The notes under the pieces are model-generated. The model searched no databases. It had not been told where the DNA came from and was given only the letters and a program-made list of their open reading frames with translations. The position numbers and the translations under genes are program-made. From Thalassotalea fonticola (GTDB taxonomy: Bacteria; Pseudomonadota; Gammaproteobacteria; Enterobacterales; Alteromonadaceae), in NCBI RefSeq assembly GCF_032911225.1, contig NZ_CP136600.1:2046001-2110000 (forward strand): 64,000 nucleotides of DNA, given 5' to 3'. Below, one piece after another: positions 1 through 64,000 of this stretch (its first letter is position 1; every line of letters begins with the position of its first letter).

Positions 1-63
1 AAATGCGGCATCATCTGCGTTTACACATCTAATAATTAAGTTTTGAGTTTGTATAGGCGACAT
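1..63 (-). CDS. GNAT-type acetyltransferase, N-terminal fragment (cut by window edge)
   Basis: Reading leftward from an ATG at 63, 21 codons stay open to the window edge and encode MSPIQTQNLIIRCVNADDAA followed by F. The pattern of a beta strand ending in (L/I)IIR followed by a short loop and DDA is the usual start of RimL-like GNAT N-acetyltransferases (compare L-x-L-R-x-x-x-x-x-D-A). It starts 26 nt after the stop of the DUF3299 gene on the same strand and could be the last gene of that operon. Only the N-terminus is visible, so substrate and integrity are unknown. Confidence 0.5.
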   Translation of the reverse strand, partial: MSPIQTQNLIIRCVNADDAAF

Positions 64-89
64 CTTATTAGCTTATTTCGGTTGAATAA

Positions 90-767
90 CTATTTATTGG
101 GTTCAATAAATTCAACACTATCAACGGTTAATGTATAGCTTGTCGGTATTTGTTTTGCGCCATCAACTAGGTTTAATTCAGGTGAAACTAACTCACTTTT
201 CATCAAGCCATTAACTTTTATCGCGGTGAACATGCTTAATGTAGGGGGCTCTATTGGGGTTTGTAATTTGGCATAAACGATTTGATTTGGCGCTGGTGGC
301 GGCTCATGGATACAAGCACCAACATAAGGAACAAGTAAAAACTCTTTAATTTTTTTGCCTTCAAACTCTAACGGTAAGAGAAAACCTGACATTTCAATAT
401 TCTGGTTATCTAAGGCAGGGTTAGTTGACTGAAACTCCATTTCACGTTGAGTGATAATTTCTTCTCGTATTTTAAACATCGATTTAATGTCGATACCTTG
501 TTCGGTTAACGTTTTTCGAGCGGTATCAGCGAGTTTTTTAGACTCTTCATCAATCTCCTGGCCACTAGCAGTGATATCATCAACAATAGCAACCTGTTGT
601 AACATACGAATTTGTTCAATTTCTAAGTTTTCAAAAGGGTTTTCTATTTCTTTGGTTTGTACGTGTTCATTTAGTGTTGACCAACTCACTTGCTGCACTT
701 CTTTACCAAAAACGGCACTACTAAACAGCAGGCTAACAATAGAAAATATGGAAAAAACATTCTTCAT
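90..767 (-). CDS. Exported DUF3299 family protein
   Basis: This is a 225-residue exported protein: a lysine start, a hydrophobic stretch of about 15 residues and a probable cleavage after VFG form a signal peptide. The C-terminal part (roughly residues 115-220) has the DUF3299 signature: SGFLLPLEF, then VPYVGACIHEPPPAPNQIV with a Cys and a His that could bind metal, then a final strand. I chose the ATG at 767 because AAGG lies 7 nt upstream and the signal peptide then begins properly; an ATG at 788 is also in frame. It follows the ABC permease by 5 nt, so it is the third gene of an ABC operon. DUF3299 proteins often sit beside such ABC pairs and DUF2796 proteins in zinc-related loci, so a periplasmic metal role is likely but unproven. 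Confidence 0.8.
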   Translation of the reverse strand: MKNVFSIFSIVSLLFSSAVFGKEVQQVSWSTLNEHVQTKEIENPFENLEIEQIRMLQQVAIVDDITASGQEIDEESKKLADTARKTLTEQGIDIKSMFKIREEIITQREMEFQSTNPALDNQNIEMSGFLLPLEFEGKKIKEFLLVPYVGACIHEPPPAPNQIVYAKLQTPIEPPTLSMFTAIKVNGLMKSELVSPELNLVDGAKQIPTSYTLTVDSVEFIEPNK

Positions 768-793
768 TTTACAACCTTTATAAAACATTGAGA

Positions 794-2236
794 TTAACTT
801 CGAATTGACATGCCATCAGATAACGCATATCGATAAATTTGCATACTAGGGTATAAGCTTATTAATAATCCTGCACCGCCAACAAGCGCAAGCAATGTCC
901 ATTCTTGAACAGATGGCATGCCTAACTCTAAGTAAAGACCAAAGCTATTGAGAATAAAAGGTTTTATTGAAAATAAAATGGCATATAAACAGCCTATTCC
1001 TAACATTAAACCTGATAATATAATTGCGAAAGCTTCGCCCATCATTAATGAAAAAATATGGCTTGGCCGAGCACCTATTGCTCTAAGTATCGCCATTTCT
1101 CTACGACGTTGATTTAAACTGTTTAATAAAATGATCAGCATAGTTGCTAAACTAATGAGCACTACCATCAGTGATACGGCAAATAAGGTTTTTTCAACAA
1201 TCGATAATACCGACCATAACTCTAATAAGGCGACGCCAGGCATTATAGCCATTAATGGCTCACCGTTAAATTTATTAACAATTTGCATCATAGTTAACGC
1301 TTGCGGGCGTTCCTTTAAACCTAGGTAAAATCCGGTAATGGTATCGGCACTATGGTCATGCTCATGATGAGCACCTGCTACAAAACTGTCACTATGGACG
1401 CTCTGTTCATGAGAGGCATGTTCGTGTGAATCATGCTGTTCATGATGTACCTCATCGTGTTCATGAGGTACATGATCATTAGATTGTTTTTCATCATCAA
1501 TGTGCGAGTCATGAGTATCCGTCACCCGACTTTTAGTCAGTTTGTTTTGTTTGGGTAAGCCTAGTGTTAAAAATGGGTCATGGCCTACTGCCATACTCTT
1601 TTGTTCACTATGTAATGAATCGATACCTTCTAGGCTGATAAATACCGTTCTGTCTATTGGTGTCGCGGTAGGGGCTAGAATACCTGATATAACGAAAGGC
1701 TGTTTATCATGATGGATATAACTGTCTGCGCCGCCGTGAGCAATAATAATTTCATCACCAATTTGGTATTGCAGTTTGTTCGCAACTTCATTGCCTATCA
1801 CTACATCAGTTGTTGCGACAAACCATTTTCCTTGTAATGTAGACAGTGATTGCTTACTGCCGTATTTATAATGATTATAAAAATCACTCGATGTGCCCAT
1901 CACTTTATAGCCTTGGTGAGAATCCCCTAATGAAAATGGAATTGACCACTTTACGGTATTATTACTGGCTATTTCTTCATACGATTCGTACTTAATGCCA
2001 TTGGTGGCGGTGCCCATTTGGAAAACAGATGACAATAATAAATTCACTGAGCTGGTTCTGGCACCAACAATCAAATCAGTACCTGATATGGTATTGGTAA
2101 AACTATCTTTTGCTTGTACGCGCACTTTTTCAATCGCAATTAATAACGCGACACTTAATGCAATTGAAAATATGGTAAGAAATACCGTTACTTTACGATT
2201 TCTGAAACTCTTCAGAGCTAAATTTGCAATGGCCAT
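794..2236 (-). CDS. FtsX/MacB-type ABC permease with His-rich periplasmic loop
   Basis: This 480-residue permease has the FtsX topology: one transmembrane helix at about residues 17-35, a large periplasmic domain (about 40-340), and three C-terminal helices (about 350-372, 400-425, 450-470) with the RRREMAILRAIGARPSHIF coupling region. Within the periplasmic domain, residues 242-295 contain 16 histidines mixed with Asp and Glu, a typical low-complexity metal-binding (Zn/Cu) loop. The start codon overlaps the stop of the ATPase gene by one base (TAATG), so the two are translationally coupled and should form one transporter. Permeases of this type with DUF3299 partners occur in zinc-responsive loci such as Vibrio zrg (from memory). 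The substrate, probably a metal or a metal-chaperone lipoprotein, is inferred. Confidence 0.85.
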   Translation of the reverse strand: MAIANLALKSFRNRKVTVFLTIFSIALSVALLIAIEKVRVQAKDSFTNTISGTDLIVGARTSSVNLLLSSVFQMGTATNGIKYESYEEIASNNTVKWSIPFSLGDSHQGYKVMGTSSDFYNHYKYGSKQSLSTLQGKWFVATTDVVIGNEVANKLQYQIGDEIIIAHGGADSYIHHDKQPFVISGILAPTATPIDRTVFISLEGIDSLHSEQKSMAVGHDPFLTLGLPKQNKLTKSRVTDTHDSHIDDEKQSNDHVPHEHDEVHHEQHDSHEHASHEQSVHSDSFVAGAHHEHDHSADTITGFYLGLKERPQALTMMQIVNKFNGEPLMAIMPGVALLELWSVLSIVEKTLFAVSLMVVLISLATMLIILLNSLNQRRREMAILRAIGARPSHIFSLMMGEAFAIILSGLMLGIGCLYAILFSIKPFILNSFGLYLELGMPSVQEWTLLALVGGAGLLISLYPSMQIYRYALSDGMSIRS

Positions 2237-2970
2237 TACATCGCTCCTTCGGTTGAAATAGTAACGATGTCTTTGTTTTCATCCTGCATTTCACGATTGA
2301 GCATAACGGTGCGATCAAAGTCTTCTTTTAAGCGGGTATCATGACTTACAAAAACTAAGGTAGAGCCAGCAATTTTACATTCTTTAAATAACAATTCTAA
2401 AAAACTATGACACCGATCAGAATCAAGTGATGATGTTGGTTCATCGGCAATAATAATCTCAGGAGCGCCCATTAACGCACGAGCCGCCGCAACACGTTGC
2501 TGCTGACCAATGCTCAGCTCATTTACCGGTTTGTGTAATAAGTTAGCATCGCCCATGTCTAAATGAGATAGCAATCTTAACGCTTCAGCTTCTAGCGATT
2601 CAGAATTTTTTAAGGCGCGAGATTTACGCAGTGGCGAAAAACTACACGATAATATTACGTTTTCAATGGTCGTAAGGTATGGGATCAAATTAAACATTTG
2701 AAATATGACCCCGATATGATCCGCTCTAAACTGGTCTCGTTTAGTGGGCGACATTTGGGTTAAGTTTTTTCCTAGCATGCTTAACTGACCAGAATTAGCT
2801 GAAATAACGCCGCATAATAAGCTCAGTAGTGTTGTTTTACCGCTGCCACTGGGGCCGCGTAAAAACAACTTTTCACCTTTATGGACGGTAAATTTGTCAA
2901 TGTTAAATTCGAAGTCGGCTTGTTCATGCCAAGAAAATTTTAAATCACAAATATCGATAATATCGGACAC
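2236..2970 (-). CDS. ABC transporter ATP-binding protein (LolD/MacB-like)
   Basis: This 244-residue ATPase has every ABC element: Walker A GPSGSGKTTL at about residue 39, a Q-loop (FQMFNLIPYLT), the signature LSIGQQQRV, Walker B IIIADEPTSSLD and the switch His in VFVSHDTRL. It is closest in style to LolD/MacB-type ATPases that work with FtsX permeases. It is the first gene of the operon; the permease follows with a 1-base overlap and DUF3299 follows that. No DUF2796 (ZrgA-like) zinc protein is found next to it, although that is a common neighbour. The upstream gap to zapE is 135 bp and presumably holds the operon promoter; no clear Zur box was recognised. Confidence 0.88.
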   Translation of the reverse strand: MSDIIDICDLKFSWHEQADFEFNIDKFTVHKGEKLFLRGPSGSGKTTLLSLLCGVISANSGQLSMLGKNLTQMSPTKRDQFRADHIGVIFQMFNLIPYLTTIENVILSCSFSPLRKSRALKNSESLEAEALRLLSHLDMGDANLLHKPVNELSIGQQQRVAAARALMGAPEIIIADEPTSSLDSDRCHSFLELLFKECKIAGSTLVFVSHDTRLKEDFDRTVMLNREMQDENKDIVTISTEGAM

Positions 2971-3105
2971 GCACTTACCACCTTGGACAAATTTATCATT
3001 TAATTTAAATAGGCTAACTATTCATATCAGTATGAGACCATAGTCATTACACTTAAAGCAAGTAAGCTTTTGTTATGTAATGTTACTTTATTTTTACATT
3101 TTAAC

Positions 3106-4263
3106 TTAAGTTTTCTGCGGATAATGTTCGCTTTGCATTTCTACCAATCGAGATTCACAACGAGCAAATTCAAAACTCAGCTTTTCACCACAATAAAGCT
3201 TTAAAATATCTACTTCGCTACTAATAAACAGTTCAATATTTTGATCATAAAACTCATCCACTAAGGCAATAAATCGCCTGGCTTCATCATCTTTGGAATG
3301 CATGCCAGTAAAAATATTCTCGCTACGCCTGTACCCTTCCTCAGTGCCAGATACCACATGTTCAAGCACGGTTCCGGAAAATTGCGGCACATTAGCCACA
3401 AATATGCATTTAAATTGCTTAGCTAAACTAATGTAATCAAGTTGGCTGCGAGCACCTTTGCATAACATTGAAAAATCAAAAAATATTGTATCACTGGCAA
3501 TGCCAATATAAGTTAACTCTCTGGAGTTTATTGTGATTTTTCCGCGCTCCAACATTTTATTTGTACGTAGGTAAAACTCTTCTTCTAAAAAGTTATTCGG
3601 CGTTTCTAACGGATAAATATAACGAGCATATTTTTGTTGGTGTAAGCGATGATCTTTCTCGCCATTGACACTAACAACCTGACAGTATTTATTGAGCAAA
3701 TCAATGGTAGGCAAAAACCTTTGTCGTTGTAAGCCATTACGATATAACTGTTCTGGCTGACAATTTGAGGTTGTTACTAACACCACACCTTGATTAAACA
3801 GTTCTGCAAATAAGCCCGCCAAGATCATGGCATCGCCAATGTCACTAACAAAAAATTCATCAAAACAAAGCACGTCTATTTCATTCGCCAAGTTTTTTGC
3901 AATGACTGATAAAGGATTAACTTGCCCAACAAGCAGAGTTAGTTGTTGGTGAGTTTGTGCCATAAAATGATGAAAATGCATCCGCTGCTTTCGACCAATA
4001 TTCAGGTTTTGGTAAAACAAATCCATCATCATGGTTTTACCGCGCCCTACTTTGCCCCACAAATAAATGCCTTTTAAAGATTGTTGCCGAGAAAATCGCT
4101 GCAACCACGGAAAGTTGGTGAGCGGTAATTTTAACTTTGCTTTAGGCTGATTGACTAAATGCTGATTTAATAATTCTAATAAATGAATTGCATTGCTTTG
4201 TGCATCGTCAACATTTAACTGGCCGTCATTAATTAATTGCTGGTATTTTTCGCTTAATGACAT
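3106..4263 (-). CDS. zapE: Cell division protein ZapE (AFG1-like ATPase)
   Basis: At 385 residues this matches the AFG1/ZapE AAA-type ATPases, which in E. coli act at the Z-ring and are ancestral to mitochondrial LACE1/AFG1. Visible elements are Walker A (GIYLWGKVGRGKTMMMDLF, about residues 65-83), the HFHHFM segment, Walker B DVLCFDEFFVSDIGDA, a sensor motif (LVTTSNCQPEQLYRNGLQR) and the C-terminal LVDEFYDQN. Length is normal for the family. It has its own transcription unit, divergent from the M1 peptidase gene. Identity is firm; the division role is taken from E. coli. Confidence 0.93.
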   Translation of the reverse strand: MSLSEKYQQLINDGQLNVDDAQSNAIHLLELLNQHLVNQPKAKLKLPLTNFPWLQRFSRQQSLKGIYLWGKVGRGKTMMMDLFYQNLNIGRKQRMHFHHFMAQTHQQLTLLVGQVNPLSVIAKNLANEIDVLCFDEFFVSDIGDAMILAGLFAELFNQGVVLVTTSNCQPEQLYRNGLQRQRFLPTIDLLNKYCQVVSVNGEKDHRLHQQKYARYIYPLETPNNFLEEEFYLRTNKMLERGKITINSRELTYIGIASDTIFFDFSMLCKGARSQLDYISLAKQFKCIFVANVPQFSGTVLEHVVSGTEEGYRRSENIFTGMHSKDDEARRFIALVDEFYDQNIELFISSEVDILKLYCGEKLSFEFARCESRLVEMQSEHYPQKT

Positions 4264-4428
4264 AAATAGTTGATTACTTACTTGGTGAGAATTTAAATAG
4301 CATTCCTATTATAGTTCCCCTATTCCTCGAATTGACAGAAAAATAGCATTGTTTTGCCTACAAGAATCAACAGCCCTCACACTTAATTACAACTTAACGC
4401 AAATAATTGCATTTTATCCCATCCGTTG

Positions 4429-4456
4429 TTGACTATTCACTCGCCCCATATATGAT
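4429..4456 (+). promoter_or_regulatory. Sigma-70 promoter for the M1 peptidase gene
   Basis: TTGACT (4429-4434) and TATGAT (4451-4456) are separated by 16 bp. The pair lies about 80 bp before the ATG at 4536 in the divergent zapE/peptidase gap. Both hexamers match consensus at five of six positions. Confidence 0.6.
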
Positions 4457-4535
4457 GTATCGCTTAATAAAAATGGCTATTTATTGCTATTAAAATAATT
4501 TCGTAAATACCGTTAACAACATTTTGGGATATTCA

Positions 4536-6992
4536 ATGAACTTAAGAAGTATATTCATTGCAGCGTCATTCACTGCATTGTTCGTATCACCTGTGCATGC
4601 CACAGTGGTAAAACAAAGCAAAGGCGATTTTGAAGATAAATTTCGTCAGTTAGAAGAAATTTTGCCAACGCCAAACGATTATCGTAACGCCGCGGGTGAG
4701 CCAGGAAAAGAATACTGGCAACAACAAGTTGATTATAAAATCAAAGTACAACTTGATGAGGAAAATCGCCGTTTATCTGCAAAGCAAACAGTTACGTACC
4801 ACAACAACTCACCATACCGTTTAAAGTACCTTTGGTTACAGCTTGAGCAAAACCGTTTTAAAGCAGACTCTATGTCTGAGTTAACGGGTGACTTTGGCGG
4901 TATTGGTCGTCGTGGTCCAGCAACAACAAAACCTAGCGGTAGCAAGCCGGCAAAAATAAGTTTTGCCGAGCTGCGCAAACAACAATTTTATGCTGACAAT
5001 ACCCTTGGTTACGATGTATTCAAGGTAACCGATAAACGCGGTAACGCTTTAAAAGTAACCTTAGTTGGTAGCCAGGCTCGAATAGATTTAGTTGACGCAT
5101 TAGATGCAGGTGATGACGTTACTTTTAATATTGATTTTGCCTTTAATATTCTAGAAGAAAACGCTGTCTCAGCTCGTGCAGGTTATGAACACTTCCCTGA
5201 CGATGCCCGCGAAGGCGGTAATGACATTTTCTTATTAGCACAATGGTTCCCACGTTTAGCCGCTTTTTCAGATTACGAAGCATGGCACAACAAAGAATTT
5301 TTAGGCCGCGGCGAATTCACTTTAGAATTTGGTAACTACGACGTAGAAATGACCGTACCAGCGGATCATATCGTAGCCTCAACCGGTGTTTTACAAAACG
5401 AAAGTAAAGTACTGACCAAACAGCAACGGAAGCGTTTAGAACAAGCTAAAACAGCTAAGCGTCCAGTATTTATTGTTAGCGAAGAGGAAGCGCTAGAAAA
5501 CGAAAAAGCTGGCACAGACAAGTCTAAAACTTGGCACTTTAAAGCTGAAAACGTGCGTGATTTTGCCTGGTCTTCATCTCGTAAATTTATTTGGGATGCG
5601 AAAGGCTACGCACAAGGCGGCGATGAGCAAGAGCATGTAATGGCTATGTCATACTTCCCTAAAGAAGGCGGCGACTTATGGAAGAAGTATTCAACCGAGT
5701 CTGTAATTCACACCATGGATGTTTATTCTCGTTATACCTTTGATTACCCATACCCGGTAGCTATTAGTGTAAATGGCCCTGTTGGCGGTATGGAATATCC
5801 AATGATCAGCTTCAATGGTCCGCGTACAAAATGGCATGAAGATGGTTCTCGTACTTATACTCTGGCAGAGAAACGCTTTCTGATTGGCGTTGTAATCCAT
5901 GAAGTTGGTCATAACTATTTCCCAATGATCGTTAATTCTGATGAGCGTCAATGGACTTGGATGGACGAGGGTCTAAACAGCTTTTTAGATGGTGTTGCTG
6001 GCCGTGAATGGGATCATACAATTCCATGGGGTGTTGAACCACGCGATATTATTGGCTATATGAAATCTGATGTACAAGTACCTGTTATGACTCAATCAGA
6101 CAGCGTATTAAACCTTGGTCCAAATGCTTACACTAAACCTGCTGCCGCGTTAAATATTTTACGCGAAGTAATTATGGGCCGTGAGTTATTTGATTTTGCT
6201 TTTAAAGAATACGCAGTTCGTTGGAAAAATAAACGCCCAACTCCATCTGACTTTTTCCGCACCATGGAAGAAGCTTCAGGTATTGATTTAGACTGGTTCT
6301 GGTATGGCTGGTTCTACACTACAGATCACGTTGATATTGCAGTAGACAGTGTTTATAAACTTCGTTTAGATACTAAAAATCCTGACATTGATTTTGATCG
6401 TCGTCGTCAAGAGCACTTAGAAAAACCATCGTCTTTACATGTTGATCGTAACACTGCAGCAAAAGTAAAAACATGGTTAGAGCTGAATGAAGATGTTCGT
6501 GATTTTCATGATGACAATGACCGCTGGACTGTAACTAATAAAGAGCGTAATAAATATAAAGAAACGTTGAACAAGCTAGAACCTTGGGAACGAAAAGCTT
6601 TTGAACGCGCCGTAAGTGAAGACCAAAATTACTACGTAATTAACTTCTCAAATCTAGGTGGTTTAGTTATGCCAATTTTACTAGATTTAACTTTTGAAGA
6701 TGGCAGCACTGAATCTATGCATATTCCAGCTGAAATCTGGCGTCGCGCTCCGAAAGCAGTAAGCAAGTTGATTGTTACTGAAAAAGGTAAAAATTTAGTG
6801 TCTGTAACGGTTGACCCGCATTGGGAAACTGCCGATGTAAACCCAGACAACAATCACTACCCACGTCGTATTATCGAGTCTCGCATTGAAGCTTTCAAAA
6901 AAGAGAAATCGAAGAAAATGGAATACCGCGACATTATGCATGACAGCAAAACGGAATTAAAAGAGCCAAAAGCTAAAGTATACAAAAAGTAG
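4536..6992 (+). CDS. Exported M1 family metallopeptidase
   Basis: This is an 818-residue zinc aminopeptidase-like protein with an N-terminal signal peptide (cleavage after PVHA). The catalytic site is intact: HEVGH at about residues 455-459 and a glutamate (WMDEG) 18 residues later, the HExxH-x18-E arrangement of M1 peptidases. GGMEYPM about 60 residues earlier is the counterpart of the GAMEN substrate motif. The open frame begins at a TTG (4524), but the ATG at 4536 has GGGA 6-7 nt upstream and starts the signal peptide directly, so I use it. The DUF6702 gene follows 37 nt downstream and is a regular partner. It is probably a periplasmic or surface peptidase for nutrient peptides. Confidence 0.9.
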   Translation: MNLRSIFIAASFTALFVSPVHATVVKQSKGDFEDKFRQLEEILPTPNDYRNAAGEPGKEYWQQQVDYKIKVQLDEENRRLSAKQTVTYHNNSPYRLKYLWLQLEQNRFKADSMSELTGDFGGIGRRGPATTKPSGSKPAKISFAELRKQQFYADNTLGYDVFKVTDKRGNALKVTLVGSQARIDLVDALDAGDDVTFNIDFAFNILEENAVSARAGYEHFPDDAREGGNDIFLLAQWFPRLAAFSDYEAWHNKEFLGRGEFTLEFGNYDVEMTVPADHIVASTGVLQNESKVLTKQQRKRLEQAKTAKRPVFIVSEEEALENEKAGTDKSKTWHFKAENVRDFAWSSSRKFIWDAKGYAQGGDEQEHVMAMSYFPKEGGDLWKKYSTESVIHTMDVYSRYTFDYPYPVAISVNGPVGGMEYPMISFNGPRTKWHEDGSRTYTLAEKRFLIGVVIHEVGHNYFPMIVNSDERQWTWMDEGLNSFLDGVAGREWDHTIPWGVEPRDIIGYMKSDVQVPVMTQSDSVLNLGPNAYTKPAAALNILREVIMGRELFDFAFKEYAVRWKNKRPTPSDFFRTMEEASGIDLDWFWYGWFYTTDHVDIAVDSVYKLRLDTKNPDIDFDRRRQEHLEKPSSLHVDRNTAAKVKTWLELNEDVRDFHDDNDRWTVTNKERNKYKETLNKLEPWERKAFERAVSEDQNYYVINFSNLGGLVMPILLDLTFEDGSTESMHIPAEIWRRAPKAVSKLIVTEKGKNLVSVTVDPHWETADVNPDNNHYPRRIIESRIEAFKKEKSKKMEYRDIMHDSKTELKEPKAKVYKK

Positions 6993-7029
6993 CGTTCGTT
7001 TTTAATTAGACCGGTAAAGGTAAATAGTA

Positions 7030-7566
7030 ATGACACTGTATAAATTTAAAAAGCAATTCCTTGCTATTTTACTCACAACTGTAACGTTATTGGTGAGCAG
7101 TTTAGCTGCTGCTCATCAGCAAAAAGAAGCGTATAGCACAATTTTATTTAATGATCGTACGCATAACATTGAAGTATCGCATCGGTTTTATATTCATGAT
7201 GCCGAACATGCTTTAGTAAAGTTACTTAATAAACATGCTGATCTAATTGGCTCTAGCGAAACCCAGCAAGAGTTTGCCGAGTACATACAGAATAAATTTC
7301 GTTTACTTGATGACAAAAAGAAATTATTACCATTAGGCAGCGTTGGTTTTGAAGTAGAGGGCAAATTTTTTTGGGTCTACCAAGAAATAAAACAGCCGGA
7401 AGTATTAACCGCGGTTTATGTAAAAATGGCTGCATTACAAGATGTATGGCCAGGACAGATTAATCAAATTAATGTTGAGCATAGTGACATTAAAGCGAAA
7501 AGTAAAAAATCTCGCTCTGTTCGTATTAGTGAACATGATGACTGGCAACGTATTACTGTAGATTAA
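7030..7566 (+). CDS. Exported DUF6702 family protein
   Basis: This is a 178-residue protein with a clear signal peptide (hydrophobic 10-27, cleavage near LAAAHQQ) and a compact all-beta body. The opening strand pattern HQQKEAYSTILFNDRTHNIE followed by SHRFYIHDAEH is characteristic of DUF6702 proteins. It sits 37 nt after the M1 peptidase gene on the same strand and is closed by a strong terminator, so the two form a bicistronic unit. Function is unknown; the linkage suggests it helps the peptidase in the periplasm. Confidence 0.75.
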   Translation: MTLYKFKKQFLAILLTTVTLLVSSLAAAHQQKEAYSTILFNDRTHNIEVSHRFYIHDAEHALVKLLNKHADLIGSSETQQEFAEYIQNKFRLLDDKKKLLPLGSVGFEVEGKFFWVYQEIKQPEVLTAVYVKMAALQDVWPGQINQINVEHSDIKAKSKKSRSVRISEHDDWQRITVD

Positions 7567-7588
7567 AATTACCCGTCGGTAATTAAAC

Positions 7589-7618
7589 AAAAAGAGATAA
7601 TTTATTATCTCTTTTTTT
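7589..7618 (+). terminator. Intrinsic terminator after the M1 peptidase/DUF6702 unit
   Basis: A 12-bp perfect stem (AAAAAGAGATAA paired with TTATCTCTTTTT, loop TTTA) is followed by a T-run. It lies 22 nt after the stop codon of the DUF6702 gene. Confidence 0.85.
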
Positions 7619-7783
7619 ATGCCTGTTTAATAAGTTTAACTAAACCAAACGTTTACTGATTATTAAAACATCAATCAAAAATTTATTGATAAAAACCGCT
7701 GTTTTCGGCTTGCTAAGATGTTAAATCTAAGTACAATCGCCATCCAATTTCCTAATACCATTTTGTAGAGTCCTTTTAGTTTC

Positions 7784-8953
7784 ATGAGAAAATTGCTTAC
7801 CTCCCCGGCAAAATTATCGCTTAGCGATAGCGAAAACAACATTTACCAAACGGCGTTAAAATACATTGCCGACTTATCTCTAAATTTAATGGCAGTAAAA
7901 GTAACCAACCACCCGGAAGACTTTCTCGGTTGGTGTAAAGAACTACATCGTATATGTAAACATGACTTAAACATGGACTTACTGGACGAGAAACAATTTG
8001 CGCCACTAAAAAAACTCCAAGACACACTCGAGCTTGGCATTTCATTAACGCAACTTAAAATGGTTCGTATTGCGCCATGGCCAATATTTACCAGCATTAT
8101 TAAAGAGCAAGAAGCATTACAATCGTTAAATGAGCGCCTTGCCTTAATGAATTATATAGCACAATTGCGCACTCAACCTTTAGAGCAAATGATTGAAGAA
8201 GATCGCTTGGTATTCACCGGCAAACATACGGTAAAACATGATCCAAGCATTTTCCAATTTGATGTTGAATGGTTTGGTAGTACTAAAGGCGCGAAAACAT
8301 TCCATCACTTACTACAAACACACCCGCAAGAATTTGATCTTGCATTGAACCATATCCCATTAGAAGGGACTGTAACTAAAGTTCAATACCAAGCATTTGT
8401 AAAAGACTTTAAAACCATTTTTACTGATCATACTGATGGTGAAAAAGCGCCATTAGTAGTAGCAACTCGTTTACTGGCGATGCGTCGTCCTGATGTGTTC
8501 ATCGCTATTACTAATAATAATTTAAGTGTGCTTTGCCAAGGTTTGAATATTGCTAAGTTTAACAACCAGAACTTTGATAGTTATTATCAAGACATGGTGC
8601 TCTCATTGCACAGTTTTCATTGGTATAACCAAGCAGCACCAACAGACGAAGAAGAATTAAAATTGTGGAACATTAGAGCAATATTAGTTGATATATTCCT
8701 ATTTGCTGATGAGTCGCAAGCACAAAACTCAAATTTCATTAAGTTGCGTGACAAACCAAAGAAAACTACCTTAGGTGTGGTAAAAGGAATGAAACGCAGT
8801 AAAGAGTCAGCTGAGATGCTTGTAGATAAGGCTCTTGAGGGGGACGATATTCCTGAGTACTTACTTGATATGCGCAGCACCATTGTTAATAGTGTTAAAG
8901 ATGGTAAAACGGTAGAGCAAGCAATAGGATTAATGCGCACTATATTCGGTTAG
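7784..8953 (+). CDS. Conserved-looking hypothetical protein, 389 aa
   Basis: I do not recognise this family. The protein is soluble, mostly helical and mildly acidic, with no signal peptide or membrane helix. A central stretch (about residues 225-260: APLVVATRLLAMRRPDVFIA and the following ITNNN) has the feel of helical domains in which an 'RLL..-.RP..F..I.N..' block recurs, as in some restriction-associated N-terminal domains, but this is only a resemblance. The C-terminal 60 residues are Lys-rich. It has its own promoter region (7620-7783) and ends at a strong bidirectional terminator shared with the convergent pseudouridine synthase gene. Base composition is like that of the neighbours. 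Confidence 0.7.
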   Translation: MRKLLTSPAKLSLSDSENNIYQTALKYIADLSLNLMAVKVTNHPEDFLGWCKELHRICKHDLNMDLLDEKQFAPLKKLQDTLELGISLTQLKMVRIAPWPIFTSIIKEQEALQSLNERLALMNYIAQLRTQPLEQMIEEDRLVFTGKHTVKHDPSIFQFDVEWFGSTKGAKTFHHLLQTHPQEFDLALNHIPLEGTVTKVQYQAFVKDFKTIFTDHTDGEKAPLVVATRLLAMRRPDVFIAITNNNLSVLCQGLNIAKFNNQNFDSYYQDMVLSLHSFHWYNQAAPTDEEELKLWNIRAILVDIFLFADESQAQNSNFIKLRDKPKKTTLGVVKGMKRSKESAEMLVDKALEGDDIPEYLLDMRSTIVNSVKDGKTVEQAIGLMRTIFG

Positions 8954-8983
8954 TTCACCTAATAATCATCCAAAGTTAATGCT

Positions 8984-9013
8984 AAGCCGAACAGATATCT
9001 GTTCGGCTTTTTA
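8984..9013. terminator. Bidirectional intrinsic terminator
   Basis: AAGCCGAACAGAT and ATCTGTTCGGCTT form a 13-bp palindrome with a T-run on the plus side. It lies between two convergent genes and can serve both. Confidence 0.85.
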
Positions 9014-9024
9014 CTAAGTCGATA

Positions 9025-9732
9025 TTAAATGCTATTCACTTCAAAAGAGGATAGCTCCCTACTTTCTCCAGGCTTTAAATTTTCGTCAAGCGCCAAACTT
9101 CCAATTGATTGACGATGTAATTTCACTACCGGGTTTCTAAAGCGGCCGAACATGCGTTTTATTTGATGATACTTGCCTTCAACCAATTCTACTCTGGCTA
9201 TATGCTCGGACAAAATTTCTAATTTTGCCGGTTTGGTTGTTATATTCTCAAACTCGAAATACATTCCTGTTAAAAATGCCGAGATCATATCGTTAGTAAG
9301 CTTATTCCCTAAAGTAACTTGATAAATTTTTGCTACTTTACTGTTAGGTTTTGACAGCTTTTCTGACCACCTACTGTCATTGGTTAGCAGTAATAATCCC
9401 GATGAGTTTAAATCTAACCGGCCAGCAATGTGCAATGAATGTTTATAGGGAAAGTCGAGTAAATCAATGACGGTTTGATGAATGTCATCTTTAGTGGCGC
9501 TAACTACACCTACAGGCTTGTGTAACATCACATACTTTGCCTGGTTATTTTGAACTATCTCTCCATCAACGGTTATCAGAGAAAATGTATCAATAATCAA
9601 GTCAACATCTAAAGCAAGTTGCTCATCAACAAGTACCCTTTTTTGCGCGAGCAAAAGCCGCACATCTTTGCGCTTAATATTGAACCTTTCACTCAAAAAT
9701 TTATCTAGTCGGCTACGGTTTATCGCCATCAT
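9025..9732 (-). CDS. rsuA: 16S rRNA pseudouridine synthase, RsuA/RluB/E/F family
   Basis: At 235 residues this is the size of RsuA, which makes pseudouridine 516 in 16S rRNA. An S4 RNA-binding domain (residues 1-55: RLDKFLSERFNIKRKDVRLL) precedes the catalytic domain with motif II GRLDLNSSGLLLLTND, where the Asp is the nucleophile, and motif III KYHQIKRMF. Two consecutive ATG codons start the gene; AAGGA lies 3-8 nt upstream, so either may be used. RsuA is the best fit by length and arrangement, but RluE/RluF-type paralogues share these motifs. Confidence 0.8.
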   Translation of the reverse strand: MMAINRSRLDKFLSERFNIKRKDVRLLLAQKRVLVDEQLALDVDLIIDTFSLITVDGEIVQNNQAKYVMLHKPVGVVSATKDDIHQTVIDLLDFPYKHSLHIAGRLDLNSSGLLLLTNDSRWSEKLSKPNSKVAKIYQVTLGNKLTNDMISAFLTGMYFEFENITTKPAKLEILSEHIARVELVEGKYHQIKRMFGRFRNPVVKLHRQSIGSLALDENLKPGESRELSSFEVNSI

Positions 9733-9801
9733 ATTTCCTTAATAGTAATTATCCTTTTAACATCGTAAAATAAGCCGTTTTATTTAATCAACTTAGTATA
9801 T

Positions 9802-10308
9802 ATGAGCAAGCACTTAAAATACCTTTCCGCATATTCTGCAGACATACAGGCACAAGTAAAAACGCTTATCGATGAAAAGCGACTGGCAAATTTTTTGCTA
9901 AACAAATACCCGAATACGCATGGTATTGCTAACGATAATCAGCTGCGTGAATTTGTTCAAGACTTAAAAAATCAATACTTAAAAAAATCAGCACCGTTAA
10001 GTAAAATCACCTTTGATAATAAAATTCATGTGATCAACAACGCTTTGGGCTTACACAGTTACGTTACACGTGTGCAAGGTGGAAAATTAAAGTCGAAGAA
10101 TGAAATTAGAGTCGCCGCGCTTTTTAAGAAAACACCCATTGAGTTTTTATCAATGATCGTCGTGCATGAATTGGCGCATTTAAAAGAAAAAGAACATAAC
10201 AAAGCATTTTATAAATTATGCAACCATATGTTGCCTGACTACCATCAGTTAGAATTTGAACTGCGTTTGTACTTAACTCAAATTGAGTTTATCGGTGATA
10301 TCTATTAA
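9802..10308 (+). CDS. YgjP-like metallopeptidase domain protein
   Basis: The 168-residue protein belongs to the YgjP/DUF45 M48-like group. It has a zinc motif HELAHLKEKEH (His-Glu-x-x-His with a further His), followed by AFYKLCNHMLPDY, the characteristic tail of the family (H-x-F/K-x-x-x-x-x-x-x-P-D-Y/W). No signal peptide is present, so it acts in the cytoplasm. It is divergent from the rsuA-like gene and convergent with fdxA (13 nt apart). Substrate is unknown. Confidence 0.82.
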   Translation: MSKHLKYLSAYSADIQAQVKTLIDEKRLANFLLNKYPNTHGIANDNQLREFVQDLKNQYLKKSAPLSKITFDNKIHVINNALGLHSYVTRVQGGKLKSKNEIRVAALFKKTPIEFLSMIVVHELAHLKEKEHNKAFYKLCNHMLPDYHQLEFELRLYLTQIEFIGDIY

Positions 10309-10321
10309 TTAACCGAAAATT

Positions 10322-10651
10322 TTATTCTTCAATAATTAGATGGTTAATTTTATTTTTCACTCCATCCCATTCTTTTGCATCACTAGGGGGTGCCTTGACC
10401 TCAGTGATCCTAGGCCAAATTTCTGCAAGCTCTGCATTTAACTTGATGAACTCTTTTTGATCCTCTGGTACTTCATCTTCTTGGAATATTGCCCCAGCAG
10501 GACATTCAACCGGGCACAAATCACAATCGATGCAGTCATCAGGGCTTATTACTAAAAAGTTAGGCCCTTCATAAAAGGCATCCGCAGGACATACTGCTAC
10601 GCAATCGGTGTATTTGCATTTAATACAATTGTCGGTAACAACAAAAGCCAT
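10322..10651 (-). CDS. fdxA: Seven-iron ferredoxin FdxA
   Basis: This 109-residue ferredoxin has two cluster motifs within its first 60 residues: [14 protein letters not shown], which provides ligands typical of a 3Fe-4S site, and [12 protein letters not shown] for a 4Fe-4S site. A long C-terminal extension (about 45 residues) is typical of the Azotobacter FdI/FdxA group. It is a small soluble electron carrier. It stands alone in its transcription unit; the redox partner is not indicated by the neighbours. Confidence 0.9.
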
Positions 10652-10820
10652 AGAGTTCTCTTAGAAAGTGTAAAGCAATTTATTGGCCTGATCATACCTT
10701 GCTTGGCAACAATTTCAATATCTTGTTTGTCACAACGCCAGCTTAAGGTAAAATAGCAGCTATAATTATGCACTTGCTAAATATTCACCTAATTTCAGCC
10801 TTTATTTGGAATAACCATTA

Positions 10821-12434
10821 ATGATCCGTCTTACCGACATAAAATTAGATTTAAACCATCAAGCACATGAACTGCAAGATGCCATTCTTGAACGTTTGCA
10901 GATCAGTGAAGAGCAACTTGTAAATTTCTCAATGTTTAAACGTGGTTATGATGCACGTCGAAAAAATGCCATCGTATTGATTTATACCTTGGATGTAGAC
11001 ACTAAAGTAAACACTGAGCTATTAGCTAAATTTTCAAATGTCAGTAACATTAAAGAAACGCCTGATACTAGTTATAAATTTGTTGCACAGGCGCCAGATA
11101 ATTTGCCGCAACGCCCTGTAGTAATTGGTATGGGGCCATGTGGATTATTTGTTGGTTTAGTGTTAGCACAAATGGGCTTTAAACCTATCATTTTAGAGCG
11201 CGGTAAAGAAGTTCGTGAGCGCACTAAAGACACCTTTGGCTTTTGGCGTAAAAAAATATTAAACACAGAATCCAATGTGCAATTTGGTGAAGGTGGTGCC
11301 GGTACATTTTCAGACGGCAAACTTTATAGCCAAGTAAAAGATCCTAAGCACTATTCACGAAAAGTATTACATGAATTTGTGAACGCCGGCGCACCGGAAG
11401 AAATTTTATACGTAAGCAAGCCACACATTGGTACTTTTAAACTAGTGACCATGGTTGAGCAAATGCGTGCAAAAATTCACGAACTGGGCGGCGAAGTACG
11501 CTTTAGTCAACGCGTTGATGATATTGAAATTGCAAATGAGCAAGTGCAAAGCTTAACGCTTGCCACAGGTGAAAAAATAGAGACTAATTATATTGCCTTG
11601 GCAATTGGTCACAGCGCCCGTGATACCTTTAAAATGTTGTTTAATAAAGGCGTTTACATTAAAGCTAAACCTTTTTCCGTTGGCTTTCGTATCGAGCATG
11701 AGCAATCAGTAATCGATGATGCCCGCTTCGGTAAAAACGCCGGCCACCCTATTTTAGGTGCAGCGGATTATAAACTTGTGCACCATTGTAAAAATGGTCG
11801 TTCGGTTTATAGTTTTTGTATGTGCCCTGGCGGCACCGTAGTTGCGGCAGCATCAGAAGAAGGTCGTTTGGTAACCAACGGAATGAGCCAATATTCACGA
11901 CATGAGCGTAATGCTAATAGTGCTATTGTGGTAGGCATATCTCCTGAAGATTACCCTGGTGATGTGTTAGCCGGCATTGAATTTCAACGTCGCCTTGAAG
12001 AAACTGCATTTAAATTAGGCGGAGCAAGTTATGATGCGCCTACACAATTAGTTGGCGACTTTTTAGCTGGCCGCGCAAGCGGTGAACATGGTGACGTTGT
12101 GCCATCATATAAACCTGGCGTTACCTATTGTGATTTAAGTGAAACCCTACCGCAGTATGCTATTGATGCTATTCGTGAAGCAATTCCTGCCTTTGAGCGT
12201 AAAATTAAAGGCTTCTCAATGAAGGACGCAACCCTTACCGCGGTTGAAACCCGTACCTCATCGCCAATTCAAATAACTCGAGATAAAGAACTATTAACTA
12301 GCCTTAATACGAAAGGCCTTTATCCTGCGGGAGAAGGTGCTGGTTATGCGGGCGGTATATTATCGGCTGGTATTGATGGTATTAAAGTTGCGGAAGCAAT
12401 GGCGATAGCTATGATGAAAAACTTTCAACAGTAA
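10821..12434 (+). CDS. FAD-dependent oxidoreductase (COG2509-type)
   Basis: The 537-residue protein has an N-terminal ferredoxin-like domain (about 1-90), then a Rossmann dinucleotide-binding motif (PVVIGMGPCGLFVGLVLAQM, about residue 96) and the internal FGEGGAGTFSDGKL motif of the uncharacterised FAD-dependent dehydrogenases. The C-terminal GLYPAGEGAGYAGGILSAG closes the FAD site. Known members have no settled reaction. It is monocistronic, with a TATAAT-like -10 near 10760 and a hairpin terminator downstream. Confidence 0.85.
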   Translation: MIRLTDIKLDLNHQAHELQDAILERLQISEEQLVNFSMFKRGYDARRKNAIVLIYTLDVDTKVNTELLAKFSNVSNIKETPDTSYKFVAQAPDNLPQRPVVIGMGPCGLFVGLVLAQMGFKPIILERGKEVRERTKDTFGFWRKKILNTESNVQFGEGGAGTFSDGKLYSQVKDPKHYSRKVLHEFVNAGAPEEILYVSKPHIGTFKLVTMVEQMRAKIHELGGEVRFSQRVDDIEIANEQVQSLTLATGEKIETNYIALAIGHSARDTFKMLFNKGVYIKAKPFSVGFRIEHEQSVIDDARFGKNAGHPILGAADYKLVHHCKNGRSVYSFCMCPGGTVVAAASEEGRLVTNGMSQYSRHERNANSAIVVGISPEDYPGDVLAGIEFQRRLEETAFKLGGASYDAPTQLVGDFLAGRASGEHGDVVPSYKPGVTYCDLSETLPQYAIDAIREAIPAFERKIKGFSMKDATLTAVETRTSSPIQITRDKELLTSLNTKGLYPAGEGAGYAGGILSAGIDGIKVAEAMAIAMMKNFQQ

Positions 12435-12456
12435 AGCTGAAGCCTCTAGAAAGAAT

Positions 12457-12483
12457 AAGCCGAACGGTAACGTTCGGCTTTCA
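12457..12483. terminator. Hairpin terminator between convergent genes
   Basis: AAGCCGAACG and CGTTCGGCTT form a perfect 10-bp stem with loop GTAA. The T-run is short, so efficiency is uncertain. The stem shares the AAGCCGAAC core with the terminator at 8984. Confidence 0.65.
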
Positions 12484-12508
12484 TGTTTTTATTGCTCAAA
12501 CAGTAAAT

Positions 12509-13126
12509 TTACTTATTTTGTAAATAAATAGAATTCACTTCTGCGCCATCGGCAGTTTCAGCTTCATCAGTTCCTTCAGCAGAGTCTTGCTTATCAGCTT
12601 TAGTTTTACTTTTCGCCTTTGCCTTATTCTTCGCTTCTTCTTCAGCAAGTTCGGCTTCTTCAAGGTCGAGTTCAAAATCAAATTTCAATCGAGCAGGTTT
12701 ATCAGACAACTCTTGCTCAGAATCATCACTTTCCAATTGTTCCAGCTCTTGCAGATCGCTAATAGCCTTTTCTTGCTCTACATCACTTAAGGTAAATGAC
12801 TGTTCGCTTTCTTCAGTATTTTCGCTGTCAGCCGTTTCTTCGTTTGCTAACGCTGCTTTTGCTGCGGCAAGCTCGGCTTTTTTTAATTTATCTTTATATT
12901 GTTCAGCTCGGTCTTCATCATGACGCTTATTACGAGCAACATGATTAGCTAACACTTGTTTCAGTTCATTTTCAGCCCAAACAACACCTTCAGCTTCGCT
13001 GGCAAAACCAGTTTGACGTTTTGACACAACTTTCTTTTTCGACGTTGCTTGGCGCTGAATTTCAGCAGTCCAAGTACTGTTACGTTTTTCAACTACTCGA
13101 AATGTATATTTTGGCGCTTTACTCAT
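12509..13126 (-). CDS. DUF3622 protein with long charged tail
   Basis: The first 65 residues are a DUF3622 domain (FRVVEKRNSTWTAEIQRQAT, then SKKKVVSKRQTGFASEAEG), a small domain of unknown function found in marine gammaproteobacteria. The remaining 140 residues are a low-complexity Glu/Ala/Lys tail predicted to be helical or disordered. It lies 22 nt after a shorter paralogue on the same strand, evidently a tandem duplication in which this copy gained the tail. Function is unknown. Confidence 0.8.
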   Translation of the reverse strand: MSKAPKYTFRVVEKRNSTWTAEIQRQATSKKKVVSKRQTGFASEAEGVVWAENELKQVLANHVARNKRHDEDRAEQYKDKLKKAELAAAKAALANEETADSENTEESEQSFTLSDVEQEKAISDLQELEQLESDDSEQELSDKPARLKFDFELDLEEAELAEEEAKNKAKAKSKTKADKQDSAEGTDEAETADGAEVNSIYLQNK

Positions 13127-13148
13127 GAAAAATCCTAATTGTTAAGTT

Positions 13149-13514
13149 CTAGTCTTGCTCAGCTTCATCGCTGTCATCGAACATTGGCATTTCTAAACCA
13201 AGCGCTCGAGCACGCGCTTTTTCTTTACGTTCAAATTTTGCGTCATCTTGCTTTTGAGCAAGAATATCAGCTTTTTCATCACGAATTGAACGCTGTTCGC
13301 CGTGGCGTTTATTACTGGTTTGCTGCGCGCTAATAAAAGTAGCAAGCTCTTGTTCTGCCCAGGTAGTCGCTTCAGATTCGCTTGCAAAACCATCTTGTTG
13401 TTTCGAAACCACTTTTTTCTTGGAAGTGATTTGACGCTCTATTTTCGCACACCAAGTACTGTCGTTTTGCTCAACAACACTAACACTATATTTTTGACTC
13501 TTTGCCATGATCAA
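13149..13514 (-). CDS. DUF3622 protein (short paralogue)
   Basis: At 121 residues this is a minimal DUF3622 protein (YSVSVVEQNDSTWCAKIERQ, then ITSKKKVVSKQQDGFASESE) with a short charged C-terminus. It aligns with the N-terminus of the next gene over about 75 residues, including the SKKKVVSK and GFASE blocks. It is the first gene of the pair. Function is unknown; both are probably cytoplasmic. Confidence 0.8.
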   Translation of the reverse strand: MIMAKSQKYSVSVVEQNDSTWCAKIERQITSKKKVVSKQQDGFASESEATTWAEQELATFISAQQTSNKRHGEQRSIRDEKADILAQKQDDAKFERKEKARARALGLEMPMFDDSDEAEQD

Positions 13515-13716
13515 CCTTACAAAAACCTGTTAAATTCTAGTTTAGGAGCCTTTGCCCCATAATGCCCGCTATTCTACGCTTTTATTCATCACTTCACAGT
13601 AATAAAAATGTATTTTTACCTGCTACAGCAAGTTTAAATTTTCCACAGCGGGGGATTTTCAGTATACTGCGCGCCTTTCAAGTCTTTTGCTTGCTAGCAA
13701 TTATGGAATTACGACA

Positions 13717-14235
13717 ATGCGCTTATTAAGAACAACCACACATCCAGACATTAACAACTTGTGTGGTCGTAGTTTTCATCGTCAAGCCGCACGCGGCATA
13801 ATTTTAAATGGCGAAGATATCTTATTGCTTTATACCGAGCGTTATCATGATTATACCTTACCCGGAGGCGGTATAGATGAGGGCGAAGATCTTGAACAAG
13901 GTTTAATACGTGAATTAATGGAAGAAACCGGCGCGGCTAATGTTCGTAACATTAAAGTCTTTGGTCGTTATGAAGAGTTTCGACCTTGGTACAAAGACGA
14001 CTTTGATATTATGCATATGGAATCATTTTGTTTTACCTGCAGCATTGACAATAAATTAGGCGCTACCCAGTTTGAAGCGCATGAAATTCAAAATGGTATG
14101 CAACCTGTTTGGAAAAACATTTACCATGCAATAGAGCACAATGAACACACAATGGCTAATAGTGATAAAAAGGGAATGTCGATTGAACGAGAAACGTTTT
14201 TATTAAAGCTTATCGTTAAAGAGTTGCTAAATTAA
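13717..14235 (+). CDS. NUDIX hydrolase
   Basis: The Nudix box is present as GGGIDEGEDLEQGLIRELMEETGA at about residues 50-73: the GX5EX7REUXEEXGU pattern is satisfied, with REL-x-EE-x-G intact for metal binding. The protein is 172 residues when started at ATG 13717; the open frame reaches a TTG at 13687, which gives an unlikely extra 10 residues. It would hydrolyse a nucleoside diphosphate derivative; the substrate cannot be told from the sequence. It is monocistronic, followed by a short ATACCGGT/ACCGGTAT hairpin. Confidence 0.87.
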   Translation: MRLLRTTTHPDINNLCGRSFHRQAARGIILNGEDILLLYTERYHDYTLPGGGIDEGEDLEQGLIRELMEETGAANVRNIKVFGRYEEFRPWYKDDFDIMHMESFCFTCSIDNKLGATQFEAHEIQNGMQPVWKNIYHAIEHNEHTMANSDKKGMSIERETFLLKLIVKELLN

Positions 14236-14238
14236 TAG

Positions 14239-14257
14239 ATACCGGTTTCACCGGTAT
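14239..14257. terminator. Short hairpin after the NUDIX gene
   Basis: ATACCGGT and ACCGGTAT form a perfect 8-bp stem with a TTC loop 3 nt after the stop codon. There is no T-run, so it may be a REP-like remnant instead of a true terminator. Confidence 0.4.
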
Positions 14258-14313
14258 GACGAGTCTAGGTAGTTTTCAGCTGTATGGCTGGTTATTGTAG
14301 TTAGTCTAAATTG

Positions 14314-14646
14314 CTAGCCACAACATTTTTTGTATTTTTTACCACTGCCGCATGAACAAGGCTCATTACGGTTCGGGGTCTTGTCAAACGTAGTCGTGCT
14401 TGGTTTGTTTAGTATAGTGTTAAGTTCATTGATATTTTCATCGACGGAGCTATCTACGGTGATATCGGCAAATAGCTCATTGTCGGCAACTAACGTCTCT
14501 ACTTCTAGTTTTCTTGCTACGCTAGTAACCACTAGCGTCAACGGATTTTTCTCGGTACCAAGCTTAACGATACGTTTAGTGTTATAACCTGTTTTTACGT
14601 GGTTTACTCTGGTATGGATACGCCCTTTGTAATACAGATCGTGCAT
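14314..14646 (-). CDS. SEC-C metal-binding protein (PBPRA1643-like)
   Basis: The 110-residue protein ends with a complete SEC-C zinc motif, NEPCSCGSGKKYKKCCG, preceded by a small domain beginning YYKGRIHTRVNHVKTGYNTKR. This layout matches the small PBPRA1643-type SWIM/SEC-C family of Vibrionales and Alteromonadales. The zinc knuckle suggests contact with a protein or nucleic acid. Function is unknown. It is alone in its unit. Confidence 0.78.
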   Translation of the reverse strand: MHDLYYKGRIHTRVNHVKTGYNTKRIVKLGTEKNPLTLVVTSVARKLEVETLVADNELFADITVDSSVDENINELNTILNKPSTTTFDKTPNRNEPCSCGSGKKYKKCCG

Positions 14647-14805
14647 GATGAACTCCGTTAAATTGAATACTAAAAATTGGCGCGCATATTAACAGCTATT
14701 GAGCGCAACTGTTAGTTAATAATGACATTTTCATAGTCACACATAGACCCTGAAATGAATTCAGGGTGACATTTGATAGTTACACAGAGTGTAAGCTAGA
14801 AAATG

Positions 14806-15150
14806 TCATTTCTTCAACATCGACTTTAGATCTGCGAATGGGTTATAGGTGGCAGAATCTTGATTGTTATCGCCAGCTTTTACTTCACGGCTGTATTGGT
14901 CTTGGTCAGTATACTTAGCATGTTCGTTGTCATGGCAATATATACACAATAGCTCCCAGTTACTGCCGTCATTTGGGTTATTTGTATGGTCATGATCGAT
15001 ATGATGTACAGTCAACTCTCTAATGTTTGAATATTCAAACTCACGTGCACAGCGACCACATACCCAAGGAAATAACTTTAACGCACGGTCACGATAGCCC
15101 TGCTCTTTACTTTTATAATTAGCACTGGTGCCAAATCTATCTGAAGACAT
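14806..15150 (-). CDS. yajD: HNH nuclease family protein YajD
   Basis: This is a 114-residue HNH endonuclease-fold protein. CGRCAREF and CIYCHDNEH supply two CxxC pairs for a structural zinc, and TVHHIDHDHTNNPNDG followed by SNWELLCIYCH is the HNH core (His-His ... Asn ... His). Length and motifs match E. coli YajD. It may be a nicking or housekeeping nuclease; the role is not established. Confidence 0.85.
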   Translation of the reverse strand: MSSDRFGTSANYKSKEQGYRDRALKLFPWVCGRCAREFEYSNIRELTVHHIDHDHTNNPNDGSNWELLCIYCHDNEHAKYTDQDQYSREVKAGDNNQDSATYNPFADLKSMLKK

Positions 15151-15239
15151 ACTTATCTCTTTATTAATTTTGTATTTTTATTAAAGCAGAAAAATCATAT
15201 AATCACCGTATCAATAATTATATTTATCTGAACTAAAAA

Positions 15240-15710
15240 ATGACTTACATACCACTAGACGATATTAAACACGCTTGGGTGTTTCGTTTTAAAAATTTGC
15301 CTATTAGCGAGCAAGACTTAAAAAACATTAAAGCCATGTCACCAGCTCGTTCTAGTGCTTTATGGGCACAGTTTATCAGTAAACAAGTTGATCATCCCGA
15401 CTTTTTCAAAGAAGGCGACTGGCCCTTTAATGATGCAAGCTGGATTGACAAGGCCATGTGGGAAAAAGCTTGGGAAGGCGAAAACCCAGATTTACCAGAA
15501 TTAATTAGCGAACATTTAAACTGGCAAAACAATACCACAGTATATTACTGTAACAGTAAAAAGCAGGTACTTGAAACTACCTGGGCGGTATTTAAACGCT
15601 GCTGGAAAAACTTTTTAATGATGGACGATGGGCCAATACTTATCGGTAAAAAACGTTCAGAAGTGGTGCAGTTTTTATCTGATGGAACATTTAAAATTGG
15701 CCACAAGTAA
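15240..15710 (+). CDS. DUF2947 family protein
   Basis: The 156-residue soluble protein starts YIPLDDIKHAWVFRFKNLPI and has the Trp-rich body (WEKAWEGENP, then VYYCNSKKQVLETTWAVFKR) that I associate with the DUF2947 family of marine gammaproteobacteria. Function is unknown. Its last 29 nt overlap the probable start of rlmF in another frame, so the two are likely co-transcribed and coupled. Confidence 0.7.
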   Translation: MTYIPLDDIKHAWVFRFKNLPISEQDLKNIKAMSPARSSALWAQFISKQVDHPDFFKEGDWPFNDASWIDKAMWEKAWEGENPDLPELISEHLNWQNNTTVYYCNSKKQVLETTWAVFKRCWKNFLMMDDGPILIGKKRSEVVQFLSDGTFKIGHK

Positions 15711-16647
15711 AAAAAGTAATATGCATGCTCGTAACCGTCATAATGATGGCTATGACTTTGTTGAGTTAGGTAGCACTTACCCTGCGCTTAATCCGTTTAT
15801 TCATACCAATAAGTATCAAAATCTTAGTATTGATTTTTCTGATGCTAATGCGGTTAAAACATTAAATGCGGCACTTCTTGCTCATCATTACCAAATACAA
15901 CGTTGGGATATTCCCGATGGATTTTTATGCCCGCCTATTCCCGGCAGAGTGGACTACATTCATTACTTAGCCGATTTACTTAAAGCCACTAATAACAATA
16001 AAATTCCCCATGGGAAAAAAGTTCAGGTGTTAGATATTGGCACCGGTGCCAGTTGTATTTACCCAATTCTGGGCCAGCGGCAAAATGGCTGGCAATTTGT
16101 CGCCAGCGATATTGACCCCTTATCGATTTCAGCGGCAAAGCAAAATATTGCTAACAATGAGAATCTACACGGCGCTATCGAATGTCGCTTTCAAGAAAAT
16201 ACTAATAATATCTTTACCAATATTATTAAAGAAAATGAACGCTTTGCTTTAACCATGTGCAACCCACCTTTTCATGCTTCTCTAGAGGAAGCTACAAAAG
16301 GAAGTGAACAGAAATGGCAAAACCTTAATAAAGCAGCAACTAACCCAGCATCAGTTAATTTAAATTTTGGTGGACAAAAAGCAGAGTTATGGTGCTCAGG
16401 CGGCGAGCTAAGGTTTATTCGCAATATGATCATCGAGAGTAAACAATATCCACAACAAGTACTTTGGTTTAGTTGTCTAGTCTCGAAAAGCGATAATATT
16501 AAACCGTTAAAATCAGCACTGAATAAGTCGAAAGCGAAACAAGTACGAGTAATTAAAATGGCGCAAGGCAATAAAATAAGCCGATTTATTGTCTGGAGTT
16601 TTTTATCTACTCAGCAACAACAAGACTGGTGCGCTGAGCACTTTTAG
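15682..16647 (+). CDS. rlmF: 23S rRNA (adenine-1618-N6)-methyltransferase RlmF
   Basis: RlmF methylates A1618 of 23S rRNA. The N-terminal block MHARNRHNDGYDFVELG and the segment SIDFSDANAVKTLNAALLAH are diagnostic; the SAM site is VLDIGTGASCIYP and the catalytic motif is MCNPPFHAS (the N-P-P-F of N6-adenine methyltransferases). Three starts are possible: ATG 15628 (long), ATG 15682 (321 residues, gives the usual short lead before the RNRH block) and ATG 15721. I prefer 15682, which overlaps the DUF2947 gene by 29 nt. Confidence 0.9.
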   Translation: MEHLKLATSKKSNMHARNRHNDGYDFVELGSTYPALNPFIHTNKYQNLSIDFSDANAVKTLNAALLAHHYQIQRWDIPDGFLCPPIPGRVDYIHYLADLLKATNNNKIPHGKKVQVLDIGTGASCIYPILGQRQNGWQFVASDIDPLSISAAKQNIANNENLHGAIECRFQENTNNIFTNIIKENERFALTMCNPPFHASLEEATKGSEQKWQNLNKAATNPASVNLNFGGQKAELWCSGGELRFIRNMIIESKQYPQQVLWFSCLVSKSDNIKPLKSALNKSKAKQVRVIKMAQGNKISRFIVWSFLSTQQQQDWCAEHF

Positions 16648-16661
16648 CTAAAGCTGAGACG

Positions 16662-17546
16662 TTAATATTCTTTTAACCAATCGGCTACTACTGGAAAGTG
16701 GTCATTTATAGCATGTGAACTGGTTAATATATCGATATGGCCATAATCAATTGCGTTACCATTGCGTTTTGCTAATAAAGAAAATTTTGCATTCGTGTTT
16801 TTAGACTCTTCTATAAAGTGCTTCACATCGACTTGGTTACCTAAAATAGAGTCTTTTATACCGGTAATATGCCAAGTCGGCGGCCAAACTATTTCACCAG
16901 CGGCAGATTGATAATCAAAACCATCGAAAGGGTCGTGCCATGGGCCTTTATTAACCCAGGTAATGCTATGAGCTAGTGATTGCTTGGTTTCATTATCAGC
17001 GCCAATTTTATACTTAACGGCATCCAAAAAGCCTTTACGCTTAGCCAGTTTTGGCGCAATACGATTATAGAATAAATCAACCTTTAAATATTTTTCAAAG
17101 CCGCCGATAGTGATCATTCGTTTAGTACCAAAGCATAAGTTACTGCGTACTTTTGTAAGGTGTTCACTGTGTCTGGCTAATACGCTGGCAACCAGTACAC
17201 CGCCCCACGAATGGGAAATCAAATGCATAGCTTGACCTGTTTTATTAAATACATAGTCAATTAATAGTGGGATATCATGAGTAATGGCTTCATATTGGCC
17301 GTAATCAGATTCAGCATTTATTAGCGGTGTACTTAAGCCTCTGCCGCGCAAATCCATCACATATACATCAAAGCCTTGTTCGGCTAGGTAACACCCTAAT
17401 CCTTTACCTTGCTCGGTATAAAAGATACGGCCATTTTCGACAACGCCATGCACCATTAAAATAGGGACGCCTCCGGCATTGTTATAGATATGTTTTAAAT
17501 GTAATTGATGACCTTGATCTTCAATAAAAATTGATTCTTGCTGCAT
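16662..17546 (-). CDS. Alpha/beta hydrolase
   Basis: This 294-residue alpha/beta-hydrolase has an oxyanion segment (ILMVHGVVENGRIF), the nucleophile elbow ISHSWGG (Ser at about residue 109) in place of the commoner GHSMGG, and a C-terminal catalytic His in DYGHIDIL. It lacks a signal peptide. The Trp after the nucleophile and the LRGRGLSTPL loop suggest lipase/esterase-like activity on a small ester, but the substrate is open. Confidence 0.82.
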   Translation of the reverse strand: MQQESIFIEDQGHQLHLKHIYNNAGGVPILMVHGVVENGRIFYTEQGKGLGCYLAEQGFDVYVMDLRGRGLSTPLINAESDYGQYEAITHDIPLLIDYVFNKTGQAMHLISHSWGGVLVASVLARHSEHLTKVRSNLCFGTKRMITIGGFEKYLKVDLFYNRIAPKLAKRKGFLDAVKYKIGADNETKQSLAHSITWVNKGPWHDPFDGFDYQSAAGEIVWPPTWHITGIKDSILGNQVDVKHFIEESKNTNAKFSLLAKRNGNAIDYGHIDILTSSHAINDHFPVVADWLKEY

Positions 17547-17630
17547 GATTTTAGTTGTTACCTCGCAATCTGGTATGACCAGACAATATACGGCGTTATG
17601 TTTGCAAGTGCAAGGGGGGAGGAATGACTT

Positions 17631-18494
17631 TTAGTTTATATGCTCACTACTTTGTAGCATAGTCCATTTGACACCAAGAGCGAAGGCGTAGGTAATTTTT
17701 TCTTGAAACAAATCACTTGCAGAATTTTCAGCCCCTTGCCAAAAGCCGAGCTGAGTGCCAACAAATACCATTAAGTTTTTGTTCACTAGAAAGCGATTAG
17801 CAACCGACACCTTAGTACCTAGATAACCACCTGAAGATTGATAAAAGCTGCGTTCAGCATTTACGTATTGCTGCTCAACATCATAAAAATATTGGTGGGT
17901 TTTCGCGCTGGCAAAGGTTGGTGAAACGCTAAAATAAAACCGCGAATCATTAAATAATAAATTTTCACGTTTATATGACACTTCCGGCTGAAAGACATAA
18001 CCTCTATGGTGTACTTCACTAAAATCGGTTGAAAACACCGAGCGGGCTTGTAAGTTCAACCAAGTTTCACTTACTTTATTATCTTGCAGTAAAAAGCTCG
18101 CTTCTGGGCCTATTTCAAACATAAAATCAAGATCAGGCATCCCCTCTCTAATTTTCGAATCGTCTGAGTCAGCATTAAAAGCAGCGCCGAGTGACACATC
18201 GAGCTTAAACCGTTCTTTTTCTACCGCTATAGCTTTAATTAATGATTCATCACCAATGCGAATTTTCTCGCCACGGTAGATAACAAATGGCACAGGTAAA
18301 AACTTATTTTGATAATCAGCAGCCGCTGGATATATTGGCCCGCGAAACGCAGCAGCAAACACACCAACTTCCCAAACAGGTTTACCGGCAGTGGTATCGA
18401 CACTTAATGCCCCGCCTTGGTTAGCATAGGCACTTATCATTAAGGTGAATAAGAAAATAAATGCACAGAGTTTCGAAAGCAATTGGTTCATCAA
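17631..18494 (-). CDS. MipA/OmpV family outer membrane protein
   Basis: This is a 287-residue exported beta-barrel protein: a signal peptide ends near ISAYA, GGALSV and WEVGVFAAAFRGPIYPAA follow, and the sequence alternates polar and aromatic residues through to the C-terminus (YAFALGVKWTML). These are features of MipA/OmpV, an MltA-interacting or osmosensitive porin-like family. It has its own unit, just downstream of a HopJ-like gene on the same strand (29 nt), so it may be co-transcribed with it. Confidence 0.83.
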   Translation of the reverse strand: MMNQLLSKLCAFIFLFTLMISAYANQGGALSVDTTAGKPVWEVGVFAAAFRGPIYPAAADYQNKFLPVPFVIYRGEKIRIGDESLIKAIAVEKERFKLDVSLGAAFNADSDDSKIREGMPDLDFMFEIGPEASFLLQDNKVSETWLNLQARSVFSTDFSEVHHRGYVFQPEVSYKRENLLFNDSRFYFSVSPTFASAKTHQYFYDVEQQYVNAERSFYQSSGGYLGTKVSVANRFLVNKNLMVFVGTQLGFWQGAENSASDLFQEKITYAFALGVKWTMLQSSEHIN

Positions 18495-18523
18495 TGGTTA
18501 CACTGTTTTTATTAAAATATGCA

Positions 18524-18868
18524 CTAACGTGTTACTAAAGCGTCTGCAGTAAATGAAATGCCCTGCCACCCCAGCTTTATAAAAGTACGAATATTGCCAT
18601 GGTCATCACTGTTAGGATGAAGAAGCACATCTTCACGATAAAATTTTCCAAAACATGCCAAGGTTTGCTGTTCGGTTAAATTATGCAGCAAGGCAAAAGC
18701 AAATATTTTGCACGAACCTTCGTTAGTTCCTGCATCATTAATTAATTCACCATTGCTAAATGTTACTGGCGTATAAATATAATGTTCGTTGATCACACTT
18801 ATCACATCGTTAAATTCAATAGTGTCGATAGCGGTATTTAGTTGTTGTAATAAAGAAGATAAAGCCAT
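18524..18868 (-). CDS. HopJ type III effector family protein
   Basis: At 114 residues this matches the small HopJ family (YTPVTFSNGELINDAGTNEG, then SCKIFAFALLHNLT and LACFGKFYREDVL). Despite the name, the family is widespread in free-living marine bacteria without type III secretion, so it should be treated as a conserved protein of unknown function. No secretion genes are near. Confidence 0.85.
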   Translation of the reverse strand: MALSSLLQQLNTAIDTIEFNDVISVINEHYIYTPVTFSNGELINDAGTNEGSCKIFAFALLHNLTEQQTLACFGKFYREDVLLHPNSDDHGNIRTFIKLGWQGISFTADALVTR

Positions 18869-19046
18869 TGGGTTCTCGTTGATAAATGATTAATAGCAGC
18901 CAGTATAACTATTGCTTTTAGCAGAACAAACGAAAAAATAGGATCATTTAAACTATTTTATCCGCTTTTTTTTAAAACTCAGTTGCTCCATTATGACCTT
19001 AAGCTTAAACGCACCCAGATAAACAAGTAAATTAAGAGAGAATCAA

Positions 19047-19568
19047 ATGAAAATTATTGCCCTAGCCGCCACATCAAGTTCAAAGTCTATCAACAAAACA
19101 TTAGTATCTTATGCCGCGAATCTAGTGGAGAACAGTAATGTTGAATTAATGGATTTAAATGATTATGAACTGCCATTATTTAGTGAAGACAAAGAAGCTG
19201 AGCTTGGCCAGCCGGAACGTGCGAAAGCGTTCTTTGACAAGTTAGGAAGTGGTGATGCCATTATGATTTCTTTTGCCGAACATAATGGCAGCTATACCGC
19301 AGCCTACAAAAATATTTTTGACTGGGCTTCTCGCATTGATCAAAAAGTGTTTCAAAACAAACCCATGATTTTACTATCTTCATCGCCGGGTCCTGGCGGC
19401 GCAGCAAGTGTTTTAGCCGCTGCCACGGGGTCGGCTCCATATTTTGCCGGTGATGTTAAGGGCAGTTTTAAATTACCAAGTTTTTATGACAACTTTGATA
19501 TGCAAGCTAACCAATTAACTAATCCAGAATTACTGACTGAATTAAACTCTTTAGTTGCTGCACTTTAG
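19047..19568 (+). CDS. NADPH-dependent FMN reductase
   Basis: This is a 173-residue flavodoxin-fold protein. The phosphate-binding loop AATSSSKSINKTLVSYA and the segment DAIMISFAEHNGSYTAAYKN, with a later SSSPGPGGAASV loop, are those of NAD(P)H-dependent FMN/quinone/chromate reductases. It carries FMN and reduces quinones or similar acceptors. A weak AG-rich ribosome site (AAGAGAG) precedes the ATG. Confidence 0.85.
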   Translation: MKIIALAATSSSKSINKTLVSYAANLVENSNVELMDLNDYELPLFSEDKEAELGQPERAKAFFDKLGSGDAIMISFAEHNGSYTAAYKNIFDWASRIDQKVFQNKPMILLSSSPGPGGAASVLAAATGSAPYFAGDVKGSFKLPSFYDNFDMQANQLTNPELLTELNSLVAAL

Positions 19569-19577
19569 CAACGCCTT

Positions 19578-19630
19578 ATACCAATGTGTATAAGTATATA
19601 ATCAACTCAATGCTTATGCACAATGGTATT
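19578..19630. repeat. Imperfect inverted repeat between convergent genes
   Basis: ATACCAATGTGTATAAG pairs with CTTATGCACAATGGTAT with two mismatches over 17 bp, around an 18-nt spacer. It fills the whole gap between the FMN reductase and mscS-like genes and may act as a bidirectional terminator. The TATACCAAT-type end resembles dispersed repeats of Alteromonadales genomes, so it may be a miniature element remnant. Confidence 0.5.
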
Positions 19631-20519
19631 ATTTATTCCCTGAGATCATATGAACATCTCGTTGCGGATACGGTATTTTAATATTCGCAGCGTCTAATGC
19701 TTCATATATTGTTGCATACGCTTGATATTTTGACGCATAAAAGTTTACCGTTGGTACCCATAAACGTACGCCAATCACGATGGCACTATCGGCAAACTCA
19801 TCAATGCCAAGCTGTGGTTTTTTATGTTTGCTGCAAACGTGTATATTTTCAATAATAGGCGTCAGCATATTAATGACCTCTAGCGGGTTATGTTCATAAG
19901 CAATGCCTACTTTTAACTCCATTAAAGAATCATGGCTGGAGTTATGCAGAACTTCACCGACAATGTGCTTATTTGGTATGGTAATTTCTACACCATCTTC
20001 ATCAACTAAAATTGTATAAGCTAATAGTACCTCTTTAACAATTCCACTAACTCCTTGCACTTTTATCGTATCGCCTACAACAAAAGGTCTGATCAGAATA
20101 ATATTAAAACCAGCAGCATAGTTTGCCAATAGGCCTTGCAGCGCCAAGCCAACACCTAAGGATAACGCACCAAGCGTCGCAATAAATGGCGTAATGCTAA
20201 TACCTAATTTACCCAAAGCCACTATGGTAATAAGCAGTACCAAGATCATCTTAGTTGCACTTGCAATAAAACGACTTAAGGTAACATCAAGCTTATGCCG
20301 CTCACATAGCTTTAATACCCATTGAGACACTTTACCGGCAATGAAATAACCGATTAAGAAAATTAGGAAAGCACCGATCAGCTGGAAGGTATAATTAGCA
20401 AAAAACTCTATGGCAATTTCATAAAACTGATTAACTAAGTCAAGTTCTTCTTTAATAAAATCAGTCGGTTTAAATGTATCAGAGGTTGAGGTTGTTGAGT
20501 CAGAAGTTGCAGCTGTCAT
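19629..20519 (-). CDS. MscS family mechanosensitive channel
   Basis: This 296-residue small-conductance mechanosensitive channel has three transmembrane helices (about residues 40-60, 75-95, 105-130), the pore-lining TM3 with Gly/Ala packing (ATLGALSLGVGLALQGLLAN), and a beta domain (IRPFVVGDTIKV) followed by the C-terminal alpha/beta part. It releases solutes on hypo-osmotic shock. The ATG at 20519 is preceded by AGGT and gives an ordinary N-terminus; the open frame reaches 20585 but the extra 22 residues look non-coding. Confidence 0.9.
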   Translation of the reverse strand: MTAATSDSTTSTSDTFKPTDFIKEELDLVNQFYEIAIEFFANYTFQLIGAFLIFLIGYFIAGKVSQWVLKLCERHKLDVTLSRFIASATKMILVLLITIVALGKLGISITPFIATLGALSLGVGLALQGLLANYAAGFNIILIRPFVVGDTIKVQGVSGIVKEVLLAYTILVDEDGVEITIPNKHIVGEVLHNSSHDSLMELKVGIAYEHNPLEVINMLTPIIENIHVCSKHKKPQLGIDEFADSAIVIGVRLWVPTVNFYASKYQAYATIYEALDAANIKIPYPQRDVHMISGNK

Positions 20520-20595
20520 AGTACCTATTTCATTATTATTAATACTCAAATGTATTATAGGTACTATAAACTTATTTGCGAACAACTAGCTATTA

Positions 20596-21018
20596 TTAAT
20601 CAGGTTTTTCCATATTTAACGAACGAATTTCACTTAACGTTTGCAGCTCTAAGCTTTCTAGATCTTTACCGTGCGGCATAGGTTGCCTGGTTTTGGGATC
20701 TAGGGCGACAAAAACTATATCATCGGCTAAACAGATAGTTGTTTTAGTCGCCTTATTGCGTACCAAACATGTGACAGTAATAGAGCTGCGACCAACGGCT
20801 TTGGTTTTCAAGCCAAACTCAACAATATCACCTTGCATAGCCGGCGCCTGAAAACTAATTTCACCGATATGTTTGGTCACTAGGCAATTGGTTTCTAACT
20901 GACAAATCGCGTATATCGCCGCTTCTTCATCAATCCATTCAAGGGCTCGACCGCCAAATAACGAATTGGCATAATTTAAATCGTTGGGCATTACCAAGCG
21001 GCGTGATAAAAAGCGCAT
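20596..21018 (-). CDS. Acyl-CoA thioesterase (hotdog fold)
   Basis: This 140-residue hotdog protein of the YciA/BACH-type acyl-CoA thioesterases has the motif VMPNDLNYANSLFGGRALEW with its catalytic Asn/Asp and GGRALEWIDEEAA helix, followed by the EISFQAPAMQGDIVEF strand pair. It hydrolyses acyl-CoA in the cytoplasm. It lies 76 nt before the mscS-like start on the same strand. Confidence 0.87.
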   Translation of the reverse strand: MRFLSRRLVMPNDLNYANSLFGGRALEWIDEEAAIYAICQLETNCLVTKHIGEISFQAPAMQGDIVEFGLKTKAVGRSSITVTCLVRNKATKTTICLADDIVFVALDPKTRQPMPHGKDLESLELQTLSEIRSLNMEKPD

Positions 21019-21095
21019 ATTTACTCCTCAAGTTTAAATATTTTATTAATTATAACTGCTTATATTATTTTCATTTCGTTAATTGCTATCTCACA

Positions 21096-21716
21096 TTAAA
21101 GCGTAATGAAAAGTGAGTAAGCAATGACCCACATGATCAACGCCACTAATAAATTAATTACACGCTGTACTTTACGCTGGCTTAACCAAGGTGACATTTT
21201 GGCTGCGCCAAATGATAATGCGTAAAACCAGACTAGAGATGCGAGCATTATGCCGACTAAAAACGTGTACTTTTCATGCTCTGGAAATTGACCACTAATG
21301 CTACCAATAATTACCACTGTATCTAAATATACATGCGGGTTTAATAACGTTACTGCCAGAGTAGTAAAGATCACCGCTTTGCGAGTACTGGGTTTTATTT
21401 CTTTTAACATTTCATCTTTATTGGCCAGATAAAAACTCTTAAAAAACAGTAAACCATAGCCGGTTAAAAATGCAATGCCAGCCCAAGTGATAATCAAAGA
21501 CACCATACTGTTACTATTGATTAATGCGCCGCCACCGAAAACACCTAACGACATCAATAAAAAATCACAAATAATGCAGATAGTAGCCGCGACTAAATGA
21601 TGATTGCGTTTGATACTCTGACTCAGTATATAAGAGTTTTGTGCACCAATAGGAATGATCATTCCTGCTCCGATCACGAAGCCTTTTAGCACTGGTAGTA
21701 AAGATAAAGTAGACAT
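21096..21716 (-). CDS. argO: LysE-type amino acid exporter ArgO
   Basis: The 206-residue protein has the six-helix LysE/RhtB fold with the starting motif GFVIGAGMIIPIGAQNSYIL, diagnostic of ArgO/LysE, which exports arginine (and lysine). It is divergent from a LysR regulator of the ArgP type, the same pairing by which E. coli ArgP activates argO. The intergenic region has strong dyad symmetry. Confidence 0.9.
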   Translation of the reverse strand: MSTLSLLPVLKGFVIGAGMIIPIGAQNSYILSQSIKRNHHLVAATICIICDFLLMSLGVFGGGALINSNSMVSLIITWAGIAFLTGYGLLFFKSFYLANKDEMLKEIKPSTRKAVIFTTLAVTLLNPHVYLDTVVIIGSISGQFPEHEKYTFLVGIMLASLVWFYALSFGAAKMSPWLSQRKVQRVINLLVALIMWVIAYSLFITL

Positions 21717-21772
21717 CGGCGTTCCAATTAATAAGTAACAATAAACATAGCGCTAGATTAAGAACAAACACT

Positions 21773-21816
21773 AGTTAAGTAAAATTAAATAAACTTAACT
21801 ATTATTAATTTTACTT
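21773..21816. promoter_or_regulatory. Candidate ArgP operator region, nested dyads
   Basis: AAGTAAAATTAA (21777-21788) and TTAATTTTACTT (21805-21816) form a perfect 12-bp inverted repeat with a 16-nt spacer; AGTTAAGT (21773-21780) and ACTTAACT (21793-21800) form a second one. The region lies in the divergent argO/argP gap, so it is the natural place for LysR-type binding. Binding is inferred. Confidence 0.45.
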
Positions 21817-21858
21817 ATACGATAAAATTTAAATATCAAATTGCAACTTAGGTGTACT

Positions 21859-22773
21859 ATGCGACCGCTCGACTACAAACTTATTCATGCCCTTGATACA
21901 GTAATAACAGAGCAAAGCTTTGAAAAAGCAGCATTGGCGCTAAACATTACCCAATCAGCAATTTCACAACGTATTAAGCAACTTGAGCAACTAGTAGCAA
22001 AACCTGTTTTAATCCGCAGTCAGCCTCTTCAAGCAACTACTGTTGGACAAAAATTGTTATCTCACTTTCGCAAAGTTCGGCAATTAGAATATGACTTAGT
22101 CGGCGATGTTATGCCCAGCGATGTCCAAGGCTCCATACCAATATCAATTGCCGTTAATGCCGACACGTTAGCAACCTGGTTCATTCCGGCATTAACACCT
22201 ATTTTAGAAACAGAGCCAATCGAGCTAAACATACAAGTGACCAATGAAGCCAACACCCAAGAACTATTGAAAAAAGGTGAAGTTTTCGCTGCCGTCAGTT
22301 CACAAAAACGCAGTTTTGCCGGAGTAAAGGTTGAGTACATCGGCACCATAGATTATATCCTCTGTGCGAGCACTGATTATATAAACAAGTATTTCAAAGA
22401 CGGTTTAACTATTGATAATTTAAATAAAGCACCCTGTATTTATTACGATCAAAAAGATACCATGCACCATGATTATTTGAAAAAATACTTTGCCATGCAA
22501 CACGCTAACTTTCCTTGTCATCGTATCCGTTCATCTGAGGTGGTGGTGACGATGGCGCTTGCAGGACTTGCCTATGGTTTGATCCCAACTACACAAGTGG
22601 ATGAACATTTGGCCAGCGGTGCACTTATTGATTTAGCACCTGACAAGCGATTATCTATGCCACTTTATTGGCACAGTTGGGCTTTAGAGCGCGGCGTGCA
22701 AAAGCTCATATCGAAAACCATCAGTGATTATGGCCATAGTAATTTTTACCATGATAAACAGCACGCCATATAG
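21859..22773 (+). CDS. argP: LysR regulator ArgP
   Basis: This is a LysR-type regulator of 304 residues. The N-terminal helix-turn-helix spans residues 5-60 (EQSFEKAALALNITQSAISQ, with RIKQLEQ following) and the rest is a periplasmic-binding-protein-like effector domain. The opening RPLDYKLIHALD matches ArgP (IciA), which responds to arginine and lysine. The frame runs from a TTG at 21841, but the ATG at 21859 is preceded by TAGGTG and fits family length. The divergent argO gene is the known target. Confidence 0.88.
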   Translation: MRPLDYKLIHALDTVITEQSFEKAALALNITQSAISQRIKQLEQLVAKPVLIRSQPLQATTVGQKLLSHFRKVRQLEYDLVGDVMPSDVQGSIPISIAVNADTLATWFIPALTPILETEPIELNIQVTNEANTQELLKKGEVFAAVSSQKRSFAGVKVEYIGTIDYILCASTDYINKYFKDGLTIDNLNKAPCIYYDQKDTMHHDYLKKYFAMQHANFPCHRIRSSEVVVTMALAGLAYGLIPTTQVDEHLASGALIDLAPDKRLSMPLYWHSWALERGVQKLISKTISDYGHSNFYHDKQHAI

Positions 22774-22790
22774 CAAGAGTAAAACATTCA

Positions 22791-23483
22791 ATGCGAACAG
22801 GTAAACGATTAACTAAAATAAACACTATGATCACCGCCAGCTATCAAGATATATGGGACTGTTGTTGTGATCATGGCTTGTTAGGTATTGAGCTGTTAAA
22901 ACGCAAAGCGGCAAATACCATTCACTTTGTTGATATATCAAAACCATTGATTGAAAAATTAGATAAGCAACTGCAGCAGTTTTTTAGTGGTGAAGATTAT
23001 TACAAGCAATGGCAAGTACATGCACTTGATGTCGCTAACATTCCGTTATCAAAAGTTAAGCAAGGCGAGACAGAAAAGGCGGAACAACTCGTTATAATTG
23101 CCGGAGTTGGCGGAGATTTATTAATTGAGCTTGTACAAAGCATCATATATTCCAACCCGAAAGCGCTATTGGAATTTATATTATGCCCAGTTCATCACAA
23201 CTACAAAGTGCGAACCGAGCTGATTAATCTAGACTGCAATTTGATTAATGAATGTATTATCAAAGAAAATAACCGCTTCTATGAAATAATGCACATAACA
23301 ACAGCTCCCCCAAAAAAATCCACTACGCCAATATCTAATGTTGGTTCGATTATGTGGGATTTTGATAACGATGATCATCAGCAATACCTGCAGCAGTGTT
23401 TAAATCATTATTCGCGAATGCTAAAAAGCTCTAACATCAACGCAAAAGCAGTTGTGCAAGCCTACACAGGTTTAAAAGAATGA
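22791..23483 (+). CDS. trmK: tRNA (adenine(22)-N(1))-methyltransferase TrmK family
   Basis: The 230-residue protein has the COG2384/TrmK signature: RLTKINTMI at the start, WDCCCDHGLLGIELL as the SAM-binding motif, then VIIAGVGGDLL and FILCPVHHNYKVR. TrmK makes m1A22 in tRNA in Bacillus; gammaproteobacterial members are probable orthologues whose tRNA target is less studied. It is 17 nt downstream of argP and overlaps the next gene by ATGA. Confidence 0.82.
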   Translation: MRTGKRLTKINTMITASYQDIWDCCCDHGLLGIELLKRKAANTIHFVDISKPLIEKLDKQLQQFFSGEDYYKQWQVHALDVANIPLSKVKQGETEKAEQLVIIAGVGGDLLIELVQSIIYSNPKALLEFILCPVHHNYKVRTELINLDCNLINECIIKENNRFYEIMHITTAPPKKSTTPISNVGSIMWDFDNDDHQQYLQQCLNHYSRMLKSSNINAKAVVQAYTGLKE

Positions 23484-23806
23484 AAAAAACAAACGATCCT
23501 ATAAATAAAAACACTGAAAAACAGATGGTTAGGCTACTAACCGAAGTTTGCGAGCAGCATAAATTTATCACCGCGGGTTTTAGCTGGTTAACGCATACTT
23601 TAGATGCGAAAAGAAGTGCTAACAGTTTGCAGATTATTTGCGTATTTGACGATCAACAAAGTTTAGATAAGGCGATTGAAAGCAAGCAAATTAACAACTT
23701 GCAAGCTGATGTTTTAAGCGTAATGACAACGCTGAAGATTAATATTAATTCGCCTAGCAAGTTAGTAAAGTTTAGTATTGAAGAGAAATACCAAGGTTAT
23801 CATTAA
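23480..23806 (+). CDS. Small conserved protein sometimes labelled Fis-like; function unknown
   Basis: At 108 residues, it starts in the ATGA overlap with trmK, so translation is coupled. The body (EVCEQHKFITAGFSWLTHTL, then QIICVFDDQQSLDKA) matches a short gammaproteobacterial family that I recall carrying the database name 'Fis family transcriptional regulator'. I see no Fis helix-turn-helix, so that label seems unsafe. The pairing with a tRNA methyltransferase is the only functional hint. Confidence 0.7.
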   Translation: MKKTNDPINKNTEKQMVRLLTEVCEQHKFITAGFSWLTHTLDAKRSANSLQIICVFDDQQSLDKAIESKQINNLQADVLSVMTTLKININSPSKLVKFSIEEKYQGYH

Positions 23807-23842
23807 TTCAATAACCTCGAATTTACATAACGTTATCTGACT

Positions 23843-24760
23843 TTATTGACGAATAATATAATCAAGACCGCCGGTAATAGCCGCTACTTGCGCAACAATA
23901 CAGTTTTCATCATCAACCTTAGGGCTATCTGGGTACACTTCGGTGGTTGTACAGTATACAGCATCAGTTAAACCGGCACATAAACCAAGCTCCTTACAAG
24001 CATAATTAATCACCCCAAATTGCTCTAGAGTTACGCCTATTAATTTTCCGTCGCCATCAGAGGGGGCAATATGAGTCACCTGCTCTACTGATTGAATAAT
24101 TGCCTTTTGAAAATCGCGTTCAGGTCTTAAGGTATCGCCAACCCCATAAAAGCCATCAGGAATATTCCAATTTTTTTGCTCAACCGCATCACGAGCGGCA
24201 AGTGCAGGTCTAAACTCGCTGTTGTCAGTATCGGTAGTTTCATGCAAGTCAAAGTGAGCAAACACTTCCACGCCAAGGCTTTTAATGCATTGCATTAATA
24301 ATGCAGACTCTTGTGCCGGGCTGTTTGCATAAAACGAGCGGTTGGGATCAATAGCATTAGCATTCCAACGGTTAATGGTTTCATAGCCCCAAGGGCTTAT
24401 GCAAGGCGCTACCACAATGTTGAATTGTTCTGAATATTGCTGCGCTTTAGTTTCAATAAACCTGATTGCCCCTTGTACACCGCTGGTTTCATAACCATGA
24501 ACACCACCGGTAACTAAAATAGTTGCTTTGCTAGCATCAAAATTTCGAGATTTAACTAAGTATAAAGGATAAGAGTTTTCGTCATAACAAAGCTCACCAT
24601 ATTGCTCAACATCAAAATCGGCTCTTAAAGCGTCAATTTTACTAACCACTTCTTCTTGATATGAACGCTTAATCGTTTGCAGCGCTAGCCATTGTGCTTT
24701 TTCTGTGGCTCCCCACTTTGAACCGGGAGTACCAATTGCATAGGGTTGTTCGTTTGTCAT
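23843..24760 (-). CDS. M14 family metallocarboxypeptidase
   Basis: This 305-residue M14-type zinc peptidase has the HxxE ligand pair in VTGGVHGYETSG (about residue 93), a substrate-binding NAIDPNRSF, a third His in FDLHETTDTDNSEF, and a C-terminal glutamate in GVTLEQFG. It has no signal peptide and probably trims peptides or amide-linked amino acids in the cytoplasm; succinylglutamate desuccinylase/AstE-type relatives are an alternative. It overlaps the upstream unknown membrane protein by 4 nt, so the two are coupled. Confidence 0.85.
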   Translation of the reverse strand: MTNEQPYAIGTPGSKWGATEKAQWLALQTIKRSYQEEVVSKIDALRADFDVEQYGELCYDENSYPLYLVKSRNFDASKATILVTGGVHGYETSGVQGAIRFIETKAQQYSEQFNIVVAPCISPWGYETINRWNANAIDPNRSFYANSPAQESALLMQCIKSLGVEVFAHFDLHETTDTDNSEFRPALAARDAVEQKNWNIPDGFYGVGDTLRPERDFQKAIIQSVEQVTHIAPSDGDGKLIGVTLEQFGVINYACKELGLCAGLTDAVYCTTTEVYPDSPKVDDENCIVAQVAAITGGLDYIIRQ

Positions 24761-26175
24761 GGTTTCACCTTTATTTTTTCTGGAGTTTCGCTCACTTCAC
24801 ATTCAAAATTTTGTTTAGAGCGCATCGGTTCAATATTAATAATTTTTGAACGGTTCATCGTTATTTTAAAGCGCTGAATATAGCGTTGATTGCGCTTATT
24901 GGCTTGCACTAATACTAAATTTAGCTGATACCTGCGTTCAACACCTTGATTAGTTATTTTGCTGCCATCAACTGAATACAAGCGACCTTCACCTTTTTTT
25001 AAGTAACGGGTGAAAGGTGTTAAGTTAAAAATGTATTGGTTTTTGATCTCTTCAAAACCGGGCATAAAGTCTTTAGCAATAACTCTTGCATCACACCTAA
25101 AGTGTAATAGTTGTGCAGCTTGTCTGTTCTGCCTACGCCGCTTTTGTAGAAGTTTATCAACGTATTCAGGTAAATGTTTTTTAGTAATGTATTCAAGCCA
25201 AATAATTTGTGATGATATTTTATTCTTGGTTAAGCTATTGCTGAATAAATGCTGCCACTTGGGCCGGCCATGCTGAATTTTACGCCAAATGTAACTGGTT
25301 AAATCTTCTTTAAAAGTTTCACGAATACCGTAAATCAATCCTAATAAGGCAATTAATACTAAGCTCACTTCGGTAAAAGCAGAACGTGCACTTAACACAA
25401 TAGACATCACAAAGGCCATAATAATGGTGGTAATGGTACCTCGTACTAAGCGCTTTAAATTAGCATTTAAGTTATTCGTCTGGCGCTTAAATACTACGCC
25501 TATTTCGCTTAAGCGCTGCAACAAACGCATTTTATTAGTGATCCTATTAGGATCTGCCAAGGTAATTTTTGAATTGTATTGATTATCGGCGCGATGTTGA
25601 TGTTCTTTACTGCATAAATCAAACAATGCCTCTCGCGATTCACTTTGCTCGCTACTTTTCGGGCCATTGGCCAATAAGTTTAAAAATGCTTGTTCTGTTT
25701 TCCAGCTTAAATAGTTATCAACATTCTCAAAGTAGGAACTTAATCGTTGATCAGGCGGAGTATAACGACGAAGTTTTTTTAATAAGCCCTTAGTTTGCTC
25801 GGCAAGCTCAATAACATGCAGGTAAAACTCATCTGCAGCTTCAATTTTCAACGCTTGCTTAATGTCTTTTTCTAAAGCAATTCTAAATTGAAATGAAAAC
25901 AGGTTTAAGTTACTGCGATAATCCGTTTGTTCGCCTTTGGTTTGGCTGATAAAACGGCTGCGCACTAACGGTAAATGAACCTGTTCAGAAAAATAAGCAC
26001 TGTAACTTTTGATACTACTGTGAAAGTAATTTTCTTCAGATAACGTGCTCGGGCTTATGCCCATATCATCAGGAATGGAAAAGTATAAATCTAAGGTTTG
26101 AAATTCTTGCGGCTGCAGTTGTTGGCTTATCCGAAATGATAAGTTTTCATCCTGGGTAAGGGTGATTTTTTTCAC
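24757..26175 (-). CDS. Unknown two-helix membrane protein, 472 aa
   Basis: I do not recognise a family. The protein has a soluble N-terminal half (1-245) with basic and helical stretches, two adjacent transmembrane helices at about residues 248-270 and 273-290 (TIIMAFVMSIVLSARSAF and the following segment), and a basic C-terminal soluble domain (300-472) with a KRRRQNRQAAQLL patch. Such a layout suggests an inner-membrane protein with two cytoplasmic domains. Its stop overlaps the start of the M14 peptidase (ATGA), so a joint function is likely. Confidence 0.7.
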   Translation of the reverse strand: MKKITLTQDENLSFRISQQLQPQEFQTLDLYFSIPDDMGISPSTLSEENYFHSSIKSYSAYFSEQVHLPLVRSRFISQTKGEQTDYRSNLNLFSFQFRIALEKDIKQALKIEAADEFYLHVIELAEQTKGLLKKLRRYTPPDQRLSSYFENVDNYLSWKTEQAFLNLLANGPKSSEQSESREALFDLCSKEHQHRADNQYNSKITLADPNRITNKMRLLQRLSEIGVVFKRQTNNLNANLKRLVRGTITTIIMAFVMSIVLSARSAFTEVSLVLIALLGLIYGIRETFKEDLTSYIWRKIQHGRPKWQHLFSNSLTKNKISSQIIWLEYITKKHLPEYVDKLLQKRRRQNRQAAQLLHFRCDARVIAKDFMPGFEEIKNQYIFNLTPFTRYLKKGEGRLYSVDGSKITNQGVERRYQLNLVLVQANKRNQRYIQRFKITMNRSKIINIEPMRSKQNFECEVSETPEKIKVKP

Positions 26176-26275
26176 AGCTTAAGTTCACTCCTTTGAGAGG
26201 TTATTGCTTTTACATGGTAACTTTTACCAACATCACTAAGTATCTGCTATTTCTATATTTATTTCTAATAAAACT

Positions 26276-26731
26276 TTACTGAAGCTTAATTTTCAAGCCC
26301 TTTAAAAATGCAGATAATACATTGTCGGAACATGCCCGGTAGTGTTTATTATTCTCATTTCTAAAAAATGCGCTTAATTCATATTTACCTAAGCTCAACT
26401 CGGCTAGTTCAAGAACAGCAATAACGTCATCAGCTTTTAGAGCCAGGGCTATTTTTAACTTATTGAAAACAGCATTATTGTTAAGCACTAATTCAGCTTG
26501 GCGTTGAGGACCATCTTTTTTGCCACGTTTATCAATGATTAAGCCATTTAAAAAGCTGGCTAACTCCATATCTTCGAGCTCTTGATAGTCGCTATCATCT
26601 TTTTCTTTGAAGAAGTTAGTTAATTGCTCAGGGGTAATTTTACATTCACTTAGCGCAAATACAGCAAGTATTTTGTCATCATTAAAGTCAAAAATAGTAC
26701 TGATGCGGCGAAGAATATCATTATTAATCAT
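26276..26731 (-). CDS. DUF1456 family protein (YehS-like)
   Basis: The 151-residue protein holds two repeats of the DUF1456 unit: ILRRISTIFDFNDDKILAVF plus a second starting NAVFNKLKIALALKADDVIA, each followed by an SAFFR/TNFFKEK segment and a -FLNGL-/-FLKGL- end. The family is conserved but uncharacterised (E. coli YehS). It is a single-gene unit. Confidence 0.87.
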   Translation of the reverse strand: MINNDILRRISTIFDFNDDKILAVFALSECKITPEQLTNFFKEKDDSDYQELEDMELASFLNGLIIDKRGKKDGPQRQAELVLNNNAVFNKLKIALALKADDVIAVLELAELSLGKYELSAFFRNENNKHYRACSDNVLSAFLKGLKIKLQ

Positions 26732-26830
26732 TTTAAAGGCCTAAAGGTAAAGTTGCTCTGCCAAGTATTAGCAAAACATTGGTAAAGTATAACCGACTTA
26801 CTGCCAGCTAATCTTGAATGTATATACTTA

Positions 26831-28018
26831 TTATTTGCTGCGTTTATTCTTTGGCACGTAATTTAAAATTGATACCGGCACCACCTTTTTAACGGGAAAA
26901 CCGTCAAATTCTTTACGTTCAATTATATGCCCTAAACGACTCTCTATTGCACAAAGGTTTCTAAAATTATCCTTGGCGACAAACGAAATAGCTTCACCAG
27001 AGGCACCGGCGCGACCAGTACGGCCGATACGATGAATATAATCATCGACCTTGTCGGGTAAGTCGTAGTTAACCACCCGAGTAAGATCACCAATATCAAT
27101 ACCGCGAGCCGCAACGCCAGTTGCCACTAAAAATTTTATCGCTCCAGATTTAAAGTCACTCAGTATTTTTTCACGATTCGCCTGAGTTCTACCGCCATGG
27201 ATCGATTCAGCCGATATACCACGTTTTTCCAACTGGCTTACTAATTTGGCAGCGCCATGTTGGGTTTCAATAAAAATAAGCGCTTGTTGCCACTGTTGCT
27301 CTTTTATTAAATGGCTCAATAACGCCGATTTATTGCCTTTATCGACGGTAATTAACCATTGTTTAATTTCTGCCACGGTCGCTTTATTGGGAGCAATAGA
27401 TATTTCCACCGGCTCATCTATAGTTCGGCGAGCTAAAGAACGAACATCATCAGATATAGTGGCTGAAAACAATAAATTTTGCCGTTGCGCAGGTAAGCGT
27501 TCAATGATTTTATTAATGTCATCGATAAAGCCCATATCCAACATTCTATCGGCTTCATCTAACACAAAGGTTTCAAGTTCATCGAAATGTAAGGCACGTT
27601 GATGTGCTAAATCCAAAAGCCTACCGGGAGTGGCAACAATTATATCAACCCCCCATATCAAGCGTTGTTTTTGTGCATCAATATCAACCCCGCCATACAT
27701 AGCCATCGAACTCAACTCGAGGTTCTTACTGTACTGGCTAATACTCGCTTCAACTTGCACAGCTAATTCACGAGTAGGAGTAAGAATAAGAGCTCTAATA
27801 CGTTTACCACGCAGTTTGCGATCGATATTGAGCTTTTCCAATAATGGCAAGACGAAACTCGCCGTTTTCCCCGTACCCGTTTGTGCTGCAGCAACTAGGT
27901 CTCTACCAGACAAAATAACCGGTATTGCCTGTTTCTGAATATTCGTTGGCGCTGTATAACCTAGGTCGCTAACCGCGGTTAAAATAGGATCAGATAGTCC
28001 GAGTATTGAAAATGACAT
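26831..28018 (-). CDS. DEAD-box RNA helicase, RhlE-like
   Basis: The 395-residue helicase has all core motifs in order: Q motif (PTNIQKQAIP), I AAQTGTGKT, Ia PTRELAVQ, Ib TPGRLLDL, II DEAD, III SAT, IV IFIETQH, V ATGVAARGIDI, VI HRIGRTGRAG. The C-terminal tail is short and basic (NYVPKNKRSK), as in RhlE-type enzymes. It probably acts in ribosome assembly or RNA turnover. Single gene; the exact paralogue (RhlE versus SrmB-like) cannot be fixed. Confidence 0.9.
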   Translation of the reverse strand: MSFSILGLSDPILTAVSDLGYTAPTNIQKQAIPVILSGRDLVAAAQTGTGKTASFVLPLLEKLNIDRKLRGKRIRALILTPTRELAVQVEASISQYSKNLELSSMAMYGGVDIDAQKQRLIWGVDIIVATPGRLLDLAHQRALHFDELETFVLDEADRMLDMGFIDDINKIIERLPAQRQNLLFSATISDDVRSLARRTIDEPVEISIAPNKATVAEIKQWLITVDKGNKSALLSHLIKEQQWQQALIFIETQHGAAKLVSQLEKRGISAESIHGGRTQANREKILSDFKSGAIKFLVATGVAARGIDIGDLTRVVNYDLPDKVDDYIHRIGRTGRAGASGEAISFVAKDNFRNLCAIESRLGHIIERKEFDGFPVKKVVPVSILNYVPKNKRSK

Positions 28019-28174
28019 ACAAAGCCTTAAGCAGGAAGCGATTAATTAGGTAAAATAAAGTGCTGAAGTATAGCAGATAACATAACAGCGTATCATCAAT
28101 CTTCTTATTCTTGCATTAATAAGGAATCCCCTATATCCAAATACGAATTGCCGCAACTCATTAATAGGTGTTAA

Positions 28175-28963
28175 TTATTTTAAAGTCACGGGCTCTCTAA
28201 GTAAGCCTTGCTCTACCCAGGTTGATAAATAATGCAGCGCTAGTTCACTAGCATCGTTATTGCTTGAATAGGTTAATAACTGATCGCACATCATGGAAAA
28301 ATTTTTACCGCTTAATATCATCGACATTAGCGTGAACTCTTCTTCGCTCAGCGAGCGAAATTCGGTTAGACGCTCATTATTTCGCCATAATAACCAGGTG
28401 CTTTGTTGAGGTGTTGCGGCCTTGGGAGAATGCTCTTGCTTTAATGCCTGCCAGCTTTCAATCGAATTCCAAGAGAAATGGGCAATTTGTACACTGGGGT
28501 GAAATTTGAACATTAACTCAGGCCAGTCTTGAGGGGCAATGCTATGCAGGGTGTCAAATGTCATTCTAGTAGCATCAGCTGCATCAAAGGCAACTAATAA
28601 TAACCGTTCAAAATGCGCAAGTTCACTTAAAATAGGGTGTTGCTTAAAGGGCAATTGCGTCGCTAAAAAGTTAGGGAGTTGATCGGCAAAGTGTCGTAAT
28701 GAGCGATAACTCGATGGATGGTTTTGAATATAGCCAGAGACCATTTGCTCAAACAGCTCGTCACCTAAATAAAACCCTAATATTTGATGATCGTTATCAA
28801 TAACTTCTTTTAATCTTGCTGAGTAGGCATTTTTATATATGTTTAAGCGAGTTTTATTACTTACTTTTCCTTGCCTGACAATATCAGCGCAGATGCGATT
28901 ATCATCGTTAAGAAGATAGTTCATCATGTTATTTTGTAGCTCTTTTAAAGGTATATTGCTCAT
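28175..28963 (-). CDS. bufC: DUF2063 (BufC/HvfC-type) partner of MNIO enzyme
   Basis: At 262 residues, it has the N-terminal DUF2063 domain (NIYKNAYSARLKEVIDNDHQ) and a C-terminal helical domain. In bufferin and related RiPP systems this protein binds the precursor peptide and presents it to the MNIO (DUF692) enzyme. It starts 7 nt after that enzyme's stop, so the two are coupled. It is the last gene of the operon here; no DoxX-type gene follows. Confidence 0.85.
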   Translation of the reverse strand: MSNIPLKELQNNMMNYLLNDDNRICADIVRQGKVSNKTRLNIYKNAYSARLKEVIDNDHQILGFYLGDELFEQMVSGYIQNHPSSYRSLRHFADQLPNFLATQLPFKQHPILSELAHFERLLLVAFDAADATRMTFDTLHSIAPQDWPELMFKFHPSVQIAHFSWNSIESWQALKQEHSPKAATPQQSTWLLWRNNERLTEFRSLSEEEFTLMSMILSGKNFSMMCDQLLTYSSNNDASELALHYLSTWVEQGLLREPVTLK

Positions 28964-28970
28964 TGAACGC

Positions 28971-29813
28971 CTAACTAGTATTTATCTGGTTCAGTGTTTT
29001 ATCGGCTATTTCACGGGCGATATCAAGCTCGTTAAGTAATGTTTGTAATGGCGGAATATTATCGTCTCGTTCAATCATGGTGCTTATCCAACCAAAGCGC
29101 TTTAATGCTTGCCGGTAGAGTTGCCACACTGGGTCGGCAACGGCATGGTCATGGGTATCAATAACATAATCGCCGTAATCGCTGTGACCGGCTAAATGAA
29201 ATTGTCGAACTTTGTCTTTATCTATGCCTTGTAAATAAGATTCGGCTGAAAAGTCATGGTTTCGCGCACTGACATAAATATTATTTATATCTAATAGAAT
29301 ATGGCAATCTGCGCGGTTCACTATCTCGTTGAAAAACTGCCATTCAGTCATCTCACTATTTTGATAAGTCAGGTAACTTGAAACATTTTCTAATAAAATT
29401 TTACGGCCTAAAAAGTCTTGCACTTGTTTGACTCGGTCAACTACATGCGCGATGGCTTCTTCGTTATACGGTAGTGGCAGTAAATCATGAGTATTGGTGT
29501 GGTCATTACCCGTCCAGCATAAATGATCTGAAATCCATTTTGGCTGCAACTCATTGGTTAGTTTTTTTAGTTGCCGTAAATAATTCATATCTAATGGGTC
29601 TGTTGAACCAATTGATAAAGAGACTCCATGCATTACCATAGGGTAGTGCTCTCTAATTGCATGTAAGTAATGCTTGGGTTTTCCGCCGTTTATCATAAAG
29701 TTTTCAGAGACAACTTCAAACCAGTCTAAATTAGGGCGCGTATCAAGTACATCCTGAAAATGTTCCGTGCGCAAGCCTAAACCAAATCCTATAAAGTGAT
29801 CTGGCGCTGTCAC
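28971..29813 (-). CDS. bufB: MNIO (DUF692) RiPP-modifying iron enzyme, BufB-like
   Basis: This is a multinuclear non-haem iron oxidase that oxidatively modifies Cys residues of the co-encoded peptide. The TIM-barrel motifs are clear: GLGLRTEHFQDVL, DWFEVVSENF, MHGVSLSIG, WISDHLCWTG, ENVSSYLTY, HILLDINNIYVSARNH, FHLAGHSDYG, IDTHDHAV and TMIERDDNIP, which together supply the His, Glu, Asp and Asn metal ligands. The open frame runs to 30002 but the extra N-terminus lies inside the peptide gene and has no homology. Starts after the peptide stop are GTG 29813 (280 residues, used here) or TTG 29852. Neither has a clear ribosome site. Confidence 0.88.
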   Translation of the reverse strand: MTAPDHFIGFGLGLRTEHFQDVLDTRPNLDWFEVVSENFMINGGKPKHYLHAIREHYPMVMHGVSLSIGSTDPLDMNYLRQLKKLTNELQPKWISDHLCWTGNDHTNTHDLLPLPYNEEAIAHVVDRVKQVQDFLGRKILLENVSSYLTYQNSEMTEWQFFNEIVNRADCHILLDINNIYVSARNHDFSAESYLQGIDKDKVRQFHLAGHSDYGDYVIDTHDHAVADPVWQLYRQALKRFGWISTMIERDDNIPPLQTLLNELDIAREIADKTLNQINTS

Positions 29814-29828
29814 AATTGCGGGAGCTCG

Positions 29829-29846
29829 AGAGGGCGAATGCCCTCT
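29829..29846 (-). promoter_or_regulatory. Hairpin between bufferin precursor and MNIO gene
   Basis: AGAGGGC and GCCCTCT form a perfect 7-bp, GC-rich stem with a 4-nt loop in the gap between the precursor stop (29863) and the MNIO start. It lacks a T-run, so it is not an ordinary terminator. It may protect the upstream peptide mRNA or reduce translation of the enzyme relative to peptide. Confidence 0.55.
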
Positions 29847-29862
29847 TTCCAAGGGAATGTTA

Positions 29863-30330
29863 TTAAGAGCCAACCGTACCCCCAACGTCGTCACATGCAG
29901 CTGCTGACAACGCAACAAAGCCATGTCCTTTACAGGCCGCTTGACCTTTACAGGCATTTTCAGCGGTTTTACAGTCGTTGTGACCTTTACACACATTAAC
30001 ACCGTAACAATGCGTTAACTCCGCAGTATTGACTTCACCGCGCCAATCATCTTTCACTGTACCACCAATGTCAGCACAAGTTTTCGTCGACATGGCAACA
30101 AACCCATGTCCTTTGCAAGCAGCCTGGCCTTTACAGGCATTTCCAGCGGTTTTACAGTCATTATGACCATTACATTTATTAACGCCATAACAATGAGCCA
30201 TCTCAGCGACATTTGTCGCTGCGGACTTAGTTGACACATTTTCTGGGGCTGCATTGGCAATGCCCATCATACCTGCAACAGCCAGTGCTACTGCACTACC
30301 TTGAAGTTTAACCTTAGTATTGTGTTTCAT
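29863..30330 (-). CDS. bufA: Bufferin-type metallophore precursor with two tandem Cys-rich units
   Basis: The 155-residue precursor has a signal peptide (cleavage near IANA, residue 27) and two near-identical units, residues 44-92 and 105-153. Each unit contains six Cys in the pattern [20 protein letters not shown], then [14 protein letters not shown] and a final Cys-Asp/Ala-x-x-GG. This is the BufA2 style of bufferins, exported RiPPs whose Cys are converted to thiooxazoles that bind copper and similar metals. I chose ATG 30330 since GGAGAG lies 7 nt upstream; an ATG at 30375 is also in frame. The duplication of the core is notable: single-unit precursors are the usual form. Confidence 0.88.
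29884..30187. repeat. Tandem internal duplication in the metallophore precursor
   Basis: The DNA encoding residues 105-153 (about 29872-30018) and residues 44-92 (about 30055-30201) is a direct repeat at about 183-bp spacing, highly similar at protein level (for example GHNDCKTA and [16 protein letters not shown] are shared). The boundaries are approximate. It is the product of an in-frame duplication of the modified domain. Confidence 0.75.
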
Positions 30331-30500
30331 TTTACTCTCCGTTGGTTCTATTACGGTCTTAGTAAGTTTAGTCATAAGACCTTAAAAGTGTTATCAGCGT
30401 GAAATCACGCAAACACTTAACATAACGTTAACGCCGTTAATCAATTGACCTTAGAAGCTAGAAACTTCTTTCAACTTTAAATTTTACGGAGAGTAAACAA
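30331..30500 (-). promoter_or_regulatory. Structured 5' leader of the bufferin operon with anti-ribosome-site sequence
   Basis: Read leftward, TTTACTCTCCGT (30497-30486) is a perfect 12-nt complement of ACGGAGAGTAAA (30342-30331), the ribosome site immediately before the precursor ATG. Between them lie a hairpin at 30386-30418 (AAGTGTT/AACACTT with an inner GCGTG/CACGC) and a TTAACGCCGTTAA palindrome (30428-30440) that could be an operator. If transcription begins upstream of 30497 the leader could hide the ribosome site. No convincing -35/-10 pair was identified. Confidence 0.45.
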
Positions 30501-30683
30501 CAACTTACTTAACCAACATCCGCTATGAAACAAGCCTCATGGCAAAACGAGGGATAAATAACAGAAAAAATCCAAATAAAATAAAAAGCGCCATGGCTGG
30601 CTTAGCACTTAGAGCAAAAGTTCAATGCATATCATTTAACTCTGTGGATGGTTAAAGAATTGCTATTAAGTAATGTAGAATAA

Positions 30684-30779
30684 GCATTAATGCCGATATG
30701 GGCAGTCATAGATGAATTAGCCAACGGCAACTTAGTACAAGTAATGCCGGAGCATACGTTCAGCCCCCAAGAAAAATAA
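30684..30779 (+). pseudogene. Remnant of a LysR-type regulator C-terminus
   Basis: An open stretch of 31 codons after an in-frame TAA encodes LMPIWAVIDELANGNLVQVM followed by PEHTFSPQEK and a stop. The pattern P-x-W-x-V-x-D-x-L-x-x-G-x-L-V-x-V-x-P is the usual end of the LysR effector domain. No helix-turn-helix or remaining body is found upstream, so this is a decayed fragment. The rest of 30501-30801 contains no other gene I can support. Confidence 0.45.
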
Positions 30780-30801
30780 AGGCAGCTAACTAACGAATTC
30801 A

Positions 30802-31125
30802 TTAATCAATAAAGTTAACTTCCATAATTTCTAAAATAGTCGAGTCGGATATGTCATTAAGAACATATTCTGATGATGAGAAAATATCCCCCTCTTTATT
30901 ACCTACGGCGATATCGACACTGTTTGGTTTATTATCATGAATAAGAATGACTATCTTTTTATCAATAGCAATACAATCAATGGTGATTGCATCAGCATTC
31001 ATGCCTTGCTTGCGTAACGTTTTATCCATTATTCCCATTACGGTATCAACATGTTCAAATTTGTTAAAGAACACGTCATTTGCTTTGGCGACAATTTCAG
31101 ATAGTTTTTTTAATGTTGTTTTCAT
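30802..31125 (-). CDS. Hypothetical protein, 107 aa
   Basis: I do not recognise this protein. It is soluble with no signal peptide; the sequence suggests an N-terminal helix (1-45) followed by alternating strands (CIAIDKKIVILIHD, then VDIAVGNKEGDIF). A short acidic C-terminus ends it. It is flanked by a LysR remnant on one side and the lipoprotein gene's terminator on the other, and stands alone on the minus strand. Confidence 0.6.
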   Translation of the reverse strand: MKTTLKKLSEIVAKANDVFFNKFEHVDTVMGIMDKTLRKQGMNADAITIDCIAIDKKIVILIHDNKPNSVDIAVGNKEGDIFSSSEYVLNDISDSTILEIMEVNFID

Positions 31126-31225
31126 TAAACTTCATTTCAATTAAGTTGAGTATCCCTTATCTTAAAGCAACTACTCTACTGCAGAGAAGTGATCTCTAAA
31201 AATAATTCAATTTATTTTTTGCATA

Positions 31226-31253
31226 AAAAAGCGAAGCTAAAGCTTCGCTTTTT
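31226..31253 (-). terminator. Terminator of the lipoprotein gene
   Basis: A perfect 12-bp stem (AAAAAGCGAAGC with GCTTCGCTTTTT, loop TAAA on the plus strand) has T-rich flanks and lies 16 nt after the stop at 31270. Confidence 0.85.
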
Positions 31254-31269
31254 ATTTATTAAAAATTAA

Positions 31270-33666
31270 CTAGTTAATTAACCCATAATCTTGAGTGTTT
31301 TTCCAAGCTTCTTCCCAATTACTCATATCTTCTTTACTGACACTATTAATACGAGGGTAAATAAACTGTCCAGTTTCATCTTCAGTAACTACACTGTCTT
31401 GGTTATTATCATTGCCCCAACTTGAATATTCAAACACTAAGGCTCGGCCATTATCGTCAACATTGATTACTTCCCAGGTTCTGTGGCGAACTTGATATGA
31501 ATCGCCAAACCTTAAATTAACAATATTTCCGGAGGTATCCCAAGTCCATCTGTCATCTCCTAAGTAAAAGTGCTCAACTTCAATGTCAGATCCAGAATTA
31601 GCATTCTCTCCATAAATACCACGTCGTAATGTGCCATTAGCTTTGAATTGGTAGCCCCATATGTCAGCCAATTTTAATTTGTCACCTTCCCAATGTTCTT
31701 TAAAATATCCATTAATATTAGCCAATTGAAATTCTGGTAACTCGGTTGCTAAATTGTTGGTGAGTTTTTGATAAGTATTATCAAATTTACTCATCTGCCA
31801 AACATAAGCTTTCTCAAGGCTGTTATTAATTAATTTTTCTGTATAGGCTAAGTAATTGTTAGCAGCTTGTTGAAACGGTGTCACCCTATAAGTAACCTCA
31901 CCATCTTTTAAAATAATGATGCCATTTTCAAAAATTACGCTAAATTCATGGTTTGATAAGCGTGAACTGGCTGTTGTTCCATTAATTGAAACAACATCAC
32001 TTCCTGAAACGTCAACAGGTTGAAGGCTCCAAACGTCTTTACCAATAGTGTAATCTAATGACATAACCCAATCGCCAGCTATATCAGCTATTGTTAAGCC
32101 ATTTAACAGACTTGTATTAGGCTCTACATAAGTTAAGGTGTTTGAATAATCCTCAGAAGCTGATGGGTTGTCACCTTGCCAATTCATTTCGCCCGGCATC
32201 ACCAGCTCATACCCAGAGTGGACTTGTTCTTCTACTTTGTATGTATCTTCACTCTTAGCTAAAAGTGTTACAGTTTTATTGATAACTCCATAGCGGATTT
32301 CAAGTGGAATACCGGGTGGTATAATACCTTGGTTTTGAGCTTGAACAAGTGCACTTTGAACACTTTGTTCAAAGCCATATTCAGTAACAAGCTCTTCAAA
32401 AGATTCTGAAAACTCACGAGTATAAGCGCCGGTTAATTCATCGTAACTATATTTTAACTTGCCATTTTCGACAGCCCAGTTTAAACCTTCAGCGGTAGAA
32501 ACCTCTCTATGCCTTGAGTCATATCGAGTAGCTAAACCATTGGAGTTATGGCGTATAACACTTGCAGTAAAATCAAGCCAACCAAGTTTAGTGTCATTAA
32601 TCTCAACTAAACTTTTACCCGTTATCATTTCTTCAGTAAATTGAAGCATAACCTTAGGATCGTTAATAGTCTCTGTTTTAGACGTTTCTATTGCAGCACT
32701 ATATTCTGCAGTTGCTTCACCATTTTCATCAATATAATTATTAGACTCTAAATAGCCATTGATCGCTTCAACTGTACCTATAGAGCCTTCATCAGTATTA
32801 TCTAAGAAAGAAACAATCGTTTCACCTTCTGGTAGATTGAAATTGTCATTGTCGACCATCAATTTAATAAAAGCAGCAGTTTCGATAAGCTCTTCCACTG
32901 AAATTTCAGCGGCAGTATCTAAATACTCTTGCATTGACGCAAATGGTTCATCATCATTTAAATCTTTCGCTAATAAATAAGTTGCTGTCGTTACATGGGT
33001 AATATTAGTCGTGTTAGTTTCACTGATTAAGTCTCGATGTTCATCGACTTGCTCTAACAATGTCGCAGATTCGCCTAAAAACAATTGTAATTGTACGTTT
33101 TCTTGACCTAACTCTTTGCTGCCTGTAGCGGTAAGAATTAAGCTCGCAAGCATGTCGTTAATAACTACATCCAATGAGTAATTACCCTCGGCATCTGCCG
33201 TGGTGGAATATGTTTGTCCGTTACTTTCTACAGTTACTTCAGCGTTACCTATTGGGCTGTCGGTAACTTGTCCTGAAACTGTTAGGGTATGATTTACAGC
33301 AAGTTGTAATTCGGCTGTTGCGGTAAATTCACCATCAGATATTGTGTAAGTTAATGAGTCAGAGCCGGCAAAATTTACATTAGGCGTATAAACAATAGAG
33401 CCTCCAGAAATACTTGCTTCACCATTTAATGGTGATGTTGATATTTCAGAGATAGATAACGCGTTGTTTTCAGCATCCGTATCATTTTCTAAAACATTTA
33501 CTGTTACTGAATTATTGTTTTGAGCAGTACCTACATCAGCTCCCGCTACAGGAGCAGTGTTTATATTTGCATCGACTTTAGGTGTATCTGAAGATCCACC
33601 ACCACCGCCGCAGCCACTTAAAAGCGTGGCAACAAGTAAAGCACTAGTTAGTTTTTTATTTTCCAT
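31270..33666 (-). CDS. Large exported lipoprotein with cadherin-like repeat
   Basis: This is a 798-residue lipoprotein. The start at 33666 has GAGGAAG 2-8 nt upstream and gives a lipobox LLSGCGGGGGSSD with the lipidated Cys at about residue 18. Residues 35-125 form a cadherin/Ig-like module (APVAGADVGT..., ENDTDAENNALSI, DSLTYTISDG), 125-175 a carboxypeptidase-regulatory-like beta fold (VSGQVTDSPIGNAEVTVES), and the remaining 600 residues an acidic, unrecognised body. It is probably anchored in the outer membrane and faces the surface. Function is unknown; such proteins often bind polysaccharide or other cells. Confidence 0.8.
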   Translation of the reverse strand: MENKKLTSALLVATLLSGCGGGGGSSDTPKVDANINTAPVAGADVGTAQNNNSVTVNVLENDTDAENNALSISEISTSPLNGEASISGGSIVYTPNVNFAGSDSLTYTISDGEFTATAELQLAVNHTLTVSGQVTDSPIGNAEVTVESNGQTYSTTADAEGNYSLDVVINDMLASLILTATGSKELGQENVQLQLFLGESATLLEQVDEHRDLISETNTTNITHVTTATYLLAKDLNDDEPFASMQEYLDTAAEISVEELIETAAFIKLMVDNDNFNLPEGETIVSFLDNTDEGSIGTVEAINGYLESNNYIDENGEATAEYSAAIETSKTETINDPKVMLQFTEEMITGKSLVEINDTKLGWLDFTASVIRHNSNGLATRYDSRHREVSTAEGLNWAVENGKLKYSYDELTGAYTREFSESFEELVTEYGFEQSVQSALVQAQNQGIIPPGIPLEIRYGVINKTVTLLAKSEDTYKVEEQVHSGYELVMPGEMNWQGDNPSASEDYSNTLTYVEPNTSLLNGLTIADIAGDWVMSLDYTIGKDVWSLQPVDVSGSDVVSINGTTASSRLSNHEFSVIFENGIIILKDGEVTYRVTPFQQAANNYLAYTEKLINNSLEKAYVWQMSKFDNTYQKLTNNLATELPEFQLANINGYFKEHWEGDKLKLADIWGYQFKANGTLRRGIYGENANSGSDIEVEHFYLGDDRWTWDTSGNIVNLRFGDSYQVRHRTWEVINVDDNGRALVFEYSSWGNDNNQDSVVTEDETGQFIYPRINSVSKEDMSNWEEAWKNTQDYGLIN

Positions 33667-33848
33667 AACTTCCTCTTTATTATTATATTTTCCTCTATTG
33701 CAATTTAGACATCCGTGCAATTTATTTAACTTAACACTAAATTTACAATTTTCAAAATTATAGTAAGAATACTAACCAATGCCTTTGCTAGTTTTCACTT
33801 CATCTTCCCTGATGTAAAAATTTCAAATCATGATTTGCATGATGTAAA

Positions 33849-33874
33849 AAAGGCGAACCACACGGTTCGCCTTT
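33849..33874 (-). terminator. Terminator after the DUF2999 gene
   Basis: AAAGGCGAACC and GGTTCGCCTTT form a perfect 11-bp stem with loop ACAC. On the minus strand it is followed by a run of six T residues, about 58 nt after the stop at 33932. Confidence 0.85.
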
Positions 33875-33931
33875 AGATTTAAAACAATTAATATTAGGTT
33901 TGAAAACCAAATAGCGTTATTTTATTTAGTC

Positions 33932-34183
33932 TTAGCCATTCAGTTTGCTTTTAGCTTCTTCAACTTTAGCAAAGTCTAAGCCAAGTTCAATAACCGCTTC
34001 TTTTATCAATTGTGGTTGGCTCATTACCATCATCATAAGTGATTGTAATTTTTCAGGAGGAATGCCCAGCGATTGGATTGTTGCCATCGCCATCATAGGG
34101 TTTTCAGTTAACGCTTGAAAAACGTCCTTGATTTTTGCATCACTAATATTTTGTTCTTTTAATGTCTGAATAATAGGGTTCAC
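33932..34183 (-). CDS. DUF2999 family protein
   Basis: This 83-residue protein matches the small marine family DUF2999 (NPIIQTLKEQNISDAKIKDV, then FQALTENPMMAMATIQSLGI). The GTG at 34183 is the most likely start because AGGAA lies 6-7 nt upstream and the family begins M-N-P-I-I; the longer frame needs a TTG at 34219. All helical and cytoplasmic; function is unknown. It lies between the gcvP terminator and its own terminator. Confidence 0.85.
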   Translation of the reverse strand: MNPIIQTLKEQNISDAKIKDVFQALTENPMMAMATIQSLGIPPEKLQSLMMMVMSQPQLIKEAVIELGLDFAKVEEAKSKLNG

Positions 34184-34232
34184 ATTTATTCCTAAATTGT
34201 TATCGTAAAGGTTATTCAATGGTTAAAATTGA

Positions 34233-34262
34233 AAAAGGCGGAGCTTTAAGGTCCGCCTTTTT
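34233..34262 (-). terminator. Terminator of the gcv operon
   Basis: AAAAGGCGGA and TCCGCCTTTT form a perfect 10-bp stem with a 9-nt loop. On the minus strand the stem ends in a T-run. It lies 47 nt after the gcvP stop at 34309. Confidence 0.85.
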
Positions 34263-34308
34263 ATCAATACCTGAAGTTAACCAATTTAATTAACTTCAGC
34301 AATTTCTG

Positions 34309-37197
34309 CTAGTCTTCGTAAGTAGATATAGCTGGACATGAACAAATTAAGTTACGGTCGCCGAATACATCATCGATACGGTTAACCGTTGGCCAGAATT
34401 TGTTTGCTGCTACTGCCGCTACAGGAAATACCGCTTCCTGAATTGTATAGCCACGATCCCAGTTGTTATCAGTAATGTCTGCTAACGTGTGTGGAGCATT
34501 GTGAAGCGGGTTATCTTCAAGTGTCCACTCACCTTGTTCAACTTTACGAATTTCATTACGTATACACGTCATAGCTTCAACAAAACGGTCAAGCTCAACT
34601 TTAGCTTCCGACTCTGTTGGCTCAATCATTAATGTGCCCGCTACCGGGAACGACATTGTTGGTGAATGGAAACCGTAATCCATCAGCCGCTTAGCTACAT
34701 CCATTTCAGTAATGCCTGACGCTTCTTTTAGTGGGCGTAAATCTACAATACACTCATGAGCAACACGGCCATTTTTTCCGGTATATAAAATAGGGAAATG
34801 TTGGCTTAATTTATGGGTTAAGTAGTTGGCATTAGTGATGGCGTATTTAGTTGAATCCGTTACACCTTGTTTGCCTAACATGGCAATGTACATGTAAGAA
34901 ATACACAAAATACCCGCTGAGCCAAATGGTGCAGCCGATACCGCGCCATTACCTTTAGTTGTATCATCAACAGTCACTAATGTGTGATCTGGTAAAAATG
35001 GCGCAAGGTGTGCTTTAACACCGATTGGCCCCATACCTGGGCCACCACCACCGTGTGGAATAGCAAAGGTTTTGTGTAAGTTTAAGTGAGAAACATCAGC
35101 ACCAATATAGCCAGGCGAAGTTATACCTACCTGAGCATTCATGTTAGCGCCATCAAGGTAAACTTGACCGCCGTTGGCGTGAATCAGTTCACAAATTTCA
35201 GCGATTGTTTCTTCGTAAATACCGTGCGTAGATGGGTACGTGATCATGATACAAGCAAGGTTTTCAGAATGCTCTTCTGCTTTTGCTTTTAAATCAGCCA
35301 TATCAACGTTACCGTCTTTGTCACAGGCAGTAACAACTATTTTCATGCCAACCATCTGTGCAGAAGCAGGGTTAGTACCATGTGCTGATGATGGAATTAA
35401 ACAAATGTTACGATGGCTGTCGCCGCGGCTTTGATGATACTTATGAATAGCGATTAAACCTGCGTATTCACCTTGTGCACCAGAGTTTGGCTGCATTGAG
35501 ATGTTGTCATAACCGGTAAGTTCAACTAACCAGTCACCCAACTCATCAATCATATGCTTGTAACCCTGCGCCTGATCAATTGGCGCGAACGGGTGCATGT
35601 TGGCAAATTCTGGCCATGATACCGGGATCATTTGCGCAGTCGCATTAAGTTTCATCGTACATGAGCCTAATGAAATCATTGAATGATTAAGTGCTAAGTC
35701 TTTGTTTTCCAGTTTTTTAATGTAACGTAACATCTCAGTTTCTGAGTGGTACGAGTTAAATACAGGATGAGTTAAAATAGCAGATTCACGTACAAGTGTT
35801 GCCGGAATTGATGAGTGACCACAGTCAATAATAGCCGCATCTAAGGTATCAACGTCTAAGCCGTGGCCTTCGCCAAGTAAAATATCAAATAATACCGACA
35901 CAGCTTCGCGAGTAGTTGTTTCATCAAGAGATACACTTACTTGACCGTCTACGTCAGTACGTAAGTTAACGCCATTGGTTAGGCTACGTGCAACAATTTC
36001 GTCTTTGTTGCTTACACTGAACGTTAAGGTATCAAAATAGTTGGCATGGATTGCTGTTAAGCCTTTTTGCGCAGTACCCAAACATAAAATATCGGTAAAG
36101 CGGTGAATACGCTCAGCAATAATTTTCAAGCCTTTCGGACCATGGTAGATTGCGTAAAACGCTGCCATGTTAGCTAATAATACTTGTGCAGTACAAATGT
36201 TTGAGTTGGCTTTTTCGCGGCGGATATGTTGCTCGCGAGTTTGCATCGCCATACGTAGTGCGTCTTTACCACGAGTATCTTTAGATACACCAATAATACG
36301 ACCTGGTAATGAACGTTTATATTTGTCAGATGTTGTAAAGAATGCAGCGTGCGGTCCGCCGTAGCCCATAGGTACACCAAAACGTTGGCTTGAACCAATA
36401 ACTACGTCGGCGCCGAGATCACCTGGTGCTTTAAGAAGTACAAGTGACATGATATCGGCAGCTACAGCTACAATACCTTTATTAGAGTGCACAGCTTCAA
36501 TAAGCGGGGTAATGTCTGATACTTCACCAGAGGCTGTAGGATATTGTAATAACGCACCAAAAACATTGTGATTAACCACATCTTCGGCAGGACCCATAAC
36601 AAGGTCAAAACCAAACATGTCAGCGCGTTGTTTCACAACGTCTATAGTTTGTGGGTAAACACTGTCGGCAATAAAGAATAAGTTTGATTTTTTATTTTTA
36701 GATACACGCTTGGCTAAAGCCATGGCTTCTGCTGCGGCAGTACCTTCATCTAAAAGTGATGCAGATGCTAAGTCTAAGCCAGTTAAGTCTAAACACATTT
36801 GCTGATAGTTTAATAACGACTCTAAACGACCTTGGGCAATTTCTGGCTGGTAAGGCGTATACGCTGTGTACCAACCTGGATTTTCAAGCACGTTACGTAA
36901 AATTACACCCGGCGTATGCGTTGGATAATAACCTAAACCAATATTTGATTGATTAACCACGTTAAGGCTGGCAACGGCTTTTAAGTCGCTTAATGCTTTA
37001 ACTTCAGTTTTACTGTCACCAATGTTTGGTAAATCGGCTAAACGAATATTGGCAGGTACAATTTCATCAATTAATGCATCAACTGAATCGGCACCAATTT
37101 CCTCTAACATCGCTTTTGTTTGTTCGCTATTCGGGCCAATGTGACGACGAATGAAATTTTGAGTTTGTTCTAACTGAGATAAAGTTTGAGTAGACAT
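34309..37197 (-). CDS. gcvP: Glycine dehydrogenase (P-protein) GcvP
   Basis: At 962 residues this is a full-length homodimer-type P-protein, which decarboxylates glycine and passes the aminomethyl group to the lipoyl arm of GcvH. The PLP lysine is in [20 protein letters not shown] (about residue 710), followed by the C-terminal domain [16 protein letters not shown]. It is the last gene of gcvTHP, 146 nt after gcvH. A partial terminator-like hairpin in that gap could set its level. Confidence 0.97.
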
Positions 37198-37295
37198 AAC
37201 ATCACTTACTTAATAAAAAATTAAATACATTAATAATCCCCTACTTAACGCAATATTTATACTTGCCGATTTAGCTAGGGTATTATTAAAACAAT

Positions 37296-37321
37296 AAACC
37301 CCAAGCAGTTGCTCAGGGTTT
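37296..37321 (-). terminator. Leaky terminator-like hairpin between gcvH and gcvP
   Basis: On the minus strand AAACCC...GGGTTT closes a stem extended by GAGCA/TGCTT pairs with two G-U wobbles, followed by ATTGTTTTAAT. The T-run is interrupted, so read-through into gcvP is expected. It may lower gcvP relative to gcvTH. Confidence 0.4.
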
Positions 37322-37343
37322 ATAAGCTATTGATTAATTAGAC

Positions 37344-37733
37344 TTATTCGTCATCAATTGAGCTAGCGTAACCTTCAGCATCTAATAATGCGTCAAGTTC
37401 AGCGGCGTCATCTAATTTAACTTTGAATAACCAACCGTCGCCAAACGCGTCAGAGTTAACTAGCTCTGGTGAATCTTCAAGGTCTTCGTTAACTTCGACA
37501 ACTTCACCAGAAACAGGTGCGTAAATATCAGAAGCGGCTTTAACAGACTCAGCTACCGCTACGTCGTCACCAGTACTGATTTCATCACCAACATCTGGCA
37601 ATTCAACAAATACCATATCACCTAAAAGCCCTTGTGCGTGCTCGGTAATACCGATTGTCACGGTACCGTCACCTTCGTTACGTACCCACTCGTGCGACGT
37701 TGCATATTTTAACTCAGAAGGAATGTTGCTCAT
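37344..37733 (-). CDS. gcvH: Glycine cleavage system H protein GcvH
   Basis: This 129-residue lipoyl carrier shuttles the methylamine group between P, T and L proteins. The lipoylated lysine is in [15 protein letters not shown] (about residue 65), and [19 protein letters not shown] is diagnostic. It sits between gcvT and gcvP, 186 nt after gcvT. The L protein (lipoamide dehydrogenase) is not in this window. Confidence 0.97.
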
Positions 37734-37919
37734 TTTTTTGTTTCCTAATAATTTTAAATTTAAATCTGTTAATAAAGCATTGAAATTGTTTACTCAAATA
37801 AACTGTTGGTATTTAGCCAAACTGCTAGCTTTAAGCCAACCTAATAATATTCTAGCCAAACAATTTCATATTGGAATTAGTTTTTCTGATATTTATAGAA
37901 ATATCTTTTTAAAAGTGTC

Positions 37920-39008
37920 TTAAAATACTTTTTTACCGTTTCTAACAAAGCTTGGTCTAATAACCTTTACATCAACCAATTTCTTACGCATTTCCACTTG
38001 CACAGTTTCTTCTAACTTAACTGCACGAGGTACTCTTGCCATTGCAATTGAGTGGCCTAACGTTGGTGAAAATGTACCGGAGGTAATAACGCCTTCGCCA
38101 TGTTCAGTAATCACTTTTAAACCTGTACGCAATACACCTTTCGCTTCCATCACTAAACCAACAAGTTTGTGTTGATCGCCTGCGGCGCGCTGTTGGCTCA
38201 ATACGTCACGACCAATAAAGTCGCGTTCGATTGGCTCCCAGCTAATTGTCCACGCCATGTTAGCAGCAAGTGGTGATACGGTTTCATCCATATCTAAACC
38301 GTAAAGGTTCATGCCAGCTTCTAAACGTAGTGTATCGCGAGCACCTAAGCCACATGGTGCTACGCCAGCATCAACAAGTTGTTGCCAAAAATCGGCAGCC
38401 ATATCTGCTGGTAACGCAATTTCGTAACCATTTTCGCCGGTGTAACCGGTAGTAGCAATAAACAAATCGCCCGCTTGTACGCTAAAGAATGGCTTCATAC
38501 CATCAACGGCAGCGGTTTGTTCTGCAGTTAAAAGAGTAGCAACTTTAGCTTTAGCTTGCGGGCCTTGAATAGCAATCATGGCAAATTCAGGACGTTCGGT
38601 AATTGTTACAGAGTAATCTGCGGCTTGCTTGTTGATCCAAGCTAAATCTTTAATGCGTGTTGCCGAGTTAACAACTAAACGGTATTCAGTATCGGTGTAG
38701 AAGTAAACGATCAAATCATCAATTACACCGCCTTCTTCATTACACATTCCGGTATAAAGAGCTTTACCGGCAACTTCTAACTTTGCCACGTCGTTAATTA
38801 CTAAACGACGTAAGAATGCTTTGGCATCGCTACCTTGCACATCAACAATAGTCATGTGTGACACATCAAACATGCCAGCATCGTTACGAACAGCATGATG
38901 CTCTTCAATTTGCGAGCCATAGTTAATTGGCATGTCCCAGCCGTAGAAATCAACCATTTTTGCGCCGCACTCTAGGTGTTTAGCGTGTAATACCGTTTTA
39001 TTAGTCAT
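37920..39008 (-). CDS. gcvT: Aminomethyltransferase (T-protein) GcvT
   Basis: The 362-residue T-protein transfers the methylene group from the lipoyl arm to tetrahydrofolate. Typical motifs are [43 protein letters not shown] and [17 protein letters not shown], with the catalytic Asp in the first half. First gene of gcvTHP; a promoter lies about 110 bp upstream. Confidence 0.97.
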
Positions 39009-39069
39009 TATGTTTTCACTTTTAACTTTGGGTTAGTTCAGATTATGAAGCTGAAATCTAACGCTTTGT

Positions 39070-39099
39070 CGATTTAGTAACCGAAAATCGACTAAATCG
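39070..39099 (-). promoter_or_regulatory. Leader inverted repeat upstream of gcvT
   Basis: CGATTTAGT (39070-39078) and ACTAAATCG (39091-39099) form a perfect 9-bp inverted repeat in the 5' untranslated region, just downstream of the predicted promoter. It could be a repressor site or an RNA hairpin. The core motifs of a glycine riboswitch were not found. Confidence 0.4.
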
Positions 39100-39118
39100 T
39101 TACGAAAATTTGCCGCAG

Positions 39119-39147
39119 ATTATACGCCGGAGTTTATCTTCGATCAA
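39119..39147 (-). promoter_or_regulatory. Sigma-70 promoter of gcvTHP
   Basis: On the minus strand TTGATC (39147-39142) is separated by exactly 17 bp from TATAAT (39124-39119), a perfect -10 hexamer. The pair lies about 110 bp before the gcvT ATG. The rest of 39148-39335 is AT-rich with no other feature that I can support. Confidence 0.7.
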
Positions 39148-39335
39148 TTCAAAACAGTCATTTTTAAAACAAAAACCCGTCAATTAAAATATTTCAGTAT
39201 ATAATTCTACAACAAAGACGCAATCCGAATTTAATTTTGCATCATGGAATTTATAAATCAATAATGTTGAGACATTTCCGTTTTTTATATCAAAGTATTA
39301 TATCCGCTGCCATTCAAGATGCAGGTTTCAGGGTA

Positions 39336-40565
39336 TTAGAGTGGATCTTTTACTTTCGAAAGCTCAGGTAAATCTGCAGTTTGCCCCATAGCTTGCTTGA
39401 TTAATATTTGCTTTAACGGTGAAATATTATTTATTAATGACATTCCCATACCACGGACAAATTTAGGCAATACTTGCTGTAAACTAAAGCCTTGTTTGAT
39501 CGACTCCATGGCCGCGATCATGTCAGTAGCGTCGCTCTTACGCCAGCGACTGAAGTGGCCAAGTAATTTACTATCGTTTAATTCTTTACCGGCAAATACA
39601 GTAGCAGCAAGAGTTTGTGCTAATGCAGAGGCATCCACTAAACCTAAGTTAACGCCCTGCCCGGCAAGAGGGTGAATGGTATGTGCTGCATCGCCAATAA
39701 GTATGACTCTGTCTTTTACAAATTCACGGGCAATGCGCATGGTTAATGGAAAGCTTACTCGCTCGCTTTGCAACGACACTTGGCCAAGTTTGCCATCACT
39801 TGCTGCTGTAATTTCTTTATTAAACTCTGCAGCTGAAAGCGTTTTTACTCGCATCGCCTCTTCTGGTGGTAATGACCAAACAATAGAACATGTATTTTTT
39901 TGATACAGCGGTAAAAAGGCTAAAGGGCCAGCATTTAAAAATACTTGCCAGGCCGTGTTTTGGTGGCCTTGGCTGCACTCTACACTTGCTACTACGGCAT
40001 GATGATCATAATCACGAAAGGTCATCGCCATATCAAGTTGTTTGCGCACCCATGAATTTGCGCCATCGGCACCAATTACCAGTTTGGCAATTATAGGTGT
40101 GTGCTCAGTAAAGCTTAAGAATACTTCGCTTTCGCCAACACCAATACTGGTTAATGTTTGTTTTATCAGCGTTATGTTGTCATGGATTTGGGCCGTTTGG
40201 TAAAGGGCATTGCGAATCACATCATTTTCAATAATTGTGCCTAAGCAATCATCATTACTGGCCGAGTTAGGTAAGTCAGTTAAGTCGAAATCGACATGGC
40301 CAAAGCCATCTTTGTCCCATACATGCATATTGGTATAGGCTTGCGCGCGTATATTAGTAATGTCTGCCCACACCCCTAAGTTGGTGAACAATTGCTTACT
40401 CGCATCGTTAATTGCACTCACTCTTAAATGAGGTGCAGCACCGATAGGATTTAACGGCTGGCTGTCGATAATGGCTATTTTTAACGGTGTTTGTTTGCAG
40501 ATAGCGAGTGCTGCCGTTAAGCCCACCATGCCACCACCAACAATAACAATATCGAAACTTTGCAT
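39336..40565 (-). CDS. ubiI: UbiI/VisC-type ubiquinone hydroxylase
   Basis: This 409-residue FAD monooxygenase of the UbiH/COQ6 family carries the Rossmann motif DIVIVGGGMVGLTAALA, a central GADGANSWVRKQ, and the FAD-ribityl motif RVILIGDAAHTIHPLAGQGV (about residue 290). UbiI hydroxylates C5 of the quinone ring. Position between ubiH and gcvTHP copies the E. coli order ubiH-ubiI-gcvTHP. A 262-bp gap holding a 48-bp repeat separates it from ubiH. Confidence 0.85.
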   Translation of the reverse strand: MQSFDIVIVGGGMVGLTAALAICKQTPLKIAIIDSQPLNPIGAAPHLRVSAINDASKQLFTNLGVWADITNIRAQAYTNMHVWDKDGFGHVDFDLTDLPNSASNDDCLGTIIENDVIRNALYQTAQIHDNITLIKQTLTSIGVGESEVFLSFTEHTPIIAKLVIGADGANSWVRKQLDMAMTFRDYDHHAVVASVECSQGHQNTAWQVFLNAGPLAFLPLYQKNTCSIVWSLPPEEAMRVKTLSAAEFNKEITAASDGKLGQVSLQSERVSFPLTMRIAREFVKDRVILIGDAAHTIHPLAGQGVNLGLVDASALAQTLAATVFAGKELNDSKLLGHFSRWRKSDATDMIAAMESIKQGFSLQQVLPKFVRGMGMSLINNISPLKQILIKQAMGQTADLPELSKVKDPL

Positions 40566-40600
40566 TTATTTTTCTTTCCTTCGGTTTATAACTTTACTGT

Positions 40601-40622
40601 AGACCCTGAAATAAACTCAGGG
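40601..40622. repeat. Partial copy of the 48-bp element
   Basis: AGACCCTGAAATAAACTCAG plus GG resembles one end (AGACCCTGAAACGAGTTCAGGG, inverted relative to copy A) of the intergenic element described at 40733. It is divergent and incomplete. Confidence 0.45.
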
Positions 40623-40732
40623 AATGGTGGGCTTATTACATTCAATTTCCTGAGTGTTATTCCAGTTCCTAAACGGTATCTAGCAAACGTTACTACATTT
40701 ACCAAATAACGTTTCACTGATAGACGCACTAC

Positions 40733-40780
40733 TTCCTGAACTCGATACGTTAGTATCGCCCTGAACTCGTTTCAGGGTCT
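40733..40780 (+). repeat. 48-bp palindrome-containing intergenic repeat, copy A
   Basis: The unit begins TTCCTGAACTCG, has an inner stem CGATAC-GTTA-GTATCG, and ends CCCTGAACTCGTTTCAGGG with a second stem (CCTGAA/TTCAGG). This copy follows ubiH on the minus strand. It is identical over 48 bp to copies at 42094 (inverted) and 56048, so it is a small mobile-like or REP-like family. Confidence 0.8.
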
Positions 40781-40800
40781 GGTCTTCTTTTCTCGTTTCT

Positions 40801-40828
40801 AGCTTCTAGCTTCTAGCTTCTAGCTTCT
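40801..40828 (+). repeat. Four tandem AGCTTCT heptamers
   Basis: Four exact 7-nt copies run 40801-40828 and touch the ubiH stop codon. They follow a TTTCTCGTTTCT tract that recurs next to other copies of the element (see 42181, 56106, 58728, 60183). It is prone to slippage. Confidence 0.75.
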
Positions 40829-42030
40829 TAGCGAGTATGCCCCATAGTCTTCTCAGCCAGAGCCTTCTTCAACGGAGCAATATAATTTAACACTTTCAAC
40901 CCCACACCTCGGCCAACAACCAGCGGTAAATGCTTATTCGAGAACAGGTGCACTAAAGAATCAGTTAAAGCAATAACTTGGCTATGATCATCGCTGCGCT
41001 TATCAGCATAGCCTCTCAACTGTTTATGCGCACCAATGTCGGCGTTTTCACTAAGAGCTTGCTCTATGGTTTGTGTCATTTGTTTCACATCACGCATGCC
41101 CAAGTTAAAGCCTTGGCCAGCAATTGGGTGCAGAGTATGTGAGGCATTACCAATCAGCGCCATGCGATGATGAGTTTGCTCATCAGCCTGAATTAGTTTT
41201 AACGGAAAACTAAAGCGTTTACCTACCTGGCTAAAACTGCCAAGCCAACTGCCAAATGCACGTTCTAATTGCTTAGCAAAATTATCATCACTTAACGCCA
41301 TTAATGATTCGACCTGCTCTGGCGTTACAGTCCAAACCAGCGAACATCTATCGTCGGTCATTGGTAACATCGCCAAAGGCCCATATTCAGTAAAGCGCTC
41401 AAACGCTCTGCCTTTGTGTGCTTTACTTGGGCTTACATTGGCAATTATGGCGACTTGTTGATAATCAAATTGTTGAATTGAAATTTTAGCTTGTTGACGA
41501 CATACCGACTGGCCACCATCACAGCCAAGCAATAAGCTTGCATTTAGGCAGTTGCCATTTGCTAAAAGCACAGTTACTGCATTTGTTTGCCATTGAATAT
41601 TAGTAATGCTTTGCCCTTCAATAAAGTGCACATTAGGGCATTGCTTTAATGCTGATATCAAGCAATTACCTATGGCTTGCATCTCACTGACAAAACCTAA
41701 CGCACAAACATTATAATCAGCGGCATTAATTCTCGCCTTGCCATAAAAACCGCGATCAGAAATATGGATATCTGCAATCGCCATGGCATCAGGTTTTAAC
41801 GCCTGCCACACACCGAGTTCTTGCAGATAAGTAGCCGTACCATGGGATAAGGCAATAACTCTGGCATCATAACTTTTTGGTAAATTATCGTTAATCGCAT
41901 ACGCTTCAACAACGGCAATAGATAACTTACTACCATCTGCTTTACTAAGTTTTGACAACGCTAACGCCATACTTGCGCCAGCTAAGCCAGCGCCAGATAT
42001 GATTACGTCGTAATGTGTTGCTGTTGTCAT
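40828..42030 (-). CDS. ubiH: 2-octaprenyl-6-methoxyphenol hydroxylase UbiH
   Basis: This 400-residue FAD monooxygenase hydroxylates the ubiquinone ring at C1 (the UbiH step). It has the N-terminal FAD site DVIISGAGLAGASMALAL, LLGCDGGQSVCRQQ in the middle and RMALIGNASHTLHPIAGQGF at the C-terminal FAD motif, where N replaces the usual D of GDAAH. Order pepP-ubiH-ubiI is conserved. Repeat copies A and B lie in opposite orientation on either side of the gene. Confidence 0.87.
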   Translation of the reverse strand: MTTATHYDVIISGAGLAGASMALALSKLSKADGSKLSIAVVEAYAINDNLPKSYDARVIALSHGTATYLQELGVWQALKPDAMAIADIHISDRGFYGKARINAADYNVCALGFVSEMQAIGNCLISALKQCPNVHFIEGQSITNIQWQTNAVTVLLANGNCLNASLLLGCDGGQSVCRQQAKISIQQFDYQQVAIIANVSPSKAHKGRAFERFTEYGPLAMLPMTDDRCSLVWTVTPEQVESLMALSDDNFAKQLERAFGSWLGSFSQVGKRFSFPLKLIQADEQTHHRMALIGNASHTLHPIAGQGFNLGMRDVKQMTQTIEQALSENADIGAHKQLRGYADKRSDDHSQVIALTDSLVHLFSNKHLPLVVGRGVGLKVLNYIAPLKKALAEKTMGHTR

Positions 42031-42061
42031 TAATTAACCTTTTTTAAAAAGATATGAGAGG

Positions 42062-42141
42062 ATAGAAACGAGAAACGAAGTGCAGATCCTGATAGACCCT
42101 GAAACGAGTTCAGGGCGATACTAACGTATCGAGTTCAGGAA
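42062..42141 (-). repeat. 48-bp intergenic repeat, copy B (inverted), with tail
   Basis: Positions 42094-42141 are the exact reverse complement of the 40733 copy. To its left, 42062-42093 is the reverse complement of the TATCAGGATCTGC...TTCGTTTCTCGTTTCT tail that follows copy C at 56096, with a single change in the middle. So copies B and C share the longer module. Confidence 0.8.
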
Positions 42142-42180
42142 GTAGAGGAATTGTAGATTCAATTAACATTACCAATACCC

Positions 42181-42216
42181 GCTCTTCGTTTCTCGTTTCT
42201 CTTTTCTCGTCTCTAG
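42181..42216 (+). repeat. GCTCTTCGTTTCTCG tail repeat after pepP
   Basis: GCTCTTCGTTTCTCGTTTCT followed by CTTTTCTCGTCTCTAG lies directly before the pepP stop codon. The same opening occurs after yqgE (56106), after metK (58728) and, inverted, after the ALDH7 gene (60201). Confidence 0.65.
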
Positions 42217-42219
42217 CTT

Positions 42220-43545
42220 TTAACCCTTCATCACGGCTTCAATGTCGCTAATAGTTTTCGGGGCATTAACCGTTAAGTTTTCATAACCCGTGTCGGTTAC
42301 CAAGATATTATCTTCAATGCGAACCCCTAAGCCTTGCCATTTGTCATCAACAGCGGCATCGCTGTCTATATATAAACCAGGTTCAATGGTCATCACCATA
42401 CCAGGTTCAAAACTGCGTAATTGTCTGCGGTTTTCATCCATATGATAATCGCCAACATCGTGTACGTCTAAGCCAAGCCAATGCCCTAAACCATGAATAA
42501 AATATTTTTTACAGGCTTTGTCTTCAATAAGACTGTCTAAATCACCTTCTAATAAGCCAAGTTCTAATAAGCCTTCGGTTAAAACAACATTAACTATGTC
42601 GTTTAATTCAGCAAAATTAGCACCAGGTTTAATTGCCGCAATGGCAGCCATTTGTGATTTCAGTACTAAATTATAAAGCGCCGCTTGCTCAGTATTAAAC
42701 TTACCGTTTACCGGAAAAGTACGGGTAATATCGGCGGCATAGCCCGCCAATTCGGCCCCGGCATCAATTAATAACAAATCATCATCAATTAACACTTCAT
42801 CATTATCGGTATAATGTAAAATAGTGGCGTTTTCACCACCACCAACAATAGAGCCATAAGCAGCAGTACGAGCACCACTGGAAGCAAACTCGTGTAGTAT
42901 TTCGGCTTCAACCTGGTATTCAAATACGCCCTGTTTGGTAAACTCCATTGCTCGTTTATGCGCATTACCCGAAATAACATTAGCTTCGCGCATTACTTGA
43001 ATTTCAGCGTCTGATTTGATTAAACGCATTTCATCAATCATATTACGGGTATCAACAATGGTATTTGGCGCAGACAAACCTTGTTTTGCCCCGCCGCGTA
43101 ATACGTCTAAACAAGCAAACACTAAACGGTCAAATTCGTCTTGTGCGCCTTGGGCAAACAACAACGTTTGCTTGGCATTAATGTACATGGGTAATACTTG
43201 TTCTAACTCATCTAAGGTATAGGTTAAGTCAAATGCGTAATCAGTTTGTGCTTTTTCCGCGCCGACTCTGCGGCCATGCCACACTTCTTGCTCTGGATCT
43301 TTATCACGGCAAAATAAAACAGACTCAAATTCATCGCCTTTAACTAATACCAATAATGCATCAGGCTCATGAAAACCGGTTAAGTAATAAAAATCTTTGT
43401 CTTGGCAAAATAAAAATTCAGTATCACGTGAACGAGTCACTTCTTTATTTGCAGGAATTAATGCCACAGAATTATCGGGCATTTGGGCAAGGAGTTTTTC
43501 GCGGCGAGCAACAAATTCGCTCACGTCAATTTTGGTATGTTTCAT
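42220..43545 (-). CDS. pepP: Xaa-Pro aminopeptidase PepP
   Basis: The 441-residue creatinase-fold peptidase removes N-terminal residues before proline. Metal ligands are visible: two Asp in LLIDAGAELAGYAADITRTF, His in HGLGHWLGLDVHDVG, and two Glu in MTIEPGLYI and LGVRIEDNILVT. It follows ygfB by 18 nt and precedes ubiH, as in E. coli. Confidence 0.95.
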   Translation of the reverse strand: MKHTKIDVSEFVARREKLLAQMPDNSVALIPANKEVTRSRDTEFLFCQDKDFYYLTGFHEPDALLVLVKGDEFESVLFCRDKDPEQEVWHGRRVGAEKAQTDYAFDLTYTLDELEQVLPMYINAKQTLLFAQGAQDEFDRLVFACLDVLRGGAKQGLSAPNTIVDTRNMIDEMRLIKSDAEIQVMREANVISGNAHKRAMEFTKQGVFEYQVEAEILHEFASSGARTAAYGSIVGGGENATILHYTDNDEVLIDDDLLLIDAGAELAGYAADITRTFPVNGKFNTEQAALYNLVLKSQMAAIAAIKPGANFAELNDIVNVVLTEGLLELGLLEGDLDSLIEDKACKKYFIHGLGHWLGLDVHDVGDYHMDENRRQLRSFEPGMVMTIEPGLYIDSDAAVDDKWQGLGVRIEDNILVTDTGYENLTVNAPKTISDIEAVMKG

Positions 43546-43563
43546 AATAAATGTTTAATTTGT

Positions 43564-44133
43564 CTAGTGTATGGTGTTTTCTGGGTTATTCGCTTCAGGT
43601 TTTGCACCTAATTCGGCAAAACATAACAAAGCAGAAATGCGAACATATTCTAAAATTTCATAGTAAGCATTTTCAGTTTCTTCATCTTCATCTAATTCAC
43701 TTGAAAGATTGGCAATATCGCCAAAGTCTTTAATGATTTCGGCGACATCTTCAGAAAATTTAGATTTATCTTTTTGTTGTAAACCAAAGCCCAGGTTAAA
43801 CCCTTGTACCCACAAGCTAAGCGCAGGTCCACGTTCCACCATAGCCTCGTCATCATCAGGCAATAACAATTGAAAGCTAAAATTGTCATCAAGAACTGCT
43901 TGCCAAATATCACCATACAACTGCTTCAACAAGTCTTTCAGGTTTTTACCCAAGCCTTCTCCATTATTGAAAAAGTCGCTAACCAGAGACAAGTAGCTGT
44001 CATCTTCAAACTCAAAACCGGAACTAATAATACCGGTTAATAAGCCATGAATTTCAGAGGCACTGCCTTGAAAATTTTCACCACCAAGGGCCGCTTGCAC
44101 ATTAGCAAAACTTAAAGATGTTTGTTCTGTCAT
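43564..44133 (-). CDS. ygfB: UPF0149 family protein YgfB
   Basis: This 189-residue acidic helical protein has the UPF0149 pattern (ASEIHGLLTGIISSGFEFED, then FNLGFGLQQKDKS). The family is small, conserved and not enzymatic. First gene of the ygfB-pepP pair. In E. coli zapA and 6S RNA lie on the other side; here 6S RNA is present but zapA is not. Confidence 0.9.
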   Translation of the reverse strand: MTEQTSLSFANVQAALGGENFQGSASEIHGLLTGIISSGFEFEDDSYLSLVSDFFNNGEGLGKNLKDLLKQLYGDIWQAVLDDNFSFQLLLPDDDEAMVERGPALSLWVQGFNLGFGLQQKDKSKFSEDVAEIIKDFGDIANLSSELDEDEETENAYYEILEYVRISALLCFAELGAKPEANNPENTIH

Positions 44134-44308
44134 TTATTTATATTCACTGTAAAAATTATCTTATAATCCTAACACTCAAAGCACAATTGGACCAGTTATA
44201 TCCCCTGGGTAGAATATTTTATAAGCGTTATTTGGTTGTTATTTAACAAATATTTGATTAGGGATAAGATATTCAAAATTTTTCTACATTTCCTTAGTAT
44301 ATCTACGT

Positions 44309-44314
44309 TATAAT
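44309..44314 (+). promoter_or_regulatory. -10 element of the 6S RNA gene
   Basis: TATAAT at 44309-44314 lies 6-7 nt before the first base of the predicted 6S RNA. No good -35 is visible at 17-18 bp. Neighbouring 44134-44308 is AT-rich and shows no gene. Confidence 0.6.
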
Positions 44315-44320
44315 AAAAGC

Positions 44321-44503
44321 ATGTTCCCTGGGGTGTTCGGTTATTAACTATGTCCCTGAGCCGATAAGTTTTACCTAAGGGGGTTTATCGATTGCTATTG
44401 AGCAGGCCCAACTTGTTTGGGAAGCCTACGGTAATTGTGCGATCTCCGCCTTGAACACACGGTTGTTCGAGGACTAAAGTTGGTAACGGCATTTTGGGGA
44501 ACT
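44321..44503 (+). ncRNA. ssrS: 6S RNA (SsrS)
   Basis: 6S RNA mimics an open promoter and inhibits sigma-70 RNA polymerase. About 183 nt; the two ends pair (TTCCCTGGGGTG near the start with CATTTTGGGGAAC at the end), and internal blocks match E. coli 6S: GTCCCTGAGCCGATA on the left arm, GAGCAGGCCC and GGGAAGCC on the right, and a CCTTGAACA segment near 44450. It sits directly upstream of ygfA, as in other gammaproteobacteria. Confidence 0.9.
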
Positions 44504-44510
44504 GTTAAAT

Positions 44511-44596
44511 AATTAGGGTCAGATCTAAATTAAATTTAATTTAGATCTGACCCTAATTATTTTAGATTTAACTTGACTCTGACCCTAGTTATTTTT
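44511..44596. repeat. 48-bp perfect palindrome plus a third partial arm
   Basis: 44511-44558 is a perfect palindrome of 24 + 24 bp: AATTAGGGTCAGATCTAAAT, then TAAA, and the exact reverse complement. A third related half (CTCTGACCCTAGTTATT) follows at 44577-44593. The AGGGTCAGA/TCTGACCCT ends resemble REP-type or REP-associated transposase repeats in marine gammaproteobacteria. It lies between 6S RNA and ygfA and may also stop 6S transcription. Confidence 0.75.
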
Positions 44597-44607
44597 ACCT
44601 TTTCGGT

Positions 44608-45246
44608 ATGACCATCAATAATCAAAAATTAACTCAGCCTTGCGCTGCCCATAAAAAAACGCGAGCACAAATACGTGCCGACATTCGTGGTCTTCGCCAA
44701 CAACTTACAAAACAGCAACAACAGCAAGCAAGTACAGCCATTGCTGATAGCTTGAGTCAACACCCGCAATTAATTGCCGCAAACACTGTCGCAGTATATC
44801 TTGCTAATGATGGTGAATTGGATTTAAGCAATTTTATTGACTGGTGTTGGCAACAAAACAAGCAAGTGTACTTGCCAGTGATCCACCCGTTTTGTAAGGG
44901 GCATTTGTTATTTTTGCATTATCAGCCAAATACCAAATTAATTGCTAATAAATATGGCATTGCTGAACCAAAATTAAATGTAAGTAAAGTGCTGCCACTT
45001 AATCAATTGGATGTTTTAATCTCGCCGCTGGTGGCATTTGACGACCAAGGAAATCGTATTGGCATGGGCGGCGGATTTTATGATCGCACCTTAGCTAATT
45101 GGCACAAACAAACTCAGCAGCTACTTATACAACCGACACAGATAAAGCCCTTCCCTATCGGCGTTGCCCATAACTGTCAAAAAATTATCCAGGTTCCAAT
45201 TGAGCATTGGGATATCCCCCTACCAGAAATACTTACTCCTAAATAG
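44608..45246 (+). CDS. ygfA: 5-formyltetrahydrofolate cyclo-ligase (YgfA)
   Basis: The 212-residue protein converts 5-formyl-THF to methenyl-THF with ATP. The N-terminal basic helix (IRADIRGLRQQLTKQQQQQA), the middle AVYLANDGELD, and the signature LISPLVAFDDQGNRIGMGGGFYDRT are diagnostic. Downstream of 6S RNA as in E. coli, though here a palindrome separates them. No strong ribosome site precedes the ATG. Confidence 0.9.
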   Translation: MTINNQKLTQPCAAHKKTRAQIRADIRGLRQQLTKQQQQQASTAIADSLSQHPQLIAANTVAVYLANDGELDLSNFIDWCWQQNKQVYLPVIHPFCKGHLLFLHYQPNTKLIANKYGIAEPKLNVSKVLPLNQLDVLISPLVAFDDQGNRIGMGGGFYDRTLANWHKQTQQLLIQPTQIKPFPIGVAHNCQKIIQVPIEHWDIPLPEILTPK

Positions 45247-45279
45247 ATATTAAATAGCGGCTATTTACTAAATAAAACA

Positions 45280-45308
45280 TTTAACCTCAACACAGACAAG
45301 GTTATAAT
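45280..45308 (+). promoter_or_regulatory. Possible rpiA promoter
   Basis: TATAAT (45303-45308) with TTTAAC 17 bp upstream (45280-45285). The -10 is perfect; the -35 is weak. It lies 50 bp before the rpiA ATG. Confidence 0.5.
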
Positions 45309-45357
45309 CTGCGCAATTAATAGCACATCGAATATAAAACTCCGAACAGGACTGAAC

Positions 45358-46014
45358 ATGACCCAAGATGAAATGAAAAAAGCCGCTGCGATAAAAGCAT
45401 TAGAATTTGTTGAGCAAGACAGCATAGTTGGTGTAGGTACAGGCTCTACGGTAAATCATTTTATCGATGCATTAGCAGAAATTAAACACACTATAGTTGG
45501 CGCAGTATCTAGCTCAGAGGCATCAACAGAACGATTAAAAAGCTACGGTATAGAAGTGTTTGATTTAAACTCAGTTGACGATTTATCTGTATATGTAGAC
45601 GGCGCCGATGAAATAACCGAGCACATGCATATGATCAAAGGTGGCGGCGCAGCCCTTACTCGTGAAAAAATAGTTGCCGCCGTTGCGAAAAAGTTCGTGT
45701 GTATTTGTGATGAAAGCAAACAAGTTGCGGTATTAGGTAATTTCCCCTTACCGGTTGAAGTTATTCCAATGGCACGCAGCTATATAGCGCGTGAATTAGT
45801 AAAGCTTGGCGGCGATCCGGTTTATCGTGAAGGTGTAATTACCGACAATGGCAATGTGATTCTAGATGTATATAACATGCAAATTCTAAACCCGGTAGAA
45901 ATGGAAACCAAAATTAATGCGTTGGTTGGCGTGGTAACCAATGGTTTATTTGCCAATCGCGGCGCAGATGTATTGGTACTTGGTACGCCAACTGGTAGTA
46001 AAGTAATTAGTTAA
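45358..46014 (+). CDS. rpiA: Ribose-5-phosphate isomerase A
   Basis: This is a 218-residue RpiA (ribose-5-phosphate to ribulose-5-phosphate, pentose phosphate pathway). Motifs are [34 protein letters not shown]-type [20 protein letters not shown] with catalytic Asp/Glu, and [12 protein letters not shown]. Followed by a hairpin terminator candidate and then serA, as in other gammaproteobacteria where rpiA and serA are adjacent. Confidence 0.97.
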
Positions 46015-46096
46015 CACTCCTAAATACTAAGCTTAGTTTCACAAAATTGCAGCCATTGTTGGCAACTCTAAGTTAACTTATTATCCTGAATCAAAG

Positions 46097-46121
46097 AACG
46101 GCAGCGTATACTGTCGTTTTT
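46097..46121 (+). terminator. rpiA terminator candidate
   Basis: AACGGCAG and CTGTCGTT pair (7 of 8, one G-U) around a 6-nt loop, followed by TTTTTA. It lies 83 nt after the rpiA stop. The rest of the 433-bp rpiA-serA gap holds two similar palindromes and no gene. Confidence 0.65.
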
Positions 46122-46167
46122 AGTTCACTTGTCATTAATAAAAAGGATTCAGAATCAACCTATCAAA

Positions 46168-46182
46168 CCGAATAATATTCGG
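46168..46182. promoter_or_regulatory. Palindromic site 1 upstream of serA
   Basis: CCGAATAATATTCGG is a perfect 15-nt palindrome (odd centre), matching a second site at 46406 in 13 of 15 positions. It lies 266 bp before the serA ATG. Probable binding site of a dimeric regulator; the protein is unknown. Confidence 0.4.
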
Positions 46183-46405
46183 AACAATACCTAAGTACAG
46201 CATTAAAGTCTCCATAATTGACAATTTCCGTTTTAAATAAACCCTTGTAATAGCATTACTTTGCTATGTTATAAAATAGTTAGCAATGCACCAAAATAGT
46301 TCTTTCGAGTTTTAACTCTATATGTTACTTTAGAACCTCATTCAGATATCTAGCCGTCTAAAACAGTTAGATAATACCAAGCCAATTTGTTATTTAATAT
46401 GCATC

Positions 46406-46420
46406 CTGAATAATATTCAG
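46406..46420. promoter_or_regulatory. Palindromic site 2 upstream of serA
   Basis: CTGAATAATATTCAG is a perfect 15-nt palindrome 27 bp before the serA ATG; the core GAATAATATTC is the same as in site 1. Its position suggests control of serA. Confidence 0.4.
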
Positions 46421-46447
46421 TGGCAGTACATAAAGAGTTAATCAGCT

Positions 46448-47677
46448 ATGACCAAAAAATCTTTACACAAAGACAAAATTAAAATTCTTCTTCTTGAAGG
46501 TGTACATCAATCAGCTTTAGAAGTATTAAAGTCGAACGGTTATAGCAACATTGAATACGTGAAAAGCGCATTGGATGATGAAGAGCTCAAGCAAAAAATT
46601 GCTGATGTACATTTTGTTGGTATTCGCTCGCGCACTCAATTAACAGACGACGTAATCGCTTGTGCAAACAAACTAGCAGCTATCGGTTGTTTTTGTATTG
46701 GTACTAATCAAGTAAATATTGAAGCGGCGCAAGTTCGCGGCATTCCGGTTTTTAATGCACCATTTTCAAATACTCGTTCAGTTGCCGAATTAGTCTTAGG
46801 TGAAACGTTATTATTACTGCGTGGTATTCCTGAAAAGAGTGCGCTTGCGCACAGAGGTGTATGGCAAAAATCAGCAGTAGGCTCTGTTGAAGCTCGAGGT
46901 AAAACGCTAGGTATTATTGGTTACGGCCACATTGGTACACAGTTAGGCATTTTAGCCGAGCATGTTGGTATGCGCGTTAAGTTTTACGACATTGAAACCA
47001 AACTACCACTTGGCAATGCCAGTCAAGTAGATAGCATGACCGAACTATTAAACATTGCCGATGTAATTACCTTGCATGTTCCTGAAACCGCTTCTACGCA
47101 AAACATGATGGGCGTAGCAGAATTTGATGCAATGAAACAAGGCGCAATATTTATTAATGCCGCGCGTGGTACTGTGGTTGATATTGATGCGTTAGCCGAA
47201 GCAATGGAAACCAAGAAGCTTGGCGGCGCAGCAATTGATGTATTTCCGGTTGAACCGGGTTCAAACGATGAAGAATTTGTTTCACCACTGCGTGCGTTTG
47301 ACAATGTTATTTTAACGCCGCACATTGGTGGCAGCACCAAAGAAGCGCAAGAAAACATTGGCCGTGAAGTTTCTGGTAAAATTGTTAAGTACTCTGATAA
47401 TGGCTCAACGTTATCAGCGGTTAACTTCCCGGAAGTATCATTGCCAGCGCATACTGATCGCTCGCGCTTATTCCATATACATCACAACCAACCCGGTGTA
47501 TTAACACAAATCAACAAAGCATTTGCTGAGCGTGACATCAACATTACCGCACAGTACTTACAAACCGATGATAAAATTGGTTATGTTGTTATTGATGTTG
47601 AATCACATCACAGTGAAGCTGCATTAAAAGAATTAAAAGCCATTGATGGCACAATTCGAGCTCGCCTTATTCACTAG
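46448..47677 (+). CDS. serA: D-3-phosphoglycerate dehydrogenase SerA
   Basis: At 409 residues, this is the first enzyme of serine synthesis. It has the D-2-hydroxyacid dehydrogenase fold: NAD motif LGIIGYGHIGTQLGILAEH, catalytic block NAARGTVVDIDALAEAM and the His of LTPHIGGSTKEAQENIG, plus a C-terminal ACT domain (RLFHIHHNQPGVLTQINKAF) for serine feedback inhibition. It ends 14 nt before an 11-bp hairpin. Confidence 0.97.
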   Translation: MTKKSLHKDKIKILLLEGVHQSALEVLKSNGYSNIEYVKSALDDEELKQKIADVHFVGIRSRTQLTDDVIACANKLAAIGCFCIGTNQVNIEAAQVRGIPVFNAPFSNTRSVAELVLGETLLLLRGIPEKSALAHRGVWQKSAVGSVEARGKTLGIIGYGHIGTQLGILAEHVGMRVKFYDIETKLPLGNASQVDSMTELLNIADVITLHVPETASTQNMMGVAEFDAMKQGAIFINAARGTVVDIDALAEAMETKKLGGAAIDVFPVEPGSNDEEFVSPLRAFDNVILTPHIGGSTKEAQENIGREVSGKIVKYSDNGSTLSAVNFPEVSLPAHTDRSRLFHIHHNQPGVLTQINKAFAERDINITAQYLQTDDKIGYVVIDVESHHSEAALKELKAIDGTIRARLIH

Positions 47678-47691
47678 TTGATTTATTGCTT

Positions 47692-47726
47692 AGTCTCAAT
47701 TAATTTAGGTAATACTAATTGAGACT
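47692..47726 (+). terminator. Hairpin between serA and the GNAT/borosin run
   Basis: AGTCTCAATTA and TAATTGAGACT form a perfect 11-bp stem with a 13-nt loop, followed by TTAATG, where ATG is the start of the GNAT gene. It may terminate serA weakly and would also hide the ribosome site of the next gene. Confidence 0.5.
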
Positions 47727-47729
47727 TTA

Positions 47730-48290
47730 ATGAATAGCATGCCAGCACAAACTAAAACCGACTGTCGCATTAATGCCACAGTCGGTTTTTCAATTAATAC
47801 AGAAAATATAAAAATATCACTGCTTTCAATCGCAGATAAAGCACTGTATTTGCAATTGTATTGCAATGCACAAGTGTGTAGGCATATTGGTGGCGCCATA
47901 AGTAGTGACCAAGCAACCATAGGGTTTGAACGCAGCCTCAAACAAAACCGAGTTGGCAAGCGCTTAACCTGGGTGATTAAAGATAAAAATAGAAATGAAA
48001 ATTTAGGCATTGCTGCCTGTGTTTGGCCGAAAAAACCTTCATCAGAAACCGACCTCGTTTCAAAATACAGCGCAGAATTAGGCTTGTTATTATTGCCACA
48101 ATTTTGCGGCAAAGGCGTGGCGGTAGAAGTGCTTAATGCGTTAACATTTTTCGGCTTAAACAACTTACAATTAACCCAGCTAACCTTAACTTGCGCAGTT
48201 GATAATATTGCTATGCAGAAGGTGATGGGGAAATTAGCCTTTGCTTATCAGAGTAATAATGATTTAACGTATTGGGAGCTAAGGGACTAA
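47730..48290 (+). CDS. GNAT family N-acetyltransferase
   Basis: At 186 residues, this is a RimJ/RimL-type GNAT (Acetyltransf_3): KISLLSIADKALYLQLYCNA then a strand-turn LGIAACVWPKK, and the acetyl-CoA segment LGLLLLPQFCGKGVAVEVLN, whose pyrophosphate loop has GKGVA in place of the usual Q/R-x-x-G-x-G/A. Ends with the AFAYQSNNDLTYWEL tail. It starts at ATG 47730 (or 47739) inside a hairpin, and is followed after 24 nt by the borosin methyltransferase on the same strand. It may tailor the peptide or be an unrelated neighbour. Confidence 0.82.
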   Translation: MNSMPAQTKTDCRINATVGFSINTENIKISLLSIADKALYLQLYCNAQVCRHIGGAISSDQATIGFERSLKQNRVGKRLTWVIKDKNRNENLGIAACVWPKKPSSETDLVSKYSAELGLLLLPQFCGKGVAVEVLNALTFFGLNNLQLTQLTLTCAVDNIAMQKVMGKLAFAYQSNNDLTYWELRD

Positions 48291-48314
48291 GGACTAACAA
48301 TAATAAGAGCGACT

Positions 48315-49139
48315 ATGAATAACAATTCTAACTTGAAAAAAGGCTCGCTGGTGTGTGTCAGCACTGGTATGCAACTGGGCGCTCATATTAGCCCGATAAG
48401 CCAAAGCCATATTGAAAATGCCGATATCGTATTTGCGGTAATGGCCGACGGTATTATGCAAAAGTGGGTAGAGAGCATGAACCCGAATGTGTTTAATATG
48501 CAGCAATTTTATCAAAAAGGTAAACCGCGATCCGACACCTACGAAGAGATGATGCAGACAATGCTGAGCGAGATGCGCAAAGGCAAAAATGTGGTTGGCG
48601 CATTTTATGGGCATGCGGGGGTATTTGTTACGCCGTCACATAAAGCCATAGCGATTGCCAAAGCCGAGGGTTATTACGCCCATATGGAGCCGGGTATTTC
48701 GGCCGAAGATTGTTTATTTGCCGATTGCGGCATAAACCCGGGTCAATTGGGCTGTGCCAATTATGAAGCCACGCAACTGGTGTTTTATCAGCGTAATATT
48801 GATGCTTGTGGTTATTTAATTTTATGGCAAGCGAATATTGTCGGCGATAGAACGTTAATTAAACGCGCAACCAACAGAAAATATCGACAATTATTAGTCG
48901 ATGTTTTAAGTGAGCATTACCCGCTTGAACATGAAGTGATTTTATATGAGGCGCCAACGCTGGCCATTGATAGCCCCAGAGTTGAGTCGATAACGTTAGG
49001 CGACTTTATCAACGCGCCATTAAAGCCACATACTACGCTAGTATTACCGCCAAGTAAGCCATTACGTCGTAATGCAGACATTTTTGAACAATATGAACAA
49101 CTTGAAGCAAATGTGGTACAGCTTGAATTAGTAAAATAA
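48315..49139 (+). CDS. Borosin-type peptide alpha-N-methyltransferase (SonM-like, split form)
   Basis: The 274-residue protein has the tetrapyrrole-methylase fold (GSLVCVSTGMQLGAHISPIS, GHAGVF, MEPGISAEDCLFADC). The catalytic residues of borosin backbone N-methyltransferases line up in number and spacing with fungal OphMA: Tyr66, Arg72 and Tyr76 in FYQKGKPRSDTY, and Tyr98 in GAFYGHAGVF. Unlike OphMA, the substrate is not fused; a separate 85-residue peptide gene follows 97 nt downstream, as in Shewanella SonM/SonA. It should use SAM to methylate amide nitrogens of that peptide. Known borosin methyltransferases act as dimers that enclose the peptide. Confidence 0.88.
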   Translation: MNNNSNLKKGSLVCVSTGMQLGAHISPISQSHIENADIVFAVMADGIMQKWVESMNPNVFNMQQFYQKGKPRSDTYEEMMQTMLSEMRKGKNVVGAFYGHAGVFVTPSHKAIAIAKAEGYYAHMEPGISAEDCLFADCGINPGQLGCANYEATQLVFYQRNIDACGYLILWQANIVGDRTLIKRATNRKYRQLLVDVLSEHYPLEHEVILYEAPTLAIDSPRVESITLGDFINAPLKPHTTLVLPPSKPLRRNADIFEQYEQLEANVVQLELVK

Positions 49140-49236
49140 AAGATTAATAATGAAGTGTGCGTGGTACCTTGTATAAGGCAGAAACGCAAAGCTGAAAAAC
49201 AACGCCTAAAAAGTAAAAACAAAAATAAGGATTTTT

Positions 49237-49494
49237 ATGAATAACGTAATTAAATTACTGGCGCAATTAGGCGCCGATGCCACCTTAAATGTAAGCCAAC
49301 AAACGCGCATTACCGCGATGATGAACGAGCTAAATATTGCTAAAGCGCAGCAACAAGCCATTTTAGCCGGTGATGTTCAGGCATTAAATAGTTTGCTTGA
49401 TATTTGCCCTGACATTGTTTGCAATGTTAATCAACCGGATGGTCCTGATGAAGATGATGATGAAGAAGAGCAGCCGAAAATTAGTTTTGGTTAA
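49237..49494 (+). CDS. Borosin precursor peptide (SonA-like)
   Basis: This is an 85-residue peptide with a helical leader (NNVIKLLAQLGADATLNVSQ to about residue 53) that resembles the borosin-binding domain of split systems, and then a probable core DICPDIVCNVNQP (55-67) with two Cys and beta-branched residues. The tail is acidic (DEDDDEEE, 71-78) and ends QPKISFG. An AAGGA ribosome site lies 6-7 nt before the ATG. The methylated residues are probably in the I/V-rich 56-64 block; the exact sites are inference. Stops 41 nt before the first GGDEF gene. Confidence 0.82.
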   Translation: MNNVIKLLAQLGADATLNVSQQTRITAMMNELNIAKAQQQAILAGDVQALNSLLDICPDIVCNVNQPDGPDEDDDEEEQPKISFG

Positions 49495-49535
49495 TATCTG
49501 TACACTTCATTAACGTTAAGCATGAATGTTTCTCT

Positions 49536-51449
49536 ATGAATATTTATCGCTCAGCTAATAAACACGGCACTTGTAACAATATAAGTGCCTGTTTTTTAGG
49601 TGCGTTGGTAATATTTTTACTTAGCGTTCTTTACTCAACTCACAGTATTGCCTCAGAGCAAACATTTCCTATTGCAACTACAGAAAAGCAAAGTACACAT
49701 ATTTTAACCCACACAGAAATTGATAATTTATTAGCGCAAGCGCTTAAGGTTAAAAGCTCAAATAAAGCAGAATCAGCGCGCATAATTGCTCAACTAGAAA
49801 CTATTCATTCACAATTAAATTACCGCCAACAAGGCGAATTAACCTATTTAAGCGCGTATAACGCGTATTTAATGGGCGATAGACATAAATCAGTGGCGCT
49901 GCATAAAACTATGCAAAGCTCAAAATTGATTAACCAACGCGTTAGAGCGAGCAGTACGTTATTAAACCTTTACTTAATAGAACAAAATTATATTGAGGGT
50001 GCGAAGATAATACCGCTACTATTGCAAGAAACTGAAAATTTATCCGATACAAATACAAAAGGCGATGTCTATGAAGTAATTGCCTATTATTATAATGATT
50101 TAAACCAACCAAAAACTGCCCTTACATTTTTAGCCCTAGTAAATACTGAGAACTATTCCGCCCGAGATCATTGTTATCATTATAGCCACAGTACTGATGC
50201 TAAATTACAACTGTCTGGTTATTTGGCGCAGCAAAACTATATTGATAACACCATTGAGGTATGTGAGCAAGCAGGTGAACATCTCTCGGCGAACATTACT
50301 CGTACAGATATTGCAAAACACCTACTTGAACAGCAAAAATACCAACTTGCCCTTGATGTATTACAGCCTAAATTGAGCCATGTAGAAGCGATAGACTACA
50401 ACAACTTACTTCTTAGTTTTTATAGCTATATCGCCACCGCATACTTTCATATAAATGATTTCAACCAGTCGTTAAAGTTTGCCCAAAAAGCTGAAGCCGT
50501 GCCGATGACAGTGAAGTATCACAATGCCTATATCGACTTATATTCAACATTGTCAGCGCTACATAATAAACTTGGCGATGATGATAAAGCGCTGGAATAT
50601 TTACACATTTACCAAGAAAAGTTAGCGGTAAGTTTAGATGTAGAGCAACAAAAGCAACTAGCGAGCACACAAACAGAACATGACGTGTATGGCACTTACC
50701 GTTATAGAGACAGACTTGCTAAACAAAAACAATTGGCCGAGCAAAAACACAACGATGCTTTTAGCAAAATGTTAGGTTATATAAACAAGTTTGAACAAGG
50801 CCGGATACTCTTTGCTGTGCAAATATTTGGTATATTACTGTTGGGCGCGGGCATATTATACATTCGCCATATACAAATCAGCGAGAATAATAAAAACCGT
50901 CATGATCCGTTAACCAAGCTATTTAACCGCAACCGCTTTATTGATTTAACGGCAACCACTGTATACCAACACAAAAAATGGCAAATTGACTTAAGCTATT
51001 TAGTGGTTAACATCGATAACTTCAGGGCTTTTAATCAACAATACAACTGCGCTAAAGGCGACCAGTTATTATTGCTTATTACGCAAGTTTTGCGTAATTA
51101 CGTGAATAAAGATGAGCATATAGCTCGCACTGGCTCTGATGAATTCAGCTTATTGTTGCCTAAGTACAATGCCAAACAAGCAGTAAAAATTGCTGAAAAC
51201 ATTCAAATTGAAATCGCAAAACTCAACAACGAAATGCAGCTAGAAGATAATGTGGTAAACGTGAGCATTGGGATTACCGACGTTGAATTAAGCGAGTATT
51301 CATTAAAGTATTTACTCTCTGACAGTTCAAAAGCATTGCGCAAAGCGAAAGCTGGTGGCGGTAATAAAAGCTGCTGCTTTGAAGCTGCAATGACGGATCG
51401 TGATAAGTACAAAGTAGACGAAAACGAATTAAAGTACATTTTTGAGTAG
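49536..51449 (+). CDS. Exported TPR/membrane/GGDEF protein, paralogue 1
   Basis: This 637-residue protein has a signal peptide or first helix (about 19-40), a periplasmic region of TPR-like helical repeats (about 65-385), a transmembrane helix near 425-450 (FGILLLGAGILYIRH) and a cytoplasmic GGDEF domain (DPLTKLFNRNRFIDL, then NIDNFRAFNQQY). The active-site loop is GSDEF at residues 533-537 in place of GGDEF, and the inhibitory RxxD site is NxxE. So cyclic-di-GMP synthesis may be reduced or lost. It begins 41 nt after the borosin precursor and is the first of three paralogues. Confidence 0.85.
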   Translation: MNIYRSANKHGTCNNISACFLGALVIFLLSVLYSTHSIASEQTFPIATTEKQSTHILTHTEIDNLLAQALKVKSSNKAESARIIAQLETIHSQLNYRQQGELTYLSAYNAYLMGDRHKSVALHKTMQSSKLINQRVRASSTLLNLYLIEQNYIEGAKIIPLLLQETENLSDTNTKGDVYEVIAYYYNDLNQPKTALTFLALVNTENYSARDHCYHYSHSTDAKLQLSGYLAQQNYIDNTIEVCEQAGEHLSANITRTDIAKHLLEQQKYQLALDVLQPKLSHVEAIDYNNLLLSFYSYIATAYFHINDFNQSLKFAQKAEAVPMTVKYHNAYIDLYSTLSALHNKLGDDDKALEYLHIYQEKLAVSLDVEQQKQLASTQTEHDVYGTYRYRDRLAKQKQLAEQKHNDAFSKMLGYINKFEQGRILFAVQIFGILLLGAGILYIRHIQISENNKNRHDPLTKLFNRNRFIDLTATTVYQHKKWQIDLSYLVVNIDNFRAFNQQYNCAKGDQLLLLITQVLRNYVNKDEHIARTGSDEFSLLLPKYNAKQAVKIAENIQIEIAKLNNEMQLEDNVVNVSIGITDVELSEYSLKYLLSDSSKALRKAKAGGGNKSCCFEAAMTDRDKYKVDENELKYIFE

Positions 51450-51574
51450 TAAATACAATCTATACTAATTATTTTACGGCCCTTACTTTTTAGATAATAT
51501 TTTATTTTTATAGATAAGCATTTAATAGGAAAAAGAAAACTCAACATGTCCACAATCGCTAGGTTTATAACTTA

Positions 51575-53410
51575 ATGACGATCAAATTAGCGCAATGTTT
51601 TGGCTTTTGCTTTTTTCTGCTCGTCGGTTTCGGTCTTATTAGTATACCTGCACAGGCAAATAGCTTAACGGGCACTGAAATTGATAAATTAATTTCACAA
51701 GCGATTGCCGTTCGTTCCAGTGATAGCAAGATATTCAACCAAAACCTTGATTTATTAACGGAACAAAAAGCGCTACTTAGCCCCGCACAAAATGAAGAAT
51801 ACCTATATTTACAAGCCTATAAATTGGGCATTGAAGGCAATTTTAAACAGTCAATTATTGCCCACAAAAAAGTGGAACACTCAAAGAACATTAATGTAAG
51901 AGTAAGAAGTTTAAAAACCCAATTAAATTTACAATTTTTAGCCAATAACTTTGCTGAAAGTAATGCTTTGGTCAATAAACTATTAATCGAGTTGCCTACC
52001 TTAACAAACGGCTCCTTGAGAAACGATATCTTAGAGACTATCGCTTTTTATTATAATCATATAGAAGAGTTTAATTTGGCATTAAATTATCTAAAATTAA
52101 TCGATAAAGAGCATAATTATAACCGCGATATATGTTATCAGGAAGAATTTAATCTATTGAGTTTATTAGGGCTGAAGCAAATAACGGCCGATGATCCAAC
52201 CATTTTTGAGCACATTAATTTCTGCTATAAAAATAATGAATTTATAATGGGTAATAGCTTATTATTAGAGCAAGCAAGGTATTTAAACCAAGAGCAAAAA
52301 CACGCACAAGCCATTGAGGTGTTAACAGCTCAGAAAACACAAATTTTGGCGAACAAATTTACGCCTCATTATCAAATGTTATTTAGCCAATTATCCAGCG
52401 CTTACCTGGGGCTTTCGCAACTTGAACTTGCTAAAGAATACGGCGAGAAAGCATTGGCGCAAGTTAAAGATAATGATCATTCAAAATGGGCGCTGCAAAT
52501 TTACCAAATACTCGCCAACATTGCCAAGCAACAGGCTGATTTTGAGCTAGCGATAGATTACTTACTGCGCTACGAAAAAATTCAACGAACAATTAACTCT
52601 ATTGAACAGCAAAAAGCCTATGCTCGGGCGCAAATAGATCATACACGTTTTAATAAAGTACAATACAAGCACAAACTCGTTAAGGAAAAAATCCAAGCAG
52701 AACAAAAACATAACAATGCCTTTAGCGAAATGTTAAGTTATATAAACAAGTTTGAAAATGCCCGGGTGTTACTTGCTATACAAATATGTGGCATATTATT
52801 GTTGGGAGCAGGTATATTATATATTCGTCATTTACAAATAGTTGAAAATGAAAAAAACCGTCATGATCCATTAACCAAGTTATTTAATCGCAATCGCTTT
52901 ATTGATTTAGCGGCAACCACTGTTTACCAACATAAAAAATGGCAAATGGACTTAAGCTTACTAGTGGTTAACATTGATAATTTTAGAGGCTTTAATCAAC
53001 AACACAGTTATAACAAAGGCGACCAATTATTAACGCTAATTGCGCAAATTTTACATAATTACGTGCGCATTGATGAGCATATAGCGCGTACCGGCGCCGA
53101 TGAATTTAGTTTATTGCTACCTAAATTCAACGTCAAACAAGCATCACAGATTGCACAAAACATTCACCTTGAAATGGCAAAGGTCAGTAATGAGTTGCAG
53201 CTAGAAGATGAAGAGATAACTGTTAGCATAGGTATAAGTGACGCTGAATTAAGCGAGTTTTCATTGAAGTATCTAATCGCTGACAGCTCAAAGGCATTGC
53301 GCAAGGCGAAAGCTGATGACGGCAATACCAGCTGCTGTTTTGAAAGCTCAATGACCGATCGTGAAAAATATAAAATTGACGATAACGGCTTAAAGTATTT
53401 TTTTGAATAA
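51575..53410 (+). CDS. Exported TPR/membrane/GGDEF protein, paralogue 2
   Basis: This 611-residue paralogue of the preceding protein has the same order: signal peptide (cleavage near IPAQA), TPR-like periplasmic part, helix near 400-420 (GILLLGAGILYIRHLQ) and GGDEF domain (DPLTKLFNRNRFIDLA). The active loop is GADEF at 507-511 and the I-site is RxxE. The N-terminal motif EIDKLISQAIAVRSSD recurs in all three copies. Intergenic distance to the first copy is 125 bp. Very similar in its C-terminal third to copy 1 and more diverged in the TPR part, as expected when the sensor evolves faster. Confidence 0.85.
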   Translation: MTIKLAQCFGFCFFLLVGFGLISIPAQANSLTGTEIDKLISQAIAVRSSDSKIFNQNLDLLTEQKALLSPAQNEEYLYLQAYKLGIEGNFKQSIIAHKKVEHSKNINVRVRSLKTQLNLQFLANNFAESNALVNKLLIELPTLTNGSLRNDILETIAFYYNHIEEFNLALNYLKLIDKEHNYNRDICYQEEFNLLSLLGLKQITADDPTIFEHINFCYKNNEFIMGNSLLLEQARYLNQEQKHAQAIEVLTAQKTQILANKFTPHYQMLFSQLSSAYLGLSQLELAKEYGEKALAQVKDNDHSKWALQIYQILANIAKQQADFELAIDYLLRYEKIQRTINSIEQQKAYARAQIDHTRFNKVQYKHKLVKEKIQAEQKHNNAFSEMLSYINKFENARVLLAIQICGILLLGAGILYIRHLQIVENEKNRHDPLTKLFNRNRFIDLAATTVYQHKKWQMDLSLLVVNIDNFRGFNQQHSYNKGDQLLTLIAQILHNYVRIDEHIARTGADEFSLLLPKFNVKQASQIAQNIHLEMAKVSNELQLEDEEITVSIGISDAELSEFSLKYLIADSSKALRKAKADDGNTSCCFESSMTDREKYKIDDNGLKYFFE

Positions 53411-53425
53411 TGGATAAACATTTAG

Positions 53426-55273
53426 ATGATTAAACCCAACTGTTATTTGCTTAAACAGTTTAAAGCGTTTAGCAAATATGTATGCTCGGTATTAACTATA
53501 TTGGTACTTATACCTGTATTTAGTCACCTATCGTATGCTACAGAGAACCTTACAGCTATTGGTGATTTATCTACTGATGAGTTGATAAGCAAAGCAATAA
53601 AGGTAAAAAGCAGCGATTTAGAGTTGAATCAAACGATTATAAATGCACTAAAAATACGCAGTTACAATATGAACTGGCAACAACAAGATCAATATGAGTA
53701 TTTGATCGCTTATGAACAAATTTTATTAGGAAATTATCAACAGGCCATTAAACTTAGCAGAGCAAATATAAATTCCAGAAACATTAACTTTAAGCTTAGG
53801 GCGTATAATACCATCCTGTTTTTAAATGTATTGCTTGGCCAATATTTAGATGCTGCAGAAAATATAAAGCCGGTTTTAGCCGCGTTAAAATCCCCGCAGT
53901 TAGATACTGAAACATTCATTAACACCTACACTACGCTAGCCTATTTTTATAATCAGTTAGATGAACCACAACAGGCGCTAGAGTTTGTAGAACACGTAGT
54001 TGTTAGTGACGATATGCATATAAGCGACAGACAGCAATGCTTTTTGGGTATGCAGCATATTTATGCATTGCAAGGACTGAAAAAATTACAGAATAATGCC
54101 AGCCTCATCGACCAATATTATGATGTTTGCCATAATATTAATGAAAAACTGATTGCTGATCAGATTGTTTCAGCCCATGCATTCGCACAGCTTAATAATA
54201 ACCTGCCCGATAAGGCATTAAAATTGTTGCTAGGCAATTATCAACATGTACTAAATCAGAATTATCCGCAGAATCACATGCGTTTTAACAGCTATCTAGC
54301 CAAAGCCTATCTACAACTGAATAACGTTAGCGAAGCAGGTGAATATGCCGATAAAGCATTAGCGCTGGCAAGTGAGCACCCGTATCATCCTACATTAATG
54401 TTCGCTTATGAGGCTAAATATGAATTGGCCAAATTTAATCAAGATAAACAAGCTGAATTTAGCTCACTACGCAGTAAAATTAACTTACAGCATGAGCTGG
54501 CGCTAAAAAGCAAAGAAAAATCTTTAGCGTTGAACAGTCTAAAGTATGATTTAAAAGAGATTGAAGGTGAACTGCTAGGTTATAAAACAGCAATAAATAA
54601 TGAATTAGAACAAGAGCAAATAAAAATTGGTAACAACAGCGTGTTCGCCAACTTTTTAATCAGTAACAGGCTCATTCAATTGGTATTGTTCGGCTCTATT
54701 ATCTGGTTGATCAGAGCTAACTTCATCAACTGGAAAATTAAGCAACAAATTGTCGCTGATCTGGTGTTTGATAAATCGACCCATTGTTTACATCGTCATG
54801 CTTTTTTACAACAAGCAAAGCAGTTATTAACGCAAGCTAAGCAAGATTCTCAGCCATACAGTTTAGTGATAATGAATATTGATAACTTGCGAGAAGTGAA
54901 TGAAATACAAGGTAATGATAGATCTGACCGGTTAATAAACCTGGTGCTGAACCTGCATAACCAAATATTTACCGAAGCTGGTCTAGTGGGTCGTTTAGGT
55001 GGTGATGAGTTTGGTTTTTTATTAAAAGACTGCGCAATGAAACGAGCAATAGAGTTGTGCGAGGAATACCGTTTGGCGATAAACTTTTTGGATACCAAAC
55101 AAATTTGTTACCAATTTGATGTGACCGCAAGCTTTGGTGTAAGTGATACGCATATAAGTGGTTACAGCATGATGAAACTATTAGCGAATACTGAACAGGC
55201 ACTTAAACAGGCCAAAGATGAGTTTAAGAACTGTACTTGCGGTTTTGAGAGTGACACTGTTATTGCAAGATGA
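53426..55273 (+). CDS. Exported TPR/membrane/GGDEF protein, paralogue 3
   Basis: This 615-residue third copy starts 15 nt after copy 2. It keeps the signal peptide, STDELISKAIKVKSSD motif, TPR-like region and a membrane helix (about 415-430). Its active loop is canonical GGDEF (RLGGDEFGFLL, residues 525-529), but the usual DxLT-LxNR block is replaced by DKSTHCLHRHAFLQQ and the inhibitory site is absent. It is the most diverged of the three, yet the only one with an intact GGDEF. It may be the active cyclase, with the others as sensors or partners. Confidence 0.85.
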   Translation: MIKPNCYLLKQFKAFSKYVCSVLTILVLIPVFSHLSYATENLTAIGDLSTDELISKAIKVKSSDLELNQTIINALKIRSYNMNWQQQDQYEYLIAYEQILLGNYQQAIKLSRANINSRNINFKLRAYNTILFLNVLLGQYLDAAENIKPVLAALKSPQLDTETFINTYTTLAYFYNQLDEPQQALEFVEHVVVSDDMHISDRQQCFLGMQHIYALQGLKKLQNNASLIDQYYDVCHNINEKLIADQIVSAHAFAQLNNNLPDKALKLLLGNYQHVLNQNYPQNHMRFNSYLAKAYLQLNNVSEAGEYADKALALASEHPYHPTLMFAYEAKYELAKFNQDKQAEFSSLRSKINLQHELALKSKEKSLALNSLKYDLKEIEGELLGYKTAINNELEQEQIKIGNNSVFANFLISNRLIQLVLFGSIIWLIRANFINWKIKQQIVADLVFDKSTHCLHRHAFLQQAKQLLTQAKQDSQPYSLVIMNIDNLREVNEIQGNDRSDRLINLVLNLHNQIFTEAGLVGRLGGDEFGFLLKDCAMKRAIELCEEYRLAINFLDTKQICYQFDVTASFGVSDTHISGYSMMKLLANTEQALKQAKDEFKNCTCGFESDTVIAR

Positions 55274-55281
55274 GATATCAG

Positions 55282-55716
55282 TTAATAACCCATAAAGCTT
55301 TCTAAAATAATTACCGCGGATTGGCAGTCAACATTATCTTTTTGTAAGTTTCGATAACCACCCTGTTCAAACAACTGTGCTTTGGCATCGGCTGTGGTTA
55401 GGCGCTCATCTTGTAAATTCACTTCTAAACCAAAGCGTCCTGATAAACGTTTAGCAAACTTTTTTGCCCGCAATGTTAATGGCTGTTCAGTACCATCCAT
55501 ATTCAAGGGTAAACCAACGACCAACAAGTCTGGTTGCCACTCTTTGACAATGCTAGCCATATCATCCCAATTTGGAATGCCATCTTTAGCTTTAATTGAT
55601 TTAACCGGTGAGGCACTACAGGTGATTTCCTGGCCAACTGCGATACCGATATATTTGGTTCCAAAATCAAACCCTAACAAGGTGCGTTGCCCTTGAGGTT
55701 TAACTGACTTTGCCAT
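55282..55716 (-). CDS. ruvX: RuvX/YqgF Holliday junction resolvase-like protein
   Basis: This 144-residue RNase H-fold protein has motifs [17 protein letters not shown] with the first catalytic Asp, [23 protein letters not shown] and [11 protein letters not shown] with the last Asp. In E. coli it processes pre-16S rRNA and is called a resolvase by fold. It lies after yqgE in the rsmE-gshB-yqgE-ruvX order, though a 471-bp repeat-rich gap separates it. It is convergent with the GGDEF gene (8 nt). Confidence 0.93.
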
Positions 55717-55775
55717 GATTGTTCCTTTGTTATTATGTTTGTTTAATACCTATCCGTATAAATATCATTTCGTCA

Positions 55776-55966
55776 TCCCTGTCAGTTCGTCACTCCCGTG
55801 AAGACGGGAGTCCATTATGGATACCCGAACAAGCCGGGTATGACGGTTAGAGCTGAGTATGACGGAATCCTCGTCATTTGCGCTAGCTTGTTGTCCCTGT
55901 CAGTTCGTCACTCCCGTGAAGACGGGAGTCCATTATGGATACCGAACAAGCCGGGTATGACGGTTA
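55776..55966. repeat. Two direct copies of a 74-bp REP-like repeat
   Basis: Copy 1 is 55776-55849 and copy 2 is 55894-55966, one base shorter. Each contains ACTCCCGTGAAGACGGGAGT (a GC-rich hairpin) and later GAACAAGCCGGGTATGACGG. This is the sort of REP sequence with a GACGGGAG/CTCCCGTG stem common in gammaproteobacteria. It is in the ruvX-yqgE gap; no gene is seen there. Confidence 0.8.
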
Positions 55967-56047
55967 AACGAGCCGGATATGGTGGGAGAATGATACTGAC
56001 TAGTTTCTGAAACAAGTTCAGGAAGTGGATGTGCTCCTCCCATGCAT

Positions 56048-56139
56048 TTCCTGAACTCGATACGTTAGTATCGCCCTGAACTCGTTTCAGGGTCTATCAG
56101 GATCTGCTCTTCGTTTCTCGTTTCTAGTTGCTCGTTTCT
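56048..56139 (+). repeat. 48-bp intergenic repeat, copy C, with tail
   Basis: 56048-56095 is identical to copies A and B. It continues as TATCAGGATCTGC, then CTTCGTTTCTCGTTTCTAG and another CTCGTTTCTCGG. A shorter related piece (TTTCTGAAACAAGTTCAGGAA) is just upstream near 56003. Confidence 0.8.
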
Positions 56140-56187
56140 CGGTCCTATATCGATCCCGTAACAAGTACGGGACGACCAAATGCCGAA

Positions 56188-56754
56188 TTACGCATGCCCT
56201 ACTTCGCTCGATAAATGGCCTAAATCAATACCAAGCTTTTCCGCCGCTTTTTGCCAGCGAAGTTCTATCGGGGTATCAAATAAAATTTCTTTATCAGCCG
56301 GGGTAGTTAACCAAGAGTTTTCTTGTAACTCTTTTTCTAACTGGCCAGAACCCCAACCGGCATAACCTAAAGTAACAATAAATTGCTCAGGCGATTTATC
56401 AGTGCCCAATGCTTCAAGAATATCTTTACTGGTGGTGATCATAATATCATTGCCAAGTTCGAGTGAACTGTTCCATCCTGATTGAGAATTGTGTAACACA
56501 AAGCCTCTGTCGGTTGCTACGGGTCCACCAGCGAGTACTCGCTGATTAAGATCATCCACTTCGACCTTGTCAGCATCAATTTGCGCGAGCAGCTCATTTA
56601 AAGTAATTCTTACTGGAATATTTATGACTAACCCCATAGCGCCATCTGCGTTATGCTCACAAATATAAGTCACCGTTTTATGAAAATACGGATCCTTTAA
56701 GCTTGGCATAGCGATAAGCAATTGGTTTTCTAAACTTTCCATAGAGTATTCCAT
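56188..56754 (-). CDS. yqgE: YqgE/AlgH family protein (UPF0301)
   Basis: This 188-residue UPF0301 protein has the strands LLIAMPSLKDPYFHKTVTYI, AMGLVINIP, VLAGGPVATDRGFVLH and VTLGYAGWGSGQLEKELQ, all characteristic. Function is not fixed; the Pseudomonas homologue AlgH was named after alginate regulation. Follows gshB by 59 nt and precedes ruvX. Confidence 0.93.
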   Translation of the reverse strand: MEYSMESLENQLLIAMPSLKDPYFHKTVTYICEHNADGAMGLVINIPVRITLNELLAQIDADKVEVDDLNQRVLAGGPVATDRGFVLHNSQSGWNSSLELGNDIMITTSKDILEALGTDKSPEQFIVTLGYAGWGSGQLEKELQENSWLTTPADKEILFDTPIELRWQKAAEKLGIDLGHLSSEVGHA

Positions 56755-56813
56755 TATTTATTCACTGTAATATATAGACCGGTTAAATTGAGGTTTATTC
56801 AATTTTATCAGCA

Positions 56814-57773
56814 TTATTTTTTATTCAGCTCAACCTGCTCTTCAATGGCATCCATTAGTTTACCACTAATATTGATTGGATAAGCCGCTTCAATTTCTCG
56901 AATGCAGGTTGGGCTTGTCACATTAATTTCGGTAACTTTATCACCAATAACATCTAACCCAACAAAATATAAGCCACGTTTTTTAAGCTCTGGCGCTATG
57001 GTTTGTGCTATTAATAAATCACTTGCTGATAATGGTCTGGCTTCACCACGGCCACCTGCGGCTAAATTACCACGGGTTTCACCTTGGGCAGGAATACGTG
57101 CTAAACAATATGGCATAGGCTCGCCATTAACAATTAAGATGCGTTTATCGCCATCTAAAATTTCAGGCATGTATTCTTGTACCATTGCATACATACTGCC
57201 ATGGTTGGTTAACGTTTCGATAATTACGCCAACGTTGGCTTCATTCGGGCTCATTCTAAAAATTGATGAACCGCCCATGCCATCGAGCGGCTTGATGATC
57301 ACATCGCTGTGTTGTTGATGAAATTCACGAATTTTTGCTGAAGAACGAGTGACCAGTGTTCTTGGCGTTAAATCGGCAAACCAGGCAGTAAACAGTTTTT
57401 CATTACAGTCGCGCAAGCTTTGCGGTTTGTTTACCATTAATGTGCCTTGTTCTTCGGCGCGCTCAAGCATATAAGTGACGTAGATGTATTCGGTATCAAA
57501 TGGCGGATCTTTGCGCATTAATACGGCATCAAGGCTAGCTACCTCAATATCTTGTGCAGCCTCAAGTTCATACCACTTTTGAGCATCATCAAACACAGTT
57601 ACTCTGGCGGCATTGGCACGACAAACGCCTTGGTCTAAATACAAGTCTTGCATTTCCATGTAGTAAATTTCATAACCACGTTTTTGCGCTTCAAGCATCA
57701 TAGCCATACTCGAATCTTTTGCTACTTTAACCGTAGAAATTGGATCCATTACTATGCCAAGTTTGATTGTCAT
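56814..57773 (-). CDS. gshB: Glutathione synthetase GshB
   Basis: The 319-residue ATP-grasp ligase joins gamma-glutamylcysteine to glycine. It shows the N-terminal KLGIVMDPISTVKVAKDSS, the ATP-grasp loop VIIKPLDGMGGSSIFRM, RGNLAAGGRGEARPL and FVGLDVIGDKVTEINVTSPT. Length matches the family. Lies between rsmE and yqgE. Confidence 0.96.
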   Translation of the reverse strand: MTIKLGIVMDPISTVKVAKDSSMAMMLEAQKRGYEIYYMEMQDLYLDQGVCRANAARVTVFDDAQKWYELEAAQDIEVASLDAVLMRKDPPFDTEYIYVTYMLERAEEQGTLMVNKPQSLRDCNEKLFTAWFADLTPRTLVTRSSAKIREFHQQHSDVIIKPLDGMGGSSIFRMSPNEANVGVIIETLTNHGSMYAMVQEYMPEILDGDKRILIVNGEPMPYCLARIPAQGETRGNLAAGGRGEARPLSASDLLIAQTIAPELKKRGLYFVGLDVIGDKVTEINVTSPTCIREIEAAYPINISGKLMDAIEEQVELNKK

Positions 57774-57821
57774 TTTTTTGTTTTCCTAACCTTGTTAATT
57801 ATTTAATATAAATTGCTTGAG

Positions 57822-58553
57822 CTAGCTTAAATCACCAAATTTACATTGTAATGCAGTGATTGCCGTAAGTGCCGCCGTTTCAGTTCTCAGTACTCTAGGT
57901 CCTAGTAGTACTTCAGTATAGTTGGCATTACTGGCTTGTTCGATTTCTTCATTGGTTAATCCGCCTTCTGGACCAATTAATAGTCGTACTCGCTCTGCGC
58001 TCATTGGCAACCCCATAATTGAATGCGGCGCTCTTGGGTGTAAATTTATTTTTAACGCCGATGTTTCTTGCGCTAACCATTCGCTTAATGATGCTGGCGC
58101 ACGTACTTCTGGCACCATCGCTCTGCCACTTTGTTCGCAAGCACTAATGACTATTTTTTGCCATTGCTGACGTTTTTTTTCTAAGCGTTCAGCATTTAAT
58201 TTTACGCCGCAGCGTTCAGTAAATAATGGTGTGATGGTGTTAACGCCAAGCTCAACTGATTTTTGTAACGTGAAATCCATCCGGTCACCGCGGGATATCC
58301 CCTGACCTAAGTGAATATTCAATGGTGACTCATTATTACGAGCAGTGCGCTTGCTAATGTTTGCTGTCGCTTGCTTTTTACTTACCTCATTAAGCACAGC
58401 TTGGTAGTCATGACCATCGCCATTAAAAAACGTCACTTCATCGCCAACTTTTAACCTAAGTACGCGCACAACATGACCAAAGGCATCATCTGATAAGGCA
58501 ACTGTACTGTCAGTGTTAAAGTCGGTAGGTTGATAAATTCTAGGGTTACTCAT
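57822..58553 (-). CDS. rsmE: 16S rRNA m3U1498 methyltransferase RsmE
   Basis: This 243-residue SPOUT methyltransferase has an N-terminal PUA-like domain (RIYQPTDFNTDSTVALSDDA) and a SPOUT knot with LLIGPEGGLTNEEIEQA and LGPRVLRTETAALTAITAL at the SAM site. It modifies U1498 in 16S rRNA. It begins the rsmE-gshB-yqgE-ruvX set; the ATG at 58553 follows a 259-bp gap after metK. Confidence 0.95.
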   Translation of the reverse strand: MSNPRIYQPTDFNTDSTVALSDDAFGHVVRVLRLKVGDEVTFFNGDGHDYQAVLNEVSKKQATANISKRTARNNESPLNIHLGQGISRGDRMDFTLQKSVELGVNTITPLFTERCGVKLNAERLEKKRQQWQKIVISACEQSGRAMVPEVRAPASLSEWLAQETSALKINLHPRAPHSIMGLPMSAERVRLLIGPEGGLTNEEIEQASNANYTEVLLGPRVLRTETAALTAITALQCKFGDLS

Positions 58554-58727
58554 ATCAGCGAATATTACTCGTATAAATTATTACCTTAAAGATAAGGGCT
58601 AAGGGTTGAATAAACAATAGGAGGGGAAAATTAAATCTATTATGCGAGAATACAAAATATATACCATCAGTGGCAATTATAAAATCATCCATGAATTAAA
58701 ATTCACGCCAACCAGAAGGCCTGCTCG

Positions 58728-58745
58728 CTCTTCGTTTCTCGTTTC
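58728..58745 (+). repeat. GCTCTTCGTTTCTCG tail repeat after metK
   Basis: GCTCTTCGTTTCTCGTTTC is shared with 42181 and 56106, here upstream of the metK terminator. Only the tail part is present; the 48-bp part is missing. Confidence 0.6.
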
Positions 58746-58757
58746 AAAGTACTATAA

Positions 58758-58785
58758 ACAAAAATGCCAGGACAAGCCTGGCATT
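58758..58785 (-). terminator. metK terminator
   Basis: AATGCCAGG and CCTGGCATT form a perfect 9-bp stem with a 5-nt loop. On the minus strand it is followed by TTTTTGTTT. It is 28 nt after the metK stop at 58813. Confidence 0.85.
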
Positions 58786-58812
58786 AATATTAAAACAGTC
58801 AGTGCAGTTTAT

Positions 58813-60000
58813 TTATAAACCGGCAGCTGCTCTTAAGTGAGCGGCTTTGTCGGTTTTTTCCCAGCTAAATGCAGTAAAGGTATCATCACCGACAGTCATT
58901 TCAAATGGGTCACGACCGAAGTGGCCATATGCAGCAGTTTGTTGATACATAGGATGTAATAAATCGAGCATTTTAGTAATGCCGTAAGGACGTAAATCAA
59001 AGTTTTCACGAACCAACTTAATTAGCGAATCTTCATCAATTTTACCGGTACCGAACGTTTCAATAGAAATTGACGTAGGCTCAGCCACACCAATAGCATA
59101 AGATACCTGAATTTCACAACGGTCAGCTAAACCAGCAGCCACTATATTCTTAGCAACATAACGACCCGCGTATGCCGCACTGCGATCAACTTTTGATGGA
59201 TCTTTACCAGAGAAAGCACCGCCACCATGGCGAGCCATGCCGCCATAAGTATCAACAATAATTTTACGGCCAGTTAAACCACAATCACCTACCGGGCCAC
59301 CAATTACAAAGCGACCGGTTGGGTTGATGAAATACTTAGTATCTTTAGTCAGTAATTCTTCAGGCAAAGTATGCTTGATAATGTTTTCCATTACCGCAGC
59401 ATGTAAATCATCTTGAGTAATATCAGGGTTATGTTGGGTAGATAATACTACTGCATCAATTGCTACCGGCTTGTTATCTTCATAAATAAAAGTAACTTGC
59501 GATTTAGCATCTGGACGTAACCAAGGCAATACGCCTGATTTACGCATTTCTGCTTGACGCTCAACTAAGCGGTGCGAGTAATATAATGGTGCAGGCATCA
59601 ACGATGGTGTTTCATTCGTTGCGTAACCAAACATTAAACCTTGATCGCCAGCACCTTGCTCTTCAGGTTTACTGCGATCGACGCCTTGGGCAATTTCAGG
59701 TGATTGCTGACCAATTAAGTTCATAATGCCACAAGTTTCACCATCAAAACCCACTTCTGACGAGGTATAACCAATGTCAGAAATAACTTTACGAGTAATG
59801 GTTTCCAGATCAACCCAGGCTTCTGTAGTTACTTCACCAGAGATAATAGCAACACCGGTTTTAACCATAGTTTCACACGCCACACGAGCATGCTTATCTT
59901 TAGCAATAATAGCATCAAGAACTGCATCAGAAATTTGATCGGCAATTTTATCTGGGTGACCTTCAGATACTGACTCTGAAGTGAAGTAATGTTTAGTCAT
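58813..60000 (-). CDS. metK: S-adenosylmethionine synthetase MetK
   Basis: The 395-residue enzyme makes SAM from methionine and ATP. Hallmarks: [49 protein letters not shown], the P-loop [18 protein letters not shown] and [18 protein letters not shown]. It has its own promoter region, including MetJ-box-like 8-mers at 60139-60162. SAM supply would also feed the borosin and rRNA methyltransferases here, though no direct link is implied. Confidence 0.97.
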
Positions 60001-60138
60001 AATGTCTCTTAATCTTTAAATTTCACGTAAATAGATTATGCTAAAAATTCAATTAGCGAAAAGCGAAATGGATCAAATAAAATCTATTTTTTACAATGAG
60101 GCGAATTCTACATTGCTTTTATAAATAAATCTACCTTT

Positions 60139-60162
60139 TTACGTCTAGACGGCTAAACGAAG
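60139..60162. promoter_or_regulatory. Candidate tandem MetJ boxes upstream of metK
   Basis: Three adjacent 8-mers TTACGTCT, AGACGGCT and AAACGAAG match the MetJ consensus AGACGTCT in 6, 7 and 4 of 8 positions. They lie about 140 bp before the metK ATG, just upstream of a TAGAAT -10 candidate (minus strand, 60110-60105). MetJ-SAM repression of metK is standard in gammaproteobacteria. Confidence 0.5.
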
Positions 60163-60182
60163 ATAAAGTAAAAGAAAAGACT

Positions 60183-60223
60183 AGAATTTAGAAACTAGAA
60201 ACTAGAAACTAGAAACGAAGAGC
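60183..60223 (-). repeat. CTAGAAA tandem tract and inverted tail repeat
   Basis: The plus strand carries TTTAGAAACTAGAAACTAGA and more copies of CTAGAAA, ending GAAACGAAGAGC. That end is the reverse complement of the GCTCTTCGTTTC tail seen at 42181, 56106 and 58728. It lies next to the ALDH7 terminator. Confidence 0.6.
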
Positions 60224-60228
60224 AAAGA

Positions 60229-60259
60229 GCGAACCACTAACTAAGAATGAGTGGTTCGC
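60229..60259 (-). terminator. Terminator of the kinase-lyase/ALDH7 operon
   Basis: GCGAACCACT and AGTGGTTCGC form a perfect 10-bp stem with an 11-nt loop, 20 nt after the ALDH stop at 60279. The following T-rich tract (TCTTTGC) is only moderate. Confidence 0.65.
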
Positions 60260-60278
60260 ATTTATAAAAGAGCGCTAA

Positions 60279-61814
60279 TTAGATATCAAACTTTATACCT
60301 TGCGCTAATGGCAGTTCACTCGAGTAGTTGATGGTATTAGTTTGACGACGCATGTAAGCTTTCCATGCATCTGAGCCAGACTCACGGCCACCACCAGTTT
60401 CTTTTTCACCGCCAAATGCGCCGCCAATTTCAGCACCGGAAGTACCTATATTAACATTGGCAATACCACAATCTGAGCCCCAGTGAGACAGGAAGTTTTC
60501 AGCTTCACGTAAATTATTGGTAAATATTGCTGAAGATAAGCCCTGTACCACATCATTTTGAATGGCGATGGCGTTATCTAAATTGCCTGAGTATTTGATC
60601 AAATACACAATTGGTGCAAACGTTTCTTCTTGTACCATATGAAAACTGTTTTCTGCTTCAACAACAGCAGGCTTAACATAACAACCTGACTCATAACCTG
60701 GCCCAGTTAATACCTCACCACCACAAAGTAAATTACCGCCTTCGGCTTGTACCTTTTCAATAGCCTGGCTAAACATGCTAACTGCTTGAGTATCAATGAG
60801 TGGCCCGACATGATTATTTTCATTTAATGGCGAACCAATACGCAAACCTTGATAGGCTTTTACTAAAATATCTTTTACTTGCTCATATAGCGATTCATGA
60901 ATAATCACTCGACGAGTCGTGGTACAACGCTGACCGGCAGTGCCTACCGCACCGAAAACAATGCCAGGAATAGCAATATTCAAATCAGCATCTTGGCTGA
61001 CAATAATGGCATTATTACCGCCAAGCTCTAAAATTGATTTACCAAAACGAGAGGCGACAACAGTGCCCGCATGGCGACCAACACGAGTAGAGCCGGTTAC
61101 TGACATTAATGGTAATCTTTTATCATGTAGCATGCCCTCACCTATTACGTTCCCTTCACCAATAACCAGTGAAAATACACCTTCTGGCACATCGTTTTCG
61201 ACGAGAACGTCTTTAATGATATTTTGACAAGCGATTGCAGTTAGCGGAGTTTTTTCCGATGGTTTCCAAATAGTAACATTGCCACAAATCGCCGCGATCA
61301 TTGCATTCCACGACCAAACAGCTACCGGAAAGTTAAACGCGGAAATTACGCCAACAATACCGAGTGGATGATATTGATCGTACATGCGGTGCTTTGGTCG
61401 CTCTGAATGCAAAGTGGAACCATTTAATTGGCGCGATAAACCAACAGCAAAATCACAAATATCGATCATTTCCTGTACTTCACCTAACCCTTCTTGCAAA
61501 GACTTGCCCATTTCATAAGCAACTAATTCACCTAAAGGTTGTTTGAAGTCGCGCAGTTTATTACCTATTTGACGAACGATTTCGCCGCGCAATGGCGCCG
61601 GTACTTTACGCCAAATTTTGAATGCTGACTCAGCCGCTTTTACTACTTCTTGGTAATCGTCAGCTGAACATTGGTAAACACTAGCAATCGCTTTGCCATC
61701 TACTGGTGATGAAATATCAAATTGGCCTTGGTCTTGCGTCGTGAGCCATTGCTGACCAGTAGCCGCACCAAAGTTATTTTCGTTAATGCCTAATGTTTTT
61801 AAAAAATCCATCAT
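60279..61814 (-). CDS. amaB: ALDH7-type aldehyde dehydrogenase (aminoadipate semialdehyde dehydrogenase, AmaB-like)
   Basis: This 511-residue NAD-dependent aldehyde dehydrogenase has the catalytic Cys in GTAGQRCTTTRR and the Glu in LELGGNNAI. The C-terminal GSDAWKAYMRRQTNTINYSS and following LPLAQGIKF are nearly those of the antiquitin (ALDH7A1/AmaB) group, which oxidises alpha-aminoadipic semialdehyde (piperideine-6-carboxylate) to alpha-aminoadipate. It follows the fused kinase/aminotransferase gene by 28 nt, so the two form one operon. This neighbour suggests hydroxylysine (or related amine) degradation. Confidence 0.88.
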   Translation of the reverse strand: MMDFLKTLGINENNFGAATGQQWLTTQDQGQFDISSPVDGKAIASVYQCSADDYQEVVKAAESAFKIWRKVPAPLRGEIVRQIGNKLRDFKQPLGELVAYEMGKSLQEGLGEVQEMIDICDFAVGLSRQLNGSTLHSERPKHRMYDQYHPLGIVGVISAFNFPVAVWSWNAMIAAICGNVTIWKPSEKTPLTAIACQNIIKDVLVENDVPEGVFSLVIGEGNVIGEGMLHDKRLPLMSVTGSTRVGRHAGTVVASRFGKSILELGGNNAIIVSQDADLNIAIPGIVFGAVGTAGQRCTTTRRVIIHESLYEQVKDILVKAYQGLRIGSPLNENNHVGPLIDTQAVSMFSQAIEKVQAEGGNLLCGGEVLTGPGYESGCYVKPAVVEAENSFHMVQEETFAPIVYLIKYSGNLDNAIAIQNDVVQGLSSAIFTNNLREAENFLSHWGSDCGIANVNIGTSGAEIGGAFGGEKETGGGRESGSDAWKAYMRRQTNTINYSSELPLAQGIKFDI

Positions 61815-61842
61815 ACTTCCTAGGGTAAAATTAATCGTAAAT

Positions 61843-64000
61843 TTATAAAAGTTCAGTTAAACCAGCTTTAAGCACAGCAATGAACTTGTCGGCATCAGCG
61901 CGGTTAAAGGCTAATGGCGGTTTGATTTTTAAAATGTTGTAAAAAGGACCTTCGGTACTTAATAAAATATGATTTTGCTTAAAGTACTCAACTAACCATG
62001 AGGTTTTATCAGTGGCAGGTTGTTTACTTATCCTATCTTCAACCAACTCAACACCAATAAATAAGCCAAGGCCACGCACATCGCCAATCAGTTTAAATTC
62101 TTGCTGCAGTTGGGCTAATTGTTGTTGAAAATAGTTACCGGTCTCTAACGCATGCTGTTGTAACTTTTCGTCTTTGATCACATCAAGCACGGCTGTGCCA
62201 ATGGCGCAAGAAACAGGGTTACCACCGAAGGTATTGAAATATTCCATACCGGTAACAAATGCATCGGCGATGGCTTGGGTGGTGATCACTGCGGCCATTG
62301 GATGACCATTACCGATAGGTTTACCTAAGGTGACAATATCTGGCGTTACGTTTTGTGTTTCAAACGCCCACATATGTGTGCCAACACGGCCAAAACCGAC
62401 TTGTACTTCGTCAGCTATACAAACGCCGCCTGCGGCTCTAACCTGGGCATAAACTTCAGTTAGGTAACCTTGTGGCATAATAATTTGTCCGGCCACACCT
62501 TGTAATGATTCACAAATATAAGCACCAGGGTGTTTCCCTTGGGCAGTCAATTTGGCGATTTCAGCTTTTACACTATCTGCATATGCAGTTGCTGTTTGCG
62601 CAGTATCACCTAAATACTCACCACGGTACGGATCTGGTAATGTCACTTTATGTACATTAGGTTGTGCACCTTCACCACCTGGGCCATCAAACTTGTACGG
62701 GCTGGCTTCAATACAAGCGTTGGTGTTACCGTGATAAGCGCCATCTACAACTAACAGCTCTTTTGAGTTGCTGTAACAACTCGCTAGACGAAATGCTAAT
62801 TCGTTGGCTTCACTGCCTGAGTTAACAAACATACAGACAGATAATTCATCAGGCATGGTGGCTAGTAATTTATCGGCATAGTTCACTAAGTTGTCATGTA
62901 AATAACGGGTATTGGTATTAAGTTTGGCTAATTGTGCCTGCCCTGCAGCAACCACTTTTGGGTGACAGTGACCCACATGACACACATTGTTGACCATATC
63001 TAAATACGGTGTGCCTTGTTCGTCATATAAATAAGCCCCCTGACCACGAACAATTTTTAATGGTTGCTGGTAACTCAAACTAAGCGTTTTACCCAGATGT
63101 TTTTGTCTAAAACTAGTGATCTCGGTTTTACTTTTACCGCTATCAACAGGTAATTCACAAGCTTGTTTTAATTGACAATAAACCGCAAACGGATTCAGGT
63201 TACGTAACTGCTCTAGTAATGCCCAAGCAGGCTTTACTGATACCAGCAGGTATTCATTTTCAGGTTGCTGCTGATAGGCAAGTGTTGAATTACACACCGT
63301 TGTACATAACCTTAATGCCACTAAAGAAAATAGAACTTCTAGCTCGACATCTTTTAGAGCACGTTCGTGGTGATAAGCCGCAACAATTGTTTTCAGTGCT
63401 GTTAATGGCTGTTGTTGGTCCATTAATGCATAAGCACTGGCAATCGCTAATTCATTAACCACATGGCTGTGCACCATATCGCCAAAATCAATTAAACCCG
63501 TTATGCTTTTCGGCTGATGCACATCATCAATTAACACGTTATAGTCATTGGCATCGTTATGAATAACACCTTGTGGCAATTGTGATAATACCGGCAACGT
63601 TTGGGTTTGATAAAGTTCAAGAAAATAATCAACCAATTCACGCTGCTCGGCTGCCAAACAATGCTTTTTGGTTTGGCAAATACCTAAACCTTGGGCCAGA
63701 TCCCAGTCAAGGTAGCGATAGGCGCCTTGATGATTAAAGTTGCTAAAGGCATTGTCTATTTTGCCAATAAACTTGCCAAGACTGGCCCATAGCTCGGCTC
63801 CATGAGCAGCGCTATCTGCATCGGCATAAAACACGCCAGGCAAATACGTTAATACGCGCAGAAAATATTTATCCTGGTGGCCATTTTCAATAACCGTTAT
63901 TAGCTGTTCATCGTTATTGCTAATAGCGTGTGGCACGGCAATTGACTGCTCGGTTAAATGCGCCATTGCCGCATTTTGCATGTCCAGCTCTAATTTAGAC
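61843..64000 (-). CDS. Fused APH-type kinase and class III aminotransferase-fold lyase (5' end beyond window)
   Basis: About 718 residues are visible and the frame stays open to the edge (preceding residues SKLELD), so the kinase N-lobe is cut off. The first part is a choline kinase/APH-like domain with the catalytic loop [15 protein letters not shown] and metal-binding GLIDFGD. From about residue 285 a class III aminotransferase fold follows: [23 protein letters not shown]-phosphate region [15 protein letters not shown], the Asp of [13 protein letters not shown], and the PLP lysine in [11 protein letters not shown]. This matches fused homologues of hydroxylysine kinase plus the phosphohydroxylysine/phosphoethanolamine phospho-lyases. 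First gene of the ALDH7 operon as far as seen. Confidence 0.87.

Follow-up and report, generated by a model that had tools for sequence, protein, structure and literature searches.

The closest described relative of the locus analysed here is the SonM/SonA system of Shewanella oneidensis, a type IV borosin in which the methyltransferase and the precursor are separate and the precursor SonA is methylated at L63 and I65 (PMC8429565, in its accessible part). Borosins have been divided into 11 types, 0 to X, and the legend of an overview figure spells out GGDEF, so at least one borosin type has already been drawn with a GGDEF domain (PMC11395268, 2024, in its accessible part). This was the only paper found to pair borosins with GGDEF in the partly accessible literature covered, and none was found to join borosins with pepsin; in both cases the main borosin surveys (Imani 2022, Cho 2022, Lee 2024, Crone 2023) lay outside the coverage. 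No stated role for bacterial split borosins was found in the accessible portions of the same literature. Split borosins are already known; the link at the operon level to a TPR-GGDEF receptor and to a pepsin-type protease is the wider finding of this study.

The locus lies in the window, by which we mean the whole 64,000-nucleotide stretch of Thalassotalea fonticola DNA that was analysed. It resembles SonM/SonA, as described in the accessible text, in its separate methyltransferase and precursor, in four active-site residues and in a gap-free alignment of the leaders, but the window precursor is longer, with an acidic tail and a core Cys, and the operon also contains a GNAT gene and three TPR-GGDEF genes. 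The fused borosins OphMA and dbOphMA share the fold and the sequence family of the methyltransferase, whereas in the window the methyltransferase and the core are on separate chains.

The putative split-borosin pair and its candidate receptors

Six genes with short gaps, all on the forward strand, encode the GNAT enzyme, the methyltransferase (MT), the precursor and, in a row, the three TPR-GGDEF proteins (Table 1; below, receptors 1 to 3). From their sequences, we take the flanking genes to be serA-like upstream and, in convergent orientation, yqgF-like downstream. The earlier note on this DNA had proposed that the MT and precursor genes form a split borosin. Both reading frames lie as it described them, 97 nt apart, and a split borosin is the best reading on the basis of the sequence, the catalytic residues, the gene order and the conservation of the pair; we regard it as nearly certain, with the methylation itself as a prediction. 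Not mentioned in that note are the conserved surroundings of the pair, with TPR-GGDEF genes downstream, a GNAT gene on the upstream side and, among relatives, a protease of the pepsin type.

Table 1. Features of the putative split-borosin operon (positions in the window)
Feature	Position	Strand	Evidence and remarks
GNAT acetyltransferase (186 aa)	47730..48290	+	PF13302, 62.9 bits; 24 nt before the MT gene; candidate tailoring enzyme
Putative split-borosin backbone alpha-N-methyltransferase (274 aa)	48315..49139	+	SonM (7ltc), E = 3.7e-76; Y66/R72/Y76/Y98 correspond to SonM Y58/R67/Y71/Y93
Precursor peptide (85 aa): helical borosin-binding-like leader, core, acidic tail	49237..49494	+	Weak gap-free alignment with SonA leader; family of 126 in 102 loci; low-confidence Foldseek match to SonA
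Core region as compared, residues 58-69, P-D-I-V-C-N-V-N-Q-P-D-G	49408..49443	+	Family columns; Cys at position 62 in 80/105
TPR-GGDEF membrane protein 1 (637 aa), signature RTGSDEF (degenerate)	49536..51449	+	PF00990, 101.1 bits; hydropathy; motif; TPR model
Terminator-like 10-bp hairpin with T-run, just after the precursor gene; overlaps the 5' end of the longest receptor 1 ORF	49566..49589	+	
TPR-GGDEF membrane protein 2 (611 aa), signature RTGADEF	51575..53410	+	PF00990, 98.7 bits; motif
TPR-GGDEF membrane protein 3 (615 aa), signature RLGGDEF, Asn replacing the first metal-site Asp	53426..55273	+	PF00990, 74 bits; motif

The MT has the TP_methylase fold (PF00590, 48.5 bits; cut-off 27.8). 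SonM is its closest relative of solved structure, with 124 of 247 aligned residues identical, followed by dbOphM (E = 4.2e-52), OphMA (about 4e-50) and MroMA (2.2e-42). The Tyr/Arg/Tyr/Tyr set aligned with SonM was invariant in the 107 MT sequences collected, window included, and the catalytic residues of OphMA presumably carry the same numbers as those of the window. Their SonM counterparts serve to hold the core peptide, to determine the rate or to assist in SAM binding (PMC8429565, accessible part). That the MT is instead an ordinary precorrin- or siroheme-type methylase next to a chance small ORF would fit its membership of the same broad Pfam family, PF00590, but the similarity to SonM and OphMA and the catalytic residues led us to reject this identity; no precorrin or siroheme methylase was found among the 25 matches listed at E <= 0.001. 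A chance origin of the small ORF was rejected as well, as a homologue was detected by profile in the stretches of 98 of the 101 loci with an MT. We consider this explanation extremely improbable. Placement with precorrin or siroheme methylases lacking Tyr/Arg/Tyr, named in the earlier note as the outcome that would speak against a borosin-type MT, did not occur.

The precursor required profile methods. In single-sequence searches its leader aligned weakly, although gap-free, with that of SonA (about residues 5-53; E = 0.73-1.3), and a pteridine reductase match, probably due to chance, ranked above SonA (E = 0.08); searched alone against a large protein database, the precursor matched three proteins, itself included. 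An iterative profile started from it and restricted to ORFs from the 102 loci expanded from 77 proteins to 126 and reached SonA-type precursors. With a 26-row precursor profile, 151 proteins were matched in the large database (120 listed); the Shewanella proteins among them are not independent proof, because the profile already contains SonA-type rows. The 12 best Foldseek matches of the precursor model (mean pLDDT 61) were SonA chains (best E = 0.22).

The longer precursors share a pattern of leader, core, often a P-A-E-D-like exit, and acidic tail, while the short SonA-like precursors are mostly without exit and tail. The claim that the Cys pair is unusual did not hold for C62, since Cys occupies this position in most receptor-linked precursors (Table 1), although C57 is less common (17/105). 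Position 66, Gln in the window, is Pro in 77 of the 105, and there the backbone would not be methylatable because Pro is without an amide hydrogen to replace. A hypervariable core was rejected: a motif of roughly [IV][VI]C-h-h-h-P-A-E-D recurs, from which the genus of the window departs. A signal-like stretch was seen in only 3 of the 126 precursors. In locus L135 (3531-3971), a precursor-like protein of 146 aa contains four similar repeats, K-A-[LVF]-[FL]-[FV]-A-N-D-G-Q-E-F, and is perhaps a multi-core precursor.

Hydropathy of receptor 1 gave an N-terminal hydrophobic stretch (16-34) and a second one (424-442), with the TPR ectodomain between them and the GGDEF domain behind, so that the TPR part is predicted to be periplasmic. 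TPR matches were seen in all five receptors scanned, some of them below the cut-off of Pfam. A database search with the ectodomain matched seven proteins, itself included. Its model is a TPR superhelix, and structures of Rap, NprR and AimR were among the matches; in the top group of solved structures, Rap pheromone receptors are level with unrelated TPR proteins. We take RRNPP to be the family name of the Rap/Phr, NprR and AimR peptide-pheromone receptors, and the modelled likeness would lie in the TPR superhelix as the proposed reader of a peptide. However, Rap, NprR and PlcR are cytosolic TPR proteins, whereas the window TPR part is predicted by hydropathy to be periplasmic and is joined to a membrane-anchored GGDEF domain, and the peptide is predicted to be N-methylated; the window receptor is not a member of RRNPP.

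None of the three GGDEF proteins of the window has both features of an active diguanylate cyclase, RxGG[DE]EF and the metal-binding Asp. Both are present in 94 of 104 aligned receptors; the signature is degenerate in the window and in all six congeners with a recognised precursor-adjacent GGDEF gene. The hairpin inside the longest ORF of receptor 1 (Table 1) is a possible attenuator that might raise the precursor above the receptor in abundance, and the receptor may start further downstream than the longest ORF does. A similar hairpin was found in L047, but such a hairpin after the precursor was rejected as a general feature (12/105).

Gene neighbourhood in relatives

At E <= 1e-20, the MT was detected in 170 of 395 genomes of the family and in 95 of 394 of the order. 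We collected 102 loci, comprising the window, L007, 20 stretches (13 chosen for precursor matches) and 80 hand-picked from MT matches alone; the stretch of L057 is without an MT, and counts therefore refer to 101 MT loci. A precursor followed by a GGDEF gene was found in 89 of these (88/100 when one locus counted twice, L007 and L159 on one contig, is taken once) and in 69 of the 80 picked by the MT alone. The GGDEF gene begins within 600 nt after 105 of the 126 precursors, within 100 nt after 98, and overlaps 22; the 105 receptor-linked precursors map to 102 distinct receptors, and the GGDEF genes of the loci form one BLAST family. When one rule was applied to both sides, a GGDEF gene followed 99 of 126 precursors vs 13 of 879 other ORFs. 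In nine loci there is more than one distinct precursor-receptor pair (two or three), and in L056, L137 and L141 two precursors have one common receptor. We consider it probable that the precursor and the TPR-GGDEF protein are a functional pair.

A GNAT gene is in the stretch of 77 of the 101 MT loci, in 75 of them on the MT strand within 3 kb. In an all-against-all comparison of 1299 neighbouring ORFs, the most widespread families were the MT (101 loci), GGDEF (100), GNAT (76), the precursor (37 in one BLAST cluster) and pepsin (34), with no further family in more than 19 of the 101. The 22 most widespread families yielded no recognisable transporter; those beyond the first five, judged by their first 80 residues and in one case by a domain scan (AstE/AspA), look mostly like housekeeping genes.

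The precursor-receptor pair is missing in 12 of the 101 MT loci. L122 and L138 have a GGDEF gene after the MT but no recognised precursor. In L185 the receptor is divided between two shorter ORFs, of 413 and 154 aa, the GGDEF-family proteins of L051 are too diverged for the GGDEF seed, and L168 has two precursors, no receptor and only a pepsin-like ORF of 104 aa; these three loci are a possible decay series. No GGDEF gene was recognised in the stretches of L188, L192, L193, L194, L196, L197 and L198; in L192-L194, L196 and L197 the MT is accompanied by a short SonA-like precursor, and these are probably other split-borosin types. The locus of a Shewanella relative (L182) has a SonA orthologue (E = 2.4e-38 to 7ltc_B) with a GGDEF gene of the same family directly after it, and TPR and GGDEF domains were scanned in its sister locus L183. 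We take the borosin product of S. oneidensis to be the one named shewanellamide. A candidate ligand and its candidate receptor are encoded adjacently in dozens of genomes, including relatives of S. oneidensis.

The fifth most widespread neighbour family is an A1 protease of 422-573 aa (PF00026, 74.2 bits in L007). A full-length protease was found in 33 of the 101 MT loci, always on an MT strand and usually as the first tagged gene; all 33 have both catalytic Asp residues, and no signal-like stretch was found in any of them. The stretches of the other 68 loci, window included, are without one. PF00026 proteins occur in 43 of the 394 order genomes, 37 of which have the MT vs 58 of the other 351 (Fisher p = 5e-20, uncorrected for shared ancestry; the PF00026 and MT searches each drew 394 genomes, taken as the same draw), and in some of the 37, for example most of genus g58, the protease is far from the MT. 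The six PF00026 genomes without an MT have frames of 382-406 aa in five cases and 427 aa in one (G535). In the genus Shewanella (g57), the protease is present in eight of nine genomes with the long GNAT-type MT and in none of 17 others (Fisher p = 5.8e-6, hand count), where genomes were typed once the data had been seen, by an MT E-value below 1e-80 (G672, with 1.0e-78, is on the other side); eight of the nine were also typed by the fetched locus.

The operon proteases of relatives share the DTGS/DTGA dyad and the sizes of bacterial pepsins, and that of L140 (441 aa, D36 and D300) is as tabulated for Colwellia psychrerythraea (accessible parts of PMC4814920 and PMC2761423). According to the same parts, shewasin D prefers Leu, an aromatic residue or Asp before the cut, and what bacterial pepsins do in vivo is still to be understood. 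Shewasin D is mainly cytoplasmic with a pH optimum of 3.5-4.0 (PMC4814920, accessible part), and this low optimum disfavours maturation by a cytosolic pepsin. A review of RiPP leader-removing proteases does not mention aspartic, aspartyl or pepsin enzymes (PMC10885120). We give maturation of the peptide by the pepsin, where present, an even chance. The profile search for PF00026 gave no match in the genome of the window and none in 14 control genomes; the absence of the protease from the window genome rests on the success of the model in relatives, and another protease must therefore act there.

Covariation of the parts and proposed function

For 104 precursor-receptor pairs, distances between the parts were compared by partial rank correlations controlled for the other parts. 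The permutations assume that pairs can be exchanged, an assumption broken by relatedness, and the counts in parentheses (permutations reaching the observed value) are therefore not exact probabilities. Leaders correlated with the MT (0.29; 0/200) and cores did not (-0.05; 149/200), whereas cores correlated with the ectodomain (0.26; 0/200) and with the GGDEF domain (0.25; 0/200). The same picture emerged with the long precursors alone, with a single pair for each locus and with a wider core; with a narrow core (59-66) the core-ectodomain value was down to 0.14 (4/200), and without the genus of the window it was 0.25 (0/300), with 0.13 for core-GGDEF (6/300). In 29 MT-dereplicated pairs, the values were 0.39 for core-ectodomain (0/300), -0.23 for core-MT (290/300), 0.32 for leader-MT (0/300), 0.15 for leader-ectodomain (25/300) and 0.27 for leader-GGDEF (0/300). 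Across the sets, whole leader-ectodomain values were 0.15-0.24 and core-GGDEF values 0.10-0.26, and for 12-residue leader pieces the MT signal ranged from 0.29 down to 0.07 (residues 37-48). Leaders vary with the MT; the cores track the receptor and show no such relation to the MT. The split is not clean and is partly co-inheritance, because the core follows the GGDEF domain too and the leader partly follows the ectodomain and, after dereplication, the GGDEF domain. A comparison of core K61 with acidic receptor columns was rejected as uninformative (best ectodomain column, p = 7.7e-7; best MT column, 2.7e-6).

We lean slightly towards a locus whose product, an N-methylated peptide, is sensed in the periplasm by a TPR receptor that feeds c-di-GMP signalling. 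By analogy with SonM/SonA, the MT would grip the helical leader of the 85-residue precursor and methylate backbone amides in the hydrophobic core around C62. The core would then be cut out, in many relatives perhaps by the operon pepsin-type protease and in the window organism by another protease, and might be acetylated by the GNAT enzyme. The mature peptide would reach the periplasm, with N-methylation favouring membrane passage, and bind the TPR ectodomain of the membrane protein encoded next to it. In most relatives, c-di-GMP would then be set by the GGDEF domain of this protein in the cytosol; that this peptide is the ligand of the receptor seems to us a little better than an even bet. 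In the genus of the window, the receptors may signal weakly, by binding or via another output, because the GGDEF sites are degenerate there. The more general proposal, that marine gammaproteobacterial split borosins are peptide pheromones which are protease-proof, membrane-passing, matured by a bacterial pepsin and recognised in the periplasm by a TPR receptor that resembles Rap and makes c-di-GMP, is put forward tentatively and is somewhat less likely to be right than wrong.

The agreement between core and receptor could reflect linkage only, neighbouring genes having been duplicated and transferred together. When receptors were swapped within loci, the core-ectodomain agreement was lowered (0/300 reach the observed value) and the core-GGDEF agreement was not (136/300), but leader-ectodomain (0/300) and tail-ectodomain (1/300) behaved like the core; because of this, the swap test points to joint inheritance of precursor and ectodomain with no special role of the core. 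Leader and tail agreeing with the ectodomain, and the leader following the GGDEF domain after dereplication, are what linkage would give. Plain linkage would not easily separate the leader from the core, however, because both are in one small gene, and yet in every subset tried only the leader, of these two, follows the MT. We judge linkage as the whole explanation to be unlikely. An ordinary split borosin, that is, a secreted natural product such as an antibiotic or a metallophore, with GGDEF genes that do no more than control the operon or its timing via c-di-GMP and for which the peptide is not the ligand, appears about equally unlikely. Borosins are known natural products and GGDEF proteins commonly regulate, and the same precursor-GGDEF linkage would fit; a mere regulator leaves unexplained why the core goes with the receptor and not with the MT, and the repetition of the precursor-receptor pair in nine loci also argues against it.

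The methylated precursor or core may also stay unprocessed and, instead of diffusing, assist the GGDEF protein as a co-factor or inhibit it, either inside the cell or bound to the membrane. The near absence of signal-like stretches in the precursors, the failure to recognise a transporter, the 68 loci without a full-length protease and the agreement of the core with the GGDEF domain are all compatible with this. The core follows the ectodomain as well, which is predicted to be periplasmic, and a third of the loci encode a protease with both catalytic Asp residues, and we regard an unprocessed precursor as quite improbable. As for the favoured reading, a periplasmic receptor for the methylated peptide, a review of c-di-GMP inputs, in its accessible part, contains no mention of TPR or tetratricopeptide and gives the AI-2 and BDSF receptors as those for which, among quorum signals, there is direct evidence (PMC8846402). 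If it is true, a ribosomal N-methylated peptide would join the short list of signals feeding c-di-GMP. The operon joins bacterial pepsins and split borosins in one candidate circuit of MT, precursor and receptor, and the pheromone reading, if true, would supply a biological role for the borosins of bacteria as well as for their pepsins (shewasins).

Other loci in the window

A second RiPP-like locus is present on the reverse strand (28175-30375), with an enzyme of the MbnB/TglH/ChrH type (PF05114, 386 bits), a DUF2063 partner and a Cys-rich ORF of 170 aa that has two similar halves and no Pfam match at E 0.01; we take it to be a bufferin-type cluster. A 6S RNA was found on the forward strand at 44322-44504 (RF00013, 97.1 bits) in an ordinary arrangement, the ORF downstream of it being, as we read its sequence, presumably 5-formyltetrahydrofolate cyclo-ligase.
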